From positions 1 to 58,267 of the forward strand of contig CANJXH010000002.1 in the NCBI GenBank assembly GCA_947478755.1: a stretch of 58,267 bases of DNA. The letters run 5' to 3'. Source of the DNA: Betaproteobacteria bacterium (lineage in GTDB: Bacteria > Pseudomonadota > Gammaproteobacteria > Burkholderiales > Rhodocyclaceae). The notes beneath the pieces were generated by a model. That model did no database searches, was not told where the DNA came from, and saw only the letters and a list, made by a program, of their open reading frames with translations. The position numbers and the translations under genes were made by a program. Below, piece by piece: positions 1-58,267 of the stretch. Positions within the stretch are counted from its first letter, which is position 1. Every line of letters begins with the position of its first letter.

Positions 1-112
1 GCTGCAGTTCATCGAGGTCGCTGCGGCTCACGCCCATTGTCTTGCTGCGGGAGTAGCCAAAATACTTCATTGGGTCTGCAAGCAAAACGTCAATCTCGTC
101 GCTGGTCGGCAT
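1..112 (-). CDS. Unidentified protein, N-terminal 37 residues only
   Basis: An open frame starts with ATG at 112-110 on the minus strand and runs off the left edge of the window. A strong ribosome binding site (GGAGG, about 7 bases upstream) supports the start. The visible protein begins MPTSDEIDVLLADPMKYFG and is soluble-looking, with no signal peptide. I do not recognise the family from so short a piece. It diverges from the TetR regulator at 301, so the regulator probably controls it; that is inference from layout. Confidence 0.6.
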   Translation of the reverse strand, partial: MPTSDEIDVLLADPMKYFGYSRSKTMGVSRSDLDELQ

Positions 113-216
113 GTTGTTTCCTCCGTGGGGTTGTATGCGACATGCACTTGGCCCGCGCGTCGCCTGTTTGTAAGCGACAGAGTACTAGAAGCGAAAGAGG
201 AGACAAAGCAGATTAA

Positions 217-231
217 TTAAGTCATGCTTAA
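217..231. promoter_or_regulatory. Possible TetR operator palindrome
   Basis: TTAAG and CTTAA half-sites lie five bases apart in the AT-rich gap between the divergent partial gene and the TetR gene. Size and position suit a TetR-family operator, but the arms are only five bases long. This is a candidate, not a demonstrated site. Confidence 0.25.
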
Positions 232-300
232 ATTGAGGGAACAAATGCTGCGGGATTGCTGGCGCGACAGTCTGGCGCTGGCTTCAAGGGGGAGAACAGG

Positions 301-966
301 ATGTCCACTGATACACCGGAACGAAAGCGCGGCCCGGGGCGACCCAAATCGGGGGATAAAAGCCAGGTGGTAATGAGGCTGGTATCGGCCACGGAATCGC
401 TGCTGCGCGAGGTGAGCCATACCGACTTGTCGGAGCGGAGAATCGCTGCTGCGGCGGAAACCAACGAGGCCATGATTCACTACTACTTCGGCGGCAAGGA
501 TGGTCTGCTGTTCGAAGTGATGCTGCGCTATTACGATGAGGTGCTGGAGCGACTGAAGGCGCTGGATGCCATCGACCCGGCTTCGCCCTCGGTGACTCGC
601 GACATTTTCAAGATCATGACCGACGCGTACTACGAAAAACACTGGATCGCGAAAATGGTGGTGGCAGAGTTTGCGCGTGGCAGTTCGACATTCAGGAGTC
701 TGTACATGGAGAAGTTCGGCCCCGAAGGGGTCGGGCTGGTGCGGCTTCACCGCATTCTCGACAAGCTTATGGCGTGCGGCGTGTACGACCACCATGCGAA
801 CTCGAAGTACATCGGGCTCAGCATGTTCTCGATGATCACGGGCCCGTTCCTGATGGCGCCATTCTCGGGCAGCGCTGGCCTCGCGCCTGATTTCGAGCTG
901 GACGAATGGGTCGATTACGTTGCCGATCTGTTCGATCGACAATTGAGGGTCGTGAAACCCGGCTGA
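301..966 (+). CDS. TetR/AcrR-family transcriptional regulator
   Basis: A 221-residue DNA-binding repressor. After a basic leader (KRGPGRPK, typical of this family) comes a helix-turn-helix at about residues 25-65, with the usual EAMIHYYFGGKDGL recognition-helix region. The C-terminal half is the variable ligand-binding and dimerisation domain, and its ligand cannot be read from the sequence. ATG at 301 is chosen because a GGGGGAGAACAGG ribosome site precedes it; the frame is open further upstream but has no better start. It is divergent from the partial gene at the left edge, which is its likely target. Confidence 0.85.
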   Translation: MSTDTPERKRGPGRPKSGDKSQVVMRLVSATESLLREVSHTDLSERRIAAAAETNEAMIHYYFGGKDGLLFEVMLRYYDEVLERLKALDAIDPASPSVTRDIFKIMTDAYYEKHWIAKMVVAEFARGSSTFRSLYMEKFGPEGVGLVRLHRILDKLMACGVYDHHANSKYIGLSMFSMITGPFLMAPFSGSAGLAPDFELDEWVDYVADLFDRQLRVVKPG

Positions 967-1000
967 AATTCGTCGCGGGCGTGAACCCGCCACGGTGCGA

Positions 1001-1759
1001 TCAGGCGTCGGATCGACTCCCGCACACCGTACATTCCGGGTCTCGCCGCACCCGGATCGAACGCCATTCCATCGCCAGGCCATCAAGCAGCAACAGCCGG
1101 CCGGCCAGCGACTCGCCGCAACCAATCAGCAGTTTCAATGCCTCGGCCGCCTGGGTTGCGCCGACGATGCCGGTGATCGGCGCGAAGATGCCGGTTATGG
1201 CGCAGCGTTCTTCATTTGCATCGTCACCCTCCGGAAACAGGCAGTGGTAGCACGGTGAGTCGGTGCGACTTGCATCAAATACCGATACCTGGCCATCGAA
1301 GCGGATGGCGGCACCCGATACCAGGGGCTTGTGCGCTTCCACACATGCGCGATTGACATCGTGCCGTGTCGCAAAGTTGTCGCAACAATCCAGTACCACG
1401 TCGGCCTGCGCAACTTCGCTGGCCAGTCGCTCACCTGAAAGCCTCTCATGCAGCGCAATCACCCCGCATTCAGGATTGACGGTGGCCAGTGTGTTCTGGC
1501 CCGACAAAACCTTGGTTTTGCCGACCGAGTCCGTGCGATGCAATATCTGACGCTGCAGGTTGGTCAGGTCGACCGTATCGCCATCAGCCAGCACGACGGT
1601 ACCGATGCCAGCGGCGGCAAGGTAGAGCGCGGCAGGGGAACCCAGGCCACCTGCGCCAATGATCAGTGCCCTTGCAGCGAGCAGTCTTTCCTGACCTTCA
1701 ATATCGATTTGCGGCAGCAGGATATGGCGGCTGTAACGCAACAGCTGTGCATCATTCAT
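1001..1759 (-). CDS. moeB: Molybdopterin-synthase adenylyltransferase MoeB / ThiF family
   Basis: An E1-like enzyme of 252 residues that adenylates the C-terminal glycine of a sulfur-carrier protein (MoaD, possibly also ThiS) for molybdopterin or thiamine synthesis. Visible features are the nucleotide-binding loop GAGGLG at residues 35-40, the family segment DTVDLTNLQRQILH, a zinc site of CxxC pairs at C170/C173 and C243/C246, and the conserved Cys186 in ERCAITG. It is the last gene of a leftward operon and starts 4 bases after the upstream hypothetical gene ends. The window also encodes MsrP, a molybdenum-cofactor enzyme that depends on this pathway. MoeB and ThiF cannot be separated by sequence alone. 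Confidence 0.9.
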   Translation of the reverse strand: MNDAQLLRYSRHILLPQIDIEGQERLLAARALIIGAGGLGSPAALYLAAAGIGTVVLADGDTVDLTNLQRQILHRTDSVGKTKVLSGQNTLATVNPECGVIALHERLSGERLASEVAQADVVLDCCDNFATRHDVNRACVEAHKPLVSGAAIRFDGQVSVFDASRTDSPCYHCLFPEGDDANEERCAITGIFAPITGIVGATQAAEALKLLIGCGESLAGRLLLLDGLAMEWRSIRVRRDPECTVCGSRSDA

Positions 1760-1763
1760 CGCG

Positions 1764-2225
1764 CTATTTTTCTGCGCGCAGATCCGGCGGCGTGTCGTCG
1801 TGATCGCCGTGGGGATGGTTCTCCCAGGCTTTGGAGTAAATGTCCTGTGACTTCTTAATCAGCCGTTGCGGGCCGTGAAGATTACGCACTTCGGTTTCTT
1901 CGGCGAAGTGAATCAGTGCGCGTTTCAAACGGTACAAAGGCGAGTTGCTGAGGGCAAAGCCGGCGCGGATCAGCAGTGATTCGATGCCATGCAGGGTGTG
2001 ATCGTAAAGATCGTAGCGAACCCACAGTTTGTTGGCCATCTCGCCGATGTCGGCCTGCAAACCTTCGATTTTCAGCAGCAGTTGATGCGCCTGTTGCAAC
2101 TGCTCGGCGTCATGCGAGCCAAAATGGATCAGATGCTGCTTCCGTGTGCCAAGTGCGTGATGATCGCGAGGCCATTGGTTGCCTCGGGTCTTGTCACGCA
2201 GCAGGCGCGCCTGTTCGGGGTTCAT
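1764..2225 (-). CDS. Conserved hypothetical protein
   Basis: A 153-residue cytoplasmic-looking protein, mostly helical and rich in His, Leu and charged residues, without signal peptide or membrane segment. I do not recognise a domain. Its start overlaps the stop of the S41 protease gene by four bases (ATGA), and moeB begins 4 bases after its stop, so all three are almost certainly co-transcribed and translationally coupled. No function is proposed. Confidence 0.7.
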   Translation of the reverse strand: MNPEQARLLRDKTRGNQWPRDHHALGTRKQHLIHFGSHDAEQLQQAHQLLLKIEGLQADIGEMANKLWVRYDLYDHTLHGIESLLIRAGFALSNSPLYRLKRALIHFAEETEVRNLHGPQRLIKKSQDIYSKAWENHPHGDHDDTPPDLRAEK

Positions 2226-3628
2226 TTTTTCTGCATGATTTGCCAGGCTTTGAGCAGGTTCATCGCCTGGGTCATCTGATAGTCGGCCTTCGAGGCAAAC
2301 TCGATGGGCTTGAACGACTCTTCGTCTTCGGCCTCATCCTTTGCCGGCTTGGTCTTTTTCACGGCGCGCTTATCGCCTTCCTTTCCGGCCGTCTGATCCT
2401 TGTCGTTGTTCAGGTGGCGGTCAAGGTCGGCTTCCCGCAACCAGTCTCGCGCTTCGCCGTTCGGGGTGGCTTCGACCACGACATCCGGCGTAATGCCCTT
2501 GGCCTGGATCGAGCGGCCACTGGGCGTGTAGTAGCGTGCCGTCGTCAGCTTGATGGCGGTGCTGGCGGATAGGGGCAATACGGTTTGCACCGAACCCTTG
2601 CCAAAACTCTGCGTGCCAAGAACCAAGGCGCGCTTGTGATCCTGCAGCGCGCCGGCAACGATTTCCGAGGCCGAGGCCGAGCCGCCATTGATCAGGACGA
2701 TGAGCGGAACGGTGCGTGCGCCTTCAGGCAGTTGCTTGATGTAGTCGCTTTTGTGCCCGCGCAGATAGTCGTCCGGGCTTGCCGTGTATTTGCGCTTGGC
2801 ATCATCCGTCCTGCCATCGGTGGAGACCACCAAGCTATTGGCCGGAACAAAGGCCGCCACCACGCCTACGGCAGCGTTGAGCAGGCCACCCGGATCGTTG
2901 CGCAGATCCAGCACCAGGCCGCGTAGCGGTTCGCCCTTGTTGTCCTTGTCCTTGTAGAGCTTGTCCAGCGCCTTGACCAGGTCATTGGCCGACTCTTCCT
3001 GGAACTGCGTGATGCGGACATAGCCAAAGCCGGGTTCGATCAGCTTCGATTTGACGCTCTGTACCTTGATGATCTCGCGCGTCAGGGTGAGCGTGAGCGG
3101 CTTGTTTTCGCCTTTGCGCACAATGGTGAGCGTGATGTCGGTTTTGGGCTTGCCGCGCATCTTTTTCACCGCATCGGAGATGGTCATTCCCTTTACCAGA
3201 GTGTCATCCAGCTTGATGATCAGGTCGCCCGCCTTGACGCCGCCACGCCAGGCCGGTGTGTCCTCGATCGGCGATACCACCTTGACGTAGCCATCTTCCA
3301 TGCCGACTTCAAGGCCCAGCCCACCGAATTCGCCTTGCGTTGATACCTGCAGATCCTTGAACGAGTCCGCATCCAGATACGACGAATGCGGGTCGAGATT
3401 CGACAGCATGCCGCTGATGGCATTGTTGATCAGCGTCTTGTCGTCAACCGGCTCGACATATCCCTGTTTGATGGCATTGAACACGTCAGCAAAGCTGCGC
3501 AGCTCTTCTACGGGAAGCGCCGACGTCGCTGATTCCTTGCTGGCATTGGCCGAAAAATTGAGGCTCAACAGAATGCCGGCAACGACGCCAACGCCGATCA
3601 AACCGAATTTTTGCAGCTTGCCGCGCAT
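2222..3628 (-). CDS. ctpA: S41-family carboxy-terminal processing protease
   Basis: A periplasmic serine protease of the CtpA/Prc family, 468 residues, which trims or degrades proteins from their C terminus. An N-terminal membrane anchor or signal sequence (about residues 8-27) is followed by a PDZ domain with the GLGLEVG-type binding groove, then the S41 catalytic core. The Ser-Lys dyad lies in GGSASASEIVAGA and GKGSVQT. The C-terminal tail is rich in Lys and Glu. ATG at 3628 is chosen over an in-frame TTG 18 bases upstream because AAAGG is well placed before it. The gene follows envC after 28 bases, an arrangement common in betaproteobacteria and consistent with a shared role in cell-wall remodelling. 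Confidence 0.92.
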   Translation of the reverse strand: MRGKLQKFGLIGVGVVAGILLSLNFSANASKESATSALPVEELRSFADVFNAIKQGYVEPVDDKTLINNAISGMLSNLDPHSSYLDADSFKDLQVSTQGEFGGLGLEVGMEDGYVKVVSPIEDTPAWRGGVKAGDLIIKLDDTLVKGMTISDAVKKMRGKPKTDITLTIVRKGENKPLTLTLTREIIKVQSVKSKLIEPGFGYVRITQFQEESANDLVKALDKLYKDKDNKGEPLRGLVLDLRNDPGGLLNAAVGVVAAFVPANSLVVSTDGRTDDAKRKYTASPDDYLRGHKSDYIKQLPEGARTVPLIVLINGGSASASEIVAGALQDHKRALVLGTQSFGKGSVQTVLPLSASTAIKLTTARYYTPSGRSIQAKGITPDVVVEATPNGEARDWLREADLDRHLNNDKDQTAGKEGDKRAVKKTKPAKDEAEDEESFKPIEFASKADYQMTQAMNLLKAWQIMQKK

Positions 3629-3656
3629 AGATGACCTTTGGATCAATTGAGATGGG

Positions 3657-4874
3657 TTACTTCAGGTTGATCCAACGCAACGGATCGAATGGCTGTCCCT
3701 GATATCTGAGTTCAAAGTATAAACCCGATTCATCAATGCCATCGCCGGCCCCTGCCTTTGCAATGGTTTCTCCGGCCTTGACCGATTTTCCGCTGTCGCG
3801 CAGCAGCGACTGGTTGTTGCCGTAGACCGACAAAAAACCGTCGCCATGATCGAGGATGATCAAGTTGCCGAAGCCGCGCAACCAATCGGCGTAGACAACG
3901 GTGCCCTTGGCCACGGCGCGGACCTCTTCACCCTCGCCACCCCGGATGAACAAGCCCTTCCAGTTGGTCGCGCCGTCCCTGCGCAGCGCGCCAAAGCGGC
4001 CGATGATCGTGCCATGCAGCGGCAGCGGCAGTTTGCCGCGCAGGGCCGCAAATTCACCGCCAGCATTGGCGAGGTCGGGGCCGCGTGGCATCGGGCGGCT
4101 CGGTGGCGGCGGCGCGGTGTTGTTGCCATGGCGCCTTGGCTTGCTGCTGGCGGTAGAGCGTCGCGCCAGATTGTCGATGAGATTGCCGAGGCGTTTTTCG
4201 TCGGCCTTCAGCGTGTTGATTTGTTTTTGCTGAGTCTTGATGTCTCCGGCGATCCTGGCAAGCAGGGTCTGTCGTTCCTTTTGCTGCTGCAACAGCGCTG
4301 CCCGTCCTTCCTGCTGCTGCTTTTCGATGCCGGCAAGTTCCGCGCTTTTTTCACGGGTGACTTCGGCGAGACGTTTCTTCTCCTGCAAGGCGCTGCGCAT
4401 GTCGCCAAGAAGGTCCGCTTTTTCGCGCGACAACAGGGTCATGAAGTACCGGTCGCGGGCTGTCTGATTGGGGTCCTTTCCCGACAGCAGCAGATGCAAT
4501 GCATCGTCATTGCCATGGATGAACTGCTGGTAGAGCAGCCGTGAGAGCTGCTTCTGCTGGTTGTCGACCTGCCGCGCCAGTTGCTGCGATTGCCGCTCCA
4601 GTTCGTTCAGCTGGAGCTCGATGGCGTGCCGATTTTCAGCCAGTTGCTGCAGTTTGCGATTGGCAGCCGATATTGAGGCTTCGACCGCACGCAACTGTTC
4701 CGTGACACCAGCTTTTGATTTTTCGTTTTTCGACAGATCGGCCTGCAGACTGCCAATGCGATTGCGCAGATCCTGCTGCTGCGCCTGCAGCTCGGCGCGT
4801 TTCGGGGCGGCAATGGCCGCGAAGGCAGCGCCGCCGGCGCAGAGCAGAAGCAATGCGCCGCGGGGAAAACTCAA
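3657..4874 (-). CDS. envC: Murein hydrolase activator EnvC-like protein
   Basis: A secreted activator of septal amidases, 405 residues. A signal peptide (about residues 1-22, ending AAFAAIAA) precedes a long coiled coil to about residue 250, then a Pro-rich linker and a C-terminal LytM/M23 domain. The LytM domain looks catalytically dead: the HxxxD and HxH zinc-ligand positions are replaced (GLFIRGG and LYFEL), as expected for EnvC, which activates amidases rather than cutting itself. The start is TTG overlapping the gpmA stop (TTGA), so translation is likely coupled. Gene order gpmA-envC-ctpA is a recurrent proteobacterial arrangement. Confidence 0.9.
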
Positions 4875-5620
4875 GCCTTCGCCTTGCCCTGATTGGCAAC
4901 CGCTGCCGCGGCCGCCTTGATGGCCTCGGGGTCACCGAGGTAGTAGCTGCGCAGAGGCTTGAGGTCGGCATCAAGTTCGTAGACCAGGGGCTGCGCTGTG
5001 GGAATATTCAGATTGACGATGTCATCGTCGGAAACGTTGTCGAGATATTTGATCAAGGCCCGCAGGCTGTTGCCATGGGCGGCAATGACGACGCGCTTCC
5101 CTGCCTTGATCTGCGGTGCGATGTTGCTGTGCCAGAAGGGCAGAAAACGTTCCACCGTGTCTTTGAGGCATTCGGTCACCGGATATTCGCCGGGCTTGAG
5201 GTCGGCATACCGGGGGTCATTGCGCTCAAGGCGAGGGTCATCGTCCGGCAAAGGCGGTGGCGCAATCGCGTAGGCACGGCGCCAGATCAGCACCTGTGCG
5301 TCACCGAACTTGGCTGCTGTCTCGGCCTTGTCCAGCCCTTGCAGCGCGCCATAGTGGCGCTCGTTGAGACGCCATGAGTGGTGAACCGGTATCCACATGC
5401 GTCCGGTTTCTTCAAGCACGGTCCACAAGGTCTTGATGGCGCGCTGGAGCACCGAAGTGAAGGCGATGTCAAAGACAAAGCCTTCCTTTTTCAGCAATTG
5501 TCCGGCGGCCTTGGCTTCGGCCATGCCCTTTTCAGTCAGGCCGACGTCAGTCCATCCGGTGAAGCGGTTTTCCTGATTCCACACGGATTCGCCGTGGCGA
5601 AGAAGCACGATTTTGTACAT
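4871..5620 (-). CDS. gpmA: 2,3-bisphosphoglycerate-dependent phosphoglycerate mutase
   Basis: Interconverts 3- and 2-phosphoglycerate in glycolysis and gluconeogenesis. The protein has 249 residues, the usual length for the cofactor-dependent enzyme. The phosphohistidine motif LLRHGES places the catalytic His at residue 9; [15 protein letters not shown] follows, and the second histidine lies in [10 protein letters not shown]. It is the first gene of the leftward operon gpmA-envC-ctpA-hypothetical-moeB. It diverges from the rhodanese gene, and the intervening gap of about 115 bases should hold promoters for both directions. Confidence 0.97.
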
Positions 5621-5676
5621 GGAGTTTCCAAGCGGTGAAGGTCATCAATAGTCGCAGCCAACTGCGGCTGGCATTC

Positions 5677-5682
5677 TATAAT
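5677..5682 (+). promoter_or_regulatory. Perfect -10 box (TATAAT) before the rhodanese-grxC-secB operon
   Basis: TATAAT lies 54 bases upstream of the preferred rhodanese start in the divergent gap with gpmA. The -35 position, 17 bases further upstream, is a poor match (GCAGCC), so this would be a -10-driven promoter. The same AT tract could also serve gpmA on the other strand. Confidence 0.4.
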
Positions 5683-5736
5683 ACCGACCCCCGATGCTCC
5701 GATTGATTCGGAGCGCTATTGAAAGCCACAAACAAA

Positions 5737-6159
5737 ATGGTCTTGATCGAATTTCTCAAACACGGATACAACTGGGCCTGGGCTGCGACGGCACTCGTCA
5801 GCGGCGGTTTCCTGATATGGCCGCTGCTGCGGCCCAATGCGGCAGAACTGTCACCCGCAGCGGCGACCATGATGATCAATCGTCAAGATGCACTGGTGGT
5901 TGATGTGCGCGAGACGTCCGAATGGGCCGGTGGTCATATTGCCAACGCGAAGCACATTGCACTCGGTCAGATTGACAAGCATCTGGTTGAGATCGAAAAG
6001 TTCAAGCAGACGCCGGTGATACTTTGCTGCGCCAGCGGTACGCGCGGTCAAAGCGCGCGCGACAAGCTGACCAAGGCGGGTTTCGAGAAGGTGTTCAATC
6101 TGGCCGGTGGCATCGGCGCCTGGTCCGAGGCTGGCTTGCCCCTGACCAAAAAGACCTGA
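5737..6159 (+). CDS. Membrane-anchored rhodanese-like sulfurtransferase
   Basis: A 140-residue single-domain rhodanese with an N-terminal transmembrane helix (WAATALVSGGFLIWPLL) and a domain facing either side of the membrane. The active-site loop reads CCASGTRG; the second Cys is in the catalytic position. Other signatures are VDVRETSEWAGGHI and LAGGIGAWSEAGLP. An in-frame TTG 18 bases upstream is an alternative start. It leads the operon rhodanese-grxC-secB-SH3-gpsA, an order widespread in beta- and gammaproteobacteria. Its sulfur acceptor is unknown. Confidence 0.88.
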   Translation: MVLIEFLKHGYNWAWAATALVSGGFLIWPLLRPNAAELSPAAATMMINRQDALVVDVRETSEWAGGHIANAKHIALGQIDKHLVEIEKFKQTPVILCCASGTRGQSARDKLTKAGFEKVFNLAGGIGAWSEAGLPLTKKT

Positions 6160-6168
6160 GCTGCGACC

Positions 6169-6423
6169 ATGCCCAAAATACTGATGTATGCAACGGCGGT
6201 GTGCCCCTTCTGCGTACGGGCCGAGCAGCTGCTGCGGCGCAAAGGGGTGACTGAGATCGAGAAGGTACGCGTCGATCTTGATCCCGCACGTCGTCAGGAA
6301 ATGATGGAAAAAACCGGACAGCGGACAGTGCCGCAGATTTATATCGGCGATACCCATGTGGGCGGGTGCGATGAGTTGTATGCGCTGGACCACGCCGGAA
6401 AACTGGACCCAATGCTGACCTAG
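6169..6423 (+). CDS. grxC: Glutaredoxin 3
   Basis: A small dithiol glutaredoxin of 84 residues that reduces disulfides and mixed glutathione disulfides in the cytoplasm. The redox motif is CPFC at residues 12-15 (CPYC is more usual). The glutathione-binding elements RTVPQIYIGDTHVGGCDEL are intact. It sits 9 bases after the rhodanese gene and upstream of secB, the standard position for grxC in this operon. Confidence 0.95.
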   Translation: MPKILMYATAVCPFCVRAEQLLRRKGVTEIEKVRVDLDPARRQEMMEKTGQRTVPQIYIGDTHVGGCDELYALDHAGKLDPMLT

Positions 6424-6464
6424 CAATTTTCAACCAAGACACATCAACCGATCGGTAACCTCTC

Positions 6465-6920
6465 ATGAGCGAACAAGAACAGCCTTCATTCAATATCGAA
6501 AAAATTTACGTCAAGGACCTGTCGCTGGAAGTGCCGAATGCACCTGGCGTGTTCCTCGATCAGGAAGGCCCGAGCATCAGCGTCGAGCTCAACAACACGG
6601 CGGCCCAGATCGACGAGGGCCTCTACCATGTCGTGCTGACGGCAACCGTGACCGCAAAGCGTGATGAAAAGACGTACTTTCTGGTTGAAGCAGGTCAGGC
6701 CGGCATTTTCCAGATCCGCAATGTGCCGGAAGACAATCTGGAGCCGATCCTTGGCATCACCTGCCCGACCATCCTGTTTCCCTATGTGCGGGAAGTCATC
6801 TCCGACGCCATCAACCGTGCCGGTTTTCCGCCGGTCATGCTGGCCCCCGTCAACTTTGAGGCGCTCTACCATCAGCGTCAGGAACAGGCGGCGCAGGCTG
6901 CACCAGCACAGGTTCAGTAA
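6465..6920 (+). CDS. secB: Protein-export chaperone SecB
   Basis: A cytosolic tetrameric chaperone that keeps preproteins unfolded and hands them to SecA. The 151-residue length is usual for the family. Recognised segments include FNIEKIYVKDLSLEVPNAP near the N terminus and the conserved CPTILFPYVREVISD region around residues 105-120. It follows grxC in the rhodanese operon. The start ATG at 6465 gives the canonical MSEQEQPSF N terminus. Confidence 0.97.
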   Translation: MSEQEQPSFNIEKIYVKDLSLEVPNAPGVFLDQEGPSISVELNNTAAQIDEGLYHVVLTATVTAKRDEKTYFLVEAGQAGIFQIRNVPEDNLEPILGITCPTILFPYVREVISDAINRAGFPPVMLAPVNFEALYHQRQEQAAQAAPAQVQ

Positions 6921-6926
6921 AGGCAA

Positions 6927-7367
6927 ATGCGATCACTTCTGGCGCTGTTGTTTGCCGTAGCGGCATTACCAGCGCTGGCGCTGGACTATCGATCCGTCAG
7001 CGATGATGCGATTTTGTACGACGCGCCATCGGTGAAGGGCGTCAAGCACTTCATCGTCGCGCGTGGCACGCCGGTGGAAGTGGTACTGACCCAGGAGTAC
7101 TGGACCAAGGTTCGTGACAGCAACGGCAACATGGCCTGGATCGAGGCAAGATTGCTCTCGCCGGCCCGCACCCTGATCGTGCGTGTCGACAAGGCCGAGG
7201 TTCGTGCGGAAGCGAGCGACAAGAGCGCGGTGGTTTTTTCGGCCGAAAAAAATGTGCTCCTTGAACTGCCGGACGGTTCAAGGAGCGCGACGCCCGGTTG
7301 GGCCAAGGTGAAGCATCGCGACGGCCAGAGCGGTTTCGTCAAGGCATCTCAGGTCTGGGGTTTGTAA
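6927..7367 (+). CDS. Secreted SH3-domain protein
   Basis: A 146-residue exported protein with a signal peptide (residues 1-19, ending PALAL). Two bacterial SH3-like segments follow: the first around YDAPSVKGVKHFIVARGTPVEVV and the second around VRAEASDKSAVVF to the C-terminal GFVKASQVWGL. Such domains often bind peptidoglycan or other periplasmic ligands. The gene sits 6 bases after secB and ends 2 bases before gpsA, as in many betaproteobacteria. Its exact role is unknown. Confidence 0.85.
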   Translation: MRSLLALLFAVAALPALALDYRSVSDDAILYDAPSVKGVKHFIVARGTPVEVVLTQEYWTKVRDSNGNMAWIEARLLSPARTLIVRVDKAEVRAEASDKSAVVFSAEKNVLLELPDGSRSATPGWAKVKHRDGQSGFVKASQVWGL

Positions 7368-7369
7368 AA

Positions 7370-8347
7370 ATGAAAATTGCGTTGATTGGTGCCGGCGCGT
7401 GGGGGACCGCTCTGGCGATCAACTTTGCTGATCGGCACGAAATAACGCTGATCGCCGACGATCTGGCGCATGCCGAGGCGATCAACCAGAGCCACGAAAA
7501 CGCCCGTTACCTGCCTGGCTTTGTGTTGCCGGACAGCATCATCGCGACCGAAAAAATCGCCGCGGTGGCCGCTGCCGATCTGCTGTTGATCGCAACCCCA
7601 GTAGCCGGTTTGCGGCCAACCCTGGTTTCCCTGGCCAAGGTTGCGCCAAACCTGCCACTGCTGTGGGTGTGCAAGGGGCTGGAAGCCGAAACAGGTTTTC
7701 TGCCACATCAGGTGGTGGCCGAAGTTCATCCCGGTCCGGCCAGTGGTGTGCTGACAGGACCCAGTTTCGCCGAAGAGGTTGCACGCAAGATGCCGACCGC
7801 GGTGGTGCTGGCCTCAACCGATGCCGCGTTTGCCCGCAATACGGCCCAGGCCCTGCACGGCAACAATCTGCGGATATATGCCAGCGACGACCTGGTTGGT
7901 GCTGAAGTGGGTGGTGCGGTCAAGAATGTGCTCGCGATTGCCACCGGCATTTGCGATGGCCTTGGTCTTGGCCACAACACCCGGGCCGCCCTGATGACCC
8001 GTGGCCTGGCCGAAATCACCCGTTTTGGCGTTGCACTAGGCGCGCGTGCCGAAACCTTCATGGGACTCGCAGGTCTTGGCGACCTGATGCTTACTTGCAC
8101 CGGTGACTTGTCACGGAATCGGCGTGTCGGCCTTGGCCTTGCTGCCGGGCGTTCACTTTCCGAGATCACCAGCGAACTTGGCCATGTGGCCGAGGGCGTG
8201 CCCGCCGCCTACGAGGTTGCCCGACGCGCCGAGCAACTTGGCGTCGACATGCCGATCACGCGCTCCGTCGTTGCGGTCCTCAGCGGCAAGATCGCCCCGC
8301 GCAACGTGGTTGAGCTCCTGATGGCGCGCGACCCGAAAGCGGAGTAA
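7370..8347 (+). CDS. gpsA: NAD(P)H-dependent glycerol-3-phosphate dehydrogenase
   Basis: Makes sn-glycerol 3-phosphate from dihydroxyacetone phosphate for phospholipid synthesis. The 325-residue protein has the N-terminal Rossmann loop GAGAWGTALA (residues 7-16), the substrate region LTGPSFAEEVA, and the C-terminal catalytic segment VKNVLAIATGICDGLGLGHNTR with the essential Lys. ATG at 7370 lies two bases after the preceding stop and gives the family N terminus MKIALIGAGAWG. It is the last gene of the secB operon and converges directly on trmL with no spacer. Confidence 0.96.
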   Translation: MKIALIGAGAWGTALAINFADRHEITLIADDLAHAEAINQSHENARYLPGFVLPDSIIATEKIAAVAAADLLLIATPVAGLRPTLVSLAKVAPNLPLLWVCKGLEAETGFLPHQVVAEVHPGPASGVLTGPSFAEEVARKMPTAVVLASTDAAFARNTAQALHGNNLRIYASDDLVGAEVGGAVKNVLAIATGICDGLGLGHNTRAALMTRGLAEITRFGVALGARAETFMGLAGLGDLMLTCTGDLSRNRRVGLGLAAGRSLSEITSELGHVAEGVPAAYEVARRAEQLGVDMPITRSVVAVLSGKIAPRNVVELLMARDPKAE

Positions 8348-8812
8348 TCAAACCCCTGCGACAAATCCCTGCTGCCGCCACGCTTCGTAAACAGTCACCG
8401 CCACCGCGTTGGAAAGATTTAGACTGCGGCATTGCGGCATCATCGGGATGCGCAAATTGCAACTCGCCCCCAGCTCGCTGAGCAGCTCTGACGGCAATCC
8501 CCTTGATTCCGGCCCGAAGACGAATACATCCCCGGCGGCAAACTTTGTGTCAAAGACGCTGTAGTCGCCCTTGGTCGTGATGCCGAACATCCGTCTGCCC
8601 TGCAAGGCCGCCTTGCAGGCTAGCCAGTTCGGGTGCACCAGGACCTGGGTGAATTCGGCGTAATCGAGCCCGGCCCGCTTCACCGCCTTGTCGCTGATGT
8701 CGAACCCCAGCGGCTCAACAAGATGCAAACGGCATCCTGCATTGGCTGACAGGCGAACGACATTGCCGGTATTGGGGGGGATTTCCGGCTCAAATAGGAC
8801 AATGTCGAACAT
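8348..8812 (-). CDS. trmL: tRNA (cytidine/uridine-2'-O-)-methyltransferase TrmL
   Basis: A SPOUT-fold methyltransferase that 2'-O-methylates the wobble base of tRNA-Leu isoacceptors. The 154-residue length is typical. The N terminus MFDIVLFEPEIPPNTGNVVR and the knot-forming motifs FGPESRGLP and IPMMPQCRSLNLSNAVAV are all present. The start at 8812 is fixed by the family N terminus, although the frame continues open upstream. It is divergent from the GspE-type ATPase and converges on gpsA. Confidence 0.95.
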   Translation of the reverse strand: MFDIVLFEPEIPPNTGNVVRLSANAGCRLHLVEPLGFDISDKAVKRAGLDYAEFTQVLVHPNWLACKAALQGRRMFGITTKGDYSVFDTKFAAGDVFVFGPESRGLPSELLSELGASCNLRIPMMPQCRSLNLSNAVAVTVYEAWRQQGFVAGV

Positions 8813-8879
8813 GGAGAAGGGTGGCGCTTGACGTAAAATCAATCGATCGTGCGAAGCGCGAAATCTTACTGGAGAATCG

Positions 8880-10587
8880 ATGGCACGCCCGGAAAAAGTG
8901 CGTCTCGGCGACCTGCTGATACAGCAGGGGCTGATGACCGACGAGCAGCTCAAGCTGGCGCTGGATGAACAAAAGCGCAGTGGCCGCAAGCTGCGGCCGG
9001 ATCGTCGTCGACAGCGGCTACGTCACGGAGGACAGCATTTCCAAGGCACTGGCGCGGCAATTGCGCGCCGAGTTTGTTGACCTCAAGTCCTTCGATCCCG
9101 ATTCAAAACTGATCAAGCTCCTGCCCGAAAGCCATGCGCGCCGTTTTCGCGCCTTGGTGCTTTCCGAAACCGAAGGCAAGCTGGTCGTCGGCTTTGCCGA
9201 CCCCACCGACTTCCAGGTGTTCGATGAAGTTACCCGGCTGCTGAAGCGCGAGATCGACCTTGCGGTTGTCTCCGAATCTCAACTGCTGGGCGCCATTGAC
9301 CGGCTCTACCATCGCACCGAGGAAATAAGGGGCTTGGCAAAGGAGTTGACGGCTGATTTGTCCGACGGCGTCGGCGAATTGGGCGACGTTCTGGGCTTGA
9401 GTGAGGGGCAGGAAGACGCCCCGGTCGTCAAGCTGCTGCAGACCGTGTTCGATGAAGCGTTGCGTCGTCGCGCCTCGGACATCCACATCGAGCCATTGGA
9501 AAAGTCGCTGCGTATCCGTTTTCGCATTGACGGCGTTCTGCATGTGCAGACCGAGTCGGATGCCAAGATTGCAACGGCCCTGGCGCTGCGCCTCAAGCTG
9601 ATGGCAGGGCTGGACATCTCGGAAAAACGCCTGCCACAGGACGGCCGCTTTGCGGTGAAGATGCGCAATGGCTCGATCGATGTGCGGATGTCCACCATGC
9701 CGACGCAATACGGCGAATCGGTGGTCATGCGTTTGCTGAATCAAAGCACGGGCTTGCTGGGCCTTGAAAAATTGCACATGCCGCCAGCGGTGCTTGAACG
9801 CTTGCGCAAGGCGATCAGTCGCCCCAGTGGCATGGTGCTGGTAACGGGGCCGACCGGCTCCGGCAAGACCACCACGCTCTATGCCGCGTTGAACGAACTC
9901 AATTCGACCGAAAAGAAGATCATCACGGTCGAAGATCCTGTCGAATATCGCTTGCCCGGCCTCAATCAGGTCCAGGTTCACGAAAAAATCGATCTCAGTT
10001 TCTCGCGCGTATTGCGCTCGGCATTGCGCCAGGATCCGGACATTGTGCTGGTGGGTGAAATGCGCGATCAGGAAACCGCCGAAATCGGCATGCGTGCGGC
10101 AATGACCGGCCACCTGGTACTGTCAACGCTGCACACCAATGATGCTCTGTCCACGCCCATCCGCCTGCTCGACATGGGGGTGGCACGCTACATGGTTGCC
10201 TTGTCGGTCAACCTCGTCCTCGCGCAACGTCTGGTGCGCGTGATATGCCCGAACTGTTCCACCGCGCATGCTGCCGATCCGCATGAGCGCGAATGGCTGA
10301 AACAGGAGTTGCACGACGCTGTCGATACTCACGTCTATCACCGTGGTAGCGGTTGCGCCCATTGCAACAGTACCGGCTATCAGGGACGCACTGCGGTATA
10401 CGAAATGCTGGAAATGACCACGGACATCGTGTCGGCGATCAACCAGACGGACCCAAATGCCTTTGTCAATGCGGCGCGCAAACAGATGAATGGCAACACG
10501 CTGAGGCGCGATGCCGTGCAGCTTGTTCTCAGCGGCCGGACGACGATTGAAGAGGCAATGCGGGTCAGCGCCCAGATTGACGAATAA
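8880..10587 (+). pseudogene. MshE-type GspE/PulE assembly ATPase, frameshifted near its N terminus
   Basis: Reading from ATG 8880, 38 codons give the first MshEN c-di-GMP-binding motif (RLGDLLIQQGLMTDEQLKLA). The frame is then lost at about 8994: an extra base in CTG-C-GGC shifts it. From GGC at 8995 the second frame carries the second MshEN motif (LGRIVVDSGYVTEDSISKAL), then the ATPase core with Walker A GPTGSGKTT and zinc cysteines CPNC/CAHC, ending at 10587. Removing one base gives 568 residues, the normal MshE length. Either this is a real disruption, a sequencing error, or translation resumes in the second frame. The GspF partner follows 5 bases later. Confidence 0.8.
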
Positions 10588-10592
10588 GACAT

Positions 10593-11813
10593 ATGGCTTC
10601 ATTTTCGTACAAGGGACGCGATAGCAGAGGCGGCGAAGTCGAAGGCACGCTTGATGGCGGCAGTGCTGCCGTCGTGGCCGATATTCTCTTCGGCCGCGGT
10701 ATCACGCCCTTGCAGATCACGGAGGCCGAGCGACAGGGGGGAGGATTTTTCACGGCCTTGTTCAAGCCCGCGATCGAACATATCGACATTCTGTTGTTCA
10801 CGCGGCAGATACATACCTTGCTGAAAGCCGGCGTGCCGATCATGCGTGCCCTTTTGGGCATGCAGGAGTCGAACCCCAACCAGTCGATGAAGCAACTGAT
10901 TGGCGAGATTCGCGACAGCCTTGATGCCGGACGCGAACTCTCGGCTTCCTTTGCGCGCCGACCCAAGGTCTTTTCGCCGTTTTATCTCGCCATGGTGCGG
11001 GTGGGTGAAGTCACGGGCATGCTGGAGGAAATTTTTCTGCGCCTGTTCTACCACATGGAGTTTCAGCAATTCATGCGTAATCAGGTGAAGTCTGCGTTGC
11101 GCTACCCAACTTTTGTGGTGATCGCGATGGTGGTGGCCATTACAATCGTCAATATCTTTGTCATTCCCGCGTTTGCGGCAGTATTCAAGGGTTTCAATGC
11201 CGAATTGCCGATGATGACGCGAGTACTGCTCGCTTCGTCGGGATTTTTTGTCAGCTATTGGTGGCTGATGCTCGGCATCGTGATCGCCGCGGTATCTGCG
11301 TTTCGTACCTGGATCGGTACTGCACGCGGCAAGCACGATTGGGATCGGCTCAAGCTGGGCATCCCGATTGCGGGGAAGATAATCGAGAAGGCCACGCTGG
11401 CGCGCTTTGCGTCCAGCTTTGCGCTGGCGACCCGCAGTGGCGTGCCGGTCGTACAGGCCATGTCGGTGGTCGCCATGACAGTGGACAACGATTACATTGC
11501 CCGCAAGGTCGAAGGCATGCGCGAGACCATCGAACGTGGCGAAAGTGTGCTGCGTGCCGCCATGCAGTCCAAGGTCTTTACCCCGATCGTGCTGCAGATG
11601 ATCGCAGTCGGTGAGGAATCCGGGTCGCTTGACGAGATGATGGATGAGGTTTCCGGCATGTATCAACGCGAAGTCGAATACGAACTGAAGACACTCTCTG
11701 CCCAGATCGAGCCAATCCTGATCGTATTCCTGGGTGTGCTGGTGCTGGTACTGGCGCTGGGCATCTTCCTGCCGATATGGGATCTCAGCAAGGTCACTAC
11801 GGGCCGCAGATGA
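10593..11813 (+). CDS. Type II secretion / type IV pilus inner-membrane platform protein (GspF/MshG-like)
   Basis: A polytopic platform protein of 406 residues that couples the assembly ATPase to pilin polymerisation. Two T2SSF domains (about residues 70-190 and 270-395) flank membrane segments around 170-240 and at the C terminus. It begins 5 bases after the MshE-like ATPase, so the pair forms one module. A second, unrelated-location GspF homologue (PilC, 39180-40400) is present in the window, which argues that this copy belongs to an MSHA-like or similar secondary system rather than to the main twitching pilus. Confidence 0.9.
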   Translation: MASFSYKGRDSRGGEVEGTLDGGSAAVVADILFGRGITPLQITEAERQGGGFFTALFKPAIEHIDILLFTRQIHTLLKAGVPIMRALLGMQESNPNQSMKQLIGEIRDSLDAGRELSASFARRPKVFSPFYLAMVRVGEVTGMLEEIFLRLFYHMEFQQFMRNQVKSALRYPTFVVIAMVVAITIVNIFVIPAFAAVFKGFNAELPMMTRVLLASSGFFVSYWWLMLGIVIAAVSAFRTWIGTARGKHDWDRLKLGIPIAGKIIEKATLARFASSFALATRSGVPVVQAMSVVAMTVDNDYIARKVEGMRETIERGESVLRAAMQSKVFTPIVLQMIAVGEESGSLDEMMDEVSGMYQREVEYELKTLSAQIEPILIVFLGVLVLVLALGIFLPIWDLSKVTTGRR

Positions 11814-12050
11814 AACCGCGCCTTTTGCGGCACCGTGCTGTCACGCCTGAAACGCCATGCCGAGGCGGTCGAGCACTATCGCGCAGCGCTGGCGCAGAAC
11901 CCCGGCGAAGGACGCTGGTGGGTCGGGCTGGCACTGGCGCTGGATGCGGATGGCAAGGCTGCCGAGGCACGTGCTGCCTTTGCCAGTGCCAGGGCCAGCG
12001 GTACGCTGACACCCGAGATGTCGGCCTATGTCGACAGCAAGCTAAGGTAG
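11814..12050 (+). pseudogene. C-terminal remnant of a TPR protein (MshN-like)
   Basis: Directly after the GspF stop, and in the same frame, the sequence reads as two TPR-type helices: HAEAVEHYRAALAQNP and WVGLALALDADGKAAEA, then a tail ending YVDSKLR. This matches the C-terminal end of TPR proteins such as MshN that belong to MSHA loci. No ribosome site precedes it; the only in-frame start candidate is GTG at 11835, which would give 71 residues. The most economical reading is a deletion that removed the 5' part of the gene. It overlaps the convergent PglL gene by 9 bases. Confidence 0.6.
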
Positions 12051-13823
12051 CTGCTTCACCGGCTGCGCATAGCGGTCGACCAGCGGCAGCAGTACCTTTA
12101 CCCGCGGGTATTTTTCTTCCAATTTGCGCAGGTCGGCAGCCAGTCTGGTTGCTTCTTTCGGGTAGGCCCGCAGCGCTTGCTCGGTTTGCGCCAGTGCCCC
12201 TTTGTCGTCGCCCGCCATCGCCATCAGCGTGCCGCACTTGAAGACGATGCTGCGCGCTGGTGAAAACCGCATGCCCTGCCGGCAGACAACGACCTTGGCC
12301 TCCAGATCGTTGTCGTTCAATTCCATCATTGATGACAGCGCAGCTACTACATGTGGCGCCAGCAGTGAGTTGGTCTGGATGTTCACCAGGGTATCAATCT
12401 GTTCGTTTCGGGTCTGTATGCCGGACGATGTCTGGAACACGTTGTAGCTCTGCTCCAGGCGGGTGTAATCGAGCCGGATGGTCGTCAGCGGCACCACGCC
12501 AACGCCGATCACCATGGCGCACATCGCCGCACCGCGCCAGCCGTTGTTGATCAGCACGGCCGGACGCGCAGAAGCGCCCAGCAGCAAGGCCACCGGACCG
12601 AGGAAGAAGGAATACCAGAGCGGGTACTCCAGCATCGAATGAATCGCGGCCACCGACAGCATCGACAACAGCCACCAGTGCTCGATTCGCCACGGCTGGC
12701 GCCACAGCGCGACGGCCCAGCGCAGCAGAAGCCACAGCGCGATGGCCACCGGGATGATGCCGAATTCAGCCAGCAGTTGCAGCACGATGTTGTGGGCGTG
12801 TTCCGCCACCTGCGGGCCCTGCCCCAGTGCATAGCGGCTGCAGTCGAGAAACAGTTGCCAGGGATAGGTGCCGATGCCGTTGCCGAGCAACGGCGAATCG
12901 ACAAAGGCATTCCAGGCCGAGCGCGCCAGCCGCCAGCGAATCTGATAACCGCCGACGTCGCTGAACAGTCTTTGCGTCGCCAATTGCGACGATGCATCAC
13001 CCGCGATGCCCAGCGCGCGCACCAGCAGCTGCGCCAGCAGAACCATTGGCAGCAGTGGCAAGGCCAGTCGCCATAGCTTGCGGCCATTGCTCTCGGAAGG
13101 GAGTCTCCAGTGCATCGCGCCTGCCACCAGGGTGAAGGCCAGCGCGTAGAGCAGCGTGCTTTTTGAACTGCTCATGGTCGACGCCAACAGGAGCAGCAGC
13201 ATCGCCGGCAACGCAATCGTCAGGCGGCAGCGATTGCGCAGGTGCAGGTAGTAGAGCGAGGCGATGCCGAGCCACAGCTGGTGGTTGAAATGGTTGGCCT
13301 GGCCGAGATTGCTGTAAGGCACCGCTGCCAGCCGGACGAACACCCATCCACTCTGATAGCCGGTCTTGTAGAACTGCAAGGCCGAGATGACCGTGTTGCA
13401 AAACGCACCGAACAGAATCGCCACCGCCAGCGTATCGGCCAGCGGCGTAAGGCCTCGCCTGTCGACAAAGCTGCGGCTTGCCAGCAGCATGAGGAATGCC
13501 CAAAGCAGATAGAGTGCATAGATCAACCAGGGCTCGACGAAATACCAGCGCCCGGCGAAATACTGCACCAGTGCCGTCGCGAGGAAGACGAGCGGTATCG
13601 CGGCCACTTCCGGCAAACCGAAAGGTCGCCACGCACCGGGCCGAATCAGCAGCAGTGCGGCTGCGCCAAGGCCGAAGGCAAAGGCCCACCATTCCGACCA
13701 GAAGCTGGGAATCGGGTTGAAGTGGCGCGGGTGCAGCAGGGGCAGGCTGACCATGGCCGAGAGGCAGGCCAGTGCCAGCCAGTCGGCCACCTTTGTGATG
13801 CGCGCGGCGGAATCAGGATTCAT
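12042..13823 (-). CDS. PglL-family O-oligosaccharyltransferase / Wzy-type polymerase
   Basis: A 593-residue inner-membrane glycosyl-transfer enzyme with about a dozen hydrophobic helices and a C-terminal soluble tail with TPR-like helices. Family marks are SNLGQANHFNHQLWLG, the periplasmic loop with LLGNGIGTYPWQLF and AEHAHNIVLQLLAEFG (the catalytic-His region), and LEYPLWYSFFLGP. PglL/PilO proteins move lipid-linked oligosaccharide onto Ser or Thr of pilins. Lying next to pilus-assembly genes, it probably glycosylates a pilin or other exported protein. An O-antigen polymerase or ligase role is possible. It overlaps comF by 11 bases. Confidence 0.82.
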   Translation of the reverse strand: MNPDSAARITKVADWLALACLSAMVSLPLLHPRHFNPIPSFWSEWWAFAFGLGAAALLLIRPGAWRPFGLPEVAAIPLVFLATALVQYFAGRWYFVEPWLIYALYLLWAFLMLLASRSFVDRRGLTPLADTLAVAILFGAFCNTVISALQFYKTGYQSGWVFVRLAAVPYSNLGQANHFNHQLWLGIASLYYLHLRNRCRLTIALPAMLLLLLASTMSSSKSTLLYALAFTLVAGAMHWRLPSESNGRKLWRLALPLLPMVLLAQLLVRALGIAGDASSQLATQRLFSDVGGYQIRWRLARSAWNAFVDSPLLGNGIGTYPWQLFLDCSRYALGQGPQVAEHAHNIVLQLLAEFGIIPVAIALWLLLRWAVALWRQPWRIEHWWLLSMLSVAAIHSMLEYPLWYSFFLGPVALLLGASARPAVLINNGWRGAAMCAMVIGVGVVPLTTIRLDYTRLEQSYNVFQTSSGIQTRNEQIDTLVNIQTNSLLAPHVVAALSSMMELNDNDLEAKVVVCRQGMRFSPARSIVFKCGTLMAMAGDDKGALAQTEQALRAYPKEATRLAADLRKLEEKYPRVKVLLPLVDRYAQPVKQLP

Positions 13824-14559
13824 GCTTCAGCGTTCGCGCCAATACCCAGTTACTGACCCGCGCCGCGCCGTGATACTTCAAGGTTCTGGCAAATTCATCG
13901 AGGCTGGCGCCGGTGGTCATCACATCATCGACGACGATTACCGATTTTCCGTCGAGGTCGATGGCGCATTCAAAGGCATGCCGCACGTTGGCGCGGCGCG
14001 CTTTCCACGGCAAGCTGGCCTGTGCCACCGTATCGGTGACGCGAGTAGTGCCGAGGAAGTTGATCGGGATACCCGTTGAGCGCGACAGCAGTCGGGCCAC
14101 TTCCATGGCCTGGTTGAAGCCACGTTGGCGCAAACGTTCTTTCGACAGCGGTAGCGGAATGATCAAGTCGCCAGCGATGGCATCGCTGTGCATCAGCCGC
14201 GCAAACAGTCCGGCCAGCGCCAGGTGATGGGCGTACTTCAGCGCGTGGACTAACTGGTCAAGTGGGAAGGCGTAGGCGAAGGGCGCCAGCGTTGCATCAA
14301 AGTGTGGCTGGTGGCGCAGGCATTCGCCGCAGAGGGTGGCGCCCGGCGTCGGCAGCGCGCAGACCGGGCAATGTTGCGCCGGCAATCGGGGCAGGTCGGC
14401 AAGGCAGGACGCACACAGCAGGTCACCTGCGTCCATTGCGCCACACAGCTGGCAATCCTGCGGCAGCAGGGCGTTCAGCAGCTTTTTGCACGGCTTTTGC
14501 CCGCCGGTTCGCGGCCGTGGCTGATTGGACAATCGCTCCCCCATCCCCGATAATCGCAT
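13813..14559 (-). CDS. ComF-family phosphoribosyltransferase-like protein
   Basis: A 248-residue protein with an N-terminal zinc-ribbon of CxxC pairs (CQLCG, CASC, CPVC, CGEC) and a C-terminal phosphoribosyltransferase fold carrying the PRPP loop [13 protein letters not shown]. ComF homologues help pull transformed DNA into the cytoplasm in naturally competent bacteria and are also found in non-competent ones. It is divergent from bioB with a gap of about 40 bases, a classic gammaproteobacterial (gntX/bioH) and betaproteobacterial neighbourhood. The PglL gene overlaps its end. Confidence 0.9.
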
Positions 14560-14598
14560 AGTTCCCCGATTTTAACCGGCAGCTTCGCTGCACCCGCC

Positions 14599-15606
14599 AT
14601 GACTGTTTCTGCATCTTCCAAGACATCGCCGATCACCCTCGTCAAAGCCTGTCCGGCCAAAACTGCCGCAGCGCAGCGTTGGACGACGGAACAGGTGCAA
14701 GCCCTGTTCGATCTGCCGTTTTCCGACCTGATGTTTCGCGCCCAGCAGGTGCATCGCGCCAATTTCGACGCCAATGCCGTACAGCGCTCGACCCTGCTCT
14801 CGATCAAGACCGGCGGTTGTTCGGAAGACTGCGGCTACTGTTCGCAATCAGCGCGCTACGACAAGGGCGAGGGCCGCGAAGAACTGATGGAACTCAATGC
14901 CGTGGTCGAGGCCGCCAAAGCTGCCAAGGCCAAGGGTGCCGGCCGTTTCTGCATGGGCGCTGCCTGGCGCGGCCCGAAGGACAAGGACCTCGATCGCGTG
15001 ATCGAGATGGTGAAGGCGGTCAAGGACCTCGGCCTTGAGAGCTGCGTGACCCTCGGCATGCTGAAGGAAGGCCAGGCCGAGAAGCTGGCCGACGCCGGAC
15101 TCGACTACTACAACCACAACATTGATACGGCGCCCGAGAATTACGACAACGTGATTGGTACCCATAATCAGGCCCATCGTTTCGACACGCTGGACAAGGT
15201 GCGCGACGCCGGCATCAAGGTGTGCTGCGGCGGCATTGTCGGCATGGGCGAAAGCCGTCGTGGCCGCGCCAGCCTGATCGCCGAGTTGGCGAATATGGAA
15301 ACGCCGCCCGAGTCGGTGCCGATCAACAACCTGGTGCCGATCCCTGGCACGCCGATGGAAAACGCCGAACCGATTGATCCCTTTGAGTTCGTGCGCACCA
15401 TCGCCGCCGCCCGAATCACCATGCCAACCAGCATGGTGCGCCTGTCGGCCGGCCGCCAGCAGATGGACGACGCCTTGCAGGCGATGTGCTTCCTCGCCGG
15501 CGCCAACTCGATTTTCTACGGCGACAAACTGCTCACCACCGGCAACCCTGAAGCCGATCGCGACGAAGCCCTGTTCCAACGTCTGGGCATCAAGCCGCTG
15601 GTGTAA
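14599..15606 (+). CDS. bioB: Biotin synthase
   Basis: A radical-SAM enzyme that inserts sulfur into dethiobiotin, the last step of biotin synthesis. The 335-residue protein has the [4Fe-4S] cysteines C74, C78 and C81 (CSEDCGYC), and the auxiliary-cluster and substrate regions [25 protein letters not shown] and [11 protein letters not shown]-like [14 protein letters not shown]. It leads a bioB-bioC pair with a 5-base gap. No other bio genes are in view. Confidence 0.97.
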
Positions 15607-15611
15607 TCGCA

Positions 15612-16445
15612 ATGCGCGGCGACTTCTCCAAAGCCGCCGCCTCCTACGATGCGGCAGCCGTCCTTGCTGCCGAAGTCGGTCGTCGCATGGCCGAGCGGCT
15701 CGACTATGTGCGGCTTGATCCGAAGTGCATGGCCGATATCGGTTGCGCCACCGGGGATGGCATTCGCGAACTCGCGCGCCGTTATCCGAAAGCCTTGCCA
15801 CTGGCCATCGACTACGCGCTGCCGATGTTGCGACAAGTGCAGTCGCGCAGCGGCCTGATCCAGCGCCTGATCAAAAAGCCGTCACGCGGCGTCAATGCCA
15901 GGGTCGAAGCCTTGCCGCTCAAGAGCGCCAGCCTTGATCTTGTCTGGTCCAACCTCATGTTGCAATGGCTCGATGATCCGCTGCCTGCCTTCCGCGATGT
16001 GCAGCGCAGCCTCGACGTGAGCGGGCTGTTCACCTTCTCGCTGCTCGGGCCGGATACGCTGAAGGAAATCCGCGCTGCCTGCATTGCTTGCGGCATTGAG
16101 CCGCCCTTGCGCAAGTTCCACGACATGCACGACATCGGTGACATGCTGGTCGCCGCCGGATTCGCCGACCCGGTGATGGATATGGAAATCATCACCCTTA
16201 CCTACCCGTCGCCACGCGGCCTGTTGCGCGACCAGCGCCATCTAGGCGTGCGAGATGGCCTGTTCGGTACGCCGGCCAAGACCGTCGGCTGGCGCGATTG
16301 GCGCCGCGTCTTTGCAGCCTGGCAGGCCACACACAAAAACGCGTCGCTGCCCGCTAGCTTCGAAATTGTTTACGGCCACGCCTGGAAGCCGGCGCCGAAA
16401 GCCATCGCCGACGGCCGCGCCGTGATCAACTTCGTCAAGAAATGA
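15612..16445 (+). CDS. bioC: Malonyl-ACP O-methyltransferase BioC
   Basis: Methylates malonyl-ACP so that the fatty-acid machinery can make the pimeloyl moiety of biotin. The 277-residue protein has a SAM-binding motif I around DIGCATGDGIREL, the second strand region LPLAIDYALPML, and VWSNLMLQWLDDP as motif III. The N terminus MRGDFSKAAASYDAAA is typical of BioC. It follows bioB closely, and its stop overlaps the start of a 52-codon gene (ATGA). Confidence 0.93.
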   Translation: MRGDFSKAAASYDAAAVLAAEVGRRMAERLDYVRLDPKCMADIGCATGDGIRELARRYPKALPLAIDYALPMLRQVQSRSGLIQRLIKKPSRGVNARVEALPLKSASLDLVWSNLMLQWLDDPLPAFRDVQRSLDVSGLFTFSLLGPDTLKEIRAACIACGIEPPLRKFHDMHDIGDMLVAAGFADPVMDMEIITLTYPSPRGLLRDQRHLGVRDGLFGTPAKTVGWRDWRRVFAAWQATHKNASLPASFEIVYGHAWKPAPKAIADGRAVINFVKK

Positions 16446-16600
16446 AACGTGCGAAGCAGCGCAGGCTGAAACCGCGCAATCCTGTCGCGCGATCACCGCT
16501 GCTCAACAAGGGAGGCGCGCATCAGCGCGAGGACAAACGCGCAAGCCGCGCAAGGCTACGAGCCGAGACCAGGAAACGGCTAAAGGAAGAAAGAGCCTAG
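16442..16600 (+). CDS. Very basic 52-residue hypothetical protein
   Basis: ATG at 16442 overlaps the bioC stop as ATGA, and the frame runs 52 codons to TAG at 16600. The protein begins MKRAKQRRLKPRNPVARS and is about 40% Arg and Lys, with no acidic patch until the C-terminal KEERA. Small Arg/Lys proteins with an RNPVA-like segment recur in proteobacteria and may bind nucleic acid, but I do not know a function for this one. Translational coupling to bioC is the main reason to believe it is real. Confidence 0.5.
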   Translation: MKRAKQRRLKPRNPVARSPLLNKGGAHQREDKRASRARLRAETRKRLKEERA

Positions 16601-16763
16601 CGGATCGGGCTGGCGCCGGCGTTGAATGCACTTCCGGCAGGATAGATGACGTCAGCAGTCGATGGGCGATACGATTGACACTGCGCCAAACAAATTCTTT
16701 AGCGCCTAATTGCATGGCCGATTTCACATCTGAGCGTCTCGCAATTCAATTCCAGGAGTAGAA

Positions 16764-17240
16764 ATGTTCGGTTTATTCAAATCAGCGCCGTTCCTTGATC
16801 CCGGTCTCGGCGAACTTCATTGGCGCCGAGGCTTCTGGCGCGGCGAGATTGCACTCGATCAGGGTGGCACCGTCTCATTGGCCGTCAGCGGCACGCGCAA
16901 GGCGCCGGATGCGGCGGCGCTGCAAGCGGCTCGCAGCCTGGCCAGCCAGTTCCCGGCAATGCGGCCGGTCATTGAAGCGGCACTGTTTGAGCACTACACG
17001 CCGTATGCCGAGGTCGTTGCGGATGATGAGGCCGTGTCAGACGAGACAATGCCAATACTGGGCTCGGCGTCGGAGGTTTGGTCTCACGTTGCGCTTGCCC
17101 ATGTGTCAGTGTCGCCATTGAGCGGCATGTTGGCGATCGAGCTTGGCTATAACGCGGCATGGGATCAGGAGCACACGCTGGGCGCCCGGTTTCAGGGCGA
17201 CAAGTTGCTGGAACTTTGCGGGAGCGTGCTGTCGCCGTGA
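16764..17240 (+). CDS. Hypothetical protein
   Basis: A 158-residue cytoplasmic protein starting MFGLFKSAPFLDPGLGELH, with an AGGAG ribosome site 7 bases upstream. It is rich in Ala and acidic residues and has no membrane segment or signal peptide. I do not recognise the family with confidence. It stands alone between the bioC block and the convergent msrQ gene, 7 bases from the msrQ stop. The upstream gap (16601-16763) is AT-richer and probably carries its promoter. Confidence 0.7.
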   Translation: MFGLFKSAPFLDPGLGELHWRRGFWRGEIALDQGGTVSLAVSGTRKAPDAAALQAARSLASQFPAMRPVIEAALFEHYTPYAEVVADDEAVSDETMPILGSASEVWSHVALAHVSVSPLSGMLAIELGYNAAWDQEHTLGARFQGDKLLELCGSVLSP

Positions 17241-17247
17241 AGCGGAT

Positions 17248-17868
17248 TCACATCCCTGCCGCATGGGTCTGCAGCCGTTCAGACCGGCGGTAGTACAGAC
17301 GCATGCCCAGCAGCACCGACAATATCGCCGTGTAGATCAGCGGCCAGGTGACGTCGAGCTTCACCAGCCACCAGAAGTGCAGCACCGCGAGCATCGCCGC
17401 TGCATACACCGCGCGATGCAGGCCCTGCCAGCGTTCGAAGCCCATGCGTTGCACCATGCCATTGGTGGAAGTGATCGCCAGCGGCAGCAGGATGGTGAAG
17501 GTCAGCATGCCGATGGTAATGAAGGGGCGCTTGATCACATCCTTGGCGATTTCGATCCAGTCGAAGGACTGATCGAGGCCTAGATAGATGCACCAGTGCA
17601 GCAGTGCATAGAAGAACGCATACAACCCCAGCATGCGGCGCAAGCGCATTAGCCAGCCGAAGCCGGTGATCTTGCGCAGCGGCGTGATGGCCAGCGTGAT
17701 CAGCAGGAACTTCAGCGCCCAGCGGCCGAGCGCGCGAATCACGGTTTCGATCGGGTTGGCACCGAGTGTGTCCTGATAGAGGCCCCACCCGAGATCGCCA
17801 AGCGGCACAAGGCAGGCAAGGAACACGAAGACCTTGAGCAGGGTGACCTGCTTTGAAGACAGCTTCAT
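17248..17868 (-). CDS. msrQ: Heme-binding membrane subunit MsrQ
   Basis: The inner-membrane b-type cytochrome partner (206 residues, six helices) that passes electrons from the quinone pool to MsrP for repair of periplasmic methionine sulfoxide. It belongs to the ferric-reductase-like transmembrane family. Conserved histidines for heme are visible in YALLHWCIYLG, WQGLHRAVYAAAMLAVLHFWW. It lies 19 bases downstream of msrP, the standard operon order. Confidence 0.95.
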   Translation of the reverse strand: MKLSSKQVTLLKVFVFLACLVPLGDLGWGLYQDTLGANPIETVIRALGRWALKFLLITLAITPLRKITGFGWLMRLRRMLGLYAFFYALLHWCIYLGLDQSFDWIEIAKDVIKRPFITIGMLTFTILLPLAITSTNGMVQRMGFERWQGLHRAVYAAAMLAVLHFWWLVKLDVTWPLIYTAILSVLLGMRLYYRRSERLQTHAAGM

Positions 17869-17887
17869 CAGTGGCTACCCGGATCGA

Positions 17888-18889
<1,002 letters not shown>

Positions 18890-18956
18890 GCGTTTCTCCT
18901 TTGTGCATAGACATGAGTCGTCGCCAAGAGGCGAACCTTACAACGCTTTTACCGTC

Positions 18957-19772
18957 ATGACCGAAAACCTGTTTCACCGCCTGCAAGCCGCGCTGGCCTC
19001 GCCCGACATCGACCAGAAACCCTTGCTGGCCACCCGGATTTTTGACGACTGGCGCGCCAACAAGTTCGCTGCAGTTGACGCCGTGGCCGACGTTGCGGCG
19101 CTGGAGGTTCCGCTGGTACATGGCCTGCCGGCACGGCCCGAGATCGTGTTTGGCAGCAAGGTGCCGCGCCGCAGCCCGGCCACGCCGGAAGGGCGCGCAG
19201 CGCTGCTGCATGCGGTGGCCCATATCGAATATGCGGCGATCGACCTCGCGCTGGACCACGCCTTTCGCTTTCGTCGCCAGCCACGCGACTATTACGCCGA
19301 CTGGCTGCGCGTCGCCGCCGACGAGGCGCGACACTTCGGCCTGTTGCGCGGCTACCTGCAGACCCTCGGCTACGACTATGGCGATTTCCCCGCGCACGAC
19401 AGCCTGTGGCAGATGGCCGTGAAGACGAAGGACGACGTGCTGTCGCGCATGGCCATCGTGCCAAGGCTGATGGAAGCGCGCGGGCTCGACGCCACGCCGC
19501 CGATCCGTGCCAAGCTGTTGCAGGTGGGCGATCACGAGGCGGTACGCATCCTCGACATCATCCTCAATGACGAGATCACCCACGTCGCGCTCGGCGACAA
19601 GTGGTTTCGCTATTTCTGCGTTGATAAGGAGGTTGATCCCGAGACAAAATATCGCGAACTGATCGTGCGCTACAAGGCGCCGTGGCCGGCCTTGCCAATG
19701 AACGAGGCGGCACGCCGCAGCGCCGGCTTCAGCGATGGCGAGCTGCAGCGGCTGGCACAAAGGATTCCCTAG
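18957..19772 (+). CDS. DUF455 ferritin-like protein
   Basis: A 271-residue all-helical protein of the DUF455 family, related to ferritin-like di-iron enzymes such as MiaE. Carboxylate and His residues for a di-iron site appear in HAVAHIEYAAIDLALDHA, ADEARHFGLL and DEITHVALGDKWF. The substrate is unknown. ATG at 18957 gives the expected MTENLF-type N terminus; the frame extends upstream into the msrP gene, which is on the other strand. The gap to msrP is 67 bases and must hold promoters in both directions. Confidence 0.88.
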   Translation: MTENLFHRLQAALASPDIDQKPLLATRIFDDWRANKFAAVDAVADVAALEVPLVHGLPARPEIVFGSKVPRRSPATPEGRAALLHAVAHIEYAAIDLALDHAFRFRRQPRDYYADWLRVAADEARHFGLLRGYLQTLGYDYGDFPAHDSLWQMAVKTKDDVLSRMAIVPRLMEARGLDATPPIRAKLLQVGDHEAVRILDIILNDEITHVALGDKWFRYFCVDKEVDPETKYRELIVRYKAPWPALPMNEAARRSAGFSDGELQRLAQRIP

Positions 19773-19815
19773 TCGATTGCCAGGGATTTGGTGCGGCGCG
19801 TGAAATAATCGCGCC

Positions 19816-21648
19816 ATGTCTTCCCCCGCCACTGGCCGTCCCGCAGGCGCTGCCACTGCCCAATCCCTGCTGCACGATGTTTTCGGTTTCCCGGCATTTC
19901 GCGGGGCGCAGCAGGAAATCGTCGATCACATGACGGCCGGTGGCGATGCCCTGGTACTGATGCCTACCGGCGGTGGCAAATCGCTGTGCTACCAGATTCC
20001 CGCGCTGTTGCGCTCCGGCTGCGGCATCGTCATCTCGCCACTGATCGCGCTGATGCAGGATCAGGTTGACGCCTTGCGCCAGAATGGCGTCAAGGCGGCC
20101 TACCTGAACTCGACCGTGGAGTGGGACGAGGTGCAGCAGATCGAAGCCTCGGCCCGCGACGGCACGCTCAAGCTGCTCTACATCGCGCCGGAGCGTCTGG
20201 CCAATGAGCGCACGCTGGCACTGCTGCAGCATGTTGAGCAGGCCGAGGGGCTGGCGCTGTTCGCCATCGACGAAGCGCACTGCGTGTCGCAATGGGGCCA
20301 CGATTTTCGGCCCGAGTATCTGCAGCTCTCGGTGCTGCACGAACGTTTTCCGCAGGTGCCGCGCATCGCGCTCACCGCCACCGCCGACGAGGCCACGCGC
20401 AGCGAAATCATCCAGCGCCTCGGCCTTGATACGGCGCGCGTCTTCATCTCCAGCTTCGATCGCCCCAACATCCGTTACACGGTGACGGAGAAGGACAACC
20501 CGCGCCAGCAGTTGCTCGGCTTCCTGCGCAATCACCGTAACGAAGCGGGCATCGTCTATTGCCTGTCGCGCAAGAAGGTGGAAGAAACTGCCGCGTGGCT
20601 GTGCACGCAGGGTTACACCGCACTGCCCTATCACGCCGGCTTGTCGAATGAGCTGCGCGCTCACCACCAGCGCCGCTTCCAGCGCGAGGAGGGCATCGTC
20701 ATGGTGGCTACCATCGCCTTCGGCATGGGTATCGACAAGCCCGATGTGCGTTTCGTCGCTCACCTCGACCTGCCCAAGAGCCTCGAAGCCTATTATCAGG
20801 AGACCGGCCGCGCCGGCCGCGATGGCGATCCTGCCGAAGCGTGGATGGCTTATGGACTGCAGGATGTCGCCATGCAAAGCGGCCGCATCGACGAATCGAT
20901 GGCGCCGCTGGAGCAGAAGCGGCTTGAAGCGCAAAAGCTCAACGCCCTGCTCGGCTATTGCGAGACGGCGAAATGCAGGCGCATGGTGTTGCTCGACTAT
21001 TTCGGTGAGCATTCGCAACCTTGCGGCAACTGCGATGTCTGCCTCAATCCGCCGCAGTGTTTCGACGGCACCGTCGTCGCGCAAAAGGCGCTGTCGGCTG
21101 CGCTGCGCACTGGCCAGCGCTTCGGCGTTTCCCATCTGGTCGACCTGCTGCTGGGCAAGACGACCGAAAAGATCGGTCAGTACGGCCATGATCGCCTGCC
21201 CACCTTCGGCATCGGCAAGGAGCTCGACGAACGCGCCTGGCGCGGTGTGTTCCGCCAATTGGTGGCGTCCGGCCTGTTGCGCGTCGACCTTGCCGAGCAT
21301 GGAGCGATCAAGGTGATGGAAACAGCCAAGCCGGTGTTGAAGGGCGAGCAGCTGGTCGAACTGCGCCGCCCCAGTGCCAGGGTGTCGGTACGCAGCAAGG
21401 GCAGCAGCTCGGCGCCTGCCAGCGACCTTGGTGCCGAGGCAGCAGCCATCTATGACCTGTTGCGCCAATGGCGGCTGGATACGGCGCGCATCCAGGGTGT
21501 GCCGGCGTACGTCATCCTCCATGACAAGACCCTGCGCGAACTCGCGCTTTCTCGCCCGGGCAGCCACGACGAATTGCTCGACGTGGTCGGGCTGGGCGAA
21601 GCGAAGGCGGAGCGTTACGGCACCGACATCTTGCGCCTGGTGGCGTAG
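19816..21648 (+). CDS. recQ: ATP-dependent DNA helicase RecQ
   Basis: A 3'-5' superfamily 2 helicase acting in recombination and fork repair, 610 residues. In order: Walker [13 protein letters not shown] (about residue 50), DEAH motif [18 protein letters not shown], motif [17 protein letters not shown] zinc cysteines CETAKCRR...CGNCDVC, a winged-helix region, and a C-terminal HRDC domain (about residues 530-610). It is a single gene with its own short upstream gap and nothing unusual inside. Confidence 0.97.
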
Positions 21649-21750
21649 CGGCAGCACCGGTAGCCCCGCGTGGATGCTTGACAACAGGCAGTGATTTGCC
21701 CAAAGTAGCGGCCAGACCATTTGGTCGGTTTCGGAATCATGGAGGAAATC

Positions 21751-22521
21751 ATGAATCAACAAAATGAAATGAACCCGCTCGTCATGCGGGTCTTCCTGTG
21801 GTCAGGCGTGGTGGTCATCGTCGCCCTGATCGTCGCCCAGGGCTTCATCATGGGCTTCATCCCTGGCATTTCGCCCAACCTCAGCGCGCAGGAAACCGCA
21901 CGCTACTTCATCGAGAACAAGGACCGCATCCTGCTCGGCTCGCTGATCCAGTGCATCTGCTGGTGCCTGTACGGCACCTGGGCGATCCCGATCATCCTTT
22001 TCATCCGCAAGATGGAACGCGGCATGCCCGCGCTGACCTATGCCTCGCTGGTCAATGTCGGCGGCGGCTGGGTTTTCTTCATCCTGATCCCGATGACCTG
22101 GACCGCGATTGCCTTCCGCGCCGATACCCTCGATCCGCAAATCATCCAGATCATGAACGACTGGGTCTGGTTCGACTGGCTGTTCACCTGGCCGTCCTTC
22201 TCGATCTGGATGTTCATCATCGCCGCCGCGATCTTCATGGACCACAACGTGCCTAGCCTTTATCCGCGCTGGGTGGCGTTCTTCAATGTCTGGAGCGGCA
22301 TCCTGATCTGTCCCGCCGGCCTGATCGGCTTTTTCAAGAAGGGCCCGTTTGCCTACGACGGCATGATCTCGTTCTGGTTCGCGGTGTTTGTCTTCTTCGG
22401 CTGGATGGCAGTAATGACCATTACTACTTTCCGCGTCGTCACCGAGGAAGACCGCAAGCAGAAAGGCCTCGCGGCCAGCAATCGCTCCCATGGTGGTGGC
22501 GTCCCCGCCGCAGCGACCTGA
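21751..22521 (+). CDS. Seven-helix membrane protein of unknown function (paralogue A)
   Basis: A 256-residue inner-membrane protein with seven predicted helices and a Ser/Gly-rich cytoplasmic tail. ATG at 21751 is chosen because GGAGG lies 7 bases upstream; two in-frame ATGs lie further upstream. I do not know a named family. It is clearly homologous to the convergent gene at 22597-23316: both have SP(N/D)(L/I)SA(Q/D) after helix 1, a (Y/F)PRW segment, and a GPF.(Y/W)(D/N)G loop before the last two helices. Function cannot be inferred from this; the pair sits beside cytochrome c biogenesis genes. Confidence 0.8.
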   Translation: MNQQNEMNPLVMRVFLWSGVVVIVALIVAQGFIMGFIPGISPNLSAQETARYFIENKDRILLGSLIQCICWCLYGTWAIPIILFIRKMERGMPALTYASLVNVGGGWVFFILIPMTWTAIAFRADTLDPQIIQIMNDWVWFDWLFTWPSFSIWMFIIAAAIFMDHNVPSLYPRWVAFFNVWSGILICPAGLIGFFKKGPFAYDGMISFWFAVFVFFGWMAVMTITTFRVVTEEDRKQKGLAASNRSHGGGVPAAAT

Positions 22522-22544
22522 TCGATCGCGTACCCTCGACAAGC

Positions 22545-22578
22545 AAAGGCCGCCGTAGAGCAATCTACGGCGGCCTTT
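22545..22578. terminator. Bidirectional terminator with GCAA tetraloop
   Basis: A perfect 15-base-pair stem (AAAGGCCGCCGTAGA and its complement) closes on a GCAA tetraloop between two convergent genes. The stem ends in AAA/TTT, so both strands give a short U tail. This is the shared terminator of the two paralogous membrane-protein genes. Confidence 0.9.
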
Positions 22579-22596
22579 GTCTTTGCGGCGTTGCTG

Positions 22597-23316
22597 CTAC
22601 TGCGTGCCGTGTTTCTCTTGCAGCGCAATTGCGCGGAACATCATGATCGTCATCGCGATCATCCAGATGGTGAAAATGATCACCGGCAGCCAGAACACGA
22701 ATATGCCGTTCCACGAGAACGGGCCGGAATTGAAGATGACGCCGACAAATCCTTCGCTTGCGATCACCCCGGCCCACAGGCACAGCCATCCCAACCAGCG
22801 CGGAAAGGCGGTGTGCGGGTCGGTATTCCGTTCCGACAGGCTGACAATCGAGATGGCGATCAACTGGAAAGGGAAAAAGGACGACGCGCAGTAGAACACC
22901 AGGAAGCCCAGCTCATGCATCAGCCCGGTGATCGCCGGATCGCGGCCGGCATTGAAGGCTGCGGCGCCCCACAACAATGGCGGCAGCGCGAAGATCCAGG
23001 TACCGGACGCACTGACTACGGCTTGCAGCATGGTCCAGATCGAGGTGCGCTTTTCAATGCGGTCCATCTGCACCGCGATCACCATCGACCACGGAATGTA
23101 GAAACCACCGGTGATGATCATGATCGCCACGCCGATGCGGAACTTGAGATTGGCATGCGAGTAGATCAGCGCCACCTGGTCCGCACTGATGTCGGGCGAT
23201 GGTGGCGGAAAGATCTCCATCAGGAAAACCAGCGCCGCAAAATAGGTGGAAGCCATCGCCAGGGTCAGGAAGATCAGCATGCGCTGGGTGCGCGGTGTGG
23301 CGTTGAAGAGATTCAT
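22597..23316 (-). CDS. Seven-helix membrane protein of unknown function (paralogue B)
   Basis: A 239-residue polytopic protein homologous to the gene at 21751-22521, facing it across a shared terminator. ATG at 23316 is chosen with GGAG 6 bases upstream. Shared marks are SPDISADQ after helix 1, FPRWLGWL, and GPFSWNG before the last two helices. It has no long soluble domain. It follows ccsB on the same strand after 34 bases, so it may be co-transcribed with resB-ccsB, which would hint at an envelope or respiratory role; that is inference only. Confidence 0.8.
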   Translation of the reverse strand: MNLFNATPRTQRMLIFLTLAMASTYFAALVFLMEIFPPPSPDISADQVALIYSHANLKFRIGVAIMIITGGFYIPWSMVIAVQMDRIEKRTSIWTMLQAVVSASGTWIFALPPLLWGAAAFNAGRDPAITGLMHELGFLVFYCASSFFPFQLIAISIVSLSERNTDPHTAFPRWLGWLCLWAGVIASEGFVGVIFNSGPFSWNGIFVFWLPVIIFTIWMIAMTIMMFRAIALQEKHGTQ

Positions 23317-23350
23317 GGAGGACTCCAGCAAGTGAGGCCGACCGCGGGTA

Positions 23351-24511
23351 TCAGAGACTGCCGTAGGAATGCAGCCCTGAAAGGAACATGTTCACGCCGA
23401 GAAATGCGAAGGTCACGACAACCAGCCCGACCACTGCCCACCATGCCAGGATTGCGCCGCGCAAACCCTTGGTCAGGCGCATGTGCAGCCAGGCGGCGTA
23501 GTTGAGCCAGACGATCAGTGCCCAGGTTTCCTTCGGGTCCCACTGCCAGTAGGTGCCCCAGGCTTCGGCGGCCCACAGCGCGCCGAGGATGGTGGCGATG
23601 GTGAAAAACGCAAAGCCGATGGCGATGGCCTTGTACATCAGGTCTTCGAGTACATCCTGCTCCGGCAGGCGCCCCTTGAGCATACCCCCATCGCCGACCA
23701 GCCATGCCACGCCGACCATCGCCGACAGCGCGAACGAGCCGTAGCCGATGAAGTTGGCGGGGACGTGGATTTTCATCCAGTAACTTTGCAGCGCCGGGAT
23801 CAGCGGCTGGATTTCCTGCGCGTCGCGGCTCAGGGCGTACCACATGAGAAAGCCGACAGCGGCAGCGATCACGGGAAGGATGAAGGCACCGAGGCGGCGC
23901 GTGGCATAGCGGCGCTCGTAGTGCAGGTAGAGCAGGGCGGTAATCAGGCTGAACAGCACGAACACTTCGTAGAGGTTGCTCACCGGAATGTGGCCGACGT
24001 CGGTTCCGATCAGGTAGGACTCGTACCAGCGCACCAGCATGCCGGTGAGCCCCATCGCGACTGCGCACCAGGTCAGCACCGAACCGGTCTTCTCGGCGAA
24101 GGCCGAGCGCGCAGCGAGGCCAACCCAGAAGGCGACGGTGGACATCAGGAACAGGAAGCACATCCAGCCGATGGCGGTCTGGCTCGACAGAGCGAACTTG
24201 AGGAAAAAGGCCTGCTCGGCGCGGGCGAGGTCGCCGTGATACAACCCGATGGCGGCCAGTGACGACAGTGTGGATACCGCAAGCAGGTTGCGCAGGCCTG
24301 GCCACGACCAGGCCAGAAACGAGATGACTGGCACGGCAGCCATGAGGATGGCTTTTTCATAGACATCCATGAAGGCGCCAAAAGTGTTGAGGGCGTAAAA
24401 GGCGCCGCCAGCGATGACCAGCAATGTCACCCAATCAATCAGGCGGCGGCGTTGCAGCCACGCGCTGAAGGTTTGTGTCTGCAATTGTTGCTGGGCTAAT
24501 TCCATGTCCAT
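23351..24511 (-). CDS. ccsB: Cytochrome c biogenesis protein CcsB (CcsA/CcmC-type heme handler)
   Basis: The heme-delivering half of system II cytochrome c maturation, 386 residues with about eight membrane helices. The tryptophan-rich heme-binding WWD motif reads WGTYWQWDPKETWALIVWL, and conserved His residues flank it on neighbouring helices (HIPVSNLYE; HMRLTKGLRG). It starts one base after the resB stop, so ResB and CcsB form one synthetase complex. Naming varies between CcsA and CcsB across databases. Confidence 0.95.
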   Translation of the reverse strand: MDMELAQQQLQTQTFSAWLQRRRLIDWVTLLVIAGGAFYALNTFGAFMDVYEKAILMAAVPVISFLAWSWPGLRNLLAVSTLSSLAAIGLYHGDLARAEQAFFLKFALSSQTAIGWMCFLFLMSTVAFWVGLAARSAFAEKTGSVLTWCAVAMGLTGMLVRWYESYLIGTDVGHIPVSNLYEVFVLFSLITALLYLHYERRYATRRLGAFILPVIAAAVGFLMWYALSRDAQEIQPLIPALQSYWMKIHVPANFIGYGSFALSAMVGVAWLVGDGGMLKGRLPEQDVLEDLMYKAIAIGFAFFTIATILGALWAAEAWGTYWQWDPKETWALIVWLNYAAWLHMRLTKGLRGAILAWWAVVGLVVVTFAFLGVNMFLSGLHSYGSL

Positions 24512-24512
24512 G

Positions 24513-26561
24513 TCAGGACTCCACAGTGATCTGTTTCAGTTGTTCGCGGTACTGTGCGAAACGGCTTTCAAAATCCAGTGTCTTGCGATTGGTGGCCATG
24601 GCGAACAGGACCTTGCCGTCGCTTTTGGCCAGCACGAAGAGGCGACGTTCGTGGATGTAGAGCATGCAGAATACACCCGCGATCAGCAGCGCACAGCCGA
24701 GGAAGACAATGTATTTTCCGGGCGAGCGGGTCGCCTGGATGACACTGGCTTTGACTTCCTCGAAACCGGCAAGTTCGATCAGTACCGGGGCGCCGTAGTG
24801 GAAGCTGTCGGAGATGGTATTGAGCGAGTCGTCGATGAACACGGCGCGTGCCGGCGTCATGTCCAGTGGCTTCAGCTTGCTGTGTTCGCGTTGCAGTTGC
24901 CAGGCCTCCCAGGTACAGCCTTGCAGCACCTTGAGGAATATCTCGGCGGCCTTGGGTTGCTCCTTTTCGGCGACGGTGTCGCGGATGAACTTGTCCAGCG
25001 CGCCGTAGCCGCCGCTGCCATACAAGTCCATGGTGCGTTCTGCCGTGGAAGAGAGTTTGCTGCGCATGGTCTCGGATATGGCATCGCCGTGCATCGCCTT
25101 GGCGGTAAAGCGGCGCGCAATTTCGGCATGCCGCGACTTGTCGGTAAGCAGCGCGCGCAACGTGAACCAGGTGTCAAGCTTGCCGTCTTCGTCCGCCGGG
25201 ATGCGCAGGTAACGGAAGGCCTCCGCCTGCGATTCGCGCATGCCGGTCATGAAGAAACCGCGTCCTTCCTGTACCACCGGCAGCATGTAGTTGTTGAATT
25301 CACGCGCTTGGCCGGCGGCATCGCGCAGCTTGAAGGAAAAGCTGGGGCCGACGTTGTGCAGGTCCTTGTCGGTCTTGCGTGCCGCATTGCCAAGGTGCTG
25401 CAACATCTTTTCCTGGCTGGTGGTCGTCTTTTCCTCACCCAGGTTTTCGACATTGATCGGCCGCAGATTTGTAAGCTCCAGCGTCAGTGGCGTGTCCTTC
25501 TGCTTGAGCTTGACGGCATCGCCTACCTGGCCCTTGATGTCGAGGATATCGGTACTGCCCGGTGAGAGGCTGTGCGCCTTGAGTTGCAGTATCGAGCCGC
25601 CGTCGTCAAAACTGGCCTGATAGAGCGTGACGCCTTTGTAGCTGACCGGCTTGTTGACGTCGATGGTGTGCTCGAACTGCTGGCCGCTGGCCTTGTCGAT
25701 GATGACGATGTCGCTGGCGAAGCGTTTGGGCATTCCGGTCGAGTAGAAGTCGACATTGAATTTCTTCAGCATGATGTCGAAGGGCAGCTCCTGCAACAGG
25801 ATGCCGTCGCCGACATTGAGCGTGGCGATGTCGGAGCGTTTGCCTTCCGGCAAAAAGACATTGCCGCGATAGCTCCAGTGGTCCGCCCCCATCCTGGCCT
25901 GCGCGGGGATGTCATTGAAGGCGAGGTCGCGACTGGCGGCGCGGGTGTCGCCCAGCATCATCTGCAGCTTGAGCGGCATGTCGCCATCCAGCAGACCGCC
26001 GACACAGATGGTGACGATGGCGCAGTGGGTGAGGATGTAGCCGAGACGATTGCCGCTGCCGCGTTTGGCGGCGATGAGCAGGCCGCCATTGTCACCCTCA
26101 CGGACATTGGTCTTGAAGGCGTAGCCCTCGCGTGTCAGCCAGTCACCAATGCGCGCGCCAAGCACCTGCGGCGCAAGTGTGGTGTCGTAACTCGCGCGAT
26201 GGGCGAACTGGCCGAGCGATGCCTCTTTTGCATGTTCGCGGAAGGCGCGCATCTCGCGCAGCATCTGCGGCCCCTGGCGCAGGATGCACATGCTGGTGGA
26301 GATGACCAGAAAGGTGAGTATCAGCAAAAACCAGCCGGCGTGATAGACCGAATACAGGCCGACGGCCTCGAAAAGCGGAAACCAGAACTGGCCGAACTGG
26401 TTGAGGTAGGCGTTGTAGGGCTCGTTCTGTTTCAGTACCGTACCAATGATCGACGCGATCGCCAGCACTGTGAGCAGACTGATGGCGAAGCGCATCGAGA
26501 TCAGCAGCTCGTAGACGCTGCGGCCAAAATTTGCGGACGGTTTTTTTGGGATGCTGTTCAT
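24513..26561 (-). CDS. resB: Cytochrome c biogenesis protein ResB
   Basis: The large partner of CcsB in system II heme attachment, 682 residues. Three helices lie in the N-terminal 200 residues, then a long periplasmic domain (about 220-600), and a last helix near residue 630 (YIVFLGCALLIAGVFCMLYIHE). The N-terminal LLTVLAIASIIGTVLKQNEPY is typical. It is the first gene after a terminator that separates it from cytochrome c4, whose heme it would attach. Confidence 0.95.
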   Translation of the reverse strand: MNSIPKKPSANFGRSVYELLISMRFAISLLTVLAIASIIGTVLKQNEPYNAYLNQFGQFWFPLFEAVGLYSVYHAGWFLLILTFLVISTSMCILRQGPQMLREMRAFREHAKEASLGQFAHRASYDTTLAPQVLGARIGDWLTREGYAFKTNVREGDNGGLLIAAKRGSGNRLGYILTHCAIVTICVGGLLDGDMPLKLQMMLGDTRAASRDLAFNDIPAQARMGADHWSYRGNVFLPEGKRSDIATLNVGDGILLQELPFDIMLKKFNVDFYSTGMPKRFASDIVIIDKASGQQFEHTIDVNKPVSYKGVTLYQASFDDGGSILQLKAHSLSPGSTDILDIKGQVGDAVKLKQKDTPLTLELTNLRPINVENLGEEKTTTSQEKMLQHLGNAARKTDKDLHNVGPSFSFKLRDAAGQAREFNNYMLPVVQEGRGFFMTGMRESQAEAFRYLRIPADEDGKLDTWFTLRALLTDKSRHAEIARRFTAKAMHGDAISETMRSKLSSTAERTMDLYGSGGYGALDKFIRDTVAEKEQPKAAEIFLKVLQGCTWEAWQLQREHSKLKPLDMTPARAVFIDDSLNTISDSFHYGAPVLIELAGFEEVKASVIQATRSPGKYIVFLGCALLIAGVFCMLYIHERRLFVLAKSDGKVLFAMATNRKTLDFESRFAQYREQLKQITVES

Positions 26562-26575
26562 GTCGCGCAGAAGTC

Positions 26576-26602
26576 AAAAAGGGTGGCAACGCCACCCTTT
26601 TT
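26576..26602 (-). terminator. Rho-independent terminator after cytochrome c4
   Basis: GGGTGGC and GCCACCC form a stem with a three-base loop, flanked by A5 on one side and T5-6 on the other. On the minus strand it reads as a stem followed by U residues, downstream of the cytochrome c4 gene and just before resB. Confidence 0.8.
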
Positions 26603-26625
26603 TGCTACTGCCACCAAGGGAATTC

Positions 26626-27270
26626 TCAGTGCAGGCCGGCGATGTAGTCGGCGACGGCACTGATTTCCTCGTCGGTCATTTTCAGCGCAACCAGTTTCAT
26701 GGCGGCATTCGGACGCTGGCCATTGCGGAAGGCCTTCAGCTGTGCCTCAAGATATTCGGTGTGCTGACCGGCAAGGCGCGGATACTGGGCAGGGATGCCG
26801 CTGCCGGTCGGGCCGTGGCAGGCAGCACAGGCGGCGAGGCCCTTGGCCATGTCACCACCGCGATAGAGCTTTTTGCCCCATTCGAGGGTTTCCTTGTTCT
26901 TGGCCTGGCCGGGTTTCGCGGTTTGCGAGGCGAACCATGCAGAAACGTTGTGCATGTCGTCGTCGGATAGGGTGCTGGCCATGCCCATCATGATGCCGTT
27001 GGGACGTTCGGCAGGCTTGCCATCGACTGACTTGAAGCTTTTCAGCTGCTTGTAGAGGTATTCGGCACTTTGCCCGGCCAGCTTGGGGTTGGCGGCGATG
27101 GTGCTGTTGCCGTCGGCGTTGTGGCAGGCGACACAAACTGTGCTGGCAATGGCCTGACCCTTGGTCGGGTCAGCCTTCGGGGCGGCTGCAACCTTGGCAG
27201 GTTCGTTGGCCTGTGCCATGGCGGCGGCAAACAGAATGAGTGGCAGCAGCAGATAGTGCGTCGACTTCAT
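26626..27270 (-). CDS. Diheme cytochrome c4
   Basis: A periplasmic electron carrier of 214 residues with a signal peptide (about residues 1-21, ending AMAQA) and two class I cytochrome c domains. Heme sites are CVACH and CAACH, with distal Met candidates in MMGMAS and AAMKLVALKM. Cytochrome c4 commonly feeds cbb3-type oxidases. It sits upstream of the resB-ccsB maturation genes, and is divergent from engB. Confidence 0.93.
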   Translation of the reverse strand: MKSTHYLLLPLILFAAAMAQANEPAKVAAAPKADPTKGQAIASTVCVACHNADGNSTIAANPKLAGQSAEYLYKQLKSFKSVDGKPAERPNGIMMGMASTLSDDDMHNVSAWFASQTAKPGQAKNKETLEWGKKLYRGGDMAKGLAACAACHGPTGSGIPAQYPRLAGQHTEYLEAQLKAFRNGQRPNAAMKLVALKMTDEEISAVADYIAGLH

Positions 27271-27391
27271 CAGGTACTCCTGGGATCGGTGAAATGTGGA
27301 AATTGCAGGGGTTTCGGAAGCCCGATATTCTATACTAGCGCCTGTTTTTCCACACTCAATTTGCTCTTGCCGCTATTGCGTCGGCAGTCCA

Positions 27392-28006
27392 ATGCCCCTG
27401 TTCCGTCATGCCGAGTTCGAGATTTCGGTAGCCCATCCTTCCGGCCTGCCCAACCCCTTCGCGCCTGAAATCGCCTTTGCCGGTCGCTCGAACGCTGGCA
27501 AGTCTTCTGCAATCAATACCCTGGTGGGGCACACACGGCTTGCCTATGTGTCCAAAACCCCGGGCCGAACGCAGTTGATCAACGTATTTCGCATGAAAAA
27601 CGGTGCAGCACTGATTGATCTGCCCGGTTATGGCTATGCCGAGGTGCCGATGCACGTCAAGCGTGAATGGGGCCGTTTGCTGGAGAGCTACTTGTCGACA
27701 CGCAAGAATCTGGCTGGTCTGGTACTGATCATGGATTCCCGCCGGCCCTTCACCGAGCTTGACCAGCGCATGATCGGCTGGTTCGCTCCGACCGGAAAAC
27801 CGATTCATTGCCTGCTGACCAAATCCGACAAGCTTACCCGGCAGGAGCAGGCCAAAACCCTGCGCGCTGCCAAAGTCGAAGCCGCGCAATACAGCGACAA
27901 TATTACGATTCAGTTATTTTCAAGCTTGAAGAAAACCGGGATGGACGAAGCCGAGGCGGCGATTGGTGCCTGGCTGGATCAAGCAGACACAAGCGAAGCG
28001 ATCTGA
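27392..28006 (+). CDS. engB: Ribosome biogenesis GTPase YihA/EngB
   Basis: An essential small GTPase of large-subunit assembly, 204 residues. G1 is GRSNAGKSS, G3 is DLPGYGYA, G4 is TKSDK. ATG at 27392 gives the typical MPLFRHAEF start; the frame is open from about 27296, but the extra 32 residues are unlike the family. It is divergent from cytochrome c4, a common engB-cycA pairing in betaproteobacteria. Confidence 0.95.
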   Translation: MPLFRHAEFEISVAHPSGLPNPFAPEIAFAGRSNAGKSSAINTLVGHTRLAYVSKTPGRTQLINVFRMKNGAALIDLPGYGYAEVPMHVKREWGRLLESYLSTRKNLAGLVLIMDSRRPFTELDQRMIGWFAPTGKPIHCLLTKSDKLTRQEQAKTLRAAKVEAAQYSDNITIQLFSSLKKTGMDEAEAAIGAWLDQADTSEAI

Positions 28007-28013
28007 TCAGTCG

Positions 28014-28130
28014 CCCCTTTCACGGAAAGGGGGTCGGGGGGATAGCGCAAAAACAAACCCCCGGACTCAAGGGGAGGGGGCCGGGGGTAAGGCCTCGATC
28101 TTGATCAAGGCACCCGCTCAGGGAGGTAAG
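28014..28130. repeat. Cluster of GC-rich hairpins between engB and hemB
   Basis: Three inverted repeats crowd into this gap: CCCCTTTC/GAAAGGGG at 28014-28032 (8-bp stem, ACG loop), CCCCCGG/CCGGGGG at 28058-28087, and CCCGCT/AGCGGG at about 28113-28132. Nothing codes here. The G- and C-run style looks like a dispersed intergenic repeat family rather than a simple terminator, since no T-run follows. Confidence 0.5.
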
Positions 28131-28203
28131 CGGGAGGTGGCAAAAATGCGCTACCTGCACGTATGATAGGAATCAGTCAAAAAATTTCCGCGATATTTTT
28201 TAA

Positions 28204-29229
<1,026 letters not shown>

Positions 29230-29230
29230 A

Positions 29231-29806
29231 TCATCGCTGGAGCAGTGCCCATTGCTGCGGCCACTGATCAAGCGGGTCAGACTTGAATCCGCTCTTGACG
29301 AAACGGTGCCAGCGACCGATCACATAGTTCGCCAATATCGCAGCATGGGCACTGACGTCGCGCTCAGCAGGGAGCCGACCCTGCGTGACGGCGATGCGGA
29401 GCGCCTGTTTCAGCGTGGCTTCGATGCGGTCGTGCAGCTGATTGATGCGGACCAGCAGGCGCGGGTTTTCAAACACCAGTGCATCGCCAATCAAAACGCG
29501 GGTCAGGCCGCGGTTTTTCTGCGCGAAGCGCAGCGTGGTCGCGACCATCAGTTCCACCTGGCGCAGCCCGGATTCCTCGTCGACGCTGATCTGGTTCATC
29601 ACCGAGAAGATGCCGTTTTCGATGAACTCGATCAGCCCCTCGTACATCTGTGCCTTGCTGGCGAAGTGGCGGTAGAGGGCTGCTTCCGACACATCAAGCT
29701 TGGCCGCCAGCAGCGCGGTAGTGACTTTTTCGCCAGCTGGGTCCTCCAGCATTTCGGCAATGGTTTGCAGTATCTGTAACTTCCGCTCGCCTGGTTTTGC
29801 AGCCAT
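29231..29806 (-). CDS. slmA: Nucleoid occlusion factor SlmA (TetR fold)
   Basis: A TetR-fold protein of 191 residues that binds DNA sites over the nucleoid and stops FtsZ rings forming there. It would be easy to label as a generic TetR regulator, but the recognition segment VSEAALYRHFASKAQMYEGLIEFIE and the RNPGLTR-like NRGLTRVLIGDALVFE match SlmA closely along the full length. It lies 35 bases downstream of argB on the same strand, in the argB-slmA order seen in betaproteobacteria. Confidence 0.88.
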   Translation of the reverse strand: MAAKPGERKLQILQTIAEMLEDPAGEKVTTALLAAKLDVSEAALYRHFASKAQMYEGLIEFIENGIFSVMNQISVDEESGLRQVELMVATTLRFAQKNRGLTRVLIGDALVFENPRLLVRINQLHDRIEATLKQALRIAVTQGRLPAERDVSAHAAILANYVIGRWHRFVKSGFKSDPLDQWPQQWALLQR

Positions 29807-29841
29807 TGTCTAGTCTCCCCTTTGTAATCTTTGTACTGCGA

Positions 29842-30765
<924 letters not shown>

Positions 30766-30830
30766 CTATCTGCGCCAATGTGAAATCGCCAAAATGGCAC
30801 GTGCTCGGTCGGAGCACGTGCCCTGGCTGC

Positions 30831-31244
30831 TTACTGGATGGTGACGCGCTTTGCCTGCACGGCCGCCTTCTTTGGCAAGGTCAGTTCAAGTACGCCATCG
30901 TTGTACTTTGCGCTGGCCTGGCTTTCGTCAATTTCCAGCGCCAACTGGAAGCTGCGCGAGACTTTGCCGAAATAACGTTCCGTCCGGAGCACGCGTTCGC
31001 CTTCCTTCACTTCCTTTTCCTGCTTGCGTTCGGCGGTAATGGTAACGACCGCGCCGTCGATATCAATATGAATGTCTTCTTTCTTCATGCCCGGCAGCTC
31101 GGCATGTACAAGATACGACTTTTCGCTTTCCTGCACATCCACGCGAACTTCGGGAGTCTCTTGGCCGGGGGCGCCGACAACGGGGCGGACAAAAAATCCG
31201 CGGAACAGATCGTCGAGGGGGTCATAGCGTCTAAGGGTGCTCAT
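30831..31244 (-). CDS. Small heat-shock protein, Hsp20/alpha-crystallin family
   Basis: A holdase chaperone of 137 residues with the alpha-crystallin domain at about 40-130. Signatures are VRVDVQESEKSYLVHAELPGMKKEDI and the C-terminal GVLELTLPKK, with an RVTIQ tail that lacks a clear IxI motif. ATG at 31244 has AAGGAG 8 bases upstream. A heat-shock sigma-32-type promoter lies upstream (31305-31332). Divergent from the ECF sigma factor gene. Confidence 0.93.
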   Translation of the reverse strand: MSTLRRYDPLDDLFRGFFVRPVVGAPGQETPEVRVDVQESEKSYLVHAELPGMKKEDIHIDIDGAVVTITAERKQEKEVKEGERVLRTERYFGKVSRSFQLALEIDESQASAKYNDGVLELTLPKKAAVQAKRVTIQ

Positions 31245-31304
31245 GCTGTTCTCCTTGGTAAGGGTTGCTGAATCCGATCGCAGCGTTATTGCTGCATGCA
31301 CTGT

Positions 31305-31332
31305 ATTTAGGGACGCATCGATAAGTTTCAAG
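31305..31332 (-). promoter_or_regulatory. Sigma-32 (RpoH) heat-shock promoter of the Hsp20 gene
   Basis: On the minus strand CTTGAAA (31332-31326) is followed after 13 bases by CCCTAAAT (31312-31305), matching the RpoH consensus CTTGAAA-N13-15-CCCCATNT. It would start transcription near 31297, about 50 bases before the ATG. Confidence 0.75.
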
Positions 31333-31406
31333 TCCACAATTTATGCAACTCGCTTTTGCTTACAATGGCCCGCTGGCCAACAATCAATGTCTAAAGGATT
31401 TCTGCC

Positions 31407-31982
31407 TTGACGGATAACAGCCTTGCCGATGAACTGGGCCACATGCGCCCGCAGATGCTCCGATTTGCGCGCCTGCAATTGCGCAGCGATGCGGCTGCCG
31501 AAGATGCCGTACAGGAGGCGTTGCTGGCTGCGATGGAAGGTGCGGCAAACTTTACAGGCGCCGCCGCCGTAAAGACCTGGGTCTTTTCCATCCTCCGCAA
31601 CAAGATCATTGACGACATTCGCCGCCGCGTGCGGGAACCCGAATTGCGTCCTGCCGATGACGACAGGGACGAATCCGAAGACATGTTTCTGGCTGACGGT
31701 CACTGGGTGGACAAGCCGGCAACATGGAGCGACCCCAATGCCTCGTTGGAACAGCGGCAGTTCTGGGCAGTTTTCGAGGCGTGCCTGGATGGCGTGCCAG
31801 CCAAACCGGGGCGGGTTTTCATGATGAGGGAGTTCCTCGGCTTGTCGACGGAAGAAATTTGTAAGGAATTGGCGATCAGTACGTCTAATTGCTGGGTACT
31901 GCTTCATCGGGCGCGATTGGGCTTGCGGGAATGTCTGTCGTTGCGCTGGTTTGGTGGTTCCGACAGCGTCAGTACGATTTGA
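31407..31982 (+). CDS. ECF-type sigma-70 family RNA polymerase sigma factor
   Basis: A 191-residue alternative sigma factor. Region 2 spans about residues 15-80 (RFARLQLRSDAAAEDAVQEAL, VFSILRNKIIDDIRRR) and region 4 about 130-180 (GLSTEEICKELAISTSNCWVLLHRARLGLRECL), joined by a long acidic linker. The start is TTG at 31407 with AAAGGA upstream. A zinc-finger anti-sigma gene follows after 7 bases. Together they probably control the RiPP cluster next door; the same arrangement, sigma factor then zinc-finger anti-sigma beside DUF692/DUF2063/DoxX genes, is known in Neisseria. Confidence 0.9.
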   Translation: MTDNSLADELGHMRPQMLRFARLQLRSDAAAEDAVQEALLAAMEGAANFTGAAAVKTWVFSILRNKIIDDIRRRVREPELRPADDDRDESEDMFLADGHWVDKPATWSDPNASLEQRQFWAVFEACLDGVPAKPGRVFMMREFLGLSTEEICKELAISTSNCWVLLHRARLGLRECLSLRWFGGSDSVSTI

Positions 31983-31989
31983 GGTCGCC

Positions 31990-32169
31990 ATGTTGAATTG
32001 CAAGGAGTCTGCGCGATTGATGTCCCAGGGGATGGATAGACCCCTGAGCACGCGCGAACGCCTTGGCCTGCGATTTCATCTGCTGATGTGCAGCGGTTGC
32101 CGGAATGTACGGCAACAGATGAGTTTCATTCGTCACGCCTGCCAGTCGTGGATACGGCGCGATGATTGA
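31990..32169 (+). CDS. Small zinc-finger (zf-HC2) anti-sigma factor
   Basis: A 59-residue protein with the zinc-binding anti-sigma motif: NCKESARLMSQGMD at the start, then HLLMCSGCRNVRQQM, giving HxxxCxxC. It starts 7 bases after the sigma gene ends and lacks a membrane helix, so it would hold the sigma factor in the cytoplasm and release it when its zinc site is oxidised or loses metal. ATG at 31990 is preferred because the protein then begins MLNCKES, as in relatives. Confidence 0.85.
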   Translation: MLNCKESARLMSQGMDRPLSTRERLGLRFHLLMCSGCRNVRQQMSFIRHACQSWIRRDD

Positions 32170-32226
32170 TTTGGCCCGGAGAAAGTTCGAAGGGTTTTTT
32201 GCAGGCTAATTTTTTGGAGATTTGAC

Positions 32227-32604
32227 ATGACACAGAAATCGAAGACGCAGAAATCGTTGTTGACCCTGGCTGTCGGTACTGCCTTTGTAGCCACTGCCGC
32301 TTTGGCGCCAATGGCACACGCCGCTGAAAACCCCTTCGGCATGAAAGCACTGAGCAGCGGCTATCAGCTGGCAGAAGCGGACACCAAGGCCGACATGCCT
32401 GCCGATAAGATGAAGGACGGTTCCTGCGGCGGCAAAATGAAGGAGGGTTCTTGCGGCGGCGAAAAGATGAAGGATGGCTCCTGTGGCGGTAAGAAGATGA
32501 AGGATGGCAGCTGCGGCGACAAAAAAGTCGAAAAGAAAAAGGACAGCAAGTGTGGCGAAGGCAAGTGCGGCGCCAACAAGAAGAAGATGGAAGAAGCCAA
32601 GTAA
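32227..32604 (+). CDS. hvfA: HvfA/bufferin-type RiPP metallophore precursor
   Basis: A 125-residue secreted precursor peptide. A signal peptide (about residues 1-33, ending AHA-AE) is followed by the conserved ENPFGMKALSSGYQLAEAD segment, then a Lys/Gly-rich core with exactly six cysteines: C67, C76, C86, C96, C109 and C114. The first four sit in tandem MK(D/E)GSCG repeats; the last two end in KCGEGKCG, the EGKCG motif that the HvfBC enzyme pair converts to oxazolone-thioamide in Haemophilus. GGAG lies 8 bases before the ATG. Established: this family binds copper and is post-translationally modified. Inferred: the SCGG repeats here are also substrates. Confidence 0.9.
   Translation: MTQKSKTQKSLLTLAVGTAFVATAALAPMAHAAENPFGMKALSSGYQLAEADTKADMPADKMKDGSCGGKMKEGSCGGEKMKDGSCGGKKMKDGSCGDKKVEKKKDSKCGEGKCGANKKKMEEAK
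32410..32526 (+). repeat. Four tandem 27-30-bp repeats inside hvfA
   Basis: Four copies of a unit encoding MK(D/E)GSCG(G/D) plus one or two Lys/Glu, in steps of 9, 10, 10 and 10 codons. Third-position differences between units (TCC/TCT/AGC for Ser, TGC/TGT for Cys) show that protein sequence, not DNA, is conserved. Copy number could vary between strains by slippage or recombination. Confidence 0.85.
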
Positions 32605-32626
32605 AAACTGCGTTGCAGCTAGTCGC

Positions 32627-33481
32627 GTGAAAGCTTCTCAGGCATTTGGTGCGGGCCTCGGCTTCAGGCGGGAATTGATTCCCGAACTGAAGGCTGGGGT
32701 ACCGCCTGACATCGGGTTTTTCGAGCTGGCACCGGAAAACTGGGTTGGCATGGGCGGCAGTTCTGCCCGCGACTTGCGTTTCTTTACCGAACGCTATCCC
32801 TTCGTTTGTCACGGTTTGTCGTTGTCGCTGGGAGGGCCGGGCGCGCTTGACGAAGCGCTGTTGCGACGGGTGAAGGGTTTCATGCGCGAGCATGGCATCA
32901 GTCTCTACACGGAGCACCTTTCGTGGTGCTCGGATGACGGGCACTTGTACGACTTGCTGCCCATCCCGTTTACCGGGGATGCAGTGAAGTGGGTCGCGGC
33001 ACGGATCCGGCGGGCGCAGGAAATTCTTGGGCAACGCATCGGCATCGAGAATGCCTCCTACTATGTGGTTCCACCGGGCGGGGAAATGGGTGAGGCGGAA
33101 TTCATTAGTGCAGTGGTTGCCGAGGCGGACTGTCTGCTGCATCTGGACGTCAACAACATTCACGTCAACAGCACCAACCACGGTTACGACCCGATTGCGT
33201 TTCTGGATGCACTGCCTTTGCAGAAGACCTGCTACGTGCATGTTGCTGGACATTATGTCGAGGCGGATGGCTTTCTGGTCGATACCCATGGCGCCGAAGT
33301 GATTGAGCCGGTCTGGGCTTTGCTTGATGCCGCCTACCAGCGTTGCGGACCAGTGACGTCATGCGTCGAGCGGGATTTCAATATTCCGCCGTTGACGGAC
33401 CTCGTTGACGAAGTGAGGCAGGTCGCGACCATCATGGCTCGCCATGCTGCCGTAGCGCAACGAGTGATCGCCGGCTCATGA
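32627..33481 (+). CDS. hvfB: DUF692 multinuclear non-heme iron oxidase (MNIO), HvfB/BufB-type
   Basis: The modifying enzyme of the cluster, 284 residues with a TIM-barrel fold. Candidate iron ligands are seen in VCHGLSLSLG, LYTEHLSWC, IENASYY, LDVNNIHVNS, HVAGHY and DTHGAE, spread as in characterised MNIOs. It would oxidise precursor cysteines to new heterocycles using oxygen. GTG at 32627 is chosen: it is 22 bases after hvfA and gives the conserved AGLGFRREL start, though no strong ribosome site is visible. Its stop overlaps the start of the DUF2063 gene (ATGA). Confidence 0.93.
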   Translation: MKASQAFGAGLGFRRELIPELKAGVPPDIGFFELAPENWVGMGGSSARDLRFFTERYPFVCHGLSLSLGGPGALDEALLRRVKGFMREHGISLYTEHLSWCSDDGHLYDLLPIPFTGDAVKWVAARIRRAQEILGQRIGIENASYYVVPPGGEMGEAEFISAVVAEADCLLHLDVNNIHVNSTNHGYDPIAFLDALPLQKTCYVHVAGHYVEADGFLVDTHGAEVIEPVWALLDAAYQRCGPVTSCVERDFNIPPLTDLVDEVRQVATIMARHAAVAQRVIAGS

Positions 33482-34227
33482 ACGCGCCCTTGCCGTTTCA
33501 GGAATTCCAATTTGCGTTTGCCAGGCATATTCGAGCGCCCGGCCGGGTGCCACGTCCACCGGCAATACCGGCCCGGAGCATGCAGATATACAACGAGCTT
33601 CTCTACAACAATCTGGCCGGGTTTCTTGATGCGTGTTTTCCGATATCGCAAAGGATTCTCGGCGAACGTCGCTGGGGAATGTTATGCAGAAGGTTTTTTT
33701 CCGAATGGCGTTCTCACACACCGTATTTCCGCGAGATCCCGCGTGAGTTTTTGCGTTGGCTGATGGAGAGCCAGCCAACTGTGTCAATGCCCGCCTTCAT
33801 GGTCGACATGCTGCATTACGAATGGGTCGAGCTCGCGGTCGACATCATGGAGGCGCCGACTCCCGAAGGAATCGACGCGGATGGCGACCTGCTCACCGCC
33901 AGGCCGGTTTTGAATCCGGCGTTGATGAATTTGAGCTACGAGTGGCCGGTACACCGTATCAGCCCTGATTACCGTCCGCGAAAGCCAAGGGCAGTGCAAC
34001 TGCTGGTATTTCGTGACCACGACGAAAAGGTGCGCTTCATCAAGCTCAATCCGGTATCGGCGAGGCTGGTCGCATTGCTGCAGCCCGGCTCGATGACTGG
34101 GCGGCAGGCATTGCAACATGTTGCAGGCGAACTTGGGCATGCGGACACAAAAGCCATCATGGCCAGCGGTGCTGCACTGTTGGACAGCCTGCGAAGTGAA
34201 GGCGCTTTACTGGGAGTCATGAGATGA
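33478..34227 (+). CDS. hvfC: DUF2063 (HvfC/BufC) recognition partner of the MNIO
   Basis: A 249-residue partner that binds the precursor and presents it to the MNIO. The N-terminal DUF2063 helical domain (about 5-100: FQFAFARHIRAPG, MQIYNELLYNNLAGFLDACFP) is followed by a winged C-terminal domain (about 150-245, PVSARLVALLQPG). It overlaps both neighbours by four bases (ATGA), so HvfB, HvfC and the DoxX protein should be made in fixed ratio. Confidence 0.92.
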   Translation: MNAPLPFQEFQFAFARHIRAPGRVPRPPAIPARSMQIYNELLYNNLAGFLDACFPISQRILGERRWGMLCRRFFSEWRSHTPYFREIPREFLRWLMESQPTVSMPAFMVDMLHYEWVELAVDIMEAPTPEGIDADGDLLTARPVLNPALMNLSYEWPVHRISPDYRPRKPRAVQLLVFRDHDEKVRFIKLNPVSARLVALLQPGSMTGRQALQHVAGELGHADTKAIMASGAALLDSLRSEGALLGVMR

Positions 34228-34745
34228 GAGACAAAGCCATCGGCTGGATAAATATTTTGCTTAACACGACCAACCACGCCGGTGAGTGGATTGGTTTGCT
34301 CGGCTTGCGTTTGCTGCTGGCGTGGGAGTTCTTTGAGTCGGGTCTCGAAAAGGCCATGGGCGACAACTGGTTCGCTGACATCATGGAACGCTTTCCCTTT
34401 CCCTTCAACCTGATCCCGACTGATGTAAGCTGGCAGATCGCCACTTGGTCAGAACTGATTGGCGGCGTCGCACTGGCGATCGGATTTGCAACGCGCATAT
34501 TCGGCGTCTCGCTGACCGTACTGACGCTGGTGGCAATTGCCAGCGTGCATTGGCCCGAGCACTGGGAGACATGGTCGGACCTGGTCATGGGCTATGTCAT
34601 TACGGACGACGGCCATGGCAATTTCAAGCTCCCGATGTTGTATCTCGGCATGTTGCTGCCACTAATTTTGTCGGGCCCTGGCAAGCTCTCACTCGACGCG
34701 CTGATTGCGCGTTGGGCATTGAGGGGAACCAATGGCTGGCGCTGA
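34224..34745 (+). CDS. DoxX-family membrane protein of the RiPP cluster
   Basis: A 173-residue protein with four helices of the DoxX family. LRLLLAWEFFESGLEKAMG is the family-defining first helix, and conserved Trp and His residues in IASVHWPEHWETWSDL could bind metal. DoxX proteins accompany many HvfA/bufferin clusters; a role in redox or transport is suspected but not established. Its start overlaps hvfC and its end overlaps the next gene by 14 bases. Confidence 0.9.
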   Translation: MRDKAIGWINILLNTTNHAGEWIGLLGLRLLLAWEFFESGLEKAMGDNWFADIMERFPFPFNLIPTDVSWQIATWSELIGGVALAIGFATRIFGVSLTVLTLVAIASVHWPEHWETWSDLVMGYVITDDGHGNFKLPMLYLGMLLPLILSGPGKLSLDALIARWALRGTNGWR

Positions 34746-34932
34746 GAAGGCCGGCACGGCGAACAGTCGCTGCAGTCAGTGCGGTGCAGAGTTTCGCTGC
34801 GGCATAAGTGCCGGCGAGACGACCTGCTGGTGTATGCAATTGCCGGTGTTATCGACAGCCGGGACCGATGCAACGGCTTGTTACTGCCCCGAATGCCTCA
34901 AGTCGAAGTTACCTGCCGCAGCGGCAACATGA
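34732..34932 (+). CDS. Cysteine-rich CWC-family protein
   Basis: A 66-residue protein with eight cysteines (C14, C17, C23, C32, C34, C50, C52, C55) in the CWC pattern: CSQCG, FRCG, CWCMQLP, CYCPECL. Probably binds two metal ions. It overlaps the DoxX gene by 14 bases, so it is the last gene of the RiPP operon, and its 3' end overlaps the convergent nudB gene by 35 bases. CWC proteins are widespread without known function; being here suggests metal handling. Confidence 0.85.
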   Translation: MAGAEKAGTANSRCSQCGAEFRCGISAGETTCWCMQLPVLSTAGTDATACYCPECLKSKLPAAAAT

Positions 34933-35344
34933 GGATGGCGTCGCGGTTGCTCCACGAAAAGCATTCTATTGCAGCTTCGCGAAACGGCAGCCAGCGATAG
35001 GCAATGTGCTCCTCCGGCGCCAGTTGTACCGGCACAGGGGCAGGAATGCACAGGCTGAAAACGTGCTCTTCGTTATGCGTGGTTCCCGGGGCGAATCGCT
35101 CCGGTGTCAAGGTGATGCGAAAGTTGTTGATGATGTTCCATGCGACAAAGTCGCCAGCGGCGGCATCAATTCCGGTTTCTTCGAGCACTTCGCGCTGCGC
35201 CGTATCGCGCAGCGCTTCGCCTTTTTCCATGCTTCCTGTGACGGATTGCCAGTAACCGGGATGCCTGGCACGCTCGATCAACAGAACCTCAAGCGCTGGC
35301 GTATGGATGACGACAAGTACTGAGACCGGTATTTTGTAAGGCAT
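34898..35344 (-). CDS. nudB: Dihydroneopterin triphosphate diphosphatase
   Basis: A Nudix hydrolase of 148 residues that removes pyrophosphate from dihydroneopterin triphosphate in folate synthesis. The Nudix box reads GSMEKGEALRDTAQREVLEE plus TGI, matching Gx5Ex7REUxEExGU. It starts 18 bases downstream of aspS on the same strand, the usual aspS-nudB linkage. Its 3' end overlaps the convergent CWC gene. Confidence 0.93.
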   Translation of the reverse strand: MPYKIPVSVLVVIHTPALEVLLIERARHPGYWQSVTGSMEKGEALRDTAQREVLEETGIDAAAGDFVAWNIINNFRITLTPERFAPGTTHNEEHVFSLCIPAPVPVQLAPEEHIAYRWLPFREAAIECFSWSNRDAILMLPLRQVTST

Positions 35345-35362
35345 ACCGATCTCCCTTGCGGT

Positions 35363-37162
35363 TTAACCCTTGCTGACGTCGACCTGGGTTTCTACCTTTT
35401 GGCGCAGCCTGATATGCAGTTCGCGCAATTGCTTTTCGTCTACGTCCGAAGGGGCATCCGTCAGCAGGCATTGCGCACGTTGCGTCTTGGGGAAGGCAAT
35501 CACGTCGCGAATCGATTCAGCACCAGTCATCATGGTCACTGCGCGATCGAGGCCGAACGCCAGGCCGCCATGCGGAGGTGCGCCATACTTCAGCGCATCG
35601 AGCAGGAAGCCAAACTTGAGTTGCGCTTCTTCGGCACCGATGCCGAGGGCGCGGAACACCTTGCTCTGCACTTCTTCGCGGTGGATACGTACCGAGCCGC
35701 CGCCGATTTCCCAGCCATTCAGGGCGAGATCGTAGGCCTTGGCCAGGCACTTGCCGGGGTCACTGTCGAGATAGTCTTCGTGGCCATCCTTTGGTGCGGT
35801 AAAGGGATGGTGGCAGGCATTCCAGCGCTTGCCTTCCTCGTCGTATTCAAACATCGGAAAGTCGACAACCCAGAGCGGCTCCCAGGCCTTGCCATTGAGA
35901 TAGCCCTTTTCATGGCCGATCTTGCTGCGCAGTGCGCCAAGCGCATCGTTGACAACCTTGGTCTTGTCGGCACCGAAGAAAATCAGGTCGCCGCTTTGGG
36001 CGTCGGTGCGTTCGATAAAGGCCTTCAAGGCCTTCTCGTGAAGATTCTTGACGATGGGCGATTGCAGGCCTTCTTCGTTCAGCTTCGAGGCGTCATTGAC
36101 CTTGATGTAAGCCAGACCCTTTGCGCCGTAGATCTTGACGAATTCGGTGTAGCCGTCGATTTCACCCCGTGTCAATGCGGCACCATTTGGGATGCGCAAT
36201 GCTGCGACTCGGCCGCCCGAGGTGGCCGGACCGCTGAAGACCTTGAAGGCGACATCGGTGACTGCATCGGTGACATCAACCAGTTCCAGCGTCACTCGCA
36301 GGTCAGGCTTGTCCGACCCGAAACGGCGCATCGCCTCGGCGTAGCTCATGCGCGGGAAGGGATTGGACAGATCGACGTCAATCGCTTCCTTGAACACGGT
36401 GCGAAACATGTTTTCCATAATCGTCATGATCGCGTTCTCGTCCATGAACGAGGTTTCAATATCGACCTGGGTGAACTCTGGCTGGCGATCTGCGCGCAGA
36501 TCTTCGTCACGAAAGCATTTGACGATCTGGTAATACCGGTCGAAGCCGGCGACCATGAGCATCTGCTTGAACAGTTGCGGTGATTGCGGCAACGCGAAAA
36601 ACTGGCCCGGATGAACACGCGAAGGCACAAGATAGTCACGCGCGCCTTCCGGCGTGCTCTTGGTCAGCATCGGCGTCTCGATGTCAATGAAACCATTGGC
36701 GTCCAGAAAACGGCGGAAGGCCATCGTCGTGCGATAGCGCAGAATCAGGTTCTTTTGCATCTGCGGGCGGCGCAGGTCGACGACGCGGTGTGTCAGGCGC
36801 ACATTTTCCGAGAGATTGTCTTCATCAAGACTGAACGGTGGCGTGACGGCAGGATTCAGGATTTCGATCTCGTGGCACAGTACTTCGATTTCCCCCGAAG
36901 GCAAGTTGGCATTTTCGGTCCCTGCCGGACGTCGACGAACCTTGCCGGTGATGCGGAGGACGAATTCGCTGCGGACGGTTTCTGCCAGCGCAAACATGTC
37001 GGCGCGATCGGGATCGCAGACGACCTGCGCCAGACCCTCGCGGTCGCGCAAATCGATAAAGATGACACCGCCATGGTCGCGGCGGCGATGACTCCAGCCG
37101 CAAAGGCTGACTGTCTGGTCAATCAGGCTGGCGTTTATCTGGCCACAGTAGTGAGTACGCAT
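35363..37162 (-). CDS. aspS: Aspartyl-tRNA synthetase
   Basis: A bacterial-type class II synthetase of 599 residues: anticodon-binding OB-fold (about 1-110), catalytic core, and inserted GAD domain (about 290-420). Visible class II motifs are [21 protein letters not shown] and the motif 2 [17 protein letters not shown], with [15 protein letters not shown] as motif 3. It lies downstream of DUF502 and FmdB on the same strand, a standard betaproteobacterial order. Whether it also charges tRNA-Asn cannot be judged here. Confidence 0.97.
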
Positions 37163-37219
37163 GTGAGGTCCGTCAGGAAAAATTCCGCCATCGATGATGA
37201 TGGCGAGGGGTTGATTCGA

Positions 37220-37858
37220 TTATTCGTTCTGGGCGCGCCCAGCCGGATTGTTGATCAAAGGGTGGGTCGGTGGAAGGGGGGCCACGACACCCATGGAAAT
37301 GATGTACTTGAGTGCGCTGTCCACGCTCATATGGAGTTCAATCGTGTCGCATTTGCGGACGAAAAAGAAAAAGCCATTCACCGGGCTGGGTGCCGTCGGA
37401 ATAAAAACGCCAACAATCTCTTCCTCACTCACGCTTGAGACTTCATGCACCGGAGCGCTGGTCTGAAACGCAATGGCCCAAGCTTCAGGGTGAGGATAGC
37501 GGACGAGCAAAACCTTGCGAAAAGCCTCTCCGCTGCCAGAAAGCAGCGTGTCGCTGACCTGCTTGACGCTGTTATAAACAGACTTGACGACCGGGATGCG
37601 GGATAACAGGTTTTCCCAGTAGGCCAGAAAGCGCTGTCCCACCATGTTTCGCGCGGTAACGCCCGTTATCAGGACCACCAGGAGCGTCAGAATTACGCCA
37701 ATGCCGGGCAGGTAAAAACCCATCAGATGTTCCGGGCGAAGCGCTTCCGGTAGCAGCAGCAATGACTGATCCATCGCACGGATAATCATGGCAAGAACCC
37801 AGATGGTGATCGCCAGAGGCACCCAGATCAAAAGGCCGGTGATGAAATATTTTCTCAA
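37220..37858 (-). CDS. DUF502 membrane protein
   Basis: A 212-residue protein with two N-terminal membrane helices (LLIWVPLAITIWVLAMII and YLPGIGVILTLLVVLITG) and a conserved cytoplasmic part including IPVVKSVYNSVKQVSDTL and RYPHPEAWAIAFQTS. The family is widespread and uncharacterised. It sits between FmdB and aspS. The aspS start is 57 bases downstream. Confidence 0.9.
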   Translation of the reverse strand: MRKYFITGLLIWVPLAITIWVLAMIIRAMDQSLLLLPEALRPEHLMGFYLPGIGVILTLLVVLITGVTARNMVGQRFLAYWENLLSRIPVVKSVYNSVKQVSDTLLSGSGEAFRKVLLVRYPHPEAWAIAFQTSAPVHEVSSVSEEEIVGVFIPTAPSPVNGFFFFVRKCDTIELHMSVDSALKYIISMGVVAPLPPTHPLINNPAGRAQNE

Positions 37859-37892
37859 GGCGTCGGATCGGTATATGAAACCGTATCAGGGG

Positions 37893-38210
37893 TCAGGTCG
37901 CAGCGGGAGCCGACGAACCAGTGATGCCAGCGGCCGCGTTGGGTGCAGAAGGTGTTGTGGCCGTGTCCGAGGTATTTGCGGCAGTGGAACTGCTCCCGGA
38001 ATCCGTTGTTTTGCCAGACTTCGACGGTGGGTTCTTGAAGTCTGTCGCATACCAACCGTTCCCCTTGAGCTGAAAACCGGCGGCCGTGAGCTGCTTGGTA
38101 AACGTTTCCGCCTTGCACTTGGGGCAGGTGGTGAGCTTGGCATCGCTCATTTTTTGCAGGACGTCTTTTTCAAAGCCGCAGTTGTCGCAGCGGTAGGCGT
38201 AGATAGGCAT
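37893..38210 (-). CDS. FmdB-type zinc-ribbon protein
   Basis: A 105-residue protein whose first 45 residues form a CxxC zinc ribbon (C8, C11, C29, C32: YRCDNCG and CPKC). The C-terminal half is a low-complexity Ser/Thr/Ala tail. FmdB-family regulators were named in methylotrophs, but the role in most bacteria is unknown. It leads the FmdB-DUF502-aspS-nudB block. Confidence 0.9.
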   Translation of the reverse strand: MPIYAYRCDNCGFEKDVLQKMSDAKLTTCPKCKAETFTKQLTAAGFQLKGNGWYATDFKNPPSKSGKTTDSGSSSTAANTSDTATTPSAPNAAAGITGSSAPAAT

Positions 38211-38299
38211 GTTTGCACCCGATAAAGACGAGATTATAACGTAGAGCCTGTTACTCCCGGCTCCGCCAAGTTGCCCAGATCAGGCCGGGAGCCCGTTTT

Positions 38300-39169
38300 T
38301 CAAGGCTTCAACAGGGTACCCAGATATATCTGGGTCATCGGTTTGCCCCAAAACAAGGCAATGATCCCAGCGGCCGCCAGATAGGGCCCGAACGGGATCG
38401 GGACATTGCGGCCGTGCCTGGCAAAGACCATCAGGGCTATTCCGGCCACGGCCCCGACAAAAGACGAGAGCAGTATCGTCAGGGGCAGAACCTGCCAACC
38501 TACCCAGGCGCCGATGGCGGCAAGCAGCTTGAAATCGCCATAGCCCATGCCCTCCTTGCCCGTGACGAGCTTGAATCCCCAATACACTGACCACAAGGAG
38601 ATGTAGCCAGCCATGGCGCCCACAACTGCATTCCCAAGGGTGGTGAAGTTGCCCCACAGATTGAACAGCAGGCCGCCCCAGAGCAGGGGCATCGTGATGT
38701 CGTCGGGCAACAGTTGCGTATCAAAGTCGATGAATGCCAGGGCGACAGCTGCGGCGCAAAAAAGCATTGCTGCAAACGCCGGCCACGAATAGCCGAATTG
38801 TGCTGCCGACAAACCAAAAAGCATAGCCGTCAAAAGCTCCACCAGGGGGTAGCGGATGCTGATGGGGGCCTTGCATTCGCGGCACTTGCCGCGCAGGAAA
38901 AGGTAGCTGACCACGGGGACGTTTTCGATGGCGCTGATGGCATGCCCACAATCAGGGCAACGCGACCGCGGTGAGGACAGTGTCAGCTTTGCAGTTTCCG
39001 TGGGCGTTTCTCCACGCAGTTCGGCACATTGCCCCAGCCAGTCTTGCTCCATCATTTTTGGCAGGCGATGGATGACAACATTGAGGAAGCTGCCGATAAG
39101 CAGCCCCAGCAGCGACGCAAACGCAATCAAGGTGACGGGCTCGGCGGCACCGCCATCAAGGGGAATCAT
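38300..39169 (-). CDS. pilD: Prepilin leader peptidase / N-methyltransferase PilD
   Basis: Cuts and N-methylates type IV prepilins and pseudopilins at the inner membrane, 289 residues. The cytoplasmic zinc loop carries CPDCG and CREC; aspartyl-protease residues lie in FIDFDTQLLPDD and the GxGDxK motif MGYGDFK. Its start is 11 bases from the pilC stop, so pilC-pilD is an operon. It would process substrates of any type IV-like system in the cell, including an MSHA-like one. Confidence 0.95.
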   Translation of the reverse strand: MIPLDGGAAEPVTLIAFASLLGLLIGSFLNVVIHRLPKMMEQDWLGQCAELRGETPTETAKLTLSSPRSRCPDCGHAISAIENVPVVSYLFLRGKCRECKAPISIRYPLVELLTAMLFGLSAAQFGYSWPAFAAMLFCAAAVALAFIDFDTQLLPDDITMPLLWGGLLFNLWGNFTTLGNAVVGAMAGYISLWSVYWGFKLVTGKEGMGYGDFKLLAAIGAWVGWQVLPLTILLSSFVGAVAGIALMVFARHGRNVPIPFGPYLAAAGIIALFWGKPMTQIYLGTLLKP

Positions 39170-39179
39170 TTAAAGGCGA

Positions 39180-40400
39180 TCAGCCGACGACGGAGCCGAG
39201 TTTGAAGATCGGCAGATACAGCGCAATCACCATGCCGCCGATCACAACGCCCAAGACAGCCATAATCATTGGCTCCATCAGCGCGGTGATGTTTTCGACA
39301 GCCTCATCGACCTCATCCTCGAAGAACCCAGCCACTTTGCCGAGCATGCTGTCCAGAGCGCCGGACTCCTCGCCGATGGCGACCATTTGCAAGACCATGC
39401 TGGGGAATACCTGCGAATTTTGCATGGCTGCTCCCAGGGTATTGCCGGTGCTGATTTCCGTCTGTATCTGTTTGGTCGCCATTTTGTACACGTAGTTACC
39501 GGCAGCACCTGCCACCGAGTCAAGGGACTCAACCAGAGGTACGCCAGCGGCGAACATTGTTGCCAGCGTTCTTGTCCATCGAGCGATAACTGCCTTTTGC
39601 ATCAATGGTCCAAACACCGGAAGTTTCAGGATGAGCCGGTCCATGAATATCTGCATGGCCAACGAACGCTTCCAGAAAAAGAAGAATGCGTAGAACCCCC
39701 CGCCGATGGTGCCACCCAGTACCCACCAGTAGTTGACGAAAAACTCGGAGATTGCGATAAGCACGAGCGTTGGCCCCGGCAGGTTGGCGCCAAAACTGGA
39801 GAACACGGATTTGAACTGAGGTACGACGAAAATCATGATGATCGCGGTAACGATGCCCGCGACGGAGATCACCGCAATCGGGTAGCCCATCGCTCCCTTG
39901 ATTTTCTTTTTCAGCGCGAGCGTCTTTTCCTTGTAGGTTGCAAGCCGGTCAAGCAGCGACTCAAGGATACCGGCCTGCTCACCGGCCTGAATCAGGTTAC
40001 AAAACAGCGCGTCGAAATACAACGGATGTTTGCGGAATGCGGTATTGAGGTTAGAGCCGGTTTCGACCTCAGTCTTGATGTCGATCAGCAGTCGGGTCAC
40101 TGCTGCATTGCTTGATCCCTTGGCAACGATATCAAAGGACTGCAACAGGGGAACGCCGGCCTTCATCATCGTCGCCAACTGACGAGTGAATAGCACAACG
40201 TCCTTTTCTTCCACTTTCCCGCCCTTACCCGCCGACTGCTTCTTTACCTTGGTAACAATAAAACCTTGACGGCGCAAAGTTGACTGAACCAGAGCTTCAC
40301 CAGCCGCACGCATTTCGCCGCGAACCGTCTTGCCGGTGCGGTCTTTGCCTTCCCATGCGTAATTGAATTCTTTTTGCCCCGGCTTTTTTGCGGCTGCCAT
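39180..40400 (-). CDS. pilC: Type IV pilus inner-membrane platform protein PilC
   Basis: A 406-residue GspF-family protein that anchors pilus assembly. Two T2SSF domains (about 70-195 and 275-400) are separated by membrane segments. The N-terminal KEFNYAWEGKDRTGKTVRGE is typical of PilC. ATG at 40400 follows GGGAGAAG. Usually pilB lies just upstream; here it does not, and the next gene is a CorC-like protein after a 177-base gap. Confidence 0.94.
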   Translation of the reverse strand: MAAAKKPGQKEFNYAWEGKDRTGKTVRGEMRAAGEALVQSTLRRQGFIVTKVKKQSAGKGGKVEEKDVVLFTRQLATMMKAGVPLLQSFDIVAKGSSNAAVTRLLIDIKTEVETGSNLNTAFRKHPLYFDALFCNLIQAGEQAGILESLLDRLATYKEKTLALKKKIKGAMGYPIAVISVAGIVTAIIMIFVVPQFKSVFSSFGANLPGPTLVLIAISEFFVNYWWVLGGTIGGGFYAFFFFWKRSLAMQIFMDRLILKLPVFGPLMQKAVIARWTRTLATMFAAGVPLVESLDSVAGAAGNYVYKMATKQIQTEISTGNTLGAAMQNSQVFPSMVLQMVAIGEESGALDSMLGKVAGFFEDEVDEAVENITALMEPMIMAVLGVVIGGMVIALYLPIFKLGSVVG

Positions 40401-40577
40401 CAAGACTTCTCCCTAATCGAGTACCGTCAATGGAACAACGCTTTGCGCGGCGTTTCGGATGCTGGCGATGATGCACGGCTAGTGCGTGTTTGTAAAGCCG
40501 GACCTATGACGGAATACTCATTGAATTCAATATATATGGCGGATTTTGCCAAAGTTGAACCTGAGGAGGCGTTCGGG

Positions 40578-41843
40578 CTACGAGGGCTTCGTCAGCCGGA
40601 CTATTTTTACCGACGTATCCTGAGTCTGGACAACCTCCATCGGAACCCCCCCGATTTTGGCGCTGATTCCTGCCTCGGGAATGTCCTGAAAGTACTCCAG
40701 GATCAGGCCGTTAAGGGTTTTTGGGCCATCCAGTGGGAAGTCCAGTTCGAGCGACCTATTCAATTCGCGTAATGGCTTGCTGCCTTCAACCAGCACGGTG
40801 TTGTCGAGACCCCAACGATGCTCGGTACCGCTACCCGGCAGGCTGGTGGTGAATTTCCCGATAATTTCCTCAATGATGTCTTCCAGCGTCACCAGTCCAC
40901 GGATTTCGCCGTATTCATCGACAACCAAGCCGAGACGTTGCCGGTTTTCCTTGAAAAACTGGAGTTGAGAGTAAATTTGGGTGCCTTCGGGAATGTAATA
41001 AGGTTCCGACAATTGCTCGCGCAATGTGTCGTGGTCCCAGTCACCGGCGAGGACATGGGATAGCAGTTTGCGCTGATGCAATATTCCAATCACGTTGCCG
41101 GGGTCGCCATCGTAGACCGGCAAATGGGTGTGATAGCTGGTTGCAAGTTGCTGGCGAATATCGTCAAGTGAAGCCTGCAGGTCAATGGCTTCCACGGCGC
41201 TACGCGGTTGCATGATGTCCTCGACGGTAATGTCTTCAAGGTCAAACAGATTGAGCAAAATTGTCCGGTGCTGACCGGGGATGCCGTGTACGGACTCCAG
41301 CACCAGCAGGCGCAACTCTTCGGTCGACAAGCGCACTTCCTCGTGGCCGGATTTGGGTTGTAGTCGCAATAATTTGAGAAGGCCGGTCACCAGGAGATTC
41401 ACCGCCCAAATCAAGGGATAGGCAACGCGCAGCATCGGTGTCAGGATGAAGCTAATGCGCTGTGTCAGCCAGTCGGGATGCGTGGCACCGATGACCTTGG
41501 GCGTAATTTCAGCGAACACAAGCAGGCAGAATGTGACAAAGACGGTGCCTATTTCCAGCGCCCATTTTTCTTCGCCGAATACCGTGAGCGCGATATTGCC
41601 GGTCAGCATGGCGGCGGCAGCGTTGAGCAGGGTATTGCCCAGCAGGATAACGCCAAGCAGCTTGTCGGTGGTCCCGAGCAACTTGACAGCCAGTGCGGCT
41701 CCAGTATTTCCCTCACTGGCCAGGTGCCGCAATCGATGGCGGTTGGAGGCCATCATTGCGGTTTCCGCCATCGAAAAAAATGCAGAGCAGATCACCAGCA
41801 CCACAAGCATCCAGCATTGCGCCGATAAGGGAATTTCGTCCAT
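40578..41843 (-). CDS. HlyC/CorC-family membrane protein (DUF21 + CBS + CorC_HlyC)
   Basis: A 421-residue inner-membrane protein: DUF21/CNNM domain with helices (about 1-190), two CBS domains (about 200-330, ITVEDIMQPRSAVEAID and LVVDEYGEIRGLVTLEDI), and a C-terminal CorC_HlyC domain. Such proteins are linked to Mg or Co efflux; exact ion unknown. It overlaps the upstream CcsA-like gene by one base, so the two are co-transcribed. Confidence 0.93.
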   Translation of the reverse strand: MDEIPLSAQCWMLVVLVICSAFFSMAETAMMASNRHRLRHLASEGNTGAALAVKLLGTTDKLLGVILLGNTLLNAAAAMLTGNIALTVFGEEKWALEIGTVFVTFCLLVFAEITPKVIGATHPDWLTQRISFILTPMLRVAYPLIWAVNLLVTGLLKLLRLQPKSGHEEVRLSTEELRLLVLESVHGIPGQHRTILLNLFDLEDITVEDIMQPRSAVEAIDLQASLDDIRQQLATSYHTHLPVYDGDPGNVIGILHQRKLLSHVLAGDWDHDTLREQLSEPYYIPEGTQIYSQLQFFKENRQRLGLVVDEYGEIRGLVTLEDIIEEIIGKFTTSLPGSGTEHRWGLDNTVLVEGSKPLRELNRSLELDFPLDGPKTLNGLILEYFQDIPEAGISAKIGGVPMEVVQTQDTSVKIVRLTKPS

Positions 41844-42685
41844 TACCCAGCGCGACCGAGGATCACTTCATAGACAAAGCGCGTTCCCACATAGGCAAGC
41901 AGCAACGCGACGAAACCGGCAAGTGTCCAGCGCAGAGCGATCTTGCCGCGCCACCCGCGAAAATGGCGGCCGAGGAGCAAACCTGCAAAGATCAGCCAGG
42001 ACAGGATGGCGAAAACGGTCTTGTGATTGAAAGTAAGCGCCCTCCCGAACAGATCTTCGGAGAAGGCGATGCCCGAGATCAGCGTCATCGTGAGCAATAC
42101 AAATGCGATATGAATCACACGAAATAACAAAGCTTCCATGGTGAGCAATGGTGGCAGGCCAGAAAGAAGCGGAGACAATCTGCCGCGATGCAGGTTTTTT
42201 TCGACGGCGGACATTAACAGCGCATGCAAGGCTGCGAGCGTGAACAGGCTGTAAGCCAGCATGGCGACCAGAAAGTGAAGTCGAAAACCTGCCGAGCCTG
42301 CATTGACCAGAATGTGATGTTCCGGGACGAGCGCAGGCAATACGGCCGCAACCGCTCCGGCCGGGAGACCGATCAGCAACAGTCCCTCCATGCGGGCATA
42401 GAAGCTCTCGACCCAGTACAAGGCAATGGCCAACCACAACATGAATGACAGCGCGATCGCAAAGCCGAAGCGCATCAGGGTTGCGCCCGCAGCACCATCA
42501 AAAATATCGTTGTAGAGAATTGCGCCGTGTGCAAGCAGGCCTGCAAGCAATAATGCGCGCTCAAAACTGCTCAGTCCGCTATCGAAAGACTGCGTGTGTG
42601 CCACACGCTTGCGCGTGCGCCACAGTTGAAGTGACAGCGCGACGTAGAGGGTCGCTGCAAGCAGATGCATTAAAATTCCAGACAT
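41843..42685 (-). CDS. CcsA/YpjD-like cytochrome c assembly-family membrane protein
   Basis: A 280-residue protein of eight membrane helices with the CcsA fold but no full WWD motif. Conserved His residues appear in LLAHGAIL, RLHFLVAMLAYSLF and FNHKTVFAILSW. Known as YpjD in gammaproteobacteria; function is unknown, and it is always found divergent from ffh, as here (69-base gap). It should not be counted as the heme handler of cytochrome c maturation, which is CcsB at 23351. Confidence 0.92.
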   Translation of the reverse strand: MSGILMHLLAATLYVALSLQLWRTRKRVAHTQSFDSGLSSFERALLLAGLLAHGAILYNDIFDGAAGATLMRFGFAIALSFMLWLAIALYWVESFYARMEGLLLIGLPAGAVAAVLPALVPEHHILVNAGSAGFRLHFLVAMLAYSLFTLAALHALLMSAVEKNLHRGRLSPLLSGLPPLLTMEALLFRVIHIAFVLLTMTLISGIAFSEDLFGRALTFNHKTVFAILSWLIFAGLLLGRHFRGWRGKIALRWTLAGFVALLLAYVGTRFVYEVILGRAG

Positions 42686-42754
42686 TGGTCAGACAATATC
42701 AAAGTCTACCGCATCCCGGCTCGCGCCTCCCCTACTTCCTCAACAACCATCGCC

Positions 42755-44110
42755 ATGCTCGACAATCTTACCCAGCGCCTCGGCAAAGTCGTCAAGACTC
42801 TGCGCGGCCAATCCCGCCTGAACGAAGAAAACATCAGCGACATGCTACGCGAGGTGCGCATGGCGTTGCTGGAGGCGGATGTAGCATTACCGGTCGTCAA
42901 GGATTTCATTGCCAGCGTCAAGGAAAAGGCGTTAGGTCAGGAGGTCATTGGTTCACTTACTCCCGGTCAGGCGCTGGTCGGGGTAGTGCACCGCGAACTC
43001 ACCGAACTCATGGGCGGAAGCAAGGCTGAGCTCAGTTTTGCTACCCAGCCGCCAGCGATCATTCTGATGGCCGGCCTTCAGGGCGCCGGCAAAACGACGA
43101 CAACCGCCAAGCTCGGGAAATGGCTCAAGGAGAGACAGAAGAAAAAAATCCTGTCAGTGAGTTGCGACGTTTATCGTCCTGCCGCCATCGAGCAGCTAAA
43201 GACCGTTTCCGCCCAGGCCGGCATCGATTTCTTTCCCTCGTCCATTGAACAGAACCCCAAGGATATTGCTGCGGCAGCAATCGATTACGCCAGAAAGCAT
43301 TACTACGACGTGTTACTCGTTGATACCGCCGGGCGCTTGGCGATTGACGAAGCCATGATGGCCGAGATTCGCGAGTTGCATGCGCAGTTGAATCCGATCG
43401 AAACGTTGTTTGTCGTTGATGCCATGCTCGGTCAGGACGCCGTCAACACAGCGAAGGCTTTCGCCGACGCTTTGCCGCTTACGGGCATCGTGCTGACCAA
43501 GCTCGATGGCGATTCGCGCGGTGGCGCTGCCTTGTCGGTACGGCATGTCACTGGTAAGCCGCTCAAATTCGCAGGTGTTGGCGAGAAACTTAATGGCCTC
43601 GAAGAGTTTCACCCCGAGCGCATGGCATCGCGCATTCTCGGCATGGGTGACATTCTTGGTTTGGTCGAAGAAGCGCAACGGGGCGTCGATCAGGACAAGG
43701 CAAAGGAGTTTGTGCAGAAGATGAAGTCCGGCAAGGGCTTCGATCTCAACGATTTCAAGGAGCAGATCGGTCAGATGCGGAATATGGGGGGCATGTCCGC
43801 GCTGTTGGATAAATTGCCCGCACAATTTGCTCAGGCCGCCCAGCAAGCCGGTGGCGCAGTCGAAGACAAGTCGATTCGCCGTATCGAGGGCATCATCAAC
43901 TCGATGACGCACCTGGAGCGTAGCAAGCCAGAGCTGATAAAGGCCTCACGCAAACGCCGCATCGCCACTGGCGCTGGTGTCCAGGTGCAGGAAGTGAACC
44001 GTCTGCTCAATCAGTTCGAACAGACGCAAAAAATGATGAAGCAGTTCTCCAAAGGCGGAATGGCAAAGATGATGCGCGGCATGAAAGGGATGTTGCCAGG
44101 GATGCGATAG
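42755..44110 (+). CDS. ffh: Signal recognition particle protein Ffh
   Basis: The SRP54 GTPase that targets inner-membrane proteins to SecYEG, 451 residues. NG domain with G1 MAGLQGAGKTTTTAKLG, DTAGR and TKLDGDSRGGAA; Met-rich M domain (about 320-440) ending in FSKGGMAKMMRGMKGMLPG, which binds 4.5S RNA. It stands divergent from the ypjD-like gene and downstream lies the convergent transglycosylase. Confidence 0.97.
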   Translation: MLDNLTQRLGKVVKTLRGQSRLNEENISDMLREVRMALLEADVALPVVKDFIASVKEKALGQEVIGSLTPGQALVGVVHRELTELMGGSKAELSFATQPPAIILMAGLQGAGKTTTTAKLGKWLKERQKKKILSVSCDVYRPAAIEQLKTVSAQAGIDFFPSSIEQNPKDIAAAAIDYARKHYYDVLLVDTAGRLAIDEAMMAEIRELHAQLNPIETLFVVDAMLGQDAVNTAKAFADALPLTGIVLTKLDGDSRGGAALSVRHVTGKPLKFAGVGEKLNGLEEFHPERMASRILGMGDILGLVEEAQRGVDQDKAKEFVQKMKSGKGFDLNDFKEQIGQMRNMGGMSALLDKLPAQFAQAAQQAGGAVEDKSIRRIEGIINSMTHLERSKPELIKASRKRRIATGAGVQVQEVNRLLNQFEQTQKMMKQFSKGGMAKMMRGMKGMLPGMR

Positions 44111-44204
44111 GCATCCCTTGCGGCATTCGGTCGCGAACCAGGCGAGCGGCTTCCTCAACTTCTTGGCTAGTGGCGAGGCGATTGACCAGAGTTCCTGCAC
44201 AGAC

Positions 44205-44795
44205 TCATTGTCTGGCAGGCCATGCCCACTGTTTTTCCCAGGCTGCACGAACCATGTTTGGATATTCGGGTTGCCCCAGGCTGCCGTTGTAACGGCCAAG
44301 CGCCCGATAGAGATCGCCCTTTTCAATATCCAGATAGTGGCGCAGGATGGTGCAGCCGTAGCGCAGATTGATGCGCATGTGAAACAGATCCTGTCCCTTG
44401 TCGCCAATCAGCTTTGTCCAGAACGGCATCACCTGCATGTAGCTACGAGCGCCAACTGGTGAAAGTGCGTATTTCTTGAATCCGCTCTCCACCTGAATCA
44501 GTCCCAGTACCAGTTGCGGGTCAAGGCCGGCGCGCTTCGACTCGTAATATACGGTTTTGAGGAAGTCGATCCGTGCTTCACGATCCGGCATACGCCGGGA
44601 GAGGCGTTGCGACATTTCTGTCAGCCAATTGATTTTTTCTTCAAGGCTGGGGAAGGTTGGCTCGGGCGAGGCCATGTCCGAGACGGCCTCATGCAACGCG
44701 GCTTGTGCGCTGGCTGCCAGCGGCTCGTATTGCTGCGCACCGGCGAATGCGACAGCCGACCATGACCACAAAAAAGCTGCGACGATCTGCCGCAC
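44205..44795 (-). CDS. Lytic murein transglycosylase, Slt-like
   Basis: A secreted 196-residue transglycosylase that cuts peptidoglycan. Signal peptide at 1-20; SLT domain from about 95 with catalytic Glu in GLIQVESGFKKYALS. The usual GLMQ motif reads GARSYMQVMPFW: Ser-Tyr replaces Gly-Leu. The gene follows proS after 4 bases, an order seen in many betaproteobacteria. Confidence 0.9.
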   Translation of the reverse strand: MRQIVAAFLWSWSAVAFAGAQQYEPLAASAQAALHEAVSDMASPEPTFPSLEEKINWLTEMSQRLSRRMPDREARIDFLKTVYYESKRAGLDPQLVLGLIQVESGFKKYALSPVGARSYMQVMPFWTKLIGDKGQDLFHMRINLRYGCTILRHYLDIEKGDLYRALGRYNGSLGQPEYPNMVRAAWEKQWAWPARQ

Positions 44796-44799
44796 GGAT

Positions 44800-46503
44800 T
44801 TAGCCGATTCGCAGCTTCATGAAATCGGCAATATCGGCCATCGGCAACATTTGTACGTCGCTATCAAGCCGTCCCTTGTATTCAAGTTTTCCCTCTTTCA
44901 GTCCTCGCTCGCCAACTACCACGCGGTGCGGCACGCCAATCAGTTCCCAGTCTGCAAACATGGAGCCAGGACGTTCGTCGCGATCGTCAAGGATCGCGTC
45001 GATGCCGCGGGACTGCAGATCTTCCAGTAGCTTGTCTGCAGCTGCGCGAACTGCGTCAATCTTGTTGTAGCCCATCGGTACGATAACCACTTCAAAAGGT
45101 GCAATGGCTGCGGGAAAAACGATACCGCGATCATCATTGCCTTGTTCGATTGCGGCCCCGACAATACGAGAGACGCCGATGCCGTAACAGCCCATTTCCA
45201 TGACCTGTTCCTTGCCCTGCTCGTCGATAAATTGACATTTCAGTGCCTCGGCATATTTGGTTCGAAGCTGAAAAATATGGCCAACTTCGATGCCGCGACA
45301 GAGTTCAAGGCAACCTTTTCCGTCAGGCGATCGGTCACCGGCGACGACGTTGCGAATATCGGCTATCACTGCAGTTGTCATCGACAGATCACGGTCCCAA
45401 TTGACACCGGTCAGGTGGTGGCCTGCTTCGTTGGCGCCGCAGACGAAATCGCTCATCTTTGCTACCGATCGATCAACGAACAATGCTGCCTGCTGGTTTA
45501 CGGGCCCGATGTAGCCAGGGCGACAATGCAATGCCTGTTCGACTTCTTCGTCTTTCGCGAAACGGAATTCGCCGATCACTTTCTGCGCCTTGACCTCGTT
45601 GAGATCGTGATCGCCGCGCAGTAACAGCAGCGCGAATCCGCCTTCGCTTCGCATGACCGCGATGGCTTTGACTATCCTTTGCAGTGGCAAGCTGAGTAAT
45701 GACGCGATGTCCTCACATTTGGTCTTGCCAGGTGTGGCAATCTTTTGCATCGGCTGCGTCGCTGCGGCACATGCTCCTGTCGGCTCCAATGCTTCGGCAA
45801 GCTCAACATTGGCGGCGTAATCGGAATCAGGGCAGTAAGCGATGGCATCCTCGCCTGAATCCGCGAGGACATGGAATTCGTGCGAACCAGTGCCACCAAT
45901 CGAACCGGTGTCGGCCGCTACTGCGCGAAACTTCAAGTCGAGACGAGTGAAAATGCGGGTATAGGTTTCGTAAAGGCTACGATATTCGCGCTCAAGGTCG
46001 GCATATGAGGAATGGAACGAGTAGCCATCCTTCATCAGGAACTCGCGGCCACGCATGACGCCAAAGCGAGGCCGAATTTCGTCACGGAACTTGGTCTGTA
46101 TCTGGTAGAAGTGGCGCGGTAGCTGCTTGTAGCTTTTGACCTCACGGCGCACGACGTCCGTAATGACTTCCTCGTGCGTGGGGCCGATGACAAAGTCCCG
46201 TTGGTGACGATCCTTGAAACGCAAAAGTTCAGGTCCGTACTTGGGCCCGCGACCGGATTCTTCCCACAACTCGAATGGTTGTACCGCTGGCATCAACAAT
46301 TCAACGGCACCGGCACGGTTCATTTCCTCTCGGACGATGGTTTCGACCTTACGCAATACACGCAGGCCCATCGGCATCCAGGTGTAAATGCCACCTGCCA
46401 AGCGCCGGATCAGGCCAGCTCGCATCATCAGCTTGTGGGAGACGATTTCTGCTTCGGCAGGGGCTTCTTTCTGGGTGGCGATAAAAAACCGAGACGCACG
46501 CAT
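44800..46503 (-). CDS. proS: Prolyl-tRNA synthetase
   Basis: A class II synthetase of 567 residues, bacterial type with the INS editing domain inserted between motifs 2 and 3 (about 225-400). Motifs include [16 protein letters not shown] and [23 protein letters not shown] at 46503 gives the typical [13 protein letters not shown]; the frame is open 22 codons further but that extension is unlike the family. It is divergent from rppH. Confidence 0.97.
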
Positions 46504-46613
46504 GATCAGACCTGTAACAATCAAAAGCAGGATTCTACTTCGCCGATCAGCCTTTCCAGTCGGGGGCAATTGTGAAAGAATCAGCTACAGTGAAACATTA
46601 GAAGGTTTGCATC

Positions 46614-47150
46614 ATGCTAGATCGTGAAGGCTATCGCCCCAACGTCGGCATCATTCTGGCTAACAATCTCAATCAGGTTTTCTGGGGGAAGCGAATCCGC
46701 GAGCATTCCTGGCAATTTCCGCAGGGCGGCATCAATCGGGGTGAATCGCCGGAAGAGGCGATGTACCGAGAACTCCATGAAGAGGTTGGGCTCAGGCCGG
46801 AACATGTCGAAGTTCTCGGCCGCACCCGGGAATGGTTGCGCTATGACGTGCCCAAGCAGTGGGTACGGCGCGAATGGCGGACGTCCTACAAGGGGCAAAA
46901 GCAGATATGGTTTTTGTTGAGGATGGTTGGGCGCGATACAGACGTCTCTTTGCGCGCCAGCGCCCATCCCGAGTTTGATGCGTGGCGCTGGCATGATTAC
47001 TGGATTCCGTTGGAATCCGTAATTGAATTCAAGCGAGAGGTCTATGAGAAGGCGCTTGTCGAGTTGTCGCGCCATCTTTTCACCCACCCAGCGGAACGCA
47101 GGCCAAAATGGACGAACCCCGCCAACGGCGAGACACAACACAATGAGTAA
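46614..47150 (+). CDS. rppH: RNA pyrophosphohydrolase
   Basis: A Nudix enzyme of 178 residues that removes 5' pyrophosphate from mRNA to start decay. The Nudix box reads [20 protein letters not shown] plus VGL. N terminus [15 protein letters not shown] is classical. It overlaps the following CNP1-like gene by eight bases. Placed divergent from proS, as in most betaproteobacteria. Confidence 0.96.
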
Positions 47151-47685
47151 CGTCACGCCTGCGGTGGTGCTGGTAGCGATGTTTCTAGCGAGCGGGCCCC
47201 AAACCGCTTTTGCTCTTACGGGGTATGGCGGTGAATCCGAGAGGTACGATTTCGAAGAGAAACCTTGGGTTGAAGAGAAAACCGTAATCCCCGACTTTCC
47301 CAAGACCGAGAATCTGATTGAATTTGCAGTTGGCCCGACGGAGCGGAATCGGTTCTATGTTGATGGCACCACGATCAGCATTGGGGCGGACGGCATAATT
47401 CGTTATGTGCTGGTGTTAAAGACGACGGGTGGGGCTATCAATGTCACTCTTGAGGGCATGCGCTGTGCGACGCGCGAACTGAAACTGATCGCTGTTGGTC
47501 GGTCGGACGGTGGGTGGGAAAAGATTTTGAAACCAGTCTGGCGGACGATTGAGAACAAACTGGTGAACCAGCATCATGCAGTACTCAATAGAAATTTCTT
47601 TTGCCCTTCAGGACACACGCCACGGGATTCCGCTGAAGCACGGACAGCCTTGAAGCGCGGCAAACATGAGGATGCGCCCGGGTGA
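47143..47685 (+). CDS. CNP1-like family secreted protein
   Basis: A 180-residue exported protein with a signal peptide (about 1-25, ending FALT). The mature part includes [20 protein letters not shown] and [13 protein letters not shown], matching the CNP1-like family of betaproteobacteria; molecular function unknown. ATG at 47143 lies inside the end of rppH, and the stop overlaps the GTG start of coq7 (GTGA), so the three genes are coupled. Confidence 0.85.
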
Positions 47686-48302
47686 TAGACCGGCTGATTA
47701 CCGAATTTGACAAGGCTATACGCACGGTTTTTGCGTCCGCGCCAACCGTACGCCCCATGCCGGGAACAAATTCCCCTGAAGCCGAGATGAGCGCTGACGA
47801 GAAACGGCATGCCGCTGCTTTGATGCGAATTAATCATTGTGGTGAAATATGCGCGCAAGCACTTTATCAAGGCCAAAGTCTTACCTCCCGTGATCAGGAG
47901 ACGCGTCGAGCATTGAAGTACGCGGCGATGGAAGAAACCGAGCATTTGAACTGGACCGAACGTCGTTTACAGGAGCTTGGCAGCCGCAAAAGCTTGTTGA
48001 ATCCGCTGTGGTACGCCGGTTCGCTGGTAATGGGCATTAGTGCAGGTCGCTGTGGCGACAAGTGGAATTTAGGCTTTCTGGCTGAAACGGAAAGGCAGGT
48101 TGAGAAGCACCTGGAGAGCCACTTGGGTTTATTGCCGAGGCAGGACTTTCGGTCACGTGAAATAGTCAAGCAAATGAAGGCTGACGAAATCGGTCATGCC
48201 CAGACGGCGATCAACCTGGGCGCCAGAGAATTGCCACCTGTTGCGAGGTATGCCATGCGGGCAGTGTCACGTGTCATGACCTCAGTGGCCTACTACATCT
48301 AG
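47682..48302 (+). CDS. coq7: 2-polyprenyl-3-methyl-6-methoxy-1,4-benzoquinone monooxygenase Coq7
   Basis: A di-iron hydroxylase of ubiquinone synthesis, 206 residues. Ligands for the two irons are in RINHCGEICAQ, EETEHLNW, ETERQVEKHLESH and DEIGHAQTAI. Starts with GTG overlapping the stop of the previous gene. Converges on the OsmC gene with a four-base overlap and no terminator between. Confidence 0.94.
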   Translation: MIDRLITEFDKAIRTVFASAPTVRPMPGTNSPEAEMSADEKRHAAALMRINHCGEICAQALYQGQSLTSRDQETRRALKYAAMEETEHLNWTERRLQELGSRKSLLNPLWYAGSLVMGISAGRCGDKWNLGFLAETERQVEKHLESHLGLLPRQDFRSREIVKQMKADEIGHAQTAINLGARELPPVARYAMRAVSRVMTSVAYYI

Positions 48303-48715
48303 ATTTCAACTATCTCCCATGTATGGGTGATTTCGGCTGATTTGCCAAGCATGATCGAGGCGGAGCAATATTTATTCGCCGACAGTTTGATCGCTCGTTC
48401 AACAGTTTCTGGTTTGAGCCCGTGACCGGTGACCACGAAATGAAAGTTTATCTTGGTGAATACTTTGGGGTCGACATCAGCTCGCTCTGCCGATAGCCTG
48501 GCTTCACATCCACTTATGGCTTGGCGGCTGCGTTTAAGAATCAATACCACATCAAATGCTGTGCAAGCCCCCGTTCCGGCCAGAACCATTTCCATTGGAC
48601 GCGGTGCAAGGTTTTTTCCTCCAGCTTCTGGCGCTCCGTCCATTGCAACCAGATGACCGCTACCGGTTTCAGCGATAAAGCTCATCCCCTCATGCCAGCG
48701 TACCGTGCATTCCAT
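48299..48715 (-). CDS. OsmC-family protein (YhfA-like)
   Basis: A 138-residue protein with the OsmC fold and two conserved Cys (GTGACTAFDV and SANKYCSASIML), as in thiol peroxidases of this family. YhfA-type members are constitutive and of uncertain substrate. The start is at 48715; upstream is the large gap holding the small RNA candidate. Confidence 0.9.
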   Translation of the reverse strand: MECTVRWHEGMSFIAETGSGHLVAMDGAPEAGGKNLAPRPMEMVLAGTGACTAFDVVLILKRSRQAISGCEARLSAERADVDPKVFTKINFHFVVTGHGLKPETVERAIKLSANKYCSASIMLGKSAEITHTWEIVEI

Positions 48716-48935
48716 AAAAATTGACTTGATGAATGGTTATTGGAGCATCGAATTGTATCTTCGCGAGATTTGGGAGCTAGCGAAAGCCGAAAACCAAATA
48801 TTGCCAGCTAATTTGTTGCAACGCGCAATTTATGGATTTTGATTGCAGTCACGCAAATCGTCAGTTTTAGAAAATATCTTCTAATTGGCGGTTTTTCAGA
48901 CATTGTGACTTAATTCACGACACCAAAAAATTTTC
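48716..48935. other. AT-rich gap with a degenerate copy of the small-RNA promoter region
   Basis: No gene fits here. TTGCAACGC at 48816 and GCAGTCAC at 48845 repeat the spacing of the same two blocks at 48936 and 48965, exactly 120 bases apart. After them a TTAGAA/TTCTAA hairpin lies at about 48867-48884. The copy lacks a good -10 box and terminator, so it is probably a decayed duplicate or an upstream regulatory region. Confidence 0.45.
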
Positions 48936-48964
48936 TTGCAACGCAACAAAATTTTTGTTACAGT
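48936..48964 (+). promoter_or_regulatory. Strong sigma-70 promoter of the small RNA candidate
   Basis: TTGCAA, 17 bases, then TACAGT: close to consensus with optimal spacing. Transcription should begin near 48971. The only thing downstream before rplM's own promoter is the hairpin-rich stretch ending in a terminator. Confidence 0.7.
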
Positions 48965-48970
48965 GCAGTC

Positions 48971-49077
48971 ACTTTGATTGCAGATGAAAAACATCTCACT
49001 GTAGTCAGCAACATCTCCTCCTCGTCCCTGCAAAGGGGACGAATTCCACGCAACCCTTCGGGGTTGCGTTTTTTTTT
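48971..49077 (+). ncRNA. Candidate small regulatory RNA, about 105 nt
   Basis: Between a strong promoter and a strong terminator lies a non-coding stretch with three hairpins: AGATG/CATCT at 48982-48996 with an A5 loop, CGTCCC/GGGACG at 49023-49041, and the terminator. Just before the second hairpin, single-stranded CTCCTCC (49015-49021) is complementary to Shine-Dalgarno sequences. That layout suits a trans-acting sRNA that blocks translation. There is no open frame of note. I cannot match it to a named family. Confidence 0.65.
49048..49077 (+). terminator. Rho-independent terminator of the small RNA candidate
   Basis: A nine-base-pair stem (ACGCAACCC/GGGTTGCGT) with a TTCG tetraloop followed by nine T residues. 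One of the strongest terminators in the window, and it lies upstream of the rplM promoter. Confidence 0.92.
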
Positions 49078-49113
49078 GTAAAAATTGCATTTAAAAGATA
49101 AGCCAAGATTGGT

Positions 49114-49143
49114 TTGACACTGGCGTCGTCGCTGGCATACAAT
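49114..49143 (+). promoter_or_regulatory. Promoter of rplM-rpsI
   Basis: TTGACA, 18 bases, TACAAT: near-perfect sigma-70 boxes 70-100 bases before the rplM start. The predicted leader of about 60 bases could hold an L13 autoregulatory element, but I see no clear structure. Confidence 0.8.
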
Positions 49144-49212
49144 GCGCGCCTTTCCGCATTCCGCCCATCAGCCATGTTCTTCGTTTGGGCCAATTGAGAC
49201 CGAGGTTTCTTC

Positions 49213-49641
49213 ATGAAAACGTTTTCTGCCAAACCGCTTGAAGTTCAGCGTGACTGGCTCGTCGTCGATGCTACTGACAAAGTGCTCGGTCGTCTGGCTA
49301 CCGAAATTGCTCGCCGCCTGCGCGGCAAGCATAAAACCGAATATACGCCGCACGTTGACACTGGCGACTACATCGTAGTGGTCAATGTTGAAAAGTTGCG
49401 AGTAACTGGCAACAAGGCCCTGGACAAAAAATACTATCGCCACTCGGGGTATCCAGGGGGTATTTCAGAAACCAATTTCACGAAGCTTCAACAGCGCTTT
49501 CCGGATCGTGTTCTCGAAAAGGCTGTCAAGGGCATGTTGCCTAAGGGCCCGCTTGGTTATGCGATGCTGAAGAAGATGAAGTGCTACGCAGGGGCGAACC
49601 ACCCTCATTCCGCCCAGCAACCGAAAGCTCTGGAGATTTAA
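49213..49641 (+). CDS. rplM: 50S ribosomal protein L13
   Basis: A 142-residue ribosomal protein with the canonical [15 protein letters not shown] start and the conserved [22 protein letters not shown] segment. It forms a two-gene operon with rpsI, which begins immediately after its stop. Confidence 0.98.
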
Positions 49642-50034
49642 ATGGCCACCAATTACTACTACGGCACTGGCCGTCGCAAAACTGCAATCGCCCGTGTTTT
49701 CATGAAACAAGGGAGTGGCAAGGTTGTCGTCAATGACAAGCCATTGGACGAGTTTTTTTCGCGCGAAACCGGTCGAATGGTGGTCCGCCAACCTCTGGAA
49801 CTGACCGAGCACATTGGTACATTTGACATCATGGTCAATGTAGTGGGTGGTGGTGAATCCGGCCAGGCTGGCGCAGTTCGCCACGGGATTACCCGCGCAT
49901 TGATTCAATATGACGCGACTTTGAAGCCAACCCTGTCGCAAGCAGGCTTCGTTACTCGTGATGCACGGGAAGTCGAACGTAAAAAGGTTGGCTTTCACAA
50001 GGCACGACGCCGCAAGCAGTTCTCGAAGCGCTAA
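49642..50034 (+). CDS. rpsI: 30S ribosomal protein S9
   Basis: A 130-residue protein of the small subunit with the expected C-terminal [11 protein letters not shown] tail that reaches the P-site tRNA. It begins directly after rplM and is followed by a strong terminator at 50045. Confidence 0.98.
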
Positions 50035-50044
50035 GCTGTCCAAG

Positions 50045-50086
50045 ACAGACAAAAAAGCCGCCTTTTTGGGCGGCTTTTTTGTCTGT
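50045..50086 (+). terminator. Rho-independent terminator after rpsI
   Basis: An 18-base-pair stem (ACAGACAAAAAAGCCGCC and its complement) with a six-base loop; the A6/T6 stretch within the stem provides the U tract. It closes the ribosomal protein operon 37 bases before argC. Confidence 0.9.
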
Positions 50087-50122
50087 GCGCTACTATTCGA
50101 CAATGGATTCGCGGAGTTTGCA

Positions 50123-51151
50123 ATGATCAAGGTTGGCGTTGTTGGCGGAACCGGCTATACCGGTGTTGAACTTTTGAGGTTGCTGGTACAGCACCCTGAA
50201 GTGGAACTGCATGCAATCACGTCACGCGGCGAAGCGGGAATGGCGGTTGCCGACATGTTCCCGAGTCTGCGAGGGCATGTTGCGCTGGAGTTTTCGGATC
50301 CAACCAAATCAACACTCGATAAATGTGACTTGGTTTTTTTCGCGACCCCAAATGGAATTGCAATGCAGCAAGCTCCTGCGTTGTTGAACCAGGGCATAAA
50401 AGTCATTGATCTGGCAGCGGACTTTCGTCTTCAGGATGTGGCGGTATGGGAAAAGTGGTACGGCATGCCGCACGCCAGTCCAGAGTGGCTGGAGCAGGCT
50501 GTCTACGGTTTGCCCGAAGTTAATCGGGAGCAGATCAGGAATTCCAAACTGGTGGCGAATCCAGGGTGCTACCCGACAGCCACACAACTTGGTTTTTTGC
50601 CCTTGATTGAATCGGGTTGCGTCAATGTCAGCAGCCTGATTGCCGACGTCAAATCTGGCGTCTCAGGGGCTGGGCGCAAGGCTGAAACACACATACTTTT
50701 TGCTGAGGCTGCGGACAACTTCAAGGCCTACGGCGTAAACGGGCATCGTCATTTGCCAGAAATTCGGCAAGGATTGTCGAGAGCGGCCAGAGGTAACGTC
50801 GAACTCACTTTTGTTCCGCATCTGACTCCCATGATCCGTGGCATTCATGCGACCCTGTATGCGCAGATTACAAAAGAGACTGACTTTCAGGCACTCTTTG
50901 AGCAACGCTATGCAGATGAGCCGTTCGTTGATGTGTTGCCGGCCAAATCCCATCCCGAAACCCGGACCGTTAGAGCATCAAATCTCTGCAGGATTGCGAT
51001 TCATCGCCCACAGAATGGGAACACGCTGGTGATCCTCTCCGTGATCGACAACTTGGTCAAGGGTGCAGCGGGTCAGGCTGTCCAGAACATGAATTTGATG
51101 TTCGGTTTTGACGAATGTACAGGACTGTCGCACGTTCCCGTCCTGCCTTGA
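50123..51151 (+). CDS. argC: N-acetyl-gamma-glutamyl-phosphate reductase
   Basis: The third enzyme of arginine synthesis, 342 residues. Rossmann motif [16 protein letters not shown] at the start and catalytic Cys in [19 protein letters not shown] at 50123 gives the family N terminus; the frame is open upstream through the end of rpsI. The stop overlaps the ATG of the next gene (TGATG). Confidence 0.96.
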
Positions 51152-51876
51152 TGTTGCGCCAGATGCGCCGCCATTTCGGCATGGCAGCGCCGCGCGTGAC
51201 GGTTCGTGCGCACGTGCCCTGGTACTGGCGTGCCTTGGTTATGGTTGCGACCTTGGCTGTCGCGATGGTGATGGCAGGCTGGGTGTTCGATATTGGCAGG
51301 CGCTTTGCCGGTTTCGACAAAAACAAGTCTGAACAGGAACTAAGCGAGTTGCGAGAGCGAGTGGCCTCGCTTGAAACCGAGCACAACCGAAACAGCAGCA
51401 GCGAGGCATCGCTTGAAATAGAGCGTACCGCTCGACAAAGGCTTGGTGAACAGCTAAAGGCAATAGAGGCCGAAAACGCGCGTATGCGTGAAGAACTTGC
51501 TACGTTCGAGAGTCTGGCATCAGGGACTGTGAAAACCGAAGCCGCCAATATTCACCGCCTGCAAGTCGAGGCAGACTCAAAAGTTGCCGGAGCCTTCCGC
51601 TACCGCATGTTGCTTTCAGCCCCATCCGGCGTCAATGACCATGAGTTCAAGGGGCATCTTCAGATTGCGGCGTTAGTTCAGCAGGGCGACAAAACTGCTA
51701 TGGTTGACATCCCCGATACCGCAAAGCCCGGACAACAGTGGTTTCTGCTCAGCTTCAAATATTTTCGGCGAGTGGAAGGCAATTTTGTGTTGCCGGCGGG
51801 AACTACTCTCAAAAGGCTGGATGTGCGCTTGATGCAGGGCACGGTGGTCGTCGCATCTCAGCAGGTCTCGATGTAG
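51151..51876 (+). CDS. DUF6776-like membrane-anchored coiled-coil protein
   Basis: A 241-residue protein with one N-terminal membrane helix (WRALVMVATLAVAMVMAGWVF), a Glu-rich coiled coil (about 60-130) and a C-terminal beta domain. ATG at 51151 overlaps the argC stop; another ATG 36 bases upstream is possible. It always precedes bactofilin in betaproteobacterial genomes I can recall, suggesting a cytoskeletal or envelope role. Confidence 0.8.
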   Translation: MLRQMRRHFGMAAPRVTVRAHVPWYWRALVMVATLAVAMVMAGWVFDIGRRFAGFDKNKSEQELSELRERVASLETEHNRNSSSEASLEIERTARQRLGEQLKAIEAENARMREELATFESLASGTVKTEAANIHRLQVEADSKVAGAFRYRMLLSAPSGVNDHEFKGHLQIAALVQQGDKTAMVDIPDTAKPGQQWFLLSFKYFRRVEGNFVLPAGTTLKRLDVRLMQGTVVVASQQVSM

Positions 51877-51898
51877 GCGTAACAATTGGAGGTAACCC

Positions 51899-52294
51899 AT
51901 GTTTTCAAAATCAAAGCAGCAAGCGCGAATTGAAAGTCTGATCGGTGCAGGTACTCGCGTCGATGGAAATATCTCCTTTAGTGGTGGCTTGCGCGTGGAC
52001 GGCGAGATTCACGGCAATGTTACTGCTGTCGGAAATGAAACAAGCACCCTGGTCGTCAGCGAGCAAGCCAGGATCGAGGGTGAAATAACAGCGTCGCACT
52101 TATTGGTAAATGGCACCGTGTTGGGCCCTCTGCGGTGCATCGACTTTCTGGAACTTCAGTCCAAGGCGCGTGTCTCAGGGGATGTGGAATACAATACCAT
52201 CGAGATGCATCTTGGCGCCGTTGTGGATGGTCGATTGATTCATCAGGGAGTACCCGCCAAGACAGTTGAATTAAAGCTGGCCAACACCAACTAA
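51899..52294 (+). CDS. Bactofilin
   Basis: A polymer-forming cytoskeletal protein of 131 residues. The bactofilin core (about 15-115) shows the repeating Gly/Val/Ile pattern of a beta helix, e.g. LRVDGEIHGNVTA and IEGEITASHLLVNGTVLGP. It lies between the DUF6776-like gene and erpA, and GGAGG precedes its ATG. Confidence 0.93.
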   Translation: MFSKSKQQARIESLIGAGTRVDGNISFSGGLRVDGEIHGNVTAVGNETSTLVVSEQARIEGEITASHLLVNGTVLGPLRCIDFLELQSKARVSGDVEYNTIEMHLGAVVDGRLIHQGVPAKTVELKLANTN

Positions 52295-52327
52295 TCAGTT
52301 GGTCAATAGTCAAGTCAGGAGAACCAC

Positions 52328-52678
52328 ATGAACGCCCCCACCGATATGCCGATGCCCCTCAATTTCACCGATAACGCTGTGAATAAGGTCAGAGACCTGA
52401 TGATTGAGGAAGGAAACCCCGAACTGAAGCTGAGAGTGTTTGTCAGCGGTGGCGGTTGCTCGGGCTTCCAGTACGGGTTCACGTTTGACGAGGTCGGGAA
52501 TGAAGACGATACCGTACTCGAAAAGGGTGGCGTCACGCTTCTGATTGACCCCATGAGCTATCAATATCTGGTGGGTGCTGAGATCGATTACGCGGAAAGT
52601 CTCGAAGGTTCACAGTTTGTGATCAAAAACCCGAATGCAACCAGTACTTGTGGGTGCGGGTCGTCCTTCTCTGTGTAG
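52328..52678 (+). CDS. erpA: Iron-sulfur cluster insertion protein ErpA
   Basis: An A-type carrier of 116 residues that delivers Fe-S clusters to apoproteins. Three ligand cysteines are visible: [11 protein letters not shown] and the C-terminal [14 protein letters not shown] precedes the ATG. Betaproteobacterial erpA usually lies in this neighbourhood. Confidence 0.96.
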
Positions 52679-52884
52679 TTTCAGAAGCAGCAAGCCCCCG
52701 GGGTTTTTGTATTCCCGGAGGGAGCTTCCAACTCGTGTTTGGTTCAGGTTTCCCTGCACAGGCTACAGTGATCTTCCAGTAGCCGCAGGTGGCGCTTGAG
52801 TGCGCTATGCCGGTGTCTGCGGCATCAGACTGGTATAAGATTTGATGCTGCAGGCGTTTCCACGCGGTTGCGTCCAGCGTACGA

Positions 52885-54216
52885 TCAGTCTGCAGAGGCC
52901 AAGTTCACGTGACGCAATGAATCGATTCTTGCCAGCAACGCCGTGGTTTCGTTATGAAAAACCGTCAGTTGATCGTTGGACAGCGATGCAGCACCCGGAA
53001 GCTTGACCAGTAGCGGATCCTTGAATACGCCGTCAACACGGAATTCGTAATGCAAGTGCGGGCCGCTGGCAAGGCCGGATTGTCCAACATAACCGATCAG
53101 GTCGCCTTGCAGCACGCGACTACCTTTTCGCAGGCCAGAGGCAAAACCTGACAGGTGACCATATACCGTTGTGTAGGGCCCCTGATGCTTGAGAATAACC
53201 ACCTTCCCATAACCATTCTGCCTGCCGATGAAATCCACAATTGCATCGCCGGTTGCCTTGACACGGGTCCCGGTCGGAGCGCCGAAATCAACCCCCTTGT
53301 GCGCACGCCACTGTTGAAGAACCGGGTGGAATCGCGACATCGAGAAGCCTGAGGTCACCCTCGAAAACTCAAGTGGGGAGCGCAGGAATGACTTGCGCAG
53401 ACTCTTGCCCTCAGGGGTGTAATACGAACCTTGCCCACCGGCAGTCTGAAACCAGACTGCCTTGTAACTTTTGTCTTCGTTGATAAATTCTGCGGCAAGA
53501 ATGCGCCCACTGCGTAACGGTTTCCCCAAATGGGTGATCAACTCGTATGAAACCGAAAAATGATCACCTTTTTTCAAATCGTGATGAAAATCAATGTCGC
53601 CACCAAAAATATCCACCATCTGGGCCGCGACTGCATCGGGGATTCCAGCTGCGTCGGTGGCACCGAATAGCGAATAGCTGATGTCGGCGGATTTGACGAC
53701 GATGCGCTTTTCAAGCGGCATCTCCTTTTGCGTTAACTTCAGTCCGCTGGAGGTATTCAGCAACTCCAGCGCCTGGTCCTGTTTTTCATTCAATGGAAAA
53801 ATCAGGGAATGCAATTGGCCATCACGTTCCAGATATGCTGTTACCGTCTTGCCCGGCGAAAGCTGGCGAAACAAGGGTTGCGCAAGTACGTTGGATCGCG
53901 AAGCATCAATCAGTTGGGTATCCTCAATGCCAAGACGCCCCAGCAGGGAGTTGGCGGAATCACCCGGGCGGATCTTTTCCTCGCGGATAAACAACCCGCT
54001 GTCTTCATTCGTCAGGGTTGTGGGTGCAAGTTCCAGCGATTCGAGAACGTTCTCTTGTGAAATGGCCCCCACCGGTACGCCAGCAACATTGCCAAATGCC
54101 GCAACGACGACAAAGCAACAAGCAGTCACCGCTCCCATACCCATCAGCCAACGGCGAGTTTGAGCGGTACTGCGGCTTTGGAGGTAAGCTAAAATTGGCG
54201 TGTCCGGGGAGTACAT
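52885..54216 (-). CDS. M23-family metallopeptidase (peptidoglycan endopeptidase, MepM-like)
   Basis: A 443-residue envelope hydrolase with an N-terminal membrane anchor (about 25-45), an OapA/LysM-like domain (about 80-160, [16 protein letters not shown]), and a C-terminal LytM domain with intact zinc ligands in [11 protein letters not shown] and GPHLHYEFR. Unlike EnvC at 3657 it should be catalytic. ATG at 54216 is chosen over a TTG 51 bases upstream. It is divergent from tyrS, the usual pairing. Confidence 0.92.
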
Positions 54217-54298
54217 CAAGCGTCGCCTGATCTTGGGATCGGGCAGTTTATCAAATTCCCGGCCCAACCCCCTTTTTGTTCGCCAAATCCTTCACGTA

Positions 54299-55492
54299 AT
54301 GACCAATATTGAATCCCAGCTGGCGCTGATAAAACGCGGTGCCGACGAATTGCTGATTGAAGCCGATCTGGTGGAAAAGCTGAAATCCGGGCGCCCGCTT
54401 CGCGTCAAGGCCGGATTTGACCCGACTGCGCCTGATTTGCACCTTGGACACACGGTACTCATCAACAAATTGCGGCATTTCCAGGAACTTGGCCACCATG
54501 TCATGTTCCTCATCGGTGATTTCACCGGGATGATCGGCGACCCGACAGGGAAAAACGCGACGCGCCCGCCGCTTTCGCGGGAGCAGATTGCCGAAAACGC
54601 CAAAACCTATCAGGAACAGGTATTCAAGATCCTTGATCCAGCCAGAACCGAGATCTGCTTCAATTCGACATGGTGCGATCAACTCGGCTCGGCGGGCATG
54701 ATCAGGCTGGCGTCTCATCACACGGTCGCGCGCATGCTTGAGCGCGACGACTTTTCCAAGCGATACGGCAGCAACCAGCCGATCGCCATTCACGAGTTTC
54801 TGTATCCGTTGGTGCAGGGTTACGACTCCGTTGCAATGAAGGCCGACGTCGAGCTTGGCGGAACCGACCAGAAGTTCAACCTGTTGATGGGGCGCGAGCT
54901 GCAAAAACACTACGGGCAGGCGCCGCAGTGCATCCTCACCATGCCGCTGCTGGAGGGGCTTGACGGAGTGAACAAGATGTCCAAGTCGATGGGCAACTAC
55001 ATTGGCATCAACGAAGCGCCGGACGACATCTTCGGCAAGTTGATGTCAGTATCCGACGAATTGATGTGGCGCTATTTCGAATTGTTGTCGTTCAAATCGG
55101 CTGCGGACATCACATCGCTGAAGCGACAGATCGACACCGGAACCAATCCGCGAGACATCAAGTTCGAGCTGGCCAAGGAAATCGTCAGCCGCTTTCATGG
55201 CGGATCGCAAGCAGGTGAAGCCGCGCTACTGAATTTCGTTGCCCGTTTCCAGCGTAGCGAAATCCCGGATGACATGCCCGAGGTATCGATGTCCGCCTGT
55301 TCCATGCCGCAGGCACTGAAGCAGGCCGGACTGGTCGCCAGCACTTCCGAGGCGATACGCATGATCGATGCTGGCGGTGTTCGTGCCAATGGCGAAAAGG
55401 TCAGCGACAAAAGTTTGCAACTGACGGCCGGCAGCACGTTGGTGCTGCAAGTTGGCAAGCGGAAGTTCGCGCGCGTGACAATCAGCGCTTAG
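54299..55492 (+). CDS. tyrS: Tyrosyl-tRNA synthetase
   Basis: A class I synthetase of 397 residues. HIGH-type motif HLGHT at about residue 50, KMSKS at about 230, and a C-terminal S4 domain ([19 protein letters not shown]). ATG at 54299 is the family start; the longer frame upstream overlaps the M23 promoter. This is the TyrRS-2 (TyrZ-like) subgroup common in proteobacteria. Confidence 0.96.
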
Positions 55493-55516
55493 CGTCAGGC
55501 TACGTTTGTCGCCGTT

Positions 55517-56239
55517 CTAGCTCAGGGCCAGGCCTACCCATTCATGAATGGCATTCGTGCTGCGCTCGAATGCAGAGGTCGATGGCAGCAGGTTTTCAAA
55601 AAAAGACGCGCCCGTGGGGGAAAACCCGGTGGGGGCAGGGATGACAACCATCCCTTGCCGCTCAAACTCTCTCCTGGCACGCGGCATGTGCCATGCATGA
55701 GTAACCAGAGCGATACGCCGAATGCCCGCAGCTTTTAGCTGCGGCGCCGAGAAAGCGGCGTTTTCGGCAGTGTTGCGTGCATTCGCCTCGGTCCAGCGCA
55801 CCGGCAAGGCAAACTCGTTTTCAAGCACGAGCATCATCAGTTTCCCCTCGGGCGCGCCGCTGTACAGGGTGCCGCCAGTCACCAGGATCGGCAGTCCCGA
55901 TTGTCGTGCCAGTGTTGCGCCATAGCGAACACGTTCAATGGATGATTTCCCGAGGGTGTCGCCACCATATTCGGGGGCGTTGTAGTGAACGCCACCGCCC
56001 AGCACGACAATCGCCTCCGCCTGTTTCAGTGCATGCGGCGATATGGGAACCCCTTCAAGTGGTGTGGAAAGCCAGCGAGCGACAGGGAAAAGCGATAACA
56101 GCAGCACCGCTGTCACCGCCATGCCGGCTATGACCCTCCCCTTGCGGCCTCGGAGTGCAAGCAAGCTGAGCAGGGCAAGCACCAAAAAGCCGGTTGGTGG
56201 CAGAAGCCACGTCGAGAGAAATTTTTTAAGCAGAAACAT
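55517..56239 (-). CDS. ElyC/SanA/YdcF family (DUF218) membrane protein
   Basis: A 240-residue protein with two N-terminal helices and a periplasmic DUF218 domain: AIVVLGGGVHYNAPEYGG, ILVTGG and ALVTHAWHMPRAR. ElyC in E. coli affects lipid-carrier-dependent peptidoglycan synthesis. The start MFLLKKFLSTWLLPPTG at 56239 is preferred; a longer frame exists. It is convergent with tyrS at 24 bases. Confidence 0.88.
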   Translation of the reverse strand: MFLLKKFLSTWLLPPTGFLVLALLSLLALRGRKGRVIAGMAVTAVLLLSLFPVARWLSTPLEGVPISPHALKQAEAIVVLGGGVHYNAPEYGGDTLGKSSIERVRYGATLARQSGLPILVTGGTLYSGAPEGKLMMLVLENEFALPVRWTEANARNTAENAAFSAPQLKAAGIRRIALVTHAWHMPRARREFERQGMVVIPAPTGFSPTGASFFENLLPSTSAFERSTNAIHEWVGLALS

Positions 56240-56288
56240 GGGCGAAACCTTTGTTTGATTGGTGCTTATCAACAAGAGGCTGCGGACT

Positions 56289-56900
56289 ATGATCAAAGTG
56301 CCAAATGTCCAACTCCAGTCCAACCCCGTTTTCGTTTTTGATCCTCACCACCCGTCCATGATCGAAACAGCGGCGCCATGGTTACACGATGCAATCCTGC
56401 TCGGCGCCAGCATTGCCGGAGTGTATCTTGTCGTCGCGCTATTGCAGTTGGCCCAGATAAGGCGGCGCATGCCGGCCGTGCCGGTAGCGAAGGAGCCTTC
56501 GGTGGGGTTGCGGCATCCGGTTGCCCAAGAGCGTCCGAGCACCCGAATCGACGAGGATGGTGAAGCCTCCTTTGCTTTGCACCTTCGCCGTTCAACGGTC
56601 GAAGCCGATATTCAGAAATTGCGGATGGAAGTACAGGGCCTGCGTGACGAAATGGCCTGCGCATACGAAAAAATTGACGCCATCGGCGCTCTGCGGCAAG
56701 CGCAGACGGGGATGCCCTTGTACAACGAAGCGATCAGCATGGCCCGGCGCGGCATGAGTGTCGATACCATTGCCTCCAGATGCAGCATATCCAAGGGTGA
56801 AGCGGAACTGGTGTTTGCGCTGGCACAAAATCCGCGGCACGGCGAAGAAAACCAGCAGATTGCCAACAAGGTACCCAATGAGCGACACCCCGTACGCTGA
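56289..56900 (+). CDS. DUF2802 family membrane protein
   Basis: A 203-residue protein with one membrane helix (about 35-55, LLGASIAGVYLVVALLQL) and a C-terminal DUF2802 segment (YNEAISMARRGMSVDTIASRCSISKGEAELV) that resembles a helix-turn-helix. A start at 56358 is an alternative. It overlaps the SPOR gene by 23 bases. DUF2802 proteins sit in flagellar or motility loci in some species; no such genes are seen here. Confidence 0.75.
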   Translation: MIKVPNVQLQSNPVFVFDPHHPSMIETAAPWLHDAILLGASIAGVYLVVALLQLAQIRRRMPAVPVAKEPSVGLRHPVAQERPSTRIDEDGEASFALHLRRSTVEADIQKLRMEVQGLRDEMACAYEKIDAIGALRQAQTGMPLYNEAISMARRGMSVDTIASRCSISKGEAELVFALAQNPRHGEENQQIANKVPNERHPVR

Positions 56901-57552
56901 GCCCGCGCCGCAACCTGAGGCCATCGACGAAGATGTACTGCGCAAGCGTCTGGTCAACCGGATAGCGATCGCGGGCGTCGTGATCGTGGCGCTGCTGGGT
57001 GGGTTGGCGCTGATCGATACGCTATACGTTGCGCCAGCGACACCGACGCCGACCCCAAAGGTGCCGGTACCCCAGCCGGTGGTGATGAATGAAGTTCACG
57101 ACACCGCAATTGCGGTGTCGGCAACCGCAGCACCTGAACCACCAAAACCGGAAGCGGTTCCGACAATTAAGAGTCACGCCGAGGCGGAGGAAACATCAGC
57201 ACCGACCGTTCCGTTTGCGGTAGAAAAGAAGCCGAAAGAAAAACTGTCGGCCGTACGAAGTGCAGCATCGAAGTCCGAACCACCGCCGGTTCGCCCGCCG
57301 ATATCCCGTCCCGTGACGGAAGGCAAGTCGCCACCTGCGAAGCCCGAGTTCCTTTTGCAGATGGGAGTATTCAAGGATGTTGGCAACGCTCAGGAGCTGC
57401 TGGCCAGAATACAAAAGGCGGGCGTACCTGCACAAATCGAGGCACGAGTGCAGGTGGGGCCGTTCAAGACGCGTCAGGAGGCTGATGAAGCCCGTGCAAA
57501 GCTCACTGCGGCGGGGCTTGATGCCGGGCTGCTGATACCCAAACAGCACTAG
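56878..57552 (+). CDS. SPOR-domain membrane protein
   Basis: A 224-residue bitopic protein: short cytoplasmic part, one helix (about 30-50, IAIAGVVIVALLGGLALID), a Pro/Ala/Lys-rich periplasmic linker, and a C-terminal SPOR domain (about 150-220, FLLQMGVFKDVGNAQELLARI and VQVGPFKTRQEAD), which binds denuded septal peptidoglycan. Probably acts in division. It starts inside the end of the DUF2802 gene. Confidence 0.9.
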   Translation: MSDTPYAEPAPQPEAIDEDVLRKRLVNRIAIAGVVIVALLGGLALIDTLYVAPATPTPTPKVPVPQPVVMNEVHDTAIAVSATAAPEPPKPEAVPTIKSHAEAEETSAPTVPFAVEKKPKEKLSAVRSAASKSEPPPVRPPISRPVTEGKSPPAKPEFLLQMGVFKDVGNAQELLARIQKAGVPAQIEARVQVGPFKTRQEADEARAKLTAAGLDAGLLIPKQH

Positions 57553-57607
57553 TTCGCAGTATCCTTGCGCGGCCTCACATCAACATTCAGCGCAAGCACA
57601 CATCATC

Positions 57608-57988
57608 ATGACCAGAGCAATCATTTCCACGCCCGCCGCGCCCGCAGCCATCGGCACCTACTCGCAGGCAGTGCGATCCGGCAATACCGTCTATCTCTCC
57701 GGCCAGATCGGTCTCGACCCAAAGACCATGCAGATGGTCGACGGCATCGACAATCAGATCGTGCGGGTATTCGACAACATGAAAGCGGTAGCCGAAGCGG
57801 CAGGCACTTCGCTCGACAATGCGCTCAAGATCAATATCTATCTGACCGACCTCGCCAATTTCACCAAGGTCAGTGACGTCATGGCCAGGTATGTCGCCGA
57901 GCCCTATCCGGCCAGGGCCGTAGTCGGCGTGAAGGAATTGCCGCGCGGCGCGCTGGTGGAAGCGGACGCCGTTCTTCTGGTTGAGTAA
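57608..57988 (+). CDS. ridA: RidA-family reactive imine deaminase
   Basis: Hydrolyses 2-aminoacrylate and related enamines, 126 residues. Family residues include GTYSQAVRSGNTVYLSGQIG and the C-terminal VGVKELPRGALVEADAVL. Its stop lies 8 bases into recG; the ridA-recG pair is common in betaproteobacteria. Confidence 0.95.
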   Translation: MTRAIISTPAAPAAIGTYSQAVRSGNTVYLSGQIGLDPKTMQMVDGIDNQIVRVFDNMKAVAEAAGTSLDNALKINIYLTDLANFTKVSDVMARYVAEPYPARAVVGVKELPRGALVEADAVLLVE

Positions 57989-58267
57989 CACCGCCACAAT
58001 CGCCGGGATTGCGCCTGCGCTTGCCGCCAAGCTGGCCAAGCTGGGCCTGCATCGTGATCTGGACCTGGTGCTGCACCTGCCGCTGCGTTATGAGGACGAA
58101 ACCCGCATCACGCAGATACGTGATGCCATTCCCGGTGCGGCGGCGCAGTTCGAGTTGACCGTCGTTTCCACTGAAATCGCTTTTCGCCCCCGTCGCCAAC
58201 TGCTCTGCCACGTGCGCGATGAAAGCGGGACCTTGCTGCTGCGTTTTCTCAATTTCTACCCCAGCCA
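57981..58267 (+). CDS. recG: ATP-dependent DNA helicase RecG, N-terminal part
   Basis: The first 95 residues of RecG, which regresses stalled replication forks. TTG at 57981 overlaps the ridA stop; the sequence then reads GIAPALAAKLAKLGLHRDLD and VLHLPLRYEDETR, the start of the wedge domain. The gene runs off the right edge, so the helicase core is not seen. Confidence 0.9.
   Translation, partial: MSNTATIAGIAPALAAKLAKLGLHRDLDLVLHLPLRYEDETRITQIRDAIPGAAAQFELTVVSTEIAFRPRRQLLCHVRDESGTLLLRFLNFYPS

Follow-up and report, generated by a model that had tools for sequence, protein, structure and literature searches.

An HvfA-type biosynthetic operon with a predicted promoter inside its ECF sigma factor gene in a bacterium related to Rhodocyclaceae

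Sigma-controlled operons of the HvfA type are already in print for Neisseria (NMB2140-2145) and for H. influenzae (RpoE2). The product of the Neisseria system has been named gonophorin (PMC12668002), and the hvf genes of H. influenzae are induced by HOCl through an ECF sigma factor (PMC7907618). Recent papers assign 5-thiooxazole as the cysteine product of the HvfA family (PMC12668002; PMC13419390), and the original account, in which MNIO and DUF2063 pairs simply modify cysteines, is corrected accordingly. Here we describe an operon in a window of 58,267 nt (contig CANJXH010000002.1, the whole stretch analysed). It comes from a relative of Rhodocyclaceae and adds a further lineage to this copper-peptide family.

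The operon and its gene families

Open reading frames and profile searches placed seven consecutive genes at approximately the coordinates originally predicted. All seven are present on the same strand, and their description as one unit holds. The features of the locus are as follows.

30831..31247, minus strand (divergent): hsp20 small heat-shock gene, left border of the cassette (PF00011, 72.3 bits)
31304..31332, minus strand: likely hsp20 heat-shock promoter (plus strand reads TATTTAGGG ... TTTCAAG)
31407..31982, plus strand: ECF sigma factor, TTG start (TIGR02943, 248.6 bits, cut-off 162.2)
31861..31889, plus strand: predicted ECF sigma-E-type promoter in sigma codons 152-161 (16 of 17 consensus positions)
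31990..32169, plus strand: zinc-type (ZAS) anti-sigma factor, 59 aa (NF052368, 78.1 bits, cut-off 50; PF13490, 33.5 bits, cut-off 22.2)
32227..32604, plus strand: HvfA precursor, 125 aa, single copy (NF050137, 30.7 bits, cut-off 19.5)
32627..33481, plus strand: HvfB MNIO enzyme, GTG start (NF003818, 390.5 bits, cut-off 360)
33478..34227, plus strand: HvfC partner protein, DUF2063 / NGO1945_C (NF050145, 274.2 bits, cut-off 142)
34224..34745, plus strand: HvfX DoxX-family membrane protein (NF050144, 138.4 bits, cut-off 80)
34732..34932, plus strand: Cys-rich CWC protein, 66 aa, 8 conserved Cys, last gene of the operon (PF14375, 37.4 bits, cut-off 24)
34898..35344, minus strand (convergent): nudB, right border of the cassette (NF006961, 184.8 bits, cut-off 103)

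The anti-sigma start at 31990 is later than the start of the mechanical open reading frame, and the GTG start of the MNIO gene is our choice, the mechanical frame beginning further 5'. Overlaps of 4, 4 and 14 nt were found at the MNIO/DUF2063, DUF2063/DoxX and DoxX/CWC junctions, and a gap of 22 nt separates the precursor from the MNIO gene, in agreement with the claim that neighbours overlap from the MNIO to the CWC gene. On the left border, a TTTCAAG / TATAGG pair recurs 5' of hsp20 in a by-eye comparison, whether the operon is present or absent; we take this predicted promoter to be sigma-32-like. In many relatives that lack the operon, hsp20 adjoins CWC.

The ECF sigma factor, zinc anti-sigma factor, HvfA, HvfB, HvfC and HvfX each score above the curated cut-off of their family, and the operon is an HvfA-type (oxazolin/captophorin) biosynthetic operon. 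The predicted association of the operon with an ECF sigma/zinc anti-sigma pair was supported by TIGR02943, NF052368 and PF13490. The ZAS motif (Hx3Cx2C plus Cys4; PMC2893595) is present in the anti-sigma factor, in which C4, H30, C34 and C37 occupy the MseR positions when the sequence is read against that source. HvfB is the sole PF05114 match in the genome and matches the structure 3BWW (E 1.7e-69), and HvfC matches 3DEE (E 2.9e-13).

The operon had originally been called HvfA/bufferin-type, and only the HvfA half of that label survives. That the precursor is instead a bufferin (BufA, DUF2282 or Buf2) is very improbable: the BufB model does align to the MNIO, but the score of 248 bits lies below the BufB cut-off of 310, and the MNIO exceeds the HvfB cut-off. 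The precursor itself, the gene at 32227, falls inside the HvfA family (NF050137), and a Pfam search of it gave no match, DUF2282 included.

The predicted signal peptide, ENPFG segment and six core cysteines are all present. The precursor consists of a signal peptide (judged by eye), an ENPFG..GYQLA region and, after ENPFG, a six-Cys repeat core, which reads as four (D/E)GSCG, a single DSKCG and a single true EGKCG. Relatives share a similar precursor layout, and many of them have GSCG repeats as well. FonBC is described as accepting A, R and T at the Ser position of (D/E)GSCG; Ser is absent from the substitutions named in the accessible text.

A conserved promoter-like element within the sigma gene

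A predicted promoter lies within the 3' part of the sigma coding sequence and precedes the anti-sigma start by 100 nt. Its -35 element (GTAAGGAAT, 31861-31869) and -10 element (CGTCTAAT, 31882-31889) are separated by a 12-nt spacer, and were compared with the Neisseria sigma-E consensus (GTMAGBWTT, 12-13 nt, CGTCTAAH; PMC2893595), which was derived independently of these genomes. When the 2.63-Mb genome was scanned with two consensus-based patterns, each matched this site alone, with no second site that would indicate a wider regulon. A backwards-read control gave one match with the looser pattern and none with the other, and the looser pattern alone is therefore not significant. The conserved A six nt after the -10 element of Neisseria sigma-E promoters (PMC2893595) does not stand at that place in the sequence here.

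The element was further assessed by synonymous recoding. In 30 sigma-first genes (a set to which we added L133, L194 and L219, although no MNIO lies directly behind their sigma gene), the mean match was 14.13 of 17 positions observed versus 11.86 recoded (z 9.7), the top of 513 offsets. Across 38 class-wide loci, 12 of which score under the TIGR02943 cut-off, the means were 11.89 observed versus 10.53 recoded (z 7.2), the top of 507 offsets. None of 200 recoded sets reached the observed mean, the maximum being 12.67 against 14.13, and 10.95 against 11.89 class-wide. A Cys codon reads TGT in 30/30 sigma-first genes, the strongest synonymous bias among 87 conserved columns. By the same test, the element is absent from the sigma genes of sigma-last loci. 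Of the two class-wide sigma-first loci with an MNIO behind, scored with a relaxed consensus, L290 has the site and L279 is without it.

Where the gene order differs, the element was sought outside the sigma gene with spacers of 12-13 nt. Seven of the eight divergent loci read carry 15-16 of 17 positions before the anti-sigma gene or hvfA. Among sigma-last rows, 5/18 match 14-15 of 17 positions at a distance of 399-425 nt upstream of hvfB, which places the element ahead of hvfA; a further 6/18 keep GTAAG with 12-13 positions, and 7/18 have nothing convincing. Some of the rows compared are near-duplicates. Controls from the same loci scored mostly 11-12 and at most 14, except for a score of 16 at a single divergent locus. 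In sigma-last loci, then, a weak external element is frequent.

We considered whether the conserved GTAAG...CGTCTAAT could reflect some other constraint, such as protein sequence, mRNA structure or codon history, and judge this improbable. The element does lie in conserved region 4.2, and the amino acids force much of the match, as seen in the recoded mean; yet synonymous recoding never reproduced the observed mean, the same element with the same 12-nt spacing stands upstream of the anti-sigma gene or hvfA where the gene order differs, and it fits a consensus obtained independently in Neisseria. A promoter is the reading that we prefer, and the sigma factor is predicted to drive the anti-sigma gene and hvfABCX-CWC, not itself.

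The sigma tree contains one arrangement change and two site changes. Because the association of gene order with the site depends on that one change, it is not independent evidence and was dropped as such; the deep conservation of the embedded element is independent evidence. We think it probable that, throughout one branch of ECF sigma factors, the codons for the DNA-reading region 4.2 also contain the target promoter of the factor, from which released sigma would make anti-sigma and effectors, but not itself. In the examined set the site looks ancestral and would have been lost about twice; in the larger of the clades without it, several members carry a similar element outside the sigma gene.

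The CWC gene and the hsp20/nudB locus

The cassette lies exactly between hsp20 and CWC, giving hsp20/cassette/CWC/nudB here compared with hsp20/CWC/nudB in relatives. The family yielded about 150 matches to CWC, of which we read 70 wide (22 MNIO-linked, most chosen for that reason) and 30 narrow. A gene was counted as at the locus when at least one of argB, hsp20, nudB and aspS was found. Markers flanked CWC on both sides in 43 of the 70 wide neighbourhoods, on one side in 23 and on neither in 4. In the narrow set, 20/30 lacked any locus gene in the surrounding 1.5 kb; the majority of these belong to a second CWC subtype.

CWC had been proposed as a tail gene of such operons. In a survey of its neighbourhoods, an MNIO gene lies close by in at least 23/148 CWC-bearing family genomes, and 46/48 wide CWC neighbourhoods without an MNIO are at the argB-hsp20/nudB-aspS locus, 36 of them with markers on both sides. 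CWC is not confined to the operon, and mostly stands MNIO-free at this locus. The proposal of a dedicated tail gene is weakened, CWC being a resident of the hsp20/nudB locus that is operon-free in most neighbourhoods read, and position mostly explains the adjacency.

It is doubtful, on this evidence, that CWC belongs to the MNIO pathway as a dedicated component and hence forms the tail gene, for instance by protecting or equipping the maturation enzymes as a small Cu or Zn protein of the cytoplasm. Such a role would fit the MNIO-linked genomes, in which three precursor types (HvfA, Buf2-like and Buf1-like) were distinguished by eye, and also G572 (L133) and G334 (L194), where CWC directly follows the sigma-anti-sigma pair. 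Some coupling of CWC and MNIO may exist, because two genomes, G248 (L161) and G313 (L193), carry CWC after an MNIO operon at sites where all four marker genes of the locus are missing from the vicinity. Against a dedicated role, the only same-genus genome in the sample, G361, has CWC at the hsp20/nudB locus and no MNIO match. No CWC match lies beside HvfB in the assembly in 34/45 family genomes with an over-cut-off HvfB (the HvfB loci of G522, G551, G565 and G577, 4/45, were not fetched wide, their CWC match being on another contig, and some HvfB loci stop at a contig end, where a CWC would escape), and an adjacent CWC was found in 0/44 such genomes of the order sample outside the family. We favor capture of a resident CWC gene by the transcription of the cassette. 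The HvfB tree, whose branches are weak and whose bootstrap had not converged, intersperses the operons of the hsp20/nudB locus with those found at other sites, a pattern that does not separate insertion from loss at this locus.

The AlphaFold model of CWC has a mean pLDDT of 68.6, and Foldseek found no PDB structure matching it at E <= 0.001; the weaker matches were mostly PHD fingers. A literature search by the names Cys_rich_CWC and PF14375 found nothing on the family. A 'cysteine-rich CWC' is reportedly named in connection with a study of tetrachloroethene respiration.

Proposed regulation and comparison with known systems

Taken as a whole, we consider it likely that this is an HvfA-type operon under an ECF sigma/zinc anti-sigma pair, with a promoter embedded in the sigma gene and a resident CWC gene captured by the cassette. 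By homology, HvfBC would oxidise cysteines in HvfA, a precursor targeted to the Sec pathway, and the resulting 5-thiooxazoles would chelate copper in the periplasm; HvfX would act as a helper in the membrane. The cytoplasmic zinc anti-sigma factor would hold the ECF sigma factor, the pair controlling the operon, and the cell may sense metal or oxidant and export the peptide. Since the predicted promoter is embedded in the last part of the sigma gene, released sigma would transcribe anti-sigma-hvfA-B-C-X and read into CWC without amplifying itself, giving a negative-feedback loop that lacks positive autoregulation. For the sigma gene itself, we presume a housekeeping promoter in the short stretch between hsp20 and sigma. 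Location of the cassette at the junction of hsp20 and the resident CWC would bring CWC under cassette transcription.

If active, the embedded promoter would explain why such a sigma factor need not be autoregulated and would help to predict the targets of ECF pairs from sequence; it would also escape searches limited to intergenic DNA. The CWC case illustrates that gene neighbourhood alone can mislead, most relatives read having CWC without the cassette.

Buf_EGKCG/oxazolin clusters share the core of precursor, MNIO, DUF2063 and DoxX, but have extra genes (oxidored_molybd, ferric reductase; PMC12452194), and the words 'CWC' and 'promoter' are absent from the main text of that paper. The Neisseria rpoE operon (NMB2140-NMB2145 / NGO1948-NGO1943) resembles the present one in its DoxX-type gene, hypothetical genes, ECF sigma factor and MseR with C4/H30/C34/C37 (PMC2893595). 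Its NGO1945 is the DUF2063 structure 3DEE, and it is the source of the promoter consensus and 12-13 nt spacer applied here (PMC2893595). It differs in that CWC is not mentioned in the accessible text, and in that the sigma gene is near the operon end with the promoter upstream of the whole operon, so that the Neisseria sigma factor is autoregulated (PMC2893595).

In H. influenzae, the same four biosynthetic genes (hvfABC-doxX) are under the ECF sigma factor RpoE2/HrsE, which has an anti-sigma factor of 67 aa (PMC7907618; PMC13419390). There, unlike here, the sigma pair and the hvf genes are at separate loci, and the precursor has three AEGKCGEGKCG motifs. The H. influenzae sigma factor is similar to the one predicted here in that it barely controls its own upstream region: RpoE2 failed to activate the 284 bp upstream of rpoE2, and activated a region of 865 bp only weakly (PMC7907618).

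Gene families of the operon

The seven genes were compared with NCBIfam and Pfam models at their curated cut-offs. Six exceeded NCBIfam cut-offs, and the CWC protein, without a match in NCBIfam, exceeded that of Pfam, which confirmed the operon of the original prediction, under an ECF sigma/anti-sigma pair, as HvfA-type. The gene starting at 32227, on whose family that prediction depended, passed the HvfA model.

Operon genes (all + strand), family model, score and cut-off
31407-31982, +: sigma factor, TIGR02943, 248.6 bits (cut-off 162.2)
31990-32169, +: anti-sigma factor, NF052368, 78.1 bits (50)
32227-32604, +: precursor, NF050137 "HvfA family", 30.7 bits (19.5)
32627-33481, +: MNIO, NF003818 "HvfB family", 390.5 bits (360)
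33478-34227, +: DUF2063 protein, NF050145 "HvfC", 274.2 bits (142)
34224-34745, +: DoxX protein, NF050144 "HvfX", 138.4 bits (80)
34732-34932, +: CWC protein, PF14375, 37.4 bits (24)

The genome (2.63 Mb) contains a single match each for MNIO, CWC and HvfA. Rhodocyclaceae and other Betaproteobacteria supply the ten best named relatives of the MNIO (65-74% identity); solved structures are related to the MNIO (3BWW) and to its DUF2063 partner (3DEE). By reading, the MseR residues C4, H30, C34 and C37 are present in the anti-sigma factor at identical positions. The operon is confirmed as an ordinary member of its family.

A signal peptide (by eye), an NPF..GYQ(L/V)A segment and repeats of xGxCG are common to the precursors of relatives, many of which, e.g. 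at locus L146, have GSCG repeats as in the window. The known modification is a 5-thiooxazole on EGKCG-type cysteines, which binds copper (PMC12668002; PMC13419390). With FonBC, the K ahead of Cys could be exchanged for A, R or T; the substitutions that the available text of PMC12668002 names for this position do not include Ser.

A candidate promoter within the sigma gene

The window was scanned with the Neisseria consensus GTMAGBWTT, 12-13 nt, CGTCTAAH (PMC2893595), allowing up to two mismatches. The single match with this spacing, 31861-31889, lies within the sigma gene; the spacer of another, at 48860, is 9 nt long. Two consensus-based patterns each occurred once genome-wide, both at the site in the sigma gene, and a third, stricter pattern occurred at two places in 61 family genomes, namely at this site and upstream of a BufB-type MNIO gene. 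The site spans sigma codons 152-161, within region 4.2.

Codon choice was compared between operons with the sigma gene first and operons with it last. The Cys codon of the site is TGT in all 30 sigma-first genes, against 40% TGT over these genes, and its column has the greatest codon bias of 87. Retained Lys is AAG (25/25) and retained Glu is GAA (26/26); the remaining five genes have Gln CAG for Lys, still matching GTMAG. Among 15 distinct sigma-last genes, 13 have TGC, and the Lys is lost.

Agreement with the published consensus was scored at every offset of the sigma-gene alignment and compared with that in 200 synonymous recodings, which followed the codon use of each individual gene. The 30 sigma-first genes, including the window's, scored 14.13/17 vs 11.86 recoded (z 9.7, first of 513 offsets). 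A class-wide set of 38 loci from 36 genomes, one from the same order and the others from other orders, played no part in finding the pattern and scored 11.89 vs 10.53 (z 7.2, first of 507). Sigma-last genes (16) scored 6.94 vs 8.02 (z -3.6), and the eight divergent genes gave z -0.7. A site of at least 11/17 is present in 30/30 sigma-first, 29/38 class-wide, 0/16 sigma-last and 0/8 divergent genes. Since 32 of the 38 class-wide loci lack a nearby MNIO, the element goes with the sigma/anti-sigma pair and not with the copper peptide.

A tree that leaves out the columns of the site shows two changes of the site and one of arrangement; gene order is therefore no independent line of evidence. We infer that the branches across which the site is kept are long enough to randomise neutral synonymous sites. 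Computationally, the embedded candidate promoter is well supported. From it, the sigma factor would activate its own anti-sigma gene and the operon, and would not activate itself.

Where sigma is not first, upstream elements were searched with 12-13-nt spacers. Seven of eight divergent loci have one scoring 15-16/17. Of 18 sigma-last loci, five (L148, L150, L177, L003, L004; L004 and L177 are identical in sequence) score 14-15 close before hvfA, six keep GTAAG with 12-13, and seven showed nothing convincing in this search. Control stretches of the same loci mostly scored 11-12 and did not exceed 14, except for a single 16.

Nine loci (L184-L192) carry Buf2-like operons with a six-Cys precursor (by eye), MNIO and DUF2063 directly before CWC-nudB-aspS. 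A GTAAG...CGTCTAA element lies about 425-560 nt ahead of the MNIO in all nine; its spacer is 12-13 nt, and its presence suggests control by a related ECF sigma factor. At L219 (genome G468), the hsp20/nudB locus contains sigma, anti-sigma, HvfX and CWC; HvfB and HvfC were looked for and not found. It looks like a decaying operon, and its embedded site scores 14/17.

The CWC gene and the hsp20/nudB locus

The original prediction singled out CWC as an operon tail gene. It is the last gene of the window operon, but its position mostly explains this. In the family sample (297 genomes), HvfB over the cut-off occurred in 45 genomes and CWC in 148. CWC lies within 3 kb of HvfB in 11 of the 45 (contig positions compared by hand), adjoins a BufB-type MNIO in 10 further genomes and is near an MNIO in two more (G334, G492), in all at least 23 of the 148. 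In the order sample (300 genomes), CWC is adjacent in 3 of 49 over-cut-off HvfB genomes, all of the window's family (3/5 inside it, 0/44 outside).

The neighbourhoods explain this pattern: in them, CWC mostly sits at the argB-hsp20/nudB-aspS locus. At least one of these genes is beside CWC in 66 of 70 wide neighbourhoods, and markers are on both sides in 43; among neighbourhoods without an MNIO, 46/48 are at this locus, 36 with markers on both sides. In G361, the sole other sampled genome of the window's genus, hsp20, a 131-bp gap, CWC, nudB and aspS follow one another, and an MNIO search gave no match. The sigma-to-HvfX cassette stands exactly between hsp20 and CWC in the window and in several relatives (L147, L153, L164, L165). 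A heat-shock-like TTTCAAG/TATAGG-type element on the strand of hsp20 (window 31304-31332) is kept before hsp20 with and without the cassette, which places the cassette just beyond this putative hsp20 promoter.

Against a purely positional reading count the three kinds of MNIO operon preceding CWC (HvfA, Buf2-like at L184-L192, Buf1-like at L193; Buf labels by eye), the two MNIO-linked CWC genes that lie outside the locus (L161, L193), and L133 and L194, where CWC directly follows the sigma pair. A comparison of 62 CWC sequences shows eight Cys and one Trp to be invariant. We read CWC as a resident protein of metal-binding type that the cassette has captured and that may serve in the same stress as the operon, rather than as a gene that defines MNIO clusters.

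L194 (G334) has two CWC genes: one follows sigma-anti-sigma next to hsp20, the other adjoins nudB, and a Buf1-like MNIO operon lies between them on the opposite strand. At L144 (G345), HvfB-C-X immediately precedes nudB-aspS; no CWC was found between, so it can be missing there. In other contexts (L114-L130, most of L024-L053) there is another CWC subtype, whose spacer after the CWC motif is longer; no MNIO was found there within 1.5 kb.

Comparison with known sigma-controlled operons

No earlier description of a site internal to the sigma gene was found in titles and abstract beginnings, which covered part of the hits in mostly open literature; this is not proof of novelty. Neither PMC12668002 nor PMC12452194 uses the word "promoter" in its main text. 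An HvfA operon under ECF control is itself of an already known kind, not new. The available text of PMC2893595 describes Neisseria meningitidis NMB2140-NMB2145 as a single co-transcribed operon of a DoxX-type gene, hypothetical genes, rpoE and the zinc anti-sigma MseR. There sigma is late in the operon and autoregulation is described, whereas in the window sigma is first. In H. influenzae, according to the available text of PMC7907618, RpoE2 drives doxX/COG3220/DUF2063 genes under HOCl; RpoE2 did not activate a stretch of 284 bp upstream of its gene, rpoE2, and weakly activated one of 865 bp (95 Miller units vs 3,640 at msrAB). This sigma pair is comparable to that of the window.
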